Shown here: positions 1-33,566 of the stretch, one piece after another
Layout of the letters: every line of letters starts with the position of its first letter
Numbering within the stretch: position 1 is the stretch's first letter
The notes under the pieces: model-generated
Seen by the model: the letters and a program-made list of their open reading frames with translations, nothing else
Database searches by the model: none
What the model was told of the DNA's origin: nothing
Made by a program: the position numbers and the translations under genes
NCBI GenBank assembly: GCA_027623205.1
Contig: JAQBYC010000048.1
Span: 1-33,566 of the forward strand
Length of the DNA: 33,566 bases
Source: Pseudomonadota bacterium
GTDB lineage: Bacteria > Pseudomonadota > Alphaproteobacteria > GCA-2731375
Direction of reading: 5' to 3'

Positions 1-53
1 GACGTATCAGATAATTTCCGCATCATATCACCCAAGGATTTTCGGGTTCTTAG

Positions 54-617
54 GTGAGCGGGGTATATTCACTGGAACAGTTTTGTCAGGATTGCCGCGC
101 CGCATTGAGCAGCAATCCGGGCCATGAAGGGCGCGACCTGGCACGGAAAAAACTGGAAAAGTTGCTGGTTGATCCGGATTTTGTCGCCACGACCCTGGGC
201 GATGATCAAGCCAAAGGGGTTCGTACATTGTACGAGGACCCCGATCTGGAGTTCTGCGTTCTGGCCTATCGGGCTGGTGCCGGTCATAAATCGCCGCCCC
301 ATGATCATGGCGCCTCCTGGGCGATTTACGGCCAGGCCACGCAGCATACGGATATGAAGATGTATGACAGGATCGATGGTGGTGATGGCGCTGGCAAAGC
401 GGAATTAAAGGTGATCAAGGAATTTCGCCTCGACCCGGGCATGGCTGGATTGTTCGACGTGGGGGAGATCCATACCATTGACCATCCCGCTGATGCCCGT
501 TTCGTTCGTGTGACCGGCACCGACCTGAACCAGGTTCAACGCCTGCGCTTCGATGAAAGCCGCGGCGTCGCCGAGGTAATCGAAAATGCCTCTGTCCCCG
601 CGCCCGGGAGCGACTGA
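54..617 (+). CDS. Cupin-fold metal-dependent protein, cysteine dioxygenase-like
   Basis: The 187-residue product looks like a small cupin of the cysteine dioxygenase type. The metal site is visible as H83-x-H85 in PPHDHGASWAIYG and a later histidine, H140, in GEIHTIDHP. Such enzymes bind one non-heme Fe(II) and usually oxidise a thiol or a small organic acid in the cytoplasm. The substrate cannot be read from the sequence. The start is GTG at 54, directly after an in-frame TAG, so no longer reading is possible; the nearest purine-rich stretch (AAGGA at 34-38) is rather distant. It converges with the LysR gene 38 bases downstream. A thiol oxygenase would suit the neighbouring peroxiredoxin and DyP peroxidase, but that link is inference. 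Confidence 0.75.
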   Translation: MSGVYSLEQFCQDCRAALSSNPGHEGRDLARKKLEKLLVDPDFVATTLGDDQAKGVRTLYEDPDLEFCVLAYRAGAGHKSPPHDHGASWAIYGQATQHTDMKMYDRIDGGDGAGKAELKVIKEFRLDPGMAGLFDVGEIHTIDHPADARFVRVTGTDLNQVQRLRFDESRGVAEVIENASVPAPGSD

Positions 618-655
618 CAGGTCCGTATCAATTACATCCGGACGGTGATCGTTGG

Positions 656-1570
656 TTAGCCGCGCAACGGCGTTGCCAATTCATCGCGCAGGCATTCGCC
701 CAACAAGCGAAACTCATCGCTCCGTCTAGAGGCTTTACGCCACACCAATGCGATGCGGCGCGAGGCTTTTGGACTTGAAAACGGCCGAAAATCCAACTTG
801 AGTCCGCGCAGAATGCCGGCATCCACCGCCATTTTTGGCAGCACCGTCACGCCCAGCCCATTATCAACCATTTGCACCAGGGTGTGCAGACTGGTCGCCT
901 GAAATTGACTGCTGTCCGCATCACCGGCCAGATCGCCCATTGCCAGGGTTTGCGCGGTCAGGCAGTTGCCGTCTTCCAGCAGCAGCAACTCCTTTCGATG
1001 CAAACGGGCAGGGGTCATTGTCTCGAATGCGCCCATGGCATGATTGCGACGAAAAACCGCCAAAAACGGATCATCGGCGAATGCGAATATTTCCAGCTTT
1101 TCGGTCCGATAGGGCAACGCCAATAGCACCAGTTCCAACCTGCCGTCGATCAGTTGCTGCAGCAGCGCGCCGGTCTGTTCCTCGCGCAAAAACAGGCGTA
1201 GATCAGGATAATTCGCCCGCAACCCCGGCAATACCCGGGGTAACAAAAATGGCCCGATCGTGGGGATCACGCCCATCCGAAGATCACCTGCCAGCGGCGC
1301 CCCGGCTCCCTTTGCCGCATCCATCAAATCATCGACCCTTGCCACCACGGCCCTGGCCAAACCTACCATTTCAATGCCCAATGGTGTCGGCATCACCGAG
1401 CGCTTGGTCCGTTCGAACAGAGGGGCGCCCAAGATCATCTCCAACTCCTTGATGCTGGCGCTCAACGATGACTGGGTGACCAGGCAGGCCTCGGCCGCGC
1501 GGCTGAAATGGCAAAATTCAGCGACGCTGAGAAAATGGCGAAGCTGCCGCAAACTGGGTTCCGGTTGCAC
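656..1570 (-). CDS. LysR-family regulator, OxyR-like, with a single conserved sensor cysteine
   Basis: This is a 304-residue LysR-type transcriptional regulator. The N-terminal winged helix-turn-helix is clear (about residues 5-65, LRQLRHFLSVAEFCHFSRAA). The effector domain matches OxyR around the peroxidatic cysteine: LLLLEDGNCLTAQ puts a cysteine at 203, where E. coli OxyR has C199. The partner of E. coli C208 is missing: the residue nine positions on is glycine and no other cysteine lies nearby. The rest of the OxyR signature (QATSLHTLVQMVDNGLGVTVLP) is kept. It is divergent from a peroxiredoxin gene across about 150 bases with two dyads of LysR type, so it probably controls that gene and itself. 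Without the second cysteine it cannot form the classical disulfide. It could sense peroxide by sulfenylation or a mixed disulfide, or sense something else. Confidence 0.88.
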   Translation of the reverse strand: MQPEPSLRQLRHFLSVAEFCHFSRAAEACLVTQSSLSASIKELEMILGAPLFERTKRSVMPTPLGIEMVGLARAVVARVDDLMDAAKGAGAPLAGDLRMGVIPTIGPFLLPRVLPGLRANYPDLRLFLREEQTGALLQQLIDGRLELVLLALPYRTEKLEIFAFADDPFLAVFRRNHAMGAFETMTPARLHRKELLLLEDGNCLTAQTLAMGDLAGDADSSQFQATSLHTLVQMVDNGLGVTVLPKMAVDAGILRGLKLDFRPFSSPKASRRIALVWRKASRRSDEFRLLGECLRDELATPLRG

Positions 1571-1600
1571 GGTCCGATCCTGAGTTTAAGTGATTAAGCC

Positions 1601-1642
1601 AATTACTATAATCGTAATTACATGTTTTACAAATTATAAAAC
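1601..1642. promoter_or_regulatory. Two LysR-type operator dyads between oxyR-like and peroxiredoxin genes
   Basis: Two inverted repeats of identical geometry lie side by side: AATTAC-N7-GTAATT at 1601-1619 and GTTTTA-N7-TAAAAC at 1624-1642. Their centres are 23 bases apart, close to the 22-base spacing of the paired half-sites bound by an OxyR tetramer. The first contains the T-N11-A core expected for LysR regulators. A perfect TATAAT at 1607-1612 lies inside it, but its -35 match upstream is weak, as expected for an activated promoter. Binding by the adjacent regulator is inferred. Confidence 0.6.
1605..1632 (-). promoter_or_regulatory. Candidate sigma-70 promoter of the LysR-type gene
   Basis: Read on the minus strand, TTGTAA (1632-1627) and TATAGT (1610-1605) are separated by 16 bases, giving a start about 30 bases before the LysR ATG. 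It overlaps both dyads, consistent with autoregulation. Confidence 0.45.
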
Positions 1643-1722
1643 GGTCCCTATTTTTCCCATCAAGAGAACAGGAGATCTGCTTGAAAGACCATCCAAAACT
1701 ATTCAGTGAGAGGAATATAAAA

Positions 1723-2256
1723 ATGAATACCGTCCCAAACGTTACCTTTAAAAGCCGGGTCCGAAACGACGCCCTGGCTGGCAGCAACCCGTTCGAATGG
1801 AAAGATTTGACCAGCGACGAAATATTCAAGGGCAAGCGGGTCGTCCTGTTCGCCTTGCCCGGCGCCTTTACGCCCACCTGTTCGACCGCGCATCTGCCGC
1901 GCTACGAAGAACTTCATGATGAATTCCGCCGCCACGGCATCGATCAGATCATCTGTCTGTCCGTCAACGACGCCTTCGTGATGTATCAGTGGGGCCTGTC
2001 TCAGGGCGCGAAAAATGTGTTCCTGCTGCCGGACGGCAACGGCGAATTCAGCCGCAAGATGGGCATGCTGGTGGACAAGTCAAATCTTGGCTTTGGCATG
2101 CGCAGTTGGCGCTATTCCATGCTGGTCGAGGATGGCGTGATCGCGAAAATGTTTGTTGAGGACGATTTCTCGGACAATTGCCCGACTGATCCCTTTGAGG
2201 CCTCGGATGCCGATACCATGTTGGGTTTCCTAAAGGCAAACCGCAAGGCCGCCTGA
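1723..2256 (+). CDS. Peroxiredoxin, Prx5 type
   Basis: The product (177 residues from ATG 1723) is a thiol peroxidase of the Prx5/AhpE-like group. The peroxidatic cysteine sits in PGAFTPTCS, and the family stretches [12 protein letters not shown] and [18 protein letters not shown] are intact. It reduces hydrogen or organic peroxides in the cytoplasm with glutathione, glutaredoxin or thioredoxin. There is no fused glutaredoxin domain. An in-frame TTG at 1681 has its own AGGAGA, but ATG 1723 has GAGAGG nine bases upstream and matches the usual family N-terminus. The gene is divergent from an OxyR-like regulator, and two paired dyads lie in its promoter, so peroxide induction is likely. Confidence 0.92.
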
Positions 2257-2310
2257 CGTCTCACCTAAATCCCATGCCGCCGGTATCTCCCATCTCGCGG
2301 AGTGCCGGCG

Positions 2311-2416
2311 GCTAGAGCAATTTTCAATCGAATGGATTCGCTTTAGCGATCCAGGTAATTGGTTCAATTGCTCTTTTCTCAAGAGTCCGAGCATGTTTCG
2401 AAGAAACACGCTCTAT
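2311..2416. repeat. Palindromic intergenic repeat element with nested inverted repeats
   Basis: This stretch is built from inverted repeats: AGAGCAATT (2314-2322) with AATTGCTCT (2366-2374), CTCTT (2371-2375) with AAGAG (2381-2385), and GAGCATGTTTC (2389-2399) with GAAACACGCTC (2403-2413), ten of eleven bases paired around GAA. The style, including the GTTTCGAAGAAAC core, resembles dispersed palindromic elements that I remember from Rhizobiales and related genomes. The last hairpin runs into the stop codon of the DyP gene and may terminate its transcript. No T-tract follows. Confidence 0.6.
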
Positions 2417-3294
2417 AGTCCCAGCATTGAAAGGTCCAAACAGCCGTTCGAAACGGGCGGGCACCAGAAATAGCTGCCGGAAATCGGACGCGTGAACCGA
2501 AACAGGCCATCCAAGACACCGTCCTCTTGCCCGGTCATCCTCCCAAGCTGCGCCTCGAACGGATCCAGCGACTTCCCGAACGCCACGAAAACCAAGCCTT
2601 CCCCGCCCGCATCCGCCCACGGCATTGAGCGACGGACGACGAAGGCCTCGGGATCGAAGCTTTCCTGCGCCGTCCGTTTGACATGGGCCGAAATCGGCGC
2701 GTCATCCAGCTCCTCATTGTCGCTTAGCCGGCGCCCGATGATGTTGTCCCGGTCGTCCTGGGACAATCCCTCGAAGTGGTCAAGATCATGAACCCATTGC
2801 TGGGTCGCGACGAAACTGGAACCATCGAGCCCGGCTCCCGCGCCCTGGACGATGGCTGCGTCAAAGGCCGCATCTCCCTCGGGGTTCTCGGTGCCGTCCT
2901 CATACCCGGTCAAGTCCAGCCCTTGATCATACTTGAAACCATCCACCAACCTGTCACAACGAAATGCCGGACGCAGCAGGCGCATGAAGGCGCGGGCCGT
3001 ATGAGTGATCCGTCCGCGGTCATCACCCCTGACCCAGCACCAGATATCGGCCTGCGTAGACGGAATTTCACAACCTGGGCCACTCAGGGCAGGGAACGGG
3101 CGAAGCCCCTTGATCGATTGCCCCAGCCCCTGAACCAGACCTGGACCGATACCTACAACCAGTTCCTGATCGAAGGGCCGGGCCGCGAGCTGGCCGAGGA
3201 CCGGGGCATTGTCGCGGTCAGCAATGGCTGAAAATTCCAAATAACGCGCGAATTTCGGTACCGACGCCAATATGCCGGACTGGGATGTGTTCAT
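2413..3294 (-). CDS. DyP-type heme peroxidase (YfeX-like, cytoplasmic)
   Basis: This is a 293-residue dye-decolorising peroxidase. The GxxDG signature is at 130-134 (GYEDG, catalytic D133, followed by TENP). The likely proximal heme ligand is H204 in ISAHVKRTA, and a distal-side arginine is in VVRRSMPW. Length and motifs fit the YfeX/class B branch. No Tat or Sec signal is present, so it should be cytoplasmic or carried in an encapsulin shell, although no encapsulin gene is visible. It uses hydrogen peroxide to oxidise dyes, phenols or porphyrins; the natural substrate is unclear. It converges with the peroxiredoxin gene across a palindromic repeat that overlaps its own stop codon (TAG, 2415-2413). 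Confidence 0.92.
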   Translation of the reverse strand: MNTSQSGILASVPKFARYLEFSAIADRDNAPVLGQLAARPFDQELVVGIGPGLVQGLGQSIKGLRPFPALSGPGCEIPSTQADIWCWVRGDDRGRITHTARAFMRLLRPAFRCDRLVDGFKYDQGLDLTGYEDGTENPEGDAAFDAAIVQGAGAGLDGSSFVATQQWVHDLDHFEGLSQDDRDNIIGRRLSDNEELDDAPISAHVKRTAQESFDPEAFVVRRSMPWADAGGEGLVFVAFGKSLDPFEAQLGRMTGQEDGVLDGLFRFTRPISGSYFWCPPVSNGCLDLSMLGL

Positions 3295-3395
3295 TTCGAT
3301 GGTTCCAGCGGTTTTTGTCTATTTATATGATTTTCCGAACCTGGACCAGGGGAGGGTAAGGGGCAGACGGAAGGGCAGGACAATATTGGCTCGGA

Positions 3396-4262
3396 TCATG
3401 TTGCAACGCGCTCCGCGATGGACAAAATTCGATTCATTTCGCGCAGTACGGGCTTTTCGATCAGTTTGCCGTCGACCACCACCAGTCCTGTGTCCGCGTC
3501 CGCGAACGCCTGCAGAATTTTCTTTGCCTGGGCGATCGCGGCGTCATCTGGCGTGAAGGCCCGGTTAAGAATGGCGATCTGCTTTGGATGGATCGAGCCT
3601 TTGCCGCTGAAACCGAGATCCCGCGCCAGGCAGGCCTCGATTTCCATGCCGTCAAGATCTTCCAAATCCAGGAAAGGGACATCGATGGCATCGATACCGG
3701 CGCCGGCCGCGGCATGCACGACGCGGGAGCGGGCATAAAGCAAGGGCTCCCATGCATTCTTGCAGCGAAGCTCCGCCGCCATGTCGACGCCACCGAAAAA
3801 CAGCGCGTCGATGCGCGGACTGGCCTGCGCGATTTCATAGGCCGCTTCAAGGGCGGCATTGGTTTCTATTATGACGTGCAGACGGGTATCGTGGCCACGT
3901 TCCGTCAGGACATCATCCAGCCAGACGACCTCGTCCGGCGACAGCACCTTCGGCAGCATCAAGGCGGGCGGGGGTGTGTCGGTGGCAAGGACCGCCTGTA
4001 CGTCGGCTAGCCCAAAGGCGGTTCTGAGGCAGTTGATGCGGACAATGCGCTCCACGCCATCGTCAGTCTGGGGTTTCGCAAAAAGCGCCAAACCGGCTTT
4101 TCGCGCCGCTTCCTTGTCCTTTGGCGCAATGCCATCCTCCAGCTCCACACAGACGATATCGGTGCCGCACGCCAGTGCCTTGGGGAACATCGCGGGTTGC
4201 AGGCCAGGTGAAAAAATAAAGCTGCGGCGCGGTCGAACCATGCGCGTGGTGGCATCATTCAT
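3396..4262 (-). CDS. CitE-like CoA-ester lyase (HpcH/HpaI aldolase family)
   Basis: The product (288 residues from ATG 4262) is a TIM-barrel lyase of the citrate lyase beta/malyl-CoA lyase family. It shows ELEDGIAPKDKEAAR, the substrate arginine in VRIN (R75), LMLPKV, Mg2+ ligands E133 (IIETNAAL) and D160 (FGGVDMAAEL), and GFSGKGSIHPKQI. Relatives cleave malyl-, citramalyl- or beta-methylmalyl-CoA. The exact acyl-CoA cannot be told. A TTG start at 4313 would add 17 residues unlike the family N-terminus, so ATG 4262 is preferred. No citrate lyase alpha or gamma genes are near, so it is not part of a classical citrate lyase. It lies 116 bases downstream of an LsrF-like gene on the same strand, which suggests a joint pathway. 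Confidence 0.88.
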   Translation of the reverse strand: MNDATTRMVRPRRSFIFSPGLQPAMFPKALACGTDIVCVELEDGIAPKDKEAARKAGLALFAKPQTDDGVERIVRINCLRTAFGLADVQAVLATDTPPPALMLPKVLSPDEVVWLDDVLTERGHDTRLHVIIETNAALEAAYEIAQASPRIDALFFGGVDMAAELRCKNAWEPLLYARSRVVHAAAGAGIDAIDVPFLDLEDLDGMEIEACLARDLGFSGKGSIHPKQIAILNRAFTPDDAAIAQAKKILQAFADADTGLVVVDGKLIEKPVLREMNRILSIAERVAT

Positions 4263-4378
4263 CGGCTGTCCATCCGTTGTTTTCAGCAAATTCGGAGGCA
4301 GGCATGCGAACAATCACGTGATGTCCCTGCCGCAAAGAAGGCGCGCGCTGGGCCAGAGTCAGGAACCATAGCGGGTCG

Positions 4379-5266
4379 TTACATTGCCAAATCATTCTTC
4401 AAGTCCTGATACATCCGCAGGGCGTTGGCGGCGGTTTCATTGCGATGGACCACGGCGGCCACGGCCTGGATCATCGCCACGGGGCTGTCCGATTGGAAGA
4501 TATTACGGCCCATGTCGACGCCGGCCGCACCCTGGTCCACGGCCCGGAAAGCCATCTCCAAGGCTTCGCCTTCGGGGAGTTTTTTGCCCCCCGCGATGAC
4601 GATCGGAACCGGACAGCCCGCCACCACCCGCTCGAAGCCGTCTTCGATGAAATAGCTTTTTACATAGTGCGCGCCGATTTCGGCGGCGATTCTGGTGGCC
4701 AGGCCAAAATACCGGGCATCCCGCGCCATATCGGCGCCGACCCCGGTAACAGCCAGGGTGGGAATGCCATAACGGCTGCCCGTATCGATCAGCTTCACGA
4801 CATTGGCGATGGATTTATGCTCGAACTCGGCGCCCACATAGATCTGCGCGGTTATGGCGGCGGCATTCAGGCGTATGGCGTCCTCGATGTCCACCGCCAC
4901 CAGCTCGTTGGACAATTCCGTCAGGATGCTTTGCCCGGCCGAGGAGCGCAGCACCACGGGCTTGTTGGCGGTCGGGGAAATACAGCTACGCAAGGCGCCG
5001 CGGGTACACATTAGGACATCGGCATGGGGGATCAGTGGCGGGATCGCCAGGTCCATGCGCTCAATGCCGGTGGTCGGGCCCTGAAAATACCCGTGATCGA
5101 AGGCCAGCATCACGGTACGGCCGGTTTTGGGGTTGAATATCCGCGATAGGCGGTTTTGCATGCCCCAGTCCAGGGCATTGGAACCCTTCAGAAAAAACGG
5201 CTCGTTCCGCGCCGGCGTATCCAGACCAAAATCCTTGCCTTCCTTGATATCATCAAGATCCGCCAT
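4379..5266 (-). CDS. lsrF: LsrF-family thiolase/class I aldolase
   Basis: The 295-residue product aligns closely, from memory, with E. coli LsrF along its whole length, starting at MADLDDIK. It carries H58 in [14 protein letters not shown], the Schiff-base lysine K203 in YVKSYF (same number as in E. coli), [16 protein letters not shown] and [12 protein letters not shown]. coli LsrF transfers an acetyl group from 3-hydroxy-2,4-pentadione-5-phosphate to CoA at the end of autoinducer-2 breakdown. Here no lsrACDB, lsrK, lsrR or lsrG lies alongside, so the true substrate may differ. The upstream in-frame ATG at 5290 is less likely than 5266, which has AAAGGAAA just before it and gives the family N-terminus. 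The next gene on this strand is a CitE-like lyase. Confidence 0.88.
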
Positions 5267-5338
5267 GGGCAGATTTCCTTTCCAAGTCATTTACCTGATT
5301 GTAAAGCGGCCGACAGGCAAGCGCGTAGCGATTTCTGC

Positions 5339-5737
5339 CTATTTCCGGCCGCTCAGGGCGCTGATCACATCGATCAGCATGGTCTTGCTCTCCGCCTCTA
5401 TCTTGGCAGTGTGTTGGGTCTGTTCATGGCGCATTCTTGCACTGATGTGATGCAACTCCGCAAGGCGCTGCAGTTCCGCCTGATGATTGTCCAGCAAGCG
5501 CTCAATCTCGACATGATGGCGGTCCATCAGGTCCGCAATCACGGCCTTCAAATCCGCGACTTGCGCCGCATGTAATTGTTTCAGGTCGGCGATGCGCGCC
5601 TGATTCAAGACCTGCAGGGGATCCATTAGCTCGGGTGTCGGGGCCGCAAGGGTGGAGTGCGTCTCCGAAACGACAGCTGTGTCATCGGCGGGCGCCTGCC
5701 CCCCGCGCCGTCGTCTTCCTCTGGCATTGCAGCCCAC
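5339..5737 (-). CDS. Coiled-coil C-terminal half of a frame-split HTH protein
   Basis: This reading frame (132 residues from GTG 5737) is dominated by a long charged helix, with heptad-like leucines through QARIADLKQLHAAQVADLK and on to the end, and probably forms a coiled coil. The GTG has no Shine-Dalgarno sequence and lies inside the preceding frame, so independent initiation is doubtful. Joining it to the upstream frame at the six-G run gives a 202-residue protein with an N-terminal helix-turn-helix and a C-terminal coiled coil, a sensible architecture for a DNA-binding dimer. I do not recognise a named family. It could also be the tail of a gene broken by one lost base. Confidence 0.6.
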   Translation of the reverse strand: MGCNARGRRRRGGQAPADDTAVVSETHSTLAAPTPELMDPLQVLNQARIADLKQLHAAQVADLKAVIADLMDRHHVEIERLLDNHQAELQRLAELHHISARMRHEQTQHTAKIEAESKTMLIDVISALSGRK

Positions 5738-5946
5738 GCCACTGGCGAGGTAACGCCGGCGCGGACGTAACCCGTCAAATCATAAGGGGTTCGGACAAGA
5801 ACCCGGCCATCCGGGTCAACCCGGGTCCCAATAGCCTGGCGGGACATTCGCAAGCGCAAAATTTCATCGCTGACGCCCAGTACGGCAGCGGCATCGGCTA
5901 CCGGCAGCCAGCGCGCTTGGCTATCGCCGATTGGGTCAGTTGACAT
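5626..5946 (-). CDS. Helix-turn-helix N-terminal half of a frame-split protein
   Basis: The first 58 residues hold a MerR/excisionase-like helix-turn-helix: RWLPVADAAAVLGVSDEIL, a second helix RLRMSRQAIG, then a wing-like strand pair DPDGRVLVR. From about residue 84 the frame becomes arginine- and proline-rich (RRPPMTQLSFRRRTPPLRPR), typical of out-of-frame reading in this genome. That suggests the native frame is left at the six-G run at 5704-5699. A -1 shift there joins residue 83 to the coiled-coil frame. Its start ATG 5946 has no strong ribosome binding site. It is not in an obvious operon; lsrF follows on the same strand. Confidence 0.6.
   Translation of the reverse strand: MSTDPIGDSQARWLPVADAAAVLGVSDEILRLRMSRQAIGTRVDPDGRVLVRTPYDLTGYVRAGVTSPVAWAAMPEEDDGAGGRRPPMTQLSFRRRTPPLRPRHPS
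5698..5706 (-). other. Six-G run forming a possible -1 slippery site
   Basis: On the minus strand the upstream frame reads GCG GGG GGC here, so G GGG GGC fits the X XXY YYZ heptamer used in -1 ribosomal frameshifting. Slipping back one base leads straight into the coiled-coil frame. A homopolymer indel, real or from sequencing, is the simpler alternative. Confidence 0.5.
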
Positions 5947-6070
5947 TGCCAGGGCTCACGGAACGGGCCTTTCGAAAAAATAACCTACCCGATTGTAGCC
6001 ATCCAAGACCACCAAACGCCAATGCGTGTTGGCCGCAGGGTTGTCGATCAGTGTGTTTGTGCTAAAGCCG

Positions 6071-6418
6071 CTAGGCGACGCGGAAACTCTCGCCGCAGCC
6101 GCAACGGTCTGCTTCATTGGGATTATTGAAGACAAAGGTGGACTGGAACTTGTCGACCTTGAAATCCATTTCGGCGCCGACGAGGAACATGATGGCCGTG
6201 GGATCGATGAAGACTTTCACGCCATCGGTTTCCACTTCTTCCTCGAATCGCTTCTTTTCCCTGGCGTATTCGACTTCATACATCAGACCCGAACAACCGC
6301 CTGTTTTGACGCCGACGCGCAGGGCAAGAACGTCACCGTCGCTACGCACCATCAATTCCTTGGCGCGCGCGATCGCCGCTGCCGTCATCGTTAGTACCGG
6401 TGGTCTTTCCATGACCAT
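6071..6418 (-). CDS. sufA: A-type iron-sulfur carrier SufA/IscA
   Basis: This 115-residue A-type carrier has the three invariant cysteines: C42 in GGCSG and C106/C108 in RCGCGES. It receives or delivers Fe-S clusters, and possibly iron, between the SufBCD scaffold and target proteins. The start ATG 6418 has AGGGAA a few bases upstream; a second ATG two codons later has no such site. It is the last gene of the suf operon, 53 bases after sufT. That gap holds a perfect GCGCCAA/TTGGCGC palindrome, so expression here may be modulated separately. Confidence 0.93.
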   Translation of the reverse strand: MVMERPPVLTMTAAAIARAKELMVRSDGDVLALRVGVKTGGCSGLMYEVEYAREKKRFEEEVETDGVKVFIDPTAIMFLVGAEMDFKVDKFQSTFVFNNPNEADRCGCGESFRVA

Positions 6419-6437
6419 GTTTCCCTATTCCCCAATA

Positions 6438-6453
6438 GCGCCAAGTTTGGCGC
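6438..6453. repeat. Palindrome in the sufT-sufA gap
   Basis: GCGCCAA (6438-6444) and TTGGCGC (6447-6453) are perfect complements with two bases between. As RNA this would be a short hairpin in front of sufA; as DNA it could be a binding site. No T-tract follows on the minus strand. Confidence 0.4.
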
Positions 6454-6471
6454 AGTTATCTTGACACAACC

Positions 6472-6888
6472 TTAAAACATATCCAATTCGACACGGGCCG
6501 CTTCCGACATCATGGACATATCCCATGGCGGGTCCCAGACCAGTTCAACGACGACTTCCCCCACGCCCTCTGCCTCTGACACCGTGCGGGCCAGATGGCC
6601 CGGCAGGACGCCGGCGACAGGACAGCCTGGCGCGGTCAAGGTCATCTGAATATCCACATCGCCAGCCGGTCCAATCTTGTAGTCATAGATCAAACCAAGT
6701 TCAAAAATATTGACTGGAATTTCCGGGTCATAGACTTCCCGCATGGCGTCAATCACCGCCGCTTCCGAAGCCACGGCGATACCCTCGGCCAGTGGGTCGC
6801 CGGCACGGGCCTTGCCATCCTCGTCCAGTTCCGGTCCGTTCAAATGGCCAAAAGGGTTAGGCGACCCGTAGAAATCCATATCCGACAT
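6472..6888 (-). CDS. sufT: SufT/MIP18-family Fe-S assembly factor (DUF59)
   Basis: The 138-residue protein contains the DUF59 signature: VYDPEIPVNIFELGLIYDY (about 52-70) and MTLTAPGCPV with the conserved cysteine C89, then VELVWDPPW. SufT proteins assist Fe-S maturation in organisms using SUF. PaaD, a related family member, serves phenylacetate oxygenase, but the position inside a suf operon argues for SufT. About 40 N-terminal residues before the domain are polar and probably flexible. GAGG lies eight bases before ATG 6888, and the gene is 15 bases after sufE. Confidence 0.9.
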   Translation of the reverse strand: MSDMDFYGSPNPFGHLNGPELDEDGKARAGDPLAEGIAVASEAAVIDAMREVYDPEIPVNIFELGLIYDYKIGPAGDVDIQMTLTAPGCPVAGVLPGHLARTVSEAEGVGEVVVELVWDPPWDMSMMSEAARVELDMF

Positions 6889-6903
6889 ATTTGTTCCTCA
6901 ACC

Positions 6904-7344
6904 TTAATCCGCCGCTTCCGCGCGCGCCGCTTGCAAGCTCAACTTTTGCATATGTTTCAACATCGCCATCATGCCCACCTGGCGCTGCATTGTCAGCGCG
7001 CCCAGGTTCAGGCCGCGTACGTGATCCAAGCTAACGCTGGCCAGTTCAGCGCTCGTCAGACCACTGAATGAACCGGTCATCATGGATACCAGGCCCTTGA
7101 CGATGATGGCATCGCTGGCACCCTGAAATTTATGCCGGTCATCCTCGCGGGTATGAATAATCCAGACTTTGGACATACAACCGTGCATCAAATGGGCATC
7201 ATCCATGCAGTCCGCCGGGAAGGGGACCTTGTCAGCCCGTTTGCCAATATCAATGATGTATTCAAAGCGGCTCTCTTCGTCGAGCATATCCAAGGCCTCG
7301 ACATATTCGTTGTATTGGGCCAAATTTTCAGCGGCTATGGTCAT
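6904..7344 (-). CDS. sufE: Cysteine desulfuration protein SufE
   Basis: The 146-residue SufE accepts persulfide sulfur from SufS and passes it to SufB. The acceptor cysteine is C56 in HLMHGCMSKVW. The N-terminal YNEYVEALDMLDEESRFEYI and the FSGLTSAEL segment are typical. The length is normal. The start ATG 7344 is preceded by AGGTAGAG, and the gene lies 18 bases after sufS in the same operon. Confidence 0.95.
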   Translation of the reverse strand: MTIAAENLAQYNEYVEALDMLDEESRFEYIIDIGKRADKVPFPADCMDDAHLMHGCMSKVWIIHTREDDRHKFQGASDAIIVKGLVSMMTGSFSGLTSAELASVSLDHVRGLNLGALTMQRQVGMMAMLKHMQKLSLQAARAEAAD

Positions 7345-7362
7345 GGCTCTACCTGACGTCCC

Positions 7363-8631
7363 TCATCCGAACAAGGTCCGCGCCCGTTCCAGGGCTTTGA
7401 TCATGGTATCGATCTCGTAGGTGGTGTTGTACATGGCCAACGAGGCGCGCACGGTGCCATCGACGCCCAGTCGGGCCATCAATGGTTCGGCGCAATGCTG
7501 CCCAACCCGTACCGCGACCCCTGCGCGGTCCAACGTGGCAGCCGTATCAAAGGGATGAATACCCTGTTGGATGAACGATAGGATCGCCGCTTTTTCGGGC
7601 GCCGTGCCGAACAGCTGAATATCGGGCAGTGCCATCAGGCGTTCCGTGGCATAGGCCAAGAGCAACCTTTCGTGCGCCGCTATTGCCTCCATCCCGATCG
7701 CAGAGACGTAGTCGATTGCGGCCCCCAGGCCGATCGCCTCGACAATGGGCGGCGTGCCCGCTTCAAAACGATAGGGCGGCTCCTGATAGGTGGTTTTCTC
7801 GAAAGTCACCGTGGCGATCATGTCGCCGCCGCCCTGATAGGGTGGCATTTGCGCCAGCAATTCGGCCTTGCCGTACAATACACCAATGGCATTGGGACCG
7901 TACAACTTGTGTCCGGTGAAGACATAAAAATCCGCATCCAGCGCCTGGACGTCAACGGTGCCGTGGACCACCGCCTGGCTGCCGTCCAATAGCACGGGAA
8001 TGCCGCGCTCATGAGCTAGACCCACGATCTCCGCCGCTGGCAGCATGGTCCCCAGCACGTTGGAGCAATGGGTGATGGCCACAAGCTTGGTGTTTCCGTC
8101 CAGTAATGCGGCATAGGCATCCAGATCCAGAACCCCGGCATCATCGATCGGCGCCACCTTCAGCTCAATGCCTTTTTCATCGCGCAACATTTGCCAGGGC
8201 ACGATGTTGGCATGGTGCTCCATGGCGCTGACGAGGACGCCATCGCCCTTGCCCAGAAATTTTCGGCCATAGGTGGCGGCCACTAGGTTGATCGCCTCGG
8301 TTGTGTTGCGCGTGATCACGATCTGATTTTCCGACGGCGCATTGATAAAGCGGGCGATTGTCTCGCGCACCCCTTCATAACGGTCGGTCAGGGTTTGGCT
8401 TAGATAGTGGGCGCCACGATGGACGTTGGTATATTGGTTTTCCAATACTTCGGTCATGGCATCGATCACCGCGCGCGGCTTCTGGGCCGAAGCACCGCTG
8501 TCAAAATAGACCAATGGCTTGCCATGAATTTGACGGCTTAGAATGGGGAAGTCCTGGCGTATCCGCTCCACATCGAAGCCGCCCTCGATATTGTGGCCCG
8601 GCTGGCTGCTGGGTTGTCCGATGGCATTCAT
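7363..8631 (-). CDS. sufS: Cysteine desulfurase SufS (class II, PLP-dependent)
   Basis: This 422-residue class V aminotransferase-fold enzyme releases sulfur from cysteine as a persulfide for SufE. The PLP lysine is K242 (TGHKLYGPN), the stacking histidine is in MEHHANIVPW, and the catalytic cysteine is C380 in RVGQHCAEPLM, matching the SufS rather than the NifS/IscS type. Start choice: a TTG at 8643 is possible, but ATG 8631 overlaps the sufD stop in an ATGA arrangement, the usual sign of translational coupling. About 18 residues precede the conserved domain. Confidence 0.95.
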   Translation of the reverse strand: MNAIGQPSSQPGHNIEGGFDVERIRQDFPILSRQIHGKPLVYFDSGASAQKPRAVIDAMTEVLENQYTNVHRGAHYLSQTLTDRYEGVRETIARFINAPSENQIVITRNTTEAINLVAATYGRKFLGKGDGVLVSAMEHHANIVPWQMLRDEKGIELKVAPIDDAGVLDLDAYAALLDGNTKLVAITHCSNVLGTMLPAAEIVGLAHERGIPVLLDGSQAVVHGTVDVQALDADFYVFTGHKLYGPNAIGVLYGKAELLAQMPPYQGGGDMIATVTFEKTTYQEPPYRFEAGTPPIVEAIGLGAAIDYVSAIGMEAIAAHERLLLAYATERLMALPDIQLFGTAPEKAAILSFIQQGIHPFDTAATLDRAGVAVRVGQHCAEPLMARLGVDGTVRASLAMYNTTYEIDTMIKALERARTLFG

Positions 8632-9890
8632 GACGCCATCCAATCCGCGACCAGCCCTGTCAAAATCCCGCGCACCGCTTCGTCACTGGTCTTATCCAGG
8701 GTCTGGGCGACAAAGGCCGTCATCAGCAATTGCCGCGCCTCGGCCTCTGGAATACCGCGCGAGCGCAGATAGAACAGGCCAGATTCATCCAGTTCCCCGG
8801 CGGTCGCGCCGTGGCTGCATTTCACGTCGTCGGCCAGGATTTCCAATTCCGGCTTGCTGTCGATTTCCGCCTTGTCCGAAAGCAGCAGGGTCTTGTTCAA
8901 TTGATGCCCTTCGATGCCCTGGGCATCCCGGCGCACCGTAATTTTACCCTGAAAGACGGCGTGCGCCTTGTTATCCAGAATGCCGCGGTAATCCTGATGG
9001 CTGGTATTGCCCCCAACCACATGATCCATCCAGATGGCATTGTCGCAATGCTGGGTCCCGCGCAATAGATAGATGCCGTTCAAGGCGGCATCCGCGCCGG
9101 CGCCTTGCAGGGCGATGTGAATTTCACTGCGGACCAACTGGCCACCCAAATTCAGGTCGAAATTCTCCAATTTGGCGCCGCCGTCCAGTTGTCCGGCCAG
9201 CGTAGCGATATGGCTGGCGCCCATGGCTTCCTGTTGGATCTTGTAACGGCGCAGATGCGCACCGGCGGCGGCCTGTAGCTCCGTGACGGCGTTAAGGAAA
9301 TAATCGCCTTCAATATCGCCGCCATGACCTAGGTAATGTTCCACCACCGTGGCCTGGGCGCCGGCGCCGGCCAGGATCAGGTTGCGCGGATAACTTGCGC
9401 CCTGGCCTGACAAAAATGATATCTCAATCGGCCGTTCCACGACGCTGCCGGGTTCCAGCAGCAGGACGTAACCATCCCGGCTCAAAGCCTGGTTCAGGGC
9501 GGGCAGGGGTAGTTGTTGGCCCGTGGCTACCTGGCCCAGACGGCCGGCCAGAAGCTCCGGCGCATCCTTCATGGCCTGGGCCATGCTCAGCAGGCGCAAT
9601 CCCGATGGCAGGTCCGTGGCCCCCGTGTGCAGGACGCCGTTGCTGAACACCAGCCGATGGCTGTTGGCCAGCAGGGCCGGGGGCACAATGCCCATCCGAC
9701 CCGCGCCCCTGGTAAACAGGCGGTCCTGGATCGGTTTCAGGCTGGTATAACGCCAGGCCTCCACCTTGCGGTCCGGCAAACCGCTGGCTTCGAACCGTGC
9801 TGCCGCTGCCGCCCGCAACGCGGTCAGCCAGGGCAGGCCGGCGCCGGGCAGATCGGCCGCTAATTCATCCTGATACGCCTGCAGAGACAT
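8628..9890 (-). CDS. sufD: Fe-S assembly scaffold subunit SufD
   Basis: The 420-residue SufD is the partner of SufB in the SufBC2D scaffold and helps iron entry. It shows the SufB/SufD beta-helix core, with IWMDHVVGGNTSHQDYRGIL and the C-terminal ADDVKCSHGATAGELDESGLFYLRSRGI, including the conserved cysteine and histidine of KCSHGAT. The N-terminal RKVEAWRYTSLKP is typical. GGAGGCGG lies before ATG 9890, three bases after the sufC stop. It overlaps sufS by four bases. Confidence 0.95.
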   Translation of the reverse strand: MSLQAYQDELAADLPGAGLPWLTALRAAAAARFEASGLPDRKVEAWRYTSLKPIQDRLFTRGAGRMGIVPPALLANSHRLVFSNGVLHTGATDLPSGLRLLSMAQAMKDAPELLAGRLGQVATGQQLPLPALNQALSRDGYVLLLEPGSVVERPIEISFLSGQGASYPRNLILAGAGAQATVVEHYLGHGGDIEGDYFLNAVTELQAAAGAHLRRYKIQQEAMGASHIATLAGQLDGGAKLENFDLNLGGQLVRSEIHIALQGAGADAALNGIYLLRGTQHCDNAIWMDHVVGGNTSHQDYRGILDNKAHAVFQGKITVRRDAQGIEGHQLNKTLLLSDKAEIDSKPELEILADDVKCSHGATAGELDESGLFYLRSRGIPEAEARQLLMTAFVAQTLDKTSDEAVRGILTGLVADWMAS

Positions 9891-9893
9891 GGT

Positions 9894-10658
9894 CTAGGCC
9901 GCCTCCGCCCCGTCGAGGAATTGGGCATAGCCCTTTTCTTCCAGCTCCAACGCCAATTCCTTGCCGCCCGAGCGCGCGATCCGGCCATGGGCCAGCACGT
10001 GGACATAATCGGGCACGATGTAATCCAACAGGCGTTGGTAATGGGTGATCACCAGCAGGGACCGGGTCGGCCCGCGCAGGGCATTGACGCCGTCGGCAAC
10101 CACCTTTAGGGCATCGATATCGAGGCCGCTGTCGGTTTCGTCCAGCACCGCCAAATAGGGTTCCAGCAACGCCATCTGCAGGATTTCGTTGCGCTTCTTT
10201 TCGCCGCCCGAAAAACCGACATTGACACCGCGCCGCAACATTTCGTCATTGATGTTCAGGCTGGCCGTATGCTGACGCAGACGCTTCATGAATTGCACCG
10301 CATCCAGTTCATCCTCGCCGCGCTGACGCCGCACTGCGTTGACGGCGGTTTTCAAAAACGTGGTGGACGAGACGCCGGGCAATTCGACCGGATATTGAAA
10401 GCCCAGAAAGATGCCTTGTGCGGCCCGTTCCTCGATCGCCATCTCGGTCAAATCTCGGCCCTGATAAGTGATGGAACCGGCCGTGATGTCATATCCATCC
10501 CGCCCGGAGATGACGTAGGACAATGTGCTTTTGCCAGAGCCGTTCGGGCCCATGATAGCGTGCACTTCGCCGGTGCCGATGGTCAAATCGATACCCTTGA
10601 GGATCTCGGTGCCGGCAACTTCGGCATGCAGGCCCTTAATTTCCAACATGTTACTCAT
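9894..10658 (-). CDS. sufC: Fe-S assembly ATPase SufC
   Basis: This ABC-type ATPase (254 residues) powers conformational change of the SufBCD scaffold. The Walker A motif GPNGSGKS is at 37-44, the signature FSGGEKKR at 149-156, Walker B ending in LDETDSGLD near 172-180, and the switch histidine in LLVITHYQR. The open frame extends upstream into sufB, but that part does not resemble SufC. The start ATG 10658 gives MSNMLEIKGL and sits two bases past the sufB stop; the TAGGA at that stop doubles as a weak ribosome binding site. Confidence 0.96.
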   Translation of the reverse strand: MSNMLEIKGLHAEVAGTEILKGIDLTIGTGEVHAIMGPNGSGKSTLSYVISGRDGYDITAGSITYQGRDLTEMAIEERAAQGIFLGFQYPVELPGVSSTTFLKTAVNAVRRQRGEDELDAVQFMKRLRQHTASLNINDEMLRRGVNVGFSGGEKKRNEILQMALLEPYLAVLDETDSGLDIDALKVVADGVNALRGPTRSLLVITHYQRLLDYIVPDYVHVLAHGRIARSGGKELALELEEKGYAQFLDGAEAA

Positions 10659-10662
10659 ATTC

Positions 10663-12120
10663 CTAACCGACGCTGCCTTCCAGTGAAATACCAACCAGTT
10701 TCTGCGCCTCGACGGCGAATTCCATGGGTAATTTCTGCAAGACCTGCTTGCAGAAGCCATTGACGATCATGGACAGAGCTTCTTCATCCGACAGGCCCCG
10801 TTGGCGGCAATAAAACAGCTGATCTTCGCTGATTTTTGCCGTCGTTGCTTCATGTTCGATCTTCGCCGAGCGGTTACGGTTTTCGATATAGGGCACCGTG
10901 TGGGCGCCGCATTTATCGCCGATCAGCAGGCTGTCACACTGGGTATAATTTCGCCCGCCCTTGGCGCCCGGCTGCATCCGCACAAGGCCGCGATAGGTGC
11001 TTTGCGAACGGCCGGCGGAAATGCCCTTGGCGATAATGGTCGAGGAGGTATTTTTCCCGATATGGATCATCTTGGTGCCCGTATCGGCCTGCTGCATGTT
11101 GTTGGTGATGGCGACGGAATAGAATTCACCCACCGAATTGTCACCCTGCAGGATACAACTGGGATATTTCCAGGTCACGGCGGAGCCGGTTTCGACCTGA
11201 GTCCACGAGACCTTTGAATTGCGGCCTCTACACGCTGCCCGCTTGGTGACGAAATTATAGATCCCGCCTTTGCCGTCCGCATCCCCCGGATACCAGTTCT
11301 GTACCGTGGAATACTTGATTTCGGCGTCGTCCATCAGCACCAGCTCGACGACGGCGGCATGTAACTGATTTTCGTCCCGCATGGGCGCGGTGCAGCCCTC
11401 CAGATACGAGACATGGCTGCCCTCGTCGGCGATGATCAGGGTGCGTTCGAACTGCCCCGTATTGGCCTGATTGATGCGGAAATAGGTGGATAACTCCATG
11501 GGGCAGCGGACGCCCTTCGGGATGTACACGAAGGAGCCGTCGGTGAAAACGGCGGAATTCAGCGTGGCGTAATAATTATCGGAATAAGGCACGACGGAGC
11601 CCATATATTTCCGCACCAGTTCGGGGTGCTCCTGCACCGCCTCGGAGATTGGGCAGAAGATCACCCCGGCCTTGGCCAGTTCCTTGCGGAACGTCGTGGC
11701 GACGGAAACGCTGTCAAACACCGCATCCACCGCGACGCCGGCCAGCATGGCCTGTTCATGCAGCGGAATACCGAGTTTTTCGTAGGTGCGCAGCAATTCC
11801 GGGTCGACCTCATCCAGGCTTTTCGGGCCATCTTCCATGGATTTCGGCGCGGCATAATAATAGGCGTCCTGAAAATCGATCTCCGGATAGTCAACCTTGG
11901 CCCAGGACGGCTCCTCCATGCCCAACCAGCGTTCATAGGCGCGCAGGCGCCATTGCAGCATCCAGTCCGGCTCGTTCTTCTTGGCCGAGATGAAGCGTAT
12001 GATGTCTTCATTCAGGCCCTTGGGGGCCATTTCCGTCTCGATATCCGTGACAAAACCGTACTTGTACTTGTCCCCGGCAATCGAAGAGACCTGTTCGGCC
12101 GTTTCCGCCGTATAGCTCAT
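10663..12120 (-). CDS. sufB: Fe-S assembly scaffold subunit SufB
   Basis: The 485-residue SufB is the main cluster-building scaffold. Family blocks seen include [46 protein letters not shown], and the C-terminal [19 protein letters not shown] with [22 protein letters not shown]. Its ATG shares one base with the stop codon of the Rrf2 regulator gene (TAATG), and GAGGG lies 10 bases upstream, so translation is probably coupled to the regulator. Confidence 0.96.
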
Positions 12121-12626
12121 TATGGCGCCCTCGTAATCTGTGTTTCCGGTTTAATATCAGCTTGTTGAACGCCAGTCTTAATTTCTAATCTCAATTCATC
12201 CGATGCCGGCTTAAAGGCGAAGGGCCGGGGCATCATGTCGGCCAGGCTAACACCTTGCAGGGCGCCTTCAATGGCGCGGTTGACCTGGTTCCAATGGCCG
12301 CTCATGGCGCACAACGGCAGAGAGCCGCACGACGTATCAGCGCCGTCGATGCAGGCGGTCAGGGCAATGGGACCTTCCAGGGCGGTGACAATCTCCGCCA
12401 CCGATATATTTTTGGCAGCCCGGCCCAGGCTATAACCGCCACCGGCGCCCCGGTGCGAGATCAAGATATTTGCTTTGCCTAATTGTTTCAACAGCTTGGA
12501 GACCGAGGGCAGGGGCACACCGGAATCCAGCGCTATCCGTGCCGCCGTCACGACTTTGCCGTGATCGCCGGCCATATGGCTCAACATAACGACGGCGTAA
12601 TCTGTCATTTTATTCAGGCGGATCAT
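12120..12626 (-). CDS. Rrf2-family Fe-S-sensing regulator of the suf operon
   Basis: This 168-residue Rrf2-type regulator heads the suf operon. A winged helix-turn-helix spans about residues 1-70 ([41 protein letters not shown]). Three cysteines, C92, C100 and C106, sit where IscR ligates its [2Fe-2S] cluster, but the first gap is seven residues rather than five. It probably senses Fe-S status and represses suf when clusters are plentiful, as in the alphaproteobacterial and Xanthomonas-type suf regulators. ATG 12626 is chosen over 12650 because GAGG lies about seven bases upstream and the domain starts there. A palindrome just upstream is a candidate operator for autoregulation. Confidence 0.92.
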
Positions 12627-12640
12627 CGGCCACCTCATAT

Positions 12641-12661
12641 ACAGGACCAAAATGGTACTGT
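12641..12661. promoter_or_regulatory. Candidate operator for the Rrf2 regulator
   Basis: ACAGGACC (12641-12648) and GGTACTGT (12654-12661) form an imperfect palindrome, seven of eight pairs, around AAAAT. It sits between the -10 box and the start codon of the regulator gene. A further inverted copy of the half-site, CAGTACC, lies at 12734-12740 on the mipA side. Confidence 0.5.
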
Positions 12662-12662
12662 T

Positions 12663-12690
12663 TAAATAACCGTTTGCGCCACGATGTCAA
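12663..12690 (-). promoter_or_regulatory. Candidate suf operon promoter
   Basis: A perfect TTGACA on the minus strand (12690-12685) is followed after 16 bases by TATTTA (12668-12663), a weak -10. The palindromic operator candidate lies immediately downstream. Confidence 0.5.
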
Positions 12691-12794
12691 GTGGCAGGCT
12701 GTCGCATTCTCTTCTGTACGCTCTTTGCTATTTCAGTACCTTTGTTGTTAGAAGACCTTCACGTTCATTAATCATTGCGCCGGAATAATCTCCC

Positions 12795-13625
12795 ATGCCC
12801 CGCCTCATCCGAATTATGGCCCTGGTTTTGCTAACGTCCGTCATGGCAGCTGCCGCGAAAGCAGAGGAAAAGCCGCTGTTCGAGCTGGGATTGGTGGGCG
12901 GCGGCGGATATTTGCCCGATTATCCGGCCGCGGGACAGAACCATTTCAATGGCATTGTTCTGCCATTCGCGGTTTATCGCGGTAAGTTCTTCCGCGCCGA
13001 CGACAAGGGATTGCGCGGCAGGCTGGTGCACAACCCGGATTTTGAGCTTGATGTCTCGCTAAGCGGCTCGTTGGATGCGGATTCCGATAAAAACGATGCC
13101 CGCCGTGGCATGCCGGACCTGGATCATCTGGCCGAATTGGGTCCGCGCGCGCAATGGACCGTGGCGCGGGCGGCGCGCTGGGCCAAGGTTGATCTGGAAT
13201 TGCCGCTGCGGGCGGTTTTTTCCACGGATTTCTCCAGCGTCGAGCATCAAGGTTTTCTGATCGAGCCGCAACTGGCCTATCAACACGCAAATATCTTCCA
13301 CAGCGGGGTCAAGCTAAAATTGGGGCTGTCGGTGATTTTTGCAGACAAAGACTTGCAGAGTTATTTCTATCAGGTCGAACCCCGCTTCGCGACCGCCAGC
13401 CGCCCGGCCTATGACGCACAAGGTGGCTATCTGGGCAGCCGGCTGCGCCTATCGCTGCTGCGTCCCTTTGGCAAGCGCCTCAAACTGTTCGCCGCCGCCG
13501 ATGTGAATTCCCACAGCGGCGCGGCGAACGAAGACAGCCCTCTGTTCCGCGAAAAGCTAACCTATGGCGCTGGCCTGGGCCTGATCTGGTCCTTCTACCA
13601 TTCCGACCGCACGGTGAATGAATAG
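12795..13625 (+). CDS. MipA/OmpV-family outer membrane protein
   Basis: The 276-residue protein begins with a Sec signal peptide (MPRLIRIMALVLLTSVMA, cleavage probably after AAAAKA near residue 23). The body has alternating amphipathic strands and ends in a strand-like WSFYHSDRTVNE. Blocks such as LGLVGGGGYLPDYPAAGQN, LPFAVYRGKFFRADDKGLRG and LTYGAGLGLIWSFYHSD are typical of MipA/OmpV. Family members are small beta-barrels reported as murein-hydrolase scaffolding proteins or porin-like channels. It is divergent from the suf operon and converges with the GMC oxidoreductase gene. Confidence 0.85.
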   Translation: MPRLIRIMALVLLTSVMAAAAKAEEKPLFELGLVGGGGYLPDYPAAGQNHFNGIVLPFAVYRGKFFRADDKGLRGRLVHNPDFELDVSLSGSLDADSDKNDARRGMPDLDHLAELGPRAQWTVARAARWAKVDLELPLRAVFSTDFSSVEHQGFLIEPQLAYQHANIFHSGVKLKLGLSVIFADKDLQSYFYQVEPRFATASRPAYDAQGGYLGSRLRLSLLRPFGKRLKLFAAADVNSHSGAANEDSPLFREKLTYGAGLGLIWSFYHSDRTVNE

Positions 13626-13651
13626 CCCGGCCAGACGCTTCATCTTTAGCT

Positions 13652-15244
13652 CTATGCCGCGTCCTCCAGCACCATATCGGCAGCTTTTTCGCCGATCATC
13701 AGGCAGGCGGCATTGGTGTTGCCCGATACCAGCGTCGGCATGATCGAACCGTCCGCCACGCGCAGGCCAACCATGCCGCGCACCCGCAGGCGTTCATCCA
13801 CCACGCCACGATCATCGGGACCCATGCGGCAGGTGCCCGTGGGATGATAGGTGGTCTCCGCTGTACGGCGGATCCAGTCCAGCGTCGCGTCGTCGCCCTG
13901 GATCGCCGCGCCTGGCGCCTCTTCCACGCCGCGGAAGGCATTCATGGCCTGAGTATTCATCAGGTCCCGGGTCCAGTGGGTGCCATCCAGCAGACAGCGA
14001 CGGTCCAGTTCGGTCGACAGAAAATTGAAGTTGATGGCCGGATCTACATTGGGATCGGTGGACTTGATATGGATGCTGCCCAAACTTTCCGGCCGCATTT
14101 GATAGACCGTGGCGATCATCCCCGGCTCGGGGCCCAGGCGCCGGGCGTTCGGGTCAGTGTACCAATAGGGCACCAGGTGAAGCTGTACATCGGGGCTTTC
14201 CATTTCAGGCCGGGTACGCATAAAAGCCAGCATGGGCGCCGAGGGCAGGGATAGAAAGCCTTTCCGAGTCAGGGCATAGCGCAGGATCTGCCAGCCCAGG
14301 CCAAGGCCGCTGGCGCGGTCGTTATAGGTGACCTTGGGTTGGGTGACGCGCCATTTCAAGCGCGGGGCAATATGATCACGCAGGCTTTCGCCAACGCCCG
14401 CCAGATCGTGGCGTACTTCGATACCATGACCGCGCAGGCGCTCGGCCTGGCCGATGCCGGATAGTTCCAGCAATTGCGGTGATTTGATGGAGCCGGCGCA
14501 GAGGATGACTTCACGGCCCGCTCTGGCTTCTATCGTCTGGCCATTGGCCCTATAGGCGACGCCGACCGTGCGCTTGCCTTCCAGCAACAACCGTTCAACC
14601 AACACTTCTGTCTCGACCGTCAGATTAGCCCGGGTCATGGCCGGCTTTAAATATCCGGCGGCGGCGGAGGCGCGTTTGCCATTTCGGATAGTGGTCTGGG
14701 TCTTGCACATGCCTTCCTGGCTGGCGCCGTTGTAATCCTGGTTGCGGGGCAGGCCGACTTCGGCCCCGGCGGCGAACCAGGCGTCATAAAGGGGACTTTC
14801 GTCAGGGCATTCGCTGACATGGATCGGGCCGCCCGCGCCGCGAACGCCGTCATCACCGCGCTCAAAATCCTCCAGCTTACGAAAGTAATGCTGGACACTG
14901 TCAAAGTCCCAGCCCCGGTTGCCCTGCTGGGCCCAGGTGTCGTAATCCAACGGCTGGCCGCGCACATAGACCAGACCATTGATGGCCGAGGAACCGCCCA
15001 AAACCTTGCCCCGGGGCACCGCGATGGCCCGATTGGCGGTGTTCTCCTCAGGCTCCGAGCGGAAGCGCCAGTTGGCCGCCGGATTATCGATCAGTAAACC
15101 GAAGCTGATCGGGAAGGATGTCCAGATATTGCTGCGCTTGCCCGCTTCCAGGACCAGGACCTTGTGCCGGCCATTGGCGGTCAAACGATTGGCCAATACG
15201 CAACCGGCGGATCCGGCACCGACGATAATATAATCGTATTCCAT
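13652..15244 (-). CDS. GMC-family FAD-dependent oxidoreductase (choline/alcohol dehydrogenase-like)
   Basis: The 530-residue flavoprotein starts with the FAD dinucleotide fold YDYIIVGAGSAGCVLANRL (residues 3-21) followed by LVLEAG. It contains the GMC signature PRGKVLGGSSAINGLVYVRG, a second signature CAGSIKSPQLLELSGIG, and the active-site H467 (YHPTGTCRMG) with N511 (SGNTNAACL). These enzymes oxidise primary alcohols or choline-type substrates to aldehydes. The substrate is not evident; BetB and BetI are not nearby, so an annotation as choline dehydrogenase would be unsafe. It appears to be a single-gene unit. Confidence 0.92.
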   Translation of the reverse strand: MEYDYIIVGAGSAGCVLANRLTANGRHKVLVLEAGKRSNIWTSFPISFGLLIDNPAANWRFRSEPEENTANRAIAVPRGKVLGGSSAINGLVYVRGQPLDYDTWAQQGNRGWDFDSVQHYFRKLEDFERGDDGVRGAGGPIHVSECPDESPLYDAWFAAGAEVGLPRNQDYNGASQEGMCKTQTTIRNGKRASAAAGYLKPAMTRANLTVETEVLVERLLLEGKRTVGVAYRANGQTIEARAGREVILCAGSIKSPQLLELSGIGQAERLRGHGIEVRHDLAGVGESLRDHIAPRLKWRVTQPKVTYNDRASGLGLGWQILRYALTRKGFLSLPSAPMLAFMRTRPEMESPDVQLHLVPYWYTDPNARRLGPEPGMIATVYQMRPESLGSIHIKSTDPNVDPAINFNFLSTELDRRCLLDGTHWTRDLMNTQAMNAFRGVEEAPGAAIQGDDATLDWIRRTAETTYHPTGTCRMGPDDRGVVDERLRVRGMVGLRVADGSIMPTLVSGNTNAACLMIGEKAADMVLEDAA

Positions 15245-15414
15245 GACGTGCTCCCAATATTATCCTGCCAGATTACGCCCACCGTGCACCGGGGTCCATG
15301 CCTACAATCGAGCACCCCCGGCCTGGATCAAGAGGCGCGGAATGCAGGCAATGATTGGCACCGTTGTTTACTGGCGCCTGGCGCCCAGAACGGCGCGCTA
15401 GGCGCCAACAGCAA

Positions 15415-15441
15415 AGGCCCGCGTCCGGAAGACGCGGGCCT
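15415..15441 (-). terminator. Strong hairpin downstream of the DUF1127 gene
   Basis: AGGCCCGCGTC (15415-15425) and GACGCGGGCCT (15431-15441) form a perfect 11-bp stem with loop CGGAA. On the minus strand it is followed by TTTGCTGTT, so it probably ends the DUF1127 transcript. Confidence 0.7.
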
Positions 15442-15494
15442 CGCGATATTGGATCGTCGGCTATTTCAGGTGGAGCGTCGCGCCAACTTGGGCT

Positions 15495-15776
15495 CTAGTA
15501 ATAGCTCCGGGCCGTGCTGCCGCCGGTGGGAGCCAAGCCGATATCCTGGCGCATGTGATCATTCAGCGAGGTGAGGCGGGCTTCGCGGTTTGGCGACAGC
15601 AGCCGCTTGAAACCCTTCGCCATGGCGCGTCCGGCAAGGCCGAATAGCCGACCCATTTCCAGTGCCTGCAAACGCCGGCCGTAGAAGACCGCATCATTGT
15701 AGTCGACCAGAATTGTGGCCTCGCTGGGGGAGAATTCCCGCGCCAACTGGCGCTCGATTTGTTTGTGAAAGCTCAT
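15495..15776 (-). CDS. DUF1127-domain small protein
   Basis: The 93-residue basic protein ends with the DUF1127 motif, here LTSLNDHMRQDIGLAPTG (about residues 68-85), preceded by an amphipathic region. Small DUF1127 proteins of alphaproteobacteria have been linked to RNA turnover, phosphate and carbon metabolism, and stress adaptation. This one is longer than the typical 45-70 residues and its function is unknown. GGCGGAA lies before ATG 15776. A TTGTTT-N16-TATATG promoter candidate lies on the minus strand near 15847-15874, and a strong hairpin follows the gene. Confidence 0.75.
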   Translation of the reverse strand: MSFHKQIERQLAREFSPSEATILVDYNDAVFYGRRLQALEMGRLFGLAGRAMAKGFKRLLSPNREARLTSLNDHMRQDIGLAPTGGSTARSYY

Positions 15777-15838
15777 ATTTAGTTCCGCCTAGGTTATGCG
15801 CGGGTCTTGCTGGTGCTCCATGCCCGTGTCTTGTATGT

Positions 15839-15926
15839 TGCAATGCATATATCGTAATCGTTAACAAAAACAATACGTTGGTTCATAAAATTGCCTGATA
15901 GTTTTGCATTGCAGCATTGCATTGCA
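15839..15926. repeat. Repeated TGCATTGCA motif between divergent genes
   Basis: TGCATTGCA occurs at 15905-15913 and 15918-15926, in direct orientation 13 bases apart, and its complement TGCAATGCA at 15839-15847. They lie in the divergent promoter region of the DUF1127 and aminopeptidase genes and could be operator sites. The regulator is unknown. Confidence 0.4.
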
Positions 15927-15991
15927 CGCATGGCTTTAAAGTGTGATTGCCACGTTGCCATACAGGGGCCGAGGGCGGCATAATTGGCCCC

Positions 15992-17821
15992 ATGAAAAAA
16001 GACCAAAATGCCCCCAGCAAGGACGGGAACCGGCGGGACGGGGGGGATCGGGCCGGACGCCTCAAAGCCCTGCGGGAGGAGTTGGCTGGACGTGGCTTGG
16101 ACGGCTTCCTGGTGCCCATGGCTGACCAATATCAGAACGAATATGTACCCGCGGCGGCGCAGCGGATCGCCTGGCTGACCGGGTTTACCGGCTCGGCCGG
16201 CATGGTGGTCGTGCTGGCGGACCGCGCCGCCGCCTTTACGGACGGCCGCTATACCCTGCAGATTACCGAACAGGTAGACGGTGATTTGTACGAGTGCCTG
16301 CATATTAGTGAGACACCGCCGCCTGACTGGATCGCGGCGAACCTCGGCGCGGGCGGCAAACTTGGCTTTGACAGTTGGCTGTTCACCGAGGACGGCGTGG
16401 CCCGCTATCGCACGGGGGCAGTGGCGGCGGGCGGTGAACTGGTGGCCGTAACAGACAACCCCCTAGACACGGTATGGCGGGACCGCCCAGACGAGCCCAT
16501 GGCTCTGGTAGTGCCTCATGATATCGCTTTCGCAGGCGAAACCTCCGCCAGCAAGCGAACCCAGCTGGCCGCTGGTCTCGCCGCTGCAAAGGTCGAGGCC
16601 ACAGTCCTCACCGCGCCGGATTCCATTGCCTGGTTGCTGAATATCCGCGGCGGCGATGTGCCTCATTCACCGTTACCTCTGTCCTTGGCAATTTTGTATC
16701 GAGATAGTCGGGTGGAGTTGTTTCTGGACCCGGCAAAGCGGGGCAGAGGTCTAGCGGATCATTTGGGTAATGCTGTCCCGTTGCAGCCTGCAGAGGCATT
16801 TGCGCCGGCCCTGGATGCGCTTGCCGGCAAGCGGGTACAGATGGACGCTGGGGCGACCGCAGCGTGGGTGTTCGAGCGCCTGAAAACGGCGGGCGCCACA
16901 ATTGTGCGGGGCAGCGATCCCTGCCAACTGCCAAAAGCGATCAAGAACGAGGTCGAGTTAAAGGGCGCCCGCGCTGCCCACGGACGGGACGGCGTGGCGC
17001 TGGTGCGCTTCCTGCATTGGTTATCGGTGTTTGCGCCGCAAGGAGAGCTGGACGAGTTGTCGGTCGAGGCGCAATTGGAAAACTATCGTCGGGACGGCGA
17101 ACATTTTCGCGACTTGAGCTTTCCCACCATCACGGGATCGGGTCCCAACGGCGCCATCGTGCATTACCGGGTTACGGCGGAAAGCAACCGGACCTTGGGC
17201 ACTGGCGAGCTCTATCTCGTGGATTCGGGTGCGCAATATCTGGACGGCACCACCGATGTTACCCGTACCATCGCAATCGGCCAGCCCAGTGACGAAATGC
17301 GGGATCGTTTTACCCGGGTACTCAAAGGCCACATTGCCATTGCCACTACCCGGTTTCCGGCCGGCACCACCGGTGCCCAGTTGGACGTGCTGGCCCGTCA
17401 CGCCCTGTGGCAAGCGGGTTTGGACTTCGATCATGGCACGGGCCACGGGGTCGGTAGCTATCTCAACGTACACGAAGGGCCGCATTCCATTTCAAAGCGG
17501 CAACAGACCCAGGACCTGCGTCCCGGCATGGTGGTTTCGAACGAGCCGGGCTATTACAAGACCGGCGTCTACGGTATTCGCATCGAAAATCTGATGGCCG
17601 TGCGGACGGCGGAGGTTCCTGGCGCCGAACGGTCAATGCTGGAATTTGAAACCCTGACCCTGGCTCCCATTGACCAGAACGCCATTGACGCCGATCTGTT
17701 GACGGCCCCGGAAAAAGCCTGGCTGAACGCCTATCACCAGCGGGTTTACGATGTCCTGTCGCCGCAAATTGACGACCCAACCCGCGAATGGCTGGAGGAA
17801 GCAACCCGGGCCATGGAATAG
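15992..17821 (+). CDS. pepP: Xaa-Pro aminopeptidase, M24B family (long form)
   Basis: The 609-residue enzyme is a long, three-domain aminopeptidase P. The N-terminal half holds two creatinase-like domains (LDGFLVPMADQYQNEYVP, LTGFTGSAGMVVVL, FTDGRYTLQ). The C-terminal pita-bread domain supplies the dimetal ligands D411 and D422 (DSGAQYLDGTTDVTRT), H485 (GTGHGVGSYLNVHEGP), E518 (NEPGYY) and E553 (FETLTL). It removes N-terminal residues preceding proline, probably in the cytoplasm. ATG 15992 is preferred to 15947 because the extra 15 residues are not domain-like; neither start has a strong ribosome binding site. It converges with the GntR gene. Confidence 0.93.
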   Translation: MKKDQNAPSKDGNRRDGGDRAGRLKALREELAGRGLDGFLVPMADQYQNEYVPAAAQRIAWLTGFTGSAGMVVVLADRAAAFTDGRYTLQITEQVDGDLYECLHISETPPPDWIAANLGAGGKLGFDSWLFTEDGVARYRTGAVAAGGELVAVTDNPLDTVWRDRPDEPMALVVPHDIAFAGETSASKRTQLAAGLAAAKVEATVLTAPDSIAWLLNIRGGDVPHSPLPLSLAILYRDSRVELFLDPAKRGRGLADHLGNAVPLQPAEAFAPALDALAGKRVQMDAGATAAWVFERLKTAGATIVRGSDPCQLPKAIKNEVELKGARAAHGRDGVALVRFLHWLSVFAPQGELDELSVEAQLENYRRDGEHFRDLSFPTITGSGPNGAIVHYRVTAESNRTLGTGELYLVDSGAQYLDGTTDVTRTIAIGQPSDEMRDRFTRVLKGHIAIATTRFPAGTTGAQLDVLARHALWQAGLDFDHGTGHGVGSYLNVHEGPHSISKRQQTQDLRPGMVVSNEPGYYKTGVYGIRIENLMAVRTAEVPGAERSMLEFETLTLAPIDQNAIDADLLTAPEKAWLNAYHQRVYDVLSPQIDDPTREWLEEATRAME

Positions 17822-17845
17822 CCCCAAGGTGGAACGGGCTGTGGA

Positions 17846-18601
17846 TTAGCTTTTGGGTGGTTTACCCGGACGACGTAAATCCCGGGTTGCGGTCTGGATG
17901 TGATGATCCATGGCCGACCAGGCGGCGGCGGCATTGCCTGTTTTGATGGCGGTAAAGATTGCCTGATGCTGTGACAGTGAGGTCCGGGCCAAGCCCTTGG
18001 CGCGGTCCGGTGACAGGGTCAACCGTTCGGCAATCCAGGTTTGGATCTGCCCACGGATTACATTGATCAGGCGATACAGGATTCTATTCTGCGTGGCGCG
18101 GGCAATTTCAAAATGAAAGGTCGCGTCAAACGCCTGAAATTGCGCGGGATTATTCAAATGCTCGGCCATGCCGTGGATGGTTGCCTCTATCGCAACTAGA
18201 TTTTCGGGCTTCGCACGCATGGCTGCCCAATGGGCGGCGTTGGTTTCCAGCATGTGGCGGGTTTCCACCAGATCATCTCGGCCCTCGAGGTCCAGCAAGA
18301 GACCCCACTCCAGTGGCTTTTGAAACTGCCCGGTTTCGGCTGCGATATAGGTGCCGCTGCCCGCCCGGCCTTCAAGGATGCCCATGGTGATCAATGGTTT
18401 TAGGGCTTCACGCACGGAGGTGCGGCCAACCCCGAAGGTCTTGCACAATTCCCGTTCCGAAGGCAGCCGGTCGCCCGGTTTGAGGACGCCGGTGGAGATC
18501 AGGTGCCATAGTTGATCCACGATGGCTTCGCTAACCCTGGCCCGTCTGATTCGAAGAAACGGTGCTGCTCTTGCAGCTATTGGGTCGGCTATTTGGGTCA
18601 T
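17846..18601 (-). CDS. GntR-family regulator, FadR/FCD subfamily
   Basis: The 251-residue regulator has a GntR winged helix-turn-helix (about 20-88: VDQLWHLISTGVLKPGDRLPSERELCKTFGVGRTSVREALK) and an all-helical FCD effector domain. The histidines of the usual FCD metal site are recognisable in FDATFHFEIAR, SLSQHQAIF and MDHHI. Such proteins usually bind a carboxylate or metabolic intermediate and release DNA. The gene is divergent from a corrinoid methyltransferase operon. A perfect palindrome of the class recognised by this subfamily lies 52 bases from its ATG, so it very likely represses that operon and itself. The inducer may be the operon's substrate or product. Confidence 0.92.
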   Translation of the reverse strand: MTQIADPIAARAAPFLRIRRARVSEAIVDQLWHLISTGVLKPGDRLPSERELCKTFGVGRTSVREALKPLITMGILEGRAGSGTYIAAETGQFQKPLEWGLLLDLEGRDDLVETRHMLETNAAHWAAMRAKPENLVAIEATIHGMAEHLNNPAQFQAFDATFHFEIARATQNRILYRLINVIRGQIQTWIAERLTLSPDRAKGLARTSLSQHQAIFTAIKTGNAAAAWSAMDHHIQTATRDLRRPGKPPKS

Positions 18602-18652
18602 AATCTTTCGGCTGCGGGCGGCTCTCGCTTTACAGGCCTGGACAAGCCTCTT

Positions 18653-18673
18653 AAAATTGGTCTGACCAATTTT
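18653..18673. promoter_or_regulatory. Perfect GntR/FadR-type operator palindrome
   Basis: Arms AAAATTGGTC (18653-18662) and GACCAATTTT (18664-18673) are perfect complements around a single T. The core TTGGTC-N-GACCAA is the known operator type of FadR-subfamily regulators such as PdhR and LldR. It lies between the divergent GntR gene and the five-gene methyltransferase operon. Promoter boxes are weak on both sides. Confidence 0.8.
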
Positions 18674-18735
18674 GATCTTTAGGCACTGGTTGCGTCAAGT
18701 CTGGATGTGAACAGGTCCAGGGTGGGAGAGTTTCG

Positions 18736-19380
18736 GTGGTGGATCCATTCGCCGGTCTTGGAAAGCGGGTCGAGCTGGTCTCGACCGACAAGTACTTCCG
18801 CGACATTTCTATTGGCCTTTATGCCCGTGAAGATGCCGGTGGGTGGATTTTCCGGGTGCGCAGCTTCGCCCGTTATGACGGTCTCGACGATCGTATTGGC
18901 TTTATTGTCGGCGCGATGCAGACCCTGGGCGGCATGCAACAGGCGGCAACGGATACTTTGCGTTTTCCCTGCGGCAGCGAGCATTTGGTTGCCGTGCGGC
19001 GGTTGTTTTTGCAGGCCTGCAAGGAAAAACCTGAAACGACAGTCGGCGCGCCGGCGCTATCCCTATGGGACAAAAAATCTGAATTAACCGTCAAGGCTCT
19101 GGGTCTGGGGCAGGGGGTCTACGCCCTGTCGGCCGACGGTGTGGCGGAAAGTGATCAAATCAAGCGGCGGCTAAATGCCTTGCGCAACGCCTTGGTGAAA
19201 TTGGCTGACGCCGAGGCTGACGAGATGCATGGTGAACGCTTCTGTTTTTCCTGCGGGCAGGCACACGATCCGCTGGTCGGTCTGTTGTTGCAGGCGGCCC
19301 CCAATGTCCGCGCCATCATGCGGGAACACGAAATGAATGCGGCCCGTGGCGTCCTGGCGGCGCCGGGCAATCAGAACTAG
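18736..19380 (+). CDS. Unrecognised protein, first gene of the corrinoid operon
   Basis: I do not recognise this 214-residue protein. It has no signal peptide or membrane segment. The N-terminal half looks like a mixed alpha/beta domain (KRVELVSTDKYFRDISIGLY, GWIFRVRSFARYDGLDDRIG). The C-terminal part is helical and holds FCFSCGQAH (about residues 177-185), a C-x2-C-x2-H cluster that might bind zinc or iron; two further cysteines are in RFPCGSE and LQACKE. The start is GTG 18736 (or 18739), with GGGAGAG just upstream. It precedes the methyltransferase gene by nine bases and shares its operon. It could be a substrate-specific accessory or even the methyl-donor-handling subunit, but this is guesswork. 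Confidence 0.7.
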   Translation: MVDPFAGLGKRVELVSTDKYFRDISIGLYAREDAGGWIFRVRSFARYDGLDDRIGFIVGAMQTLGGMQQAATDTLRFPCGSEHLVAVRRLFLQACKEKPETTVGAPALSLWDKKSELTVKALGLGQGVYALSADGVAESDQIKRRLNALRNALVKLADAEADEMHGERFCFSCGQAHDPLVGLLLQAAPNVRAIMREHEMNAARGVLAAPGNQN

Positions 19381-19389
19381 GAGGGGCCC

Positions 19390-20439
19390 ATGGCACAACA
19401 GCAGAACGGACAGGCAATTCCGGCCATGACCAGCCGGGAACGGGTGCTGGCCGCCCTGCGGGGGCAACCGGTGGATCGCACACCGGTCTGTTGCCCAACC
19501 TCGGTCGCCACGGTGGAATTAATGGACCTGGTCGATGCGCCGTTTCCCGACGCCAACCGACAGGCCGAGCCCATGGCGCGTCTGGCCGCGACGGCCCATA
19601 CAATCCTGGGCTTTGACAGTGTCATGCCGGTGTTCTCCATAATTCAGGAATCTTCGGCGCTGGGCTGCAAGATGCAGTGGGAGGGCAAGGATAATTGGCC
19701 GACAGTGCGCATGAGCGAGCCGATCTGGGACAGTCCGGACGATATTTATGTGCCCAACGATCTGATTGAGCACCCCGATACCAAATGCGTGCTGGACGCC
19801 ATCAAGTTGTTGCGCCAGGAGTTGGGCGCCGACGTCGCAATCATAGGCAAAACCATGGGGCCGTGGTCGCTGGCCTACCACTGCTTTGGCGTGGAAAAAT
19901 TCCTGCTGTTGTCCCTGGACGATCCGGCGGCGACGAAGGAGATATTGGCGAAATTAAAGAAGGTCACCATCGATTTCGGGAATGCCCAGATTGAGGCCGG
20001 AGTTGATGCCCTGACCTTGCCCGACCATGCCACCGGCGATCTGGTCAGCGGCGAATATTACCAACGATATCTGCGCGATCTTCATATTGAGTTCGCCGAG
20101 CGTATTCCCTGCCCCCTGATCTTGCATATCTGTGGCCGCACCGTTGATCGTATGGGCTTTATCGCCGAGACCGGCATGGCCGCCTTTCATTACGATTCGA
20201 AAAACAAACCGGGCGAATCCATGGACACCGTGGCCGGGCGCATCGCACTGGTGGGCAATATAAACAACCCCGAAACCCTGTTCTCGAAGGGCCCCGATGA
20301 CGTGAAAGCCGAGGTCTTTGCCAACCTGGACGCAGGGGTTCAGATGATCGGCCCCGAATGCGCCATTCCCTTGCAGACCTCCATCGCCAACCTGCGCGCC
20401 ATACCCGAGGCGGTACAGGAATGGCATGCCCGGCATTGA
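19390..20439 (+). CDS. Corrinoid-dependent methyltransferase, MtaA/CmuA (UroD-fold) family
   Basis: The 349-residue protein belongs to the uroporphyrinogen-decarboxylase-fold methyltransferases. It opens with MTSRERVLAALRGQPVDRTPV, has TGDLVSGEYYQRYL, and carries the zinc ligands H246-x-C248 (LHICGRT) and C324 (GPECAIPL), matching the H-x-C-xn-C site of MtaA/MtbA, which activates a thiol. It also has ALVGNINNPETLFSKG. Archaeal MtaA moves methyl from corrinoid to coenzyme M; the CmuA N-terminal domain moves methyl from chloromethane to corrinoid. Since coenzyme M is not expected here and a folate methyltransferase is encoded downstream, a substrate-to-corrinoid role is more likely. The ribosome binding site (AGGAGGGG) overlaps the previous gene's stop. 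Confidence 0.9.
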   Translation: MAQQQNGQAIPAMTSRERVLAALRGQPVDRTPVCCPTSVATVELMDLVDAPFPDANRQAEPMARLAATAHTILGFDSVMPVFSIIQESSALGCKMQWEGKDNWPTVRMSEPIWDSPDDIYVPNDLIEHPDTKCVLDAIKLLRQELGADVAIIGKTMGPWSLAYHCFGVEKFLLLSLDDPAATKEILAKLKKVTIDFGNAQIEAGVDALTLPDHATGDLVSGEYYQRYLRDLHIEFAERIPCPLILHICGRTVDRMGFIAETGMAAFHYDSKNKPGESMDTVAGRIALVGNINNPETLFSKGPDDVKAEVFANLDAGVQMIGPECAIPLQTSIANLRAIPEAVQEWHARH

Positions 20440-20496
20440 GCTAGATTTTCATCCCATCATGCTGATCCATCTTTTTAATGAAACGGTAGCGGAACA

Positions 20497-21246
20497 ATGG
20501 CGGAATTAAGCGATGTCCAGAACCAGACACTCCGTGACGAGATAGAGGAGTATCTTGAGCGGCCCGAGGAAATCGCGCGCTTTATCGAGCTCTTCGCCCG
20601 CGCTAAACCTGCCTTGCAGGAAATTGCCGCGGCGATTGTCGAGGGCGATGACGCCGCCGCCGATCGTCTGACCGTGGCCGCCCTGGAGCAAGGCATCGAA
20701 GCAATCGAAATCATGGACGATGGCCTGATCGGTGGCATGGGCATCGTCGGCATCAAGTTTCGCGAGAATTTCGTATTCGTACCGGAAGTGTTGAGTTGCG
20801 CGCGGGCCATGCGGGCCGGCATGGCGCATATCGAGCCGATCCTGTCGGCCGCGGGCGTCGAGAAGCACGGCACCGTCATCATGGGAACGGTGAAGGGTGA
20901 TTTGCATGATATCGGCAAGAACCTATGCATCATGATGCTGCGGGGTTCCGGCTTTGACGTCATAGATCTGGGCGTCGATGTGGCCGAGGATGCCTTCATA
21001 GACGCGGTGGAGCAAAGCGGCGCCAGGGTGTTGGGCATGTCCGCCCTACTGACCACCACGATGCCCAACATGGGCCGGACGATCGAGGCCTTTATCGATG
21101 CCGACTTGCGCGATGAGGTGCAGATCATGGTCGGGGGGGCGCCGGTTACACAGGAATTCTCGGACGATATGGGCGCCGACGGTTATGGCGCGGATGCCTT
21201 GAGCTGCGTTGCCGTGGCCAAGGAATTGATGACGGCCGTGGCCTAG
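20497..21246 (+). CDS. Methyltransferase corrinoid protein (MtbC/MtaC-like)
   Basis: This 249-residue stand-alone cobalamin carrier has an N-terminal helical cap (about 35-120, ending VFVPEVLSCARAMRAGM) and a Rossmann-like B12 domain. The base-off/His-on motif is GDLHDIGKN with H137 as lower cobalt ligand, followed by LGVDV, the MSALLTTTM loop and GGAPVT. It would shuttle methyl between the UroD-fold protein and the folate methyltransferase encoded on either side. The first 30 residues are an acidic extension. It lies 57 bases after the methyltransferase gene. A CmuA protein would have this domain fused; here it is separate. Confidence 0.93.
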   Translation: MAELSDVQNQTLRDEIEEYLERPEEIARFIELFARAKPALQEIAAAIVEGDDAAADRLTVAALEQGIEAIEIMDDGLIGGMGIVGIKFRENFVFVPEVLSCARAMRAGMAHIEPILSAAGVEKHGTVIMGTVKGDLHDIGKNLCIMMLRGSGFDVIDLGVDVAEDAFIDAVEQSGARVLGMSALLTTTMPNMGRTIEAFIDADLRDEVQIMVGGAPVTQEFSDDMGADGYGADALSCVAVAKELMTAVA

Positions 21247-21274
21247 GGCCGCTTGAAGGCAGGAAAGACAGCGC

Positions 21275-23245
21275 GTGGCCGGGCCGGCGAAAAAAGATTA
21301 CCAGCAGCGTCTGGATCAAATTACCGAGATATTCGCTGATATCATGGGCGAAGCCCAGGATCATCTGCAGGGGCAGGGACGCTGTCCCTACCGCACTGCC
21401 AAGGATATCTGCACCGCGAAATTCGGTTGCGCCAACCGCGCGCGGCCGGGCGCCAGGGATGCCGCGCCCATCTGCGCCCACGACGGTACTTTGGACTTTC
21501 GCAGTGCCTGGGAAAGCCGGCCGGAGAGTTATCGGAAAACCAGGGATAAAATCGAACAGGTGCGCCTGCAGGCTGCGGCAAAACGCGGCCAAGCACAAGT
21601 GGGCGGGCATGAAGACCGCCGCGCCGGCATGGAAGGCAAGGCGGCCGAAACGCAGACCCTGTTCGACCGGGCCGATGTTGGCGGGCTGCATCTGGCCAGT
21701 TCCTGTGGCCGCTATGGCGATTGCCACGAATGCATCGTCACCGTGAACCAGGGAATGGAGGCCCTGGCCCCGCGCACGGAGGCGGAAGCGTTCCTGCCCG
21801 AACATTACCGTCTTGCTTGTCAGGCGGAAATTATCGACGCCGGCGCCGAGATCACGTTCGAGCCATTGATCCGCGCGCCGCGTATTTTGCAAACCTCGTT
21901 CGAAAAACCCATCAGCCTGGCCCCGGCTGTTACGCGACGGAACGGGGAGGTCTTGCGTGACGGTGAGGTGATCGATAAGTACCGGGGCCATATTCTTGGC
22001 TTGGCGATTGATCTTGGCACCACCACCGTGGCCGCGAACCTGTTCGATCTGCAAAGCGGCGCATGCATCGCCATGGCGTCTTTTGAAAATCCGCAACGAT
22101 TTGGCGGCAGCGATGTGATGCATCGGATCTCGTACGATGGTGGTCCGCACCGGGGCGAAATGCACAAGGTCATCATCAACGCCCTGAACCGGGAGATCGA
22201 GGGACTATGCGGGCGGTTTGCCTTCAATCGCCGGGAAATTTACGAAATCGTGGTGGCGGGCAACTCCACCATGCGGGATCTTTTCTTCAATGGTGATGTG
22301 CAACCCATCGGCCAACGCCCCTATAAATCCCCGGTGGAGCTGGCCTTTATGGCCGGTGAACGGGACAGCACGGCGCTGGTCGTGGAAGCGCGGAAACTGC
22401 GCCTGCGGGCGCATCCGAAATGTCTGGTGCATGGCCTGCCCTTGATCGCCAGCCATGTGGGCGGGGATGCCGCCGCCTCGCTGTTGGCCCTGGATATCTC
22501 GCCCGACGACGACGATGTGGTGATGCTGGTCGATATGGGCACCAATACGGAAATTGCGCTCGCCGGCCGGGGCCGCCTGATGGTCGCCTCGTGCCCCGCT
22601 GGACCGGCCTTCGAGGGCGGGTTGGTGCGCCACGGCATGGCCAGCTACGACGGCGCAATCGAGGCCGTCAGCGAAAGCGACGACGGCGGCTTTCAATGGC
22701 GCACCATTGGCGATGTGGCCCCGCTGGGCCTATGTGGCTCTGGCCTGATTGACCTGCTGGCGGTGCTGCGGCGCACGGACCGCATGAATGAAAAAGGCGC
22801 CCTGGCGCGTGATAAGGGCAAACGCAATGCTGAAATTCTGATTGCGCCGCACGCGGCATCGGGCAAATCAATCACTATTTCCGGCCTGGATATCAGCCAT
22901 CTGGCCCAGGCCAAGGCGGCCTCTCATGCCGGACAGAATATTCTGATGCGGCGTTTTGGCGTAGGCGCGGATGACATCAGCCGCCTGTATCTGGCGGGGG
23001 GGTTTGCGTCCCATGTGGATTTCCACAATGCGGTGGAAATTGGCCTGCTGGCGCCGGTTGCGAAAGACCGCATGGTTAAGGCCGGCAATAGCGCACTGTT
23101 GGGCGCGGGCGAAGCCTTGTTGAACACGGGCCGGCGGGCGTACCTGGAACAATTGGTGCGTCGGGCGGAACATGTGGAACTGGAAAGCGAGGCGAATTTC
23201 TTCGAGATCTTCGTTGAAGCCTGCTTTTTCAAGCCGATGCAATAA
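21275..23245 (+). CDS. RACo-type ATP-dependent corrinoid activator with extra Cys-rich N-terminus
   Basis: This 656-residue protein restores inactive Co(II) corrinoid to Co(I) at the expense of ATP. A plant-type [2Fe-2S] domain has C144, C150, C153 and C182 (C-x5-C-x2-C-x28-C). It is followed by a linker and an ASKHA-fold ATPase starting at LAIDLGTTTVAANLF (243-257), with VAGNSTMRDLF, MLVDMGTNTEIAL, APLGLCGSGLIDLL and LYLAGGFASHVDF. Unlike most RACo proteins, which begin with the ferredoxin domain, this one has about 130 residues first. These include C37, C46, C52 and C67 (CPYRTAKDICTAKFGC), possibly a second metal site. The GTG start at 21275 has AGGAAAG upstream, and the gene is 28 bases after the corrinoid protein gene. 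Confidence 0.9.
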   Translation: MAGPAKKDYQQRLDQITEIFADIMGEAQDHLQGQGRCPYRTAKDICTAKFGCANRARPGARDAAPICAHDGTLDFRSAWESRPESYRKTRDKIEQVRLQAAAKRGQAQVGGHEDRRAGMEGKAAETQTLFDRADVGGLHLASSCGRYGDCHECIVTVNQGMEALAPRTEAEAFLPEHYRLACQAEIIDAGAEITFEPLIRAPRILQTSFEKPISLAPAVTRRNGEVLRDGEVIDKYRGHILGLAIDLGTTTVAANLFDLQSGACIAMASFENPQRFGGSDVMHRISYDGGPHRGEMHKVIINALNREIEGLCGRFAFNRREIYEIVVAGNSTMRDLFFNGDVQPIGQRPYKSPVELAFMAGERDSTALVVEARKLRLRAHPKCLVHGLPLIASHVGGDAAASLLALDISPDDDDVVMLVDMGTNTEIALAGRGRLMVASCPAGPAFEGGLVRHGMASYDGAIEAVSESDDGGFQWRTIGDVAPLGLCGSGLIDLLAVLRRTDRMNEKGALARDKGKRNAEILIAPHAASGKSITISGLDISHLAQAKAASHAGQNILMRRFGVGADDISRLYLAGGFASHVDFHNAVEIGLLAPVAKDRMVKAGNSALLGAGEALLNTGRRAYLEQLVRRAEHVELESEANFFEIFVEACFFKPMQ

Positions 23246-23277
23246 ATCACCATCGACAATGCGTAGAGGAAGCGCTC

Positions 23278-24315
23278 ATGAAGATTGACGGGATGGATCG
23301 CGAGTTCATTGTTATTGGCGAGAATGTGCATACCACCCGCGCCCTGTTGCGGCGCAACAAGCGCGTCACCACGGACGAGGCCGGTGCCGATGTCATTAAC
23401 TATGTCACGCTCTCCGGGGAAGAGCGTTCTCTGCCAATTCCAGAGGCAATCAAAGCGACCCAGGATTTTCAGGAGGGCCGTGTTAAGCATTTCAAGGCCG
23501 CCCTGCAACAGGCCATGTTCGGCACCGGCCCGGCGCAGGCCGAGGGGCTTTGCTATATCCAAGCGATCGTTGAAAAACAGGAGGCCGCAGGCGCTGACTA
23601 TCTTGACGTCAATGTGGATGAGGTCTCGCTAAAAAAGGAAGAACAAATAGAGGCCATGCAATGGCTGACGGGCAGGGTGCAGGATCTGGCGACGCGTCCC
23701 CCGTCCATTGACTCATCCGATATCGACGTCATTGCCGCCGGGCTGGCCGTCTATGATGGACGCAATGGCCCGGCCATGCTGAATTCGGCTTCTTTGGAGC
23801 GTCCCACGGCCCTTGATTTGGCACAACAGTTCGGCACCACGGTTATTGTGACGGCATCGGGCCAAAGCGCCATGCCCGACGGCGCCGCAGGCCGGGTCGC
23901 CAATGCGACAACGATGATAGAGGCCGCCCTGGCAAAAGGCATCCCGGCCACTGACATATATCTTGATCCGCTGGTCTTTCCCGTTTCAGTGGATCCCGAG
24001 TTTGGCCGCCACTGCCTGGACGCCATAACCGAAATCCGGCGACGCCATGGCCCGGACATACATATCACGGGGGGCATTTCGAACGCCTCATTCGGCGTTC
24101 CCGCCCGCAAGTACATCAACGAAGCCTTTTTGCGCCTCGCGGTGCAGGCTGGGGCCGACAGCGGCATCATGGACCCGGTACAAAACGATCCCAACATGGC
24201 GCTGGCGCCGGGCACACCATCGAATGCCATCGCCCTGGCCATGGACGTGGTTTTGGGCCGGGACGCGGATTGCGCTACTTATATCAAGGCCTGGCGCAAG
24301 AAAGAACTGGCTTAG
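23278..24315 (+). CDS. Methyltetrahydrofolate:corrinoid methyltransferase (MeTr/CmuB-like)
   Basis: The 345-residue protein is a pterin-binding TIM barrel of the MeTr/dihydropteroate-synthase-like family. It has IGENVHTTRALL (13-24), the folate-binding DVNVDE (110-115) and GGISNASFGVPARKYIN (265-281), with MLNSAS and YLDPLVFPVS between. MeTr and CmuB move a methyl group between corrinoid and tetrahydrofolate. In this operon the likely direction is from methyl-corrinoid to tetrahydrofolate, feeding C1 metabolism. AGAGGAAG lies seven bases before ATG 23278. It is the last gene of the operon; only a weak GC-rich stem (24316-24338) follows. Confidence 0.92.
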   Translation: MKIDGMDREFIVIGENVHTTRALLRRNKRVTTDEAGADVINYVTLSGEERSLPIPEAIKATQDFQEGRVKHFKAALQQAMFGTGPAQAEGLCYIQAIVEKQEAAGADYLDVNVDEVSLKKEEQIEAMQWLTGRVQDLATRPPSIDSSDIDVIAAGLAVYDGRNGPAMLNSASLERPTALDLAQQFGTTVIVTASGQSAMPDGAAGRVANATTMIEAALAKGIPATDIYLDPLVFPVSVDPEFGRHCLDAITEIRRRHGPDIHITGGISNASFGVPARKYINEAFLRLAVQAGADSGIMDPVQNDPNMALAPGTPSNAIALAMDVVLGRDADCATYIKAWRKKELA

Positions 24316-24527
24316 CGCGCTTAGCTCAGATTTGCGCGTAATTTTCGGCGAGGGCTTTGATTGGTGGTCCCTGGATGCGGTCAAAATTGCCGGCCGTTTG
24401 CCGATGGAGGTTTTTGAATTGGTGCGACGAATACAGGATTAACCAGCATCAGGCAGTGGGCAAAGATGGGTTGCCTTTGCCAACCGTCTGGGCCATGTTG
24501 GCTTGGTTGCGACCACACTGCTGCTGC

Positions 24528-24603
24528 GGGCGGTTAGCTCAGATGGTAGAGCGCCTCGTTTACACCGAGGAAGTCGGCGGTTCGATCCCGTCACCGCCCA
24601 CCA
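24528..24603 (+). tRNA. tRNA-Val (anticodon UAC)
   Basis: A full cloverleaf can be folded. The acceptor stem is GGGCGGT with ACCGCCC, the D arm starts TAGCTCAGATGG, and the anticodon stem CCTCG/CGAGG encloses TTTACAC with anticodon TAC. The T arm contains GTTCGATCC. The discriminator is A and CCA is encoded (24601-24603). TTTTTCTTG follows and may aid termination. Confidence 0.96.
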
Positions 24604-24728
24604 TTTTTCTTGAAATTTAGTTAGTGCCTAAAGACAGTGTGTTAGGATGACAAATTGATCTGATGCTTTATTATAAATATTTTACATAATATACATTATC
24701 GGATTTAATTCCGCCTGATGCAAAACCA

Positions 24729-24756
24729 TTGCGTCATGCCAATGGGTCGCTATAGT
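24729..24756 (+). promoter_or_regulatory. Candidate mazG promoter implying a leaderless transcript
   Basis: TTGCGT (24729-24734) and TATAGT (24751-24756) are 16 bases apart. Transcription would begin about one or two bases before the mazG ATG at 24765. The bases between (CCCCCATC) hold no Shine-Dalgarno sequence. Confidence 0.45.
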
Positions 24757-24764
24757 CCCCCATC

Positions 24765-25583
24765 ATGACGGAAGAAATCCTGAACCTGCCCCCCATGGCC
24801 CGCTTATTGGCAATCATGGCGCGATTGCGTGACCCAAACGGCGGTTGTCCATGGGATCTGGCGCAGGACTTTACCTCAATCGCTCCCTATACCATTGAGG
24901 AAGCCTACGAAGTCGCCGATGCCATTGCCAACGGCGACATGACGGATCTGCGCGACGAGTTGGGCGATTTATTGCTGCAGGTGGTATTCCACGCCCAAAT
25001 GGCGTCGGAACGGGACGCGTTCAATTTTGAAGCCGTTGCCACGGCCATATCCGACAAGATGATCAAACGCCACCCCCATGTATTTGGCCTCGATCACTTT
25101 CGTAGCGCCGAGGCGCAAACCATTGCCTGGGAAGAACAAAAGGCGATCGAGCGGGCGCGATTGGCAGCGGCGGAAAAACGCCCGGACTCGGCGCTCGATG
25201 GCGTGGCTGGCGCCCTGCCCGCCTTGACCCGCGCCTTGAAGTTGCAAAAACGCGCCGCCCGGGTTGGTTTCGACTGGCCCGACGTCGCCCCGGTCCTGGA
25301 CAAAATTGCCGAAGAAATGGCGGAACTGCAGGCCGAAATAGACGCCGCAGATGTACCGGGCATGGCGGACGAACTTGGTGATTTACTCTTCACTATGGTT
25401 AATTTGGCTCGCCATCTGAAGATCGAGCCGGAAGCTGCCCTACGCGCCGCCAGCAATAAGTTCGAGCGCCGGTTCCGCTATCTTGAAGGTACCTTGGCGG
25501 CACGGGGCATTAAACCGGCGGAGCTTGATATCAAGCAACTGGAAGAGATCTGGCTAAATGCTAAACAACAAGAGAATACATAA
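24765..25583 (+). CDS. mazG: Nucleoside triphosphate pyrophosphohydrolase MazG
   Basis: This 272-residue MazG hydrolyses NTPs and dNTPs to monophosphates and pyrophosphate, probably clearing aberrant nucleotides. Both tandem MazG repeats are visible. The first has CPWDLAQDFTSIAPYTIEEAYEVADAI and DLRDELGDLLLQVVFHAQM, with acidic Mg2+ ligands E45, E46 and the EL-G-D pair. The second has KIAEEMAELQAEI and ADELGDLLFTMVNLARHL. The length is normal. No ribosome binding site is visible and the -10 box is only eight bases upstream, so the mRNA may be leaderless. It ends two bases from the convergent phosphatase gene. Confidence 0.94.
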   Translation: MTEEILNLPPMARLLAIMARLRDPNGGCPWDLAQDFTSIAPYTIEEAYEVADAIANGDMTDLRDELGDLLLQVVFHAQMASERDAFNFEAVATAISDKMIKRHPHVFGLDHFRSAEAQTIAWEEQKAIERARLAAAEKRPDSALDGVAGALPALTRALKLQKRAARVGFDWPDVAPVLDKIAEEMAELQAEIDAADVPGMADELGDLLFTMVNLARHLKIEPEAALRAASNKFERRFRYLEGTLAARGIKPAELDIKQLEEIWLNAKQQENT

Positions 25584-25585
25584 AC

Positions 25586-26410
25586 TTACAGATCATTGTT
25601 CATGCCGAATAAGCCACGACGCAAATTCTGCCAGGCGCCTGCTCCAACGGCCGCCAGCAAGGGCGACGGGTGGTTAATGACATTTATATCATAAAGACTG
25701 CCGTCCAGGCGGGCGGTATGGCCGCCGGCCTCGGCCAGTAACAATAACCCCGGTGCGTGGTCCCATGGGTTGGTGCGCAGATAAAGAGCGTAATGCAGCC
25801 TGCCCTGCAGCATCAGCTGATATTCCAGGCCGGCGCAGTGGAGAACCAGCAATGGACCCACCGCGTCGAAATTTCGCGCCGCCGTGGCCGCCAGGTCCCG
25901 ATCATAACCACTCAGATGCAGGCAGCCGGAAAGGCGCTCCAGAGCAGGTTCAGGACCCAATGCTACCCGCCGGCCATTCAGATAGGCGCCAGCCCCCTTT
26001 TCGGCCATGGCCATGACGTCATGCACCGGATCATAGATCCAACCGCCAACCACCTCGCCGGCCACGATCAGGGCTACCATGCAAGCGAACAAGGGCACGC
26101 CGGCGGCATAATTGATGGTGCCGTCAATCGGATCGATCAGCCAGCAAGGCCTCTCCCCCTGTAAGGCTTGTAACAGGGCCGGATTTTCACCTACCGCCTC
26201 TTCCCCAACCATTACGCTGCCGGGCAATAAAGAGGACAGCGCCCGGTTCAGGGCCCGTTCGGTCTCGAGATCCGCAACAGTGACCAGATCGCCCGGGGTT
26301 TTCTCTGAAATTTCGTGCGATAGCAGGTTCTGAAAGCGGGCTAGAGCTTCGGTTCGTGCGACTTCCTTTATGACCGCCGCGACGGCGGCGGGATCAGGTA
26401 GATCAACCAT
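25586..26410 (-). CDS. Inositol monophosphatase-family phosphatase
   Basis: The 274-residue protein is a Mg2+-dependent phosphatase of the IMPase/CysQ/HisN superfamily. Metal ligands are E70 (MVGEEAVG), D93 and D96 (WLIDPIDGTINYAAG), and the later aspartate in NPWDHAPGLLLLAEAGG. Possible substrates are inositol phosphate, histidinol phosphate, fructose bisphosphate or PAP. The sequence does not decide, and neighbours do not help. Start ATG 26410 is preferred to the longer frame from 26467, because that extension would be encoded by the groEL terminator hairpin. The ribosome binding site is weak (GGGGA). Confidence 0.88.
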   Translation of the reverse strand: MVDLPDPAAVAAVIKEVARTEALARFQNLLSHEISEKTPGDLVTVADLETERALNRALSSLLPGSVMVGEEAVGENPALLQALQGERPCWLIDPIDGTINYAAGVPLFACMVALIVAGEVVGGWIYDPVHDVMAMAEKGAGAYLNGRRVALGPEPALERLSGCLHLSGYDRDLAATAARNFDAVGPLLVLHCAGLEYQLMLQGRLHYALYLRTNPWDHAPGLLLLAEAGGHTARLDGSLYDINVINHPSPLLAAVGAGAWQNLRRGLFGMNNDL

Positions 26411-26430
26411 GTGGTGAACATCCCCATGTG

Positions 26431-26459
26431 AAAAAGGGGCCGCCTGGCAGCGACCCCTT
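26431..26459 (-). terminator. Rho-independent terminator of groESL
   Basis: On the minus strand AAGGGGTCGC pairs with GCGGCCCCTT (ten pairs, one G-U) around loop TGCCAG and is followed by a T-run (TTTTT). It lies 28 bases after the groEL stop. Confidence 0.85.
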
Positions 26460-26486
26460 CCCCTCACGTAACAACTGGTAAAGGAT

Positions 26487-28414
<1,928 letters not shown>

Positions 28415-28460
28415 CAGATACCTCCAGAAATTGCTGTTAATTAAGGTTTCTCGGAACTTG

Positions 28461-28487
28461 TTAGCACTCTAATCAAGTGAGTGCCAG
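28461..28487. promoter_or_regulatory. CIRCE operator (HrcA site) of groESL
   Basis: TTAGCACTC (28461-28469), nine bases, then GAGTGCCAG (28479-28487) match the CIRCE consensus TTAGCACTC-N9-GAGTGCTAA with two changes in the second arm. It lies just downstream of the -10 box on the minus strand, about 47 bases before groES. Confidence 0.92.
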
Positions 28488-28488
28488 C

Positions 28489-28517
28489 TATATAGGGTCG
28501 GTAATTTGGACTGTCAA
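28489..28517 (-). promoter_or_regulatory. groESL sigma-70 promoter
   Basis: Read on the minus strand, a perfect TTGACA (28517-28512) is followed after 17 bases by TATATA (28494-28489). The CIRCE element begins about one base downstream and covers the start site. Confidence 0.85.
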
Positions 28518-28538
28518 TACATCGCCCCTGCAATCGTC

Positions 28539-28552
28539 CCGCAACGTTGCGG
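28539..28552. repeat. 14-bp perfect palindrome CCGCAACGTTGCGG
   Basis: The palindrome lies between the groESL promoter and the sigma-54-type promoter on the other strand, about 140 bases upstream of the latter. That distance would suit an enhancer-type activator site, but the sequence does not match the NtrC consensus that I know. Confidence 0.35.
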
Positions 28553-28691
28553 AAAGGCGAAATAAATTCGTTCTTCCAAGTCCCGTTTTGGCACGGCCGC
28601 GGCAACCACGGTGTCGAATTATCTAACAGTTTTCGCCCTTGCCATAGAAACATAATGAGGTAAGCCATTGAAAATAAATGGCTCGCGTTAT

Positions 28692-28707
28692 TGGCATGGT
28701 TGTTGCG
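28692..28707 (+). promoter_or_regulatory. Candidate sigma-54 (RpoN) promoter
   Basis: TGGCATGGTTGTTGCG has the invariant -24 GG (28693-28694) and -12 GC (28705-28706) exactly ten bases apart, and agrees with TGGCAC-N5-TTGC at nine of ten defined bases. Transcription would start near 28718, 33 bases before a 34-codon gene. The amtB-PII genes follow downstream on the same strand. A second, weaker match (TGGCAC, then GGC) lies at 28589-28604. Confidence 0.6.
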
Positions 28708-28750
28708 TTCCCACCAGGTAGGCTGTCCTCACAATGCGGAGCAACATATC

Positions 28751-28855
28751 ATGCAAGCCAGAAACTTCATCGGTGCCATGGGCATGACTTTATTGGTTCT
28801 ACTCGCCGGTGTTGCCAGAGTGGATGTACTTGCTAATTTTATGGGCGCATTCTAA
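28751..28855 (+). CDS. 34-residue hydrophobic small protein
   Basis: This short frame runs from ATG 28751 to TAA 28853-28855. It encodes one probable membrane helix (GAMGMTLLVLLAGV, then VDVLANFMGAF) after a short N-terminus with one arginine (MQARNF). GGAG lies nine bases upstream, and the sigma-54-type promoter candidate is 33 bases before it on the inferred leader. I know no family for it. Its place before amtB and PII suggests a nitrogen-related membrane peptide, but that rests only on position. It could also be a leader peptide or a chance frame. Confidence 0.5.
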   Translation: MQARNFIGAMGMTLLVLLAGVARVDVLANFMGAF

Positions 28856-28933
28856 GCCTCACAGCTTTTCCGCAGCCACTGTCAACCGTGCTGGACCCCG
28901 CCCGGTAAACGCGCTTCAATACACCCGGTTAAG

Positions 28934-29800
28934 ATGAAATACGCGGGGTTGGCTGTGGATATCGGGGTTATGACTTTCAATACGGATTATGGCATTCGGG
29001 CCGACCACATGGCCGTGGCATTGGAAGATGCGGGCTATGAATCTTTCTGGGTACCGGAACATACGCACATTCCGGCCGACCGGCGCTCGCCTTATCCCGG
29101 CGGTGGTGAACTGCCTCGTCCCTATTATCATATGGCCGACCCGTTCGTTTCCCTGGGCGTGGCGGCCGGGGCGACCAAACGTTTAAAGCTGGCGACTGGA
29201 ATCTGTCTGGTGGTCGAACGCGACCCCATTATCCTGGCCAAGGAAGTGGCAACCCTGGACATGCTGTCGAATGGCCGTTTCCTATTTGGAATTGGTGCCG
29301 GCTGGAACGCCGAGGAGATGGAGAATCATGGCGTATGCTTCAAAACTCGCTTTAAGTTACTGAAGGAACAGATTGAATGCATGAAGGTTATCTGGTCTGA
29401 AAAGAAAGCCTGTTATCATGGCAACTTCATCAATTTCGATAACATAATTTCCTATCCGAAGCCTGTCCAAACACCCCACCCACCCATTATATTTGGCGGC
29501 GCCACCCCCCTGGCGCGCCAGCGCGTCGTCGATTTTTGCGACGGCTGGATGCCTATAGACGTGCTTTTGGATGATTTGCCCGACGCCATGGCGGACCTGC
29601 GGCGCCGCGCGGAAGCCGCCGGTAGAGAACCTAAATCCATCAGCGTAACCGTGTTCGCCTTCGACGGAGCCGATGGTGACACCATTCTGCGCTACCACGA
29701 TCTTGGCATCGACCGGCTGGTGCTGGTGGCGCCGCGCGCCAGGGATGATGCCCTGGCGTTCGTCGATCGATTTGCCGAAATGAATGTCCGCGTGGCCTAA
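28934..29800 (+). CDS. LLM-class (luciferase-like) flavin/F420-dependent oxidoreductase
   Basis: The 288-residue protein is a bacterial-luciferase-like TIM barrel of the type usually labelled probable F420-dependent oxidoreductase. Key blocks are SFWVPEHTHIPADRRSPYPGG, LATGICLVVERDPIILAKEV, LDMLSNGRFLFGIGAGWNAEEMENHG and the C-terminal LGIDRLVLVAPR. Whether it uses FMN or F420 cannot be decided; proteobacterial members often use FMN. The substrate is unknown. Family members often begin near DIGVMTF, so GTG 28955 is a realistic alternative to ATG 28934; neither start has a strong ribosome binding site. It lies 78 bases after the small membrane gene and 85 bases before amtB. Confidence 0.87.
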   Translation: MKYAGLAVDIGVMTFNTDYGIRADHMAVALEDAGYESFWVPEHTHIPADRRSPYPGGGELPRPYYHMADPFVSLGVAAGATKRLKLATGICLVVERDPIILAKEVATLDMLSNGRFLFGIGAGWNAEEMENHGVCFKTRFKLLKEQIECMKVIWSEKKACYHGNFINFDNIISYPKPVQTPHPPIIFGGATPLARQRVVDFCDGWMPIDVLLDDLPDAMADLRRRAEAAGREPKSISVTVFAFDGADGDTILRYHDLGIDRLVLVAPRARDDALAFVDRFAEMNVRVA

Positions 29801-29885
29801 TTTACCAGCACTGACAAAATATCCTATGATAACGGCTGATTCGATGCGAGATCAGTCACAGTTGAGTTCAATCGGGGGGGAGATA

Positions 29886-31187
29886 ATGTTCGAAAGGCTG
29901 TCCAGTGGTGTGGCCGTTACCTTTACTTTACTGGTTTTAAGCAATCCTGCGTCCGCGGCTGAAGCGGCGTTGAATGGGGCCGATACGGCCTGGATATTGA
30001 CCTCCACGGCCTTGGTGCTTTTTATGACCCTGCCCGGTCTGGCGCTGTTTTACGGCGGCCTCGTGAGGGCCAACAATGTCTTGTCCGTGCTGATGCATTG
30101 CTTCGCCATCGCCTGCCTGGCGTCAATCCTGTGGCTGATAGGCGGTTATGCACTAGCATTTGGCGATGGCGGCAGCCTGCAGGCCTGGATAGGCGGGGCG
30201 GAAAAATGGTTCCTTTTGGGTATTGGCCCTAATGTTTTGTCCGGCAGCATACCGGAAATCCTCTTTGTCATGTTCCAGATGACTTTCGCCATCATTACGC
30301 CGGCTCTGATCGTCGGTGCTTATGTAGAGCGGATCAAATTTAGCGCCGTCATGGTCTTTTCCGGACTCTGGCTGTTTCTGGTCTATGCCCCGGTTTGTCA
30401 CTGGGTGTGGGGCGGCGGCTGGCTGGCTGGCCTGGGGGTGATGGATTTTGCCGGTGGCATCGTCGTGCATGTTACGGCCGGTTCCTCAGCCCTGTTATTG
30501 GCAAAAATGCTCGGCGGACGCCGCGGCTTTCCAAAGGATTTGCGGCCACCGCATAATCCCGGCATGACCATGATCGGCGCCGCGATGTTATGGGTGGGAT
30601 GGTTCGGCTTCAATGCCGGCAGTGCCCTGGCGGCGAACGGCAGCGCCAGCATGGCCATGCTGGTGACACATATCTCCGCCGCCGCCGGCGCCCTGACCTG
30701 GGCCATTCTGGAACAGTGGCGGTTTGGTAAATCCTCTCTGATCGGCATTGTTACCGGCATGGTGGCGGGACTGGCAACGATCACGCCGGCTTCGGGCTTT
30801 GTCGGACCTTTAGGCGCCTTATGTATCGGTGTTACGGCTGGCGTGGTCTGTCATTTCGCAGTTGGATGGGTGAAGCAAAAAATTCAGATCGACGACTCTC
30901 TGGATGTCTTTGCCGTGCATGGTGTCGGCGGGGGGCTGGGCACATTGCTGACGGCGTTCTTCGCTGCCGCGAGCCTCGGCGGCGTTGGGCTGGCCGAGGG
31001 TACCAGCATGGGCCAGCAATTTGGCGTACAACTAATTGGCGTCGTGGCCGTATTGGTCTGGTCGGTTGCAATCAGCTACATCATCGTCAAGGCCGTTGAC
31101 ACCATGGTTGGCTTGCGGGTTGAAGAGGAGGACGAGATCGTGGGGCTGGATTTGATCGCTCATGGCGAACGCGGCTATGACCTCTGA
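29886..31187 (+). CDS. amtB: Ammonium transporter AmtB
   Basis: The 433-residue channel moves ammonium across the inner membrane. A signal-like N-terminus (to about residue 24, NPASA) is followed by about eleven helices. The pore twin histidines are H195 (IVVHVTAGSSALL) and H345 (DVFAVHGVGGGLGT). FYGGLVRANNVLSV and GWFGFNAGSALAANG are typical. ATG 29886 is chosen over the longer frame from 29784 because it follows a G-rich GGGGGAG site and the signal sequence starts there. That site contains a run of seven G that could vary in length. A PII gene follows after 78 bases, so AmtB is probably gated by it. Confidence 0.96.
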   Translation: MFERLSSGVAVTFTLLVLSNPASAAEAALNGADTAWILTSTALVLFMTLPGLALFYGGLVRANNVLSVLMHCFAIACLASILWLIGGYALAFGDGGSLQAWIGGAEKWFLLGIGPNVLSGSIPEILFVMFQMTFAIITPALIVGAYVERIKFSAVMVFSGLWLFLVYAPVCHWVWGGGWLAGLGVMDFAGGIVVHVTAGSSALLLAKMLGGRRGFPKDLRPPHNPGMTMIGAAMLWVGWFGFNAGSALAANGSASMAMLVTHISAAAGALTWAILEQWRFGKSSLIGIVTGMVAGLATITPASGFVGPLGALCIGVTAGVVCHFAVGWVKQKIQIDDSLDVFAVHGVGGGLGTLLTAFFAAASLGGVGLAEGTSMGQQFGVQLIGVVAVLVWSVAISYIIVKAVDTMVGLRVEEEDEIVGLDLIAHGERGYDL

Positions 31188-31265
31188 TTGGCCGCGTCCG
31201 AGCGTCCGACGTTCGATTGCCGGTCTGGTCTGGCCTAGACGACTTGAAATAGAGAGGCAGGAATA

Positions 31266-31604
31266 ATGAAAATGATCGTCGCCGTTATCAAGCCGCATCG
31301 CCTTGATCAGGTTCGAGATGCCCTGACCGCCGTTGGCGTCCATGGCCTGACTGTGTCGGAAGTTCGGGGCTATGGCCGCCAGGGCGGGCATACGGAGATC
31401 TATCGCGGCGCGGAATATCAGATTAATTTCGTGCCCAAGTTGAAATTGGAAGTCGCGGTCTCAAATGATCTTTGCGAACGGGTAGTTGAAGCCATCCGCG
31501 AGGCGGCGAACAACAATCAGATCGGCGACGGCAAGATTTTTGTCATCGATCTGGAACAGGCCATGCGCATACGAACAGGTGAGAGTGATAATGAGGCCTT
31601 GTAG
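31266..31604 (+). CDS. glnK: Nitrogen regulatory protein PII (GlnK/GlnB family)
   Basis: This canonical 112-residue PII protein senses 2-oxoglutarate, ATP and ADP. The T-loop uridylylation site is Y51 in YRGAEYQINFVPK, the Q39 region is GYGRQGGHTE, and the C-terminal signature is NNNQIGDGKIFVIDLEQAMRIRTGE. Linkage to amtB favours the GlnK role, blocking AmtB when nitrogen is plentiful, although GlnB and GlnK cannot be separated by sequence alone. The gene follows amtB rather than preceding it. AGAGGCAGGA lies before ATG 31266. Confidence 0.95.
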   Translation: MKMIVAVIKPHRLDQVRDALTAVGVHGLTVSEVRGYGRQGGHTEIYRGAEYQINFVPKLKLEVAVSNDLCERVVEAIREAANNNQIGDGKIFVIDLEQAMRIRTGESDNEAL

Positions 31605-31660
31605 GCCATTGGCGGCGTTCAATCGGTATTTGGCAGCGTTTTTACCCTCGGAGAAAATCT

Positions 31661-33037
31661 TTACCCGGCTATCTTGACCAGATCGTCGACCCAGTCCAGG
31701 GCGGAGCCGAGGCGTTTTTCCAGGCGGCCCGCATTGGCTGCGTTCAATTTGACCACCAACCAAACGGTCTGTTCATCGTCCCGCCGCTCAACGATTTCAC
31801 CGATCTGATAGAGCCAAGCCAGGGTGGCACCGTCCTGGTGCGGCAGGGCCAGGCGAACCAGGCGTTCATCCAGGCCGACCTGCCGGCCGATCAGGGCCAG
31901 CAGTTGCTCACAGCCCTCGCCGCTAAACGCCGAAACCGCCACTGCCAAAGGTGAACGCTCCACGAGATTGGCAATACGGCGGCGATCATCGTCACTAGCC
32001 CGGTCGATCTTATTGAACACCTCGATCATGCCATCCCGCCGCGGAGCGTCCACGCCCAGGTCCGACAACACAGCCAGCACATCCGCTTTCTGCGCCTCGC
32101 TGTCCGGATGGACAATGTCGCGCACATGAATGATCACATCCGCGCCCAGAACCTCTTCCAGCGTGGCACGAAACGCAGCGACTAATTGGGTTGGCAGGGC
32201 GGAAACGAAACCGACCGTATCGGAAAGGATGATGCGCCCGCCCCGACCCGGTATTTCGACCGCCCGCATTGTTGGATCAAGGGTCGCGAACAGCTGGTCC
32301 TCGGCGATCACCGCCGCGCCGGTGAGGCGGTTAAACAGAGTCGATTTGCCAGCGTTCGTATAGCCGACCAGCGCAACCACGGGATAGGACACATCACGGC
32401 GGTTCTTGCGGTGCAGTTCCCGTGTTCGCACTACGGCTTCCAGCTCTCGGCGCAATCGCAGCACCCGGTCATCAATCATCCGCCGGTCAGCCTCAATCTG
32501 GGTTTCGCCTGGGCCGCCAACGGTTCCCGTGCCGCCACGTTGTCGTTCCAGATGGGTCCAGGAGCGAACCAGCCGGCTACGCTGATAGGTCAACCGAGCC
32601 AATTCGACCTGCAATCGTCCTTCCTTGGTGTGAGCCCGTTCGGCAAATATTTCCAAAATCAGGCCAGTTCGGTCAATTACCTTGCAATGCCATGCACGCT
32701 CCAAATTACGCTGTTGAATTGGTGACAGGGCCGTATCCATGACCGCCACTTCAATATTCTCTGCCGCAATCAAGGCAGCCAGTTCCTCCACCTTGCCAGT
32801 ACCGAACAAGGTCGCCGGGCGAGGACGATTGACCGTCACCATTGCGGCCAGGATGACATCCAAACCAATAGCATCGGCCAATCCTTCGGCTTCATCAAGT
32901 TGCGCTTGCGGCAAGCGAGCGGTGCCTTCGATTGGCGTCTTGAGTTGTGGATGAACGACTAGCGCCCGGCCGGCGCCGCTATTCTCGCTTCCGGCGCCGT
33001 TCCCGTCGTTGCGCCGGTTATCCTGTTCGTTATCCAA
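31661..33037 (-). CDS. hflX: GTPase HflX
   Basis: The 458-residue ribosome-associated GTPase has the N-terminal HflX domain with the glycine-rich RGGTGTVGGPGETQ (167-180). A TRAFAC G domain follows: GYTNAGKS (225-232), DTVGF (273-277) and FNKID. HflX splits or rescues stalled 70S ribosomes, especially under heat stress. The N-terminal 25 residues are polar and low in complexity (NRRNDGNGAGSENSG). The start is TTG 33037, with GGCGGGG upstream. The gene follows hfq by 11 bases, the usual order. Confidence 0.95.
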   Translation of the reverse strand: MDNEQDNRRNDGNGAGSENSGAGRALVVHPQLKTPIEGTARLPQAQLDEAEGLADAIGLDVILAAMVTVNRPRPATLFGTGKVEELAALIAAENIEVAVMDTALSPIQQRNLERAWHCKVIDRTGLILEIFAERAHTKEGRLQVELARLTYQRSRLVRSWTHLERQRGGTGTVGGPGETQIEADRRMIDDRVLRLRRELEAVVRTRELHRKNRRDVSYPVVALVGYTNAGKSTLFNRLTGAAVIAEDQLFATLDPTMRAVEIPGRGGRIILSDTVGFVSALPTQLVAAFRATLEEVLGADVIIHVRDIVHPDSEAQKADVLAVLSDLGVDAPRRDGMIEVFNKIDRASDDDRRRIANLVERSPLAVAVSAFSGEGCEQLLALIGRQVGLDERLVRLALPHQDGATLAWLYQIGEIVERRDDEQTVWLVVKLNAANAGRLEKRLGSALDWVDDLVKIAG

Positions 33038-33048
33038 TCCAACCCCGC

Positions 33049-33291
33049 CTATTCTTCAACCTCTGGACCGTCATACAATTGTATCGGTTGAGCCGGCATC
33101 ACCGTGGAAATGGCGTGTTTGTAAACCAATTGAATATGCCCATCGCGCCGTAGCAGAACACAGAAATTATCAAAGCCCGAAATAAAGCCCTGCAATTTTA
33201 CGCCGTTAACCAAAAATACCGTTACGGGTGTCTTTATCTTGCGGACATGATTAAGAAACACATCCTGCACATTTTGTTTTTCGTTCGCCAT
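33049..33291 (-). CDS. hfq: RNA chaperone Hfq
   Basis: The 80-residue Sm-like protein has [20 protein letters not shown], the Sm1 segment [22 protein letters not shown] and the Sm2 motif YKHAIS. It forms a hexameric ring that pairs small RNAs with mRNAs. ATG 33291 is preferred over 33303: GGAG lies eight bases before it and MANEKQN matches relatives. The C-terminal tail is short, as usual in alphaproteobacteria. Confidence 0.97.
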
Positions 33292-33470
33292 GTTTGGCTC
33301 CATTTAGTTTTGCCTATCGCCCATTCAAGAAAGGCGGTTCAGCATTTGATTATTGGGATGCCCGTTCGTTCGCGCGACCGGCAGCATCCGACAACTAATC
33401 CACAACGCGGCACCCTGATGTTTAAAGCATTCAAAAAGCGTCTACCAGATTACTTGTTACTTCAAATGGG

Positions 33471-33549
33471 GTCGATTGACCAATCGACAAGCCGATCGTT
33501 GTCAGTAGCGAATGATATGTCCGGATTTTGTAGCAGACGATATGTCCGG
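33471..33549. repeat. Inverted and direct repeats at the right edge, possible mobile-element border
   Basis: GTCGATTG (33471-33478) and CAATCGAC (33481-33488) form a perfect 8-bp inverted repeat around AC. GATATGTCCGG then occurs twice in direct orientation (33514-33524 and 33539-33549), 25 bases apart. The pattern resembles, from memory, sequence upstream of some insertion-sequence transposases, but no transposase is visible. The rest of 33292-33566 is the hfq leader and holds no gene that I can support. Confidence 0.4.
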
Positions 33550-33566
33550 TCTTTGGAAGCGTTCCA

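Follow-up and report, generated by a model that had tools for sequence, protein, structure and literature searches.

A frame break beside a run of six G residues in a genus-confined helix-turn-helix gene: probably an unprogrammed single-nucleotide loss with the look of programmed −1 frameshifting

Programmed −1 frameshifting of the dnaX type uses an X XXY YYZ slip site with an SD-like element upstream. According to the parts of PMC4066793 drawn on here, slippage in E. coli in the presence of stimulators is most efficient at C_CC.A_AA.G, G_GG.A_AA.G, and A_AA.A_AA.G; UUN and AAN codons outperform GGN codons, homogeneous ZZN codons are more prone to shifting than heterogeneous ones, and G_GG.G_GG.U without a stimulator gave the lowest value of all. 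G_GG.G_GG.C is absent from the list of 18 plus 3 selected motifs in those parts of the study. With the strong IS3 pseudoknot, 61 of the 64 heptamers passed the threshold, and section 17 of the same paper does not have G_GG.G_GG.C among its three named failures. Frame breaks of another kind affect one member of a gene group while its relatives are intact, and these are mainly ascribed, in the portion of PMC3711429 that concerns us, to sequencing error or a recent indel.

The locus described here resembles the dnaX type in having an in-frame X XXY YYZ heptamer and an SD-like element upstream. It differs from it in that the heptamer is G GGG GGC, no significant structure lies downstream, and there is neither conservation nor any broken frame in the relatives. 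With the singleton frame-broken genes of PMC3711429, as far as that source was drawn on, it shares a break in one genome, intact relatives, and the lack of a conserved recoding signal, the difference being that the break in our gene lies at a run of Gs that formally fits the heptamer pattern, which gives it a programmed look. The case cleanly illustrates that a run of Gs beside a frame break can imitate programmed frameshifting.

The stretch of DNA analyzed (the window, 33,566 nucleotides) is contig C109 of a 5.0-Mb assembly comprising 228 contigs and 96.94% complete. By Pfam matches, from which the Suf gene names used here are interpreted, the order on the minus strand is Rrf2-type regulator, SufB, SufC, SufD, SufS, SufE, SufT-like, SufA, the split gene, and a DeoC/LacD-type class I aldolase. 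Minus-strand positions 4379 to 12650 of the window hold a complete suf cluster followed by the class I aldolase, as in most of the genus members examined, and at the suf/aldolase junction the helix-turn-helix gene forms a variable insert. The features relevant to the split gene are as follows.

4379..5290, minus strand: class I (DeoC/LacD-type) aldolase, constant neighbor of the split gene (Pfam and genus comparison).
5339..5737, minus strand: downstream ORF in the −1 frame, 132 amino acids, carrying the remainder of the linker and a predicted long, coiled-coil-like helix; relatives match from about 5683 on.
5624..5628, minus strand: TAATG, where the stop of the upstream ORF overlaps an ATG of the downstream frame, a possible reinitiation site (sequence).
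5626..5946, minus strand: upstream ORF, 106 amino acids, with the start, a predicted winged helix-turn-helix (about residues 10 to 62), the first part of the linker, and 23 off-frame residues past the G run.
5699..5704, minus strand: six-G run, read as G GGG GGC in the frame of the upstream ORF, with the frame switch at or near it (sequence, alignment, and frame model).
6071..6418, minus strand: SufA-like Fe-S protein, final gene of the suf cluster, upstream of the split gene (Pfam and genus comparison).

A preliminary description of this locus had reported overlapping N- and C-terminal frames, a six-G run fitting the X XXY YYZ pattern, and a 202-residue product of their fusion by a −1 shift, all of which were borne out on the minus strand: the coordinates and frames are correct, the six Gs at 5704-5699 are followed by a C so that the heptamer (5704-5698) lies within the ORF overlap in the upstream frame, and a −1 step at the run yields 83 + 119 = 202 residues. 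A Viterbi frame model based on the genome's own codon usage, to which the position of the run was not supplied, placed the coding switch at 5697; both frames therefore have coding character, and the assembly genuinely contains the break. The join at the G run described as clean does work there, but the downstream frame is free of stops from 5779 and a −1 join is equally clean at any of the approximately 50 doubly open codons (5779-5629), so that the exact site of the shift is one we infer.

Comparison with the genus shows that the gene is normally uninterrupted. A family profile matched 5 of the 11 genus genomes, this one (G000) in two pieces, and in all four other carriers the match lies in a single open frame without internal stops (stop-free codons: 205 in G002, 286 in G006, 344 in G009, and 306 in G008). 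The split gene measures 608 nt against 609 nt in the nearest relative, G002, from which it is separated by one 1-nt gap adjoining the run, the alignment being otherwise free of indels, and the intact G002 product has the same 202 residues as the −1 fusion. At the corresponding place G002 has no X XXY YYZ heptamer, only a run of five Gs a few bases away. The programmed frameshifting suggested in the preliminary description thus fails the conservation test set in advance, with 4/4 other carriers uninterrupted and the nearest of them devoid of the slip site. No match to the gene was found in any of four other genomes of the family, and a class-wide draw of 385 genomes returned only two genus genomes (G000 included) plus one genome with short helix-turn-helix matches; the gene is confined to the genus.

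The association between the run and the break was assessed against the genome's unbroken genes, taken as all stop-to-stop stretches of at least 750 nt, longest first and nonoverlapping, a few of which may be nongenes. The resulting 168 long ORFs (72,363 codons) contain 251 X XXY YYZ sites and 19 in-frame G GGG GGN heptamers, 11 of the latter GGGGGGC. About 0.17 X XXY YYZ and 0.013 G GGG GGN sites are accordingly expected in a doubly open stretch of some 50 codons, and with an expectation of about 0.01 the G run and the frame break probably belong together. Such a link is explained equally well by ribosomal slippage, a slipped-strand deletion, or an error in base calling.

We conclude, with a probability of about 0.88, that a gene of approximately 202 codons suffered the unprogrammed loss of 1 nt at or near the G run. 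The gene would be a single unit encoding a winged helix-turn-helix, a disordered linker, and a long C-terminal helix, from which 1 nt is missing at or near the run; if the loss is real, the product made by the organism would be a helix-turn-helix protein of 106 residues that ends in an off-frame tail and lacks the C-terminal helix, and we infer that no frameshift corrects the break. The split gene is a singleton frame break of an ordinary kind. Of the four options offered in the preliminary description, the best fit is given by a decayed gene or a sequencing error, programmed frameshifting and phase variation being unlikely. For most such cases the matter can be settled by one test, i.e., a search for intact relatives of the same length combined with a count of the heptamer in the unbroken genes of the same genome.

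A single-nucleotide loss could have occurred in the organism or only in the consensus, and a real, recent mutation is slightly favored. This possibility, a null or truncating change in a dispensable gene, has in our estimate an even chance. It is favored by the patchy distribution of the gene, which the profile search did not find in 6 of the 11 genus genomes, G010 included. A tree built from seven Suf proteins plus the aldolase (IQ-TREE; 10 genomes, all but G003) places G000, G002, and G010 in a clade with 100% support, its inner order being weakly supported (62), and the absence of the gene from so close a neighbor suggests that it can be dispensed with. In keeping with a loss of either origin, the break maps to a stretch of linker that is predicted to be disordered and varies widely in length.

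Relative to G002, codons 1 to 70 show 81% identity and a dN/dS of about 0.28, and the last 93 codons show 74% identity and a dN/dS of about 0.12, dS over these 93 codons being above 1 and imprecise. The C-terminal frame has no stop and no second lesion. Because both halves are conserved and the C-terminal frame is open, the break is either recent or not real, and judged by its sequence the C-terminal half is not an old pseudogene. The low C-half dN/dS and the lack of further damage count against a real mutation, but the C-terminal half has evolved slightly faster here, with 11 unique changes in G000 versus 3 in G002 when G006 serves as the outgroup and 11 versus 5 with G009 (N-terminal half: 1 versus 3 and 6 versus 3, respectively). 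This mild acceleration is weakly compatible with a recent relaxation of constraint.

The other possibility, that the organism's gene is intact and the consensus or assembly gives the G run one base too few, we hold more tentatively, at rather less than an even chance. It would explain the constraint on both halves and the intact relatives of equal length; in addition, a GC-rich hairpin covers the run, the assembly shows damage in at least one further coding locus (L035, near 19384), and the part of PMC3711429 on which we rely assigns singletons with intact relatives mainly to error. Against it stands the behavior of other runs in the same assembly. Codon usage served to score the coding frame to either side of each G/C run in the window and 20 further stretches (341,913 nt), which contain 51 runs of exactly six. 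Under strict thresholds the run in the split gene was not scored as shifted, and looser settings, four in all, were then used. With 180-nt flanks and thresholds of 5/4, 34 of the 51 six-runs could be scored, of which 31 lay in one frame, 1 between opposite strands, and 2 at a shift, namely the split-gene run and L030 17304, the latter being the junction of two complete ABC-ATPase-like ORFs. Over the four settings the shifted runs were these two plus L027 5136, again a junction of two complete ORFs, and L024 11097, which adjoins a natural gene junction at 11130. As no other scorable six-run in the sampled 341,913 nt marks a true frame break, the assembly is not generally failing at such runs, and a general homopolymer failure was rejected, though the assembly may have failed at this one run.

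At L035 (19167-19998, contig C106 of this genome), two frames meet near 19384 in another probable frame break. In the ORF that follows, a short GT87 N-terminal piece (below the cut-off) is joined to the beginning of an AMP-binding domain. The locus is either decayed or an assembly chimera, and such damage is rare but not unique in the assembly.

Programmed −1 frameshifting, by which ribosomes slipping at the run would make a short and a long protein, is very improbable. Several features do recall it: the in-frame G GGG GGC within the overlap, an SD-like AGGA 13 to 16 nt upstream of the run, the exact 202-residue fusion, the coincidence of run and break beyond chance, and the activity of most heptamers with a strong IS3 pseudoknot, G_GG.G_GG.C not being a named failure in the part of PMC4066793 considered. 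An SD-like 4-mer occurs at that upstream distance from 395 of 5,000 random in-frame positions and from 1 of the 19 other in-frame G GGG GGN sites. There is, however, no stimulatory RNA structure beyond chance downstream of the heptamer, the 60 nt that follow folding with a z score of −0.46 (60 of 200 shuffles were as good) and 9 of the 19 control sites in unbroken ORFs being followed by RNA of equal or greater stability. A wider fold with the run included has a z score of −2.03 (6 of 200 shuffles), which speaks in favor of slippage, but the slip site itself would be enclosed in the hairpin of that fold. The GGN and heterogeneous ZZN codons of the motif belong to those that shift poorly, and the heptamer is outside the 18 plus 3 motifs of the portion of PMC4066793 cited. 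Programmed frameshifting was rejected on the strength of its nonconservation, the missing downstream structure, the poor motif, and the presence of the same heptamer in unbroken genes. One form of it, a lineage-specific cassette newly arisen by the single-base loss in which G GGG GGC and AGGA together yield both protein forms, is no more probable; if true, one indel would have given rise to two forms of a regulator, one with the helix-turn-helix only and one full length.

Less probable still is a fission into two proteins, the second translated by stop-start reinitiation at TAATG, where the downstream-frame ATG (5626-5624) overlaps the upstream stop (5628-5626). This overlap and the persisting constraint on the C-terminal half would suit it, but G002 has TTG instead of ATG at this position, so that there was no ancestral ATG start, a TG after the stop is expected by chance in about 1 of 16 cases, and a good ribosome binding site is lacking, the only candidate being a weak GAG 3 nt upstream. 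Least probable of all is a phase-variable G tract switching the gene on and off, which the homopolymer at the break would suit but which found no positive support: the tract has only six bases, seven being the minimum for such repeats in the section of PMC3711429 used here, the nearest relative has only five Gs, a few bases away, and six-base G/C runs are common in the genome, as counted above.

The helix-turn-helix and the long coiled-coil-like helix proposed in the preliminary description are supported, the winged fold of the former tentatively, by structure prediction. The model of the N-terminal ORF shows the order of elements of a winged helix-turn-helix (pLDDT of about 83 to 89 over residues 11 to 50), and its best Foldseek matches include the Xis structure 4j2n and the BldC structures 6ama and 6amk (probability, 0.91 to 0.99; target-normalized TM score, about 0.54 to 0.62; E value, only about 0.1). 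The model of the intact G002 protein has the same N-terminal domain, a low-confidence segment over residues 63 to 105 that is presumably disordered, and a single helix over residues 110 to 201 (pLDDT mostly 92 to 98), in which a coiled-coil nature is plausible. Compared with the BldC, Xis, and MerR-type winged helix-turn-helix proteins, the split gene thus adds a long linker and a 92-residue C-terminal helix. The linker differs greatly in length between species, its long forms being rich in P, E, and R (L005 796-1818 and L011 874-1725). The protein would bind DNA and probably self-associate through its C-terminal helix.

Searches of Pfam and NCBIfam gave no family above the cut-off (HTH_17 reached 16.6 bits against a cut-off of 27 in one relative), PHROGs gave only weak matches, and the PDB sequence search gave only a chance-level match (E value, 0.26). 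Neither the 72,556 plasmid records nor the 50,697 phage records searched contained a match that would indicate a mobile or phage origin, and a literature search for such a gene linked to suf found no paper, by which we do not claim its absence from print. The family is small, genus confined, and aldolase linked, and of modest interest.

Positions 5200 to 6150 contain no promoter-like site and a single terminator-like match, inside the split gene, where 0.6 is expected by chance per shuffle. In G000, G002, G006, and G009, sufA and the aldolase flank the gene. In G004, G005, G007, and G010, sufA and the aldolase are spaced by approximately 135 to 290 nt with no such gene between them, and in G001, where the search did not find the gene, the distance is 3.4 kb; gene order was judged in the genomes other than G003, which has no orthologous sufA match. 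In G008 (C269; L064 6217-7631), no sufA match occurs on that stretch of contig and the gene directly precedes the aldolase, its match ending at 6672 and the aldolase beginning at 6723. The aldolase adjoins the gene in 5/5 carriers and, on gene order, is its constant partner; that the two occur together away from sufA in G008 suggests that the gene is linked in function with the aldolase and not with Fe-S assembly, and the predicted DNA-binding protein perhaps acts on the neighboring aldolase gene.

Follow-up and report, generated by a model that had tools for sequence, protein, structure and literature searches.

A recurrent corrinoid methyl-transfer operon that pairs an MtaA-like UroD-fold protein with a protein of no known family, and its probable role in demethylation

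The window, i.e. the whole 33,566-nt stretch of alphaproteobacterial DNA that was analysed, includes an operon of five genes, all on the + strand, at positions 18736-24315. In gene order, these are g1 (18736-19380), which has a GTG start and encodes a 214-aa protein of no known family, and genes for an MtaA-like UroD-fold corrinoid methyltransferase (19390-20439; PF01208, 4.8e-65, with a match to TIGR01463), a corrinoid (B12-binding) protein (20497-21246; PF02310 and PF02607; PDB 1y80, 8e-59), a RACo-type ATP-dependent corrinoid reductive activase (21275-23245; Raco_middle, RACo_C_ter and Fer2; PDB 3zyy, 5e-74), and a MeTr-like methyl-corrinoid:tetrahydrofolate methyltransferase (23278-24315; Pterin_bind, 1.4e-22). 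The intergenic gaps are 9, 57, 28 and 32 bases, in agreement with a sequence-only reading of this DNA that had described five co-directional genes with short gaps. The start of the operon had been placed at 18653, which is the first base of a palindrome and not a gene start.

A gene on the - strand (17846-18601) encodes a GntR-family regulator with an FCD ligand domain (GntR, 5.8e-20 and FCD, 6.2e-23 in Pfam) that is LldR/NanR/PdhR-like. Between this gene and g1 lies the operator AAAATTGGTCTGACCAATTTT (18653-18673, no strand), a perfect palindrome. About 20 loci from several phyla have a similar regulator gene oriented divergently from g1, and TGGTC[TA]GACCA is conserved in 15 of 23 gntR-g1 spacers, as compared with 0.45 expected from shuffling. 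The GntR/FCD protein is the probable regulator of the operon, and TGGTCTGACCA is its putative target sequence. It is predicted to be a repressor that would let go of the operator TGGTCNGACCA once its ligand is bound, and that ligand is probably a substrate-related organic acid.

The UroD-fold protein retains the zinc ligands H246, C248 and C324, as had been proposed (H-x-C...C), and these are invariant in the family; the HICG and P-x-C motifs are kept in 86/86 relatives. Its score against TIGR01463 (MtaA/CmuA) is 247.8 bits, above the cut-off of 235.4, and its scores are below the equivalog cut-offs of MtaA (247.7 versus 400 bits) and MtbA (193.6 versus 600 bits). The closest protein is MtaA of M. 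mazei (32% identity), which is also the top Foldseek match (TM 0.87). Identity to the fused CmuA of genome G343 is 21%, and the aligned zinc columns of that CmuA read H-P-S. In a phylogeny with a single CmuA and few references, the relatives form their own clade (support 100/96), not within a characterised single-substrate clade, and CmuA is placed elsewhere; since the reference branches are saturated (length 5-10), only the unity of the clade was used. The UroD-fold and corrinoid proteins are products of separate genes, both in the operon and in the loci examined.

No match for g1 was found in Pfam, NCBIfam or the PDB. The protein is an internal duplication, with halves that align at an hhalign E value of 9e-11, each carrying a C-x3-H motif (C79/H83 and C173/H177). 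Its AlphaFold model has a pLDDT of 92.3. Foldseek returned no match for the model (best E 0.42), and the best VIA-align result, a Z of 7.7 for the first half only, is inside the noise range stated for that tool; hence no fold is claimed for g1 either way. The g1 gene adjoins uroD or sits just upstream of it in 79 of 80 named loci, with a median gap of 27 bases, and g1 and the UroD clade occur in an identical set of 11 alphaproteobacterial genomes. A plasmid search gave no g1 relatives. Thus, g1 appears to be an obligate partner of the UroD-fold protein and may have a role in methyl transfer.

The GDLHDIGKN motif of the corrinoid protein is found in 53/53 relatives. The activase carries the 2Fe-2S, RACo middle and RACo C-terminal ASKHA domains that define a RACo, and its N-terminal Cys domain (about 115 aa) is encoded by a gene of its own in other families of Alphaproteobacteria (split ORFs in L034 and L037). 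The MeTr-like protein contains, by eye, about 60 additional residues close to the N-terminus, and its nearest PDB entries are 4o0q, 4o1e and 4o1f, followed by the MeTr of 2yci.

Relatives of the UroD-fold protein are encoded in about 300 genome stretches, the best 80 of which share 72-95% identity and carry the labels of seven phyla. The five genes were found together in other genomes, consistent with the earlier description of a modular system built from separate genes, and the operon is more than a chance arrangement because many phyla show this gene set in this order at the amino-acid level. The genes for g1, UroD, the corrinoid protein and RACo are constant, and the acceptor gene varies between MeTr, PF02574 (a homocysteine methyltransferase with GGCC), or both, often accompanied by MTHFR. 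In 15 loci, uroD has a dedicated homocysteine methyltransferase gene beside it. Where MeTr and PF02574 are both encoded, the gene content is what would be expected if one corrinoid protein served both modules; the operon in the window lacks PF02574. Six genomes (G745, G746, G747, G749, G750 and G751) lack a stand-alone MeTr but have the corrinoid protein, homocysteine methyltransferase and, in addition, a complete MetH. Full MetH is present in the genome of the window and in 10 of 12 others, and is missing from G744 and G752. Folate, the methyl sink expected earlier, is not the only one, as a homocysteine methyltransferase replaces or accompanies MeTr in many relatives.

An MttB-type substrate enzyme (PF06253), reported absent by the sequence-only reading, was found neither at the operon nor in seven genomes tested, which included the whole genome of the window. 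ComA (PF02679), of the ComA route of coenzyme M biosynthesis, is absent from the genome of the window and 4 of 6 others. No substrate-specific neighbour gene was found. At only two remote Poribacterial clusters, a gene for a TRAP solute-binding protein immediately precedes the corrinoid gene, and this may reflect lineage synteny. Conserved neighbours in Poribacteria (beta-lactamase-like, PQQ, dockerin) and the MazG, GroEL, GMC dehydrogenase, aminopeptidase and SUF genes of the window were judged to be lineage synteny. An APH-family kinase gene is near the operon in ten loci and twice in L104, and the hint of methylthioribose was set aside because the kinase scores 57 bits against a methylthioribose kinase cut-off of 275. 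UroD relatives on plasmids share only 24-30% identity. A Gemmatirosa plasmid has an operon for a different UroD (20%), a corrinoid protein, RACo and a homocysteine methyltransferase, which supports modularity and not membership.

The operon probably strips methyl groups from some compound via B12. It is read here, with moderate confidence, as a substrate-inducible modular corrinoid demethylation system, in which a methyl group from a methyl-sulfur or methyl-selenium compound enters via UroD and g1. As the donor-side enzyme, UroD would work with g1 to demethylate a small compound bound through the His-Cys-Cys zinc site; the likeliest candidates are methyl thioethers, methyl thiols and their selenium analogues. 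The corrinoid protein, with its cobalt as Co(I), would receive the methyl group, and the MeTr-like protein would pass this on to tetrahydrofolate, to be oxidised as a C1 unit or used to make methionine. The homocysteine methyltransferase of relatives would replace or supplement this last transfer, giving methionine directly. RACo would re-reduce oxidised cobalt, spending ATP. The exchangeable acceptor, including the six genomes without a separate MeTr, argues for g1 and UroD as the donor-side unit. An S- or Se-methyl donor is likeliest because UroD is closest to MtaA, with which it shares the His-Cys-Cys site, has little identity to CmuA, and occurs without MttB in the seven genomes. The substrate is perhaps an organic acid, which fits the TRAP genes of the two Poribacteria and the FCD regulator. 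Coenzyme M is an unlikely acceptor, given the absence of ComA from the genome of the window.

The His-Cys-Cys site is compatible with either direction of transfer, since thiol-methylating enzymes such as MtaA have it too. Methyl-tetrahydrofolate might instead charge the corrinoid protein for UroD to methylate homocysteine or another thiol (SCMT-like), making the cluster a split methionine synthase or thiol methylase. MtaA, the closest characterised relative, does work in the acceptor direction, MTHFR genes are often inside the cluster, and in G744 and G752, without full MetH, methionine synthesis could depend mainly on part of the cluster. Such reverse flow is nevertheless unlikely: MetH is otherwise present, the dedicated homocysteine methyltransferases and the divergent ligand-responsive regulator argue against it, and in the six genomes with a corrinoid protein, a homocysteine methyltransferase and a complete MetH but without stand-alone MeTr, methyl entry is most simply via UroD. 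A UroD-fold MT I that O-demethylates methoxylated aromatics or methyl sugars, like those of Acetobacterium and Moorella, would use an identical four-part architecture; 4o0q and 4o1e as the nearest entries to MeTr agree with this, and aromatic acids or uronates can be sensed by FCD regulators. However, by profile score and structure the UroD protein goes with the MtaA/SCMT type, and O-demethylation is improbable because UroD-fold O-demethylases replace the Cys ligands, whereas S/Se enzymes keep His-Cys-Cys (PMC10418091). Dehalogenation of a methyl halide by a split CmuA/CmuB system agrees with the TIGR01463 score and with folate, which is also fed by CmuA, but is very improbable given the low identity to fused CmuA, its different zinc columns and, tentatively, its tree position, and the separate genes for UroD and the corrinoid protein. 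Among the donors suggested earlier, a methyl halide is therefore unlikely, a methoxylated aromatic is disfavoured, and a methyl-S compound is the likeliest.

No description of the g1-UroD cluster was found in the open-licence literature. The chances seem about even that it represents a new class of corrinoid demethylase from about seven phyla, with an MtaA-type S-methyl enzyme that needs g1 and discharges to folate or methionine; g1 would then be a novel type of subunit that binds the substrate, loads metal or protects against oxygen. As the same core, nearly always with g1, recurs under seven phylum labels, this may be an overlooked, widespread route of methylated-compound use. If so, an enzyme type previously linked to methanogens and anaerobes supports an unrecognised demethylation route in uncultivated bacteria of sponges, the ocean, soil and groundwater, where automatic annotation would indicate, probably wrongly, a coenzyme M methyltransferase. 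The route would tap a pool of methylated (likely sulfur) compounds and tie methyl use to folate or methionine, with g1 and uroD as a clear marker pair.

The soluble coenzyme M methyltransferases MtaA, MtbA and MtsA are similar in fold, zinc site and, for M. mazei MtaA, sequence, but here the hosts are non-methanogens, without ComA in the genome of the window, and UroD is paired with g1 and with MeTr or homocysteine methyltransferase. Type 1 mlp gene clusters also combine an MtaA-like protein, a corrinoid protein and a reductive activase; these have two or three Mlps, no folate methyltransferase within 20 kb, and occur mainly in Firmicutes anaerobes (Kountz and Balskus, PMC10418091), whereas the operon described here has one Mlp, MeTr and g1, and is found in other phyla. 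MtgBCDE of Ruegeria pomeroyi is a modular corrinoid system with a reductive activase, in which folate (MtgD) and homocysteine (MtgE) modules can both draw on the corrinoid protein (Mausz et al., PMC12478193), but its donor enzyme belongs to the MttB family and not to the UroD fold with g1. The CmuA/CmuB chloromethane system and CdmBCA (PMC13222342) also combine corrinoid and folate partners with a donor enzyme of the UroD fold; CmuA is fused to its own corrinoid domain, and CdmB is without zinc (PMC13222342). In the UroD-fold O-demethylases OdmB, VdmB and MtvB, the zinc Cys is replaced by a carboxylate or absent (PMC10418091), in contrast to its retention throughout the present family.

The operon comprises five genes on the forward strand, as the sequence-only reading had described, with gaps of 9-57 bases between them. 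The first two encode the 214-aa orphan protein g1 (18736-19380) and an MtaA-like UroD-fold protein (UroD; 19390-20439); a corrinoid protein gene follows at 20497-21246, then the genes for a RACo-type activase (21275-23245) and, last, a MeTr-like folate methyltransferase (23278-24315). A GntR/FCD regulator gene (17846-18601) is divergent from the operon, and the spacer between it and g1 includes the palindrome AAAATTGGTCTGACCAATTTT (18653-18673). Directly behind the operon is tRNA-Val (tac) at 24528-24603, and a short tRNA-like piece, gcgcgcttagctcag, at about 24315 is possibly a trace of insertion. The genome, 5.0 Mb in 228 contigs and 97% complete, includes a single further strong UroD match, presumably HemE, and encodes a complete MetH; MttB was sought there and is absent, in agreement with the earlier claim that no MttB-type enzyme is present.

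The UroD protein was found in 11 of 385 alphaproteobacterial species (74-94% identity, the window's own left out). The gene order g1-uroD-corrinoid-RACo is identical in all 11, confirming co-occurrence in other genomes, and a search of 372 alphaproteobacterial genomes with the g1 profile retrieved exactly the same 11. Across 84,980 species genomes scanned, 301 stretches encode UroD relatives. The labels of the best 80 of these (72-95% identity), all from MAGs, cover seven phyla (Alphaproteobacteria and Betaproteobacteria, Acidobacteria, Gemmatimonadota, Latescibacterota, Poribacteria, Verrucomicrobia and Phycisphaeraceae), though binning or labelling errors could inflate individual phyla; the cross-phylum pattern is nevertheless carried by many independent genomes. 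In phylum samples, the system was present in 3 of 297 Acidobacteriota genomes and 1 of 398 Pseudomonadota genomes, the latter being the window's own. The distribution is wide but sparse.

In 79 of the 80 named loci, L108 being the sole exception, g1 precedes uroD in the same orientation; the median gap between them is 27 bases. The corrinoid and RACo genes come next in about half, followed by genes for MeTr, a PF02574 homocysteine methyltransferase (15 loci, 14 with the GGCC zinc motif), or both. MTHFR carrying a DUF5981 domain is encoded in 12 loci. APH-family kinases, weakly methylthioribose kinase-like, are encoded next to the operon or close by in ten loci (Latescibacterota/Gemmatimonadota and others), e.g. 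L084:3118-4119 and, in a betaproteobacterium, L104:13886-14905 and 5482-6459. Lone g1-uroD pairs account for 36 loci; in a few Poribacteria with such pairs corrinoid-RACo is placed elsewhere in the genome, in most cases with a homocysteine methyltransferase gene directly behind. Thus, g1, UroD, corrinoid protein and RACo form a constant core, and the acceptor module (MeTr, homocysteine methyltransferase or both) is exchangeable. The earlier proposal that the methyl group is fed to folate fits the MeTr-like gene in the window and needs widening for relatives carrying a homocysteine methyltransferase instead or beside it.

The UroD protein scores above the MtaA/CmuA subfamily cut-off and far under the MtaA and MtbA equivalog cut-offs. 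Sequence identity is 32% with M. mazei MtaA, 21-24% with three Acetoanaerobium MtaA-like proteins (Mlps) and 21% with a CmuA-like protein continuing into a corrinoid domain. This last protein, a UroD-corrinoid fusion cut off by the contig end, comes from one other alphaproteobacterial genome (L123, G343). The predicted structure (pLDDT 79.6) gave MtaA as the top Foldseek match (E 8e-24, TM 0.87). The zinc columns read H-C-C in the UroD protein, MtaA and Mlps versus H-P-S in the compared CmuA, and the ligands are kept in 86 of 86 relatives. His-Cys-Cys marks the S-methyltransferases of the superfamily, and O-demethylases replace Cys (Kountz and Balskus, PMC10418091). A methyl-sulfur compound is the most likely substrate. 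Coenzyme M is an unlikely acceptor, since ComA was sought in the window's genome and is absent.

Full MetH is encoded in 10 of 12 genomes with the system and was not found in G744 and G752. Six of them (G745, G746, G747, G749, G750 and G751) have corrinoid and homocysteine methyltransferase matches and complete MetH, and no stand-alone folate domain was found there. An alternative would be that the homocysteine methyltransferase takes its methyl group from S-methylmethionine. Entry through UroD and g1 is the simplest route in these six genomes, and given their gene content, we infer that UroD is the donor side.

No Pfam, NCBIfam or plasmid match and no convincing PDB sequence match was obtained for g1. 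Its AlphaFold model (pLDDT 92.3, pTM 0.87) has a repeated strand/helix order, and the halves align with each other (profile alignment E 9e-11); fold comparison gave no outstanding match. The invariant residues include C79, H83, C173 and H177, one C-x3-H in each half, and g1 might, at a guess, bind metal or substrate beside UroD. In an Acidobacteriota genome, a PF13769 'Virulence factor' protein (L163:10665-11096) adjoins g1; this name probably conceals a partner of corrinoid methyltransferases. A CPY-x6-C-x5-C...C pattern marks the N-terminal 115 residues of RACo (21275-21620) and is shared by 50 of 52 relatives. This Cys-rich part is fused or split depending on lineage; other alphaproteobacterial families encode it as a small gene of its own.

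Shuffling predicts 0.45 occurrences of TGGTC[TA]GACCA in the 23 gntR-g1 spacers; 15 of them contain it, a count in which close relatives in one genus are not independent. The spacers with the motif span Alphaproteobacteria, Latescibacterota and Gemmatimonadota, and the operator argument rests on matches outside that genus (L071, L073, L078, L099, L111 and L116). Organic acids are the usual ligands of FCD regulators, and in two Poribacteria TRAP T-component and DctP solute-binding genes lie directly upstream of the corrinoid gene (L161:4218-6184, L164:12690-14638); hence, an organic acid substrate is weakly indicated. The TRAP genes of L164 are themselves preceded by a GcvT-family gene.

The g1-UroD-corrinoid-RACo system is real, widespread and coherent, with g1 as a new subunit and obligate-looking partner; a search of the open-licence literature found no paper describing it. 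Another modular donor system is present in a cultured species, on a plasmid of Gemmatirosa kalamazoonensis (L160:5619-11836), where a different UroD-fold gene (product 20% identical) is grouped with genes for a corrinoid protein, RACo, a 407-aa protein and homocysteine methyltransferase, and an SDR-like gene adjoins. Type 1 mlp clusters likewise use an MtaA-like protein but are defined by two Mlps and no folate methyltransferase, unlike this system. In Ruegeria MtgBCDE, glycine betaine demethylation, folate and methionine share a single corrinoid protein (PMC12478193). That layout works alike, except that the donor enzyme there is MttB-type.
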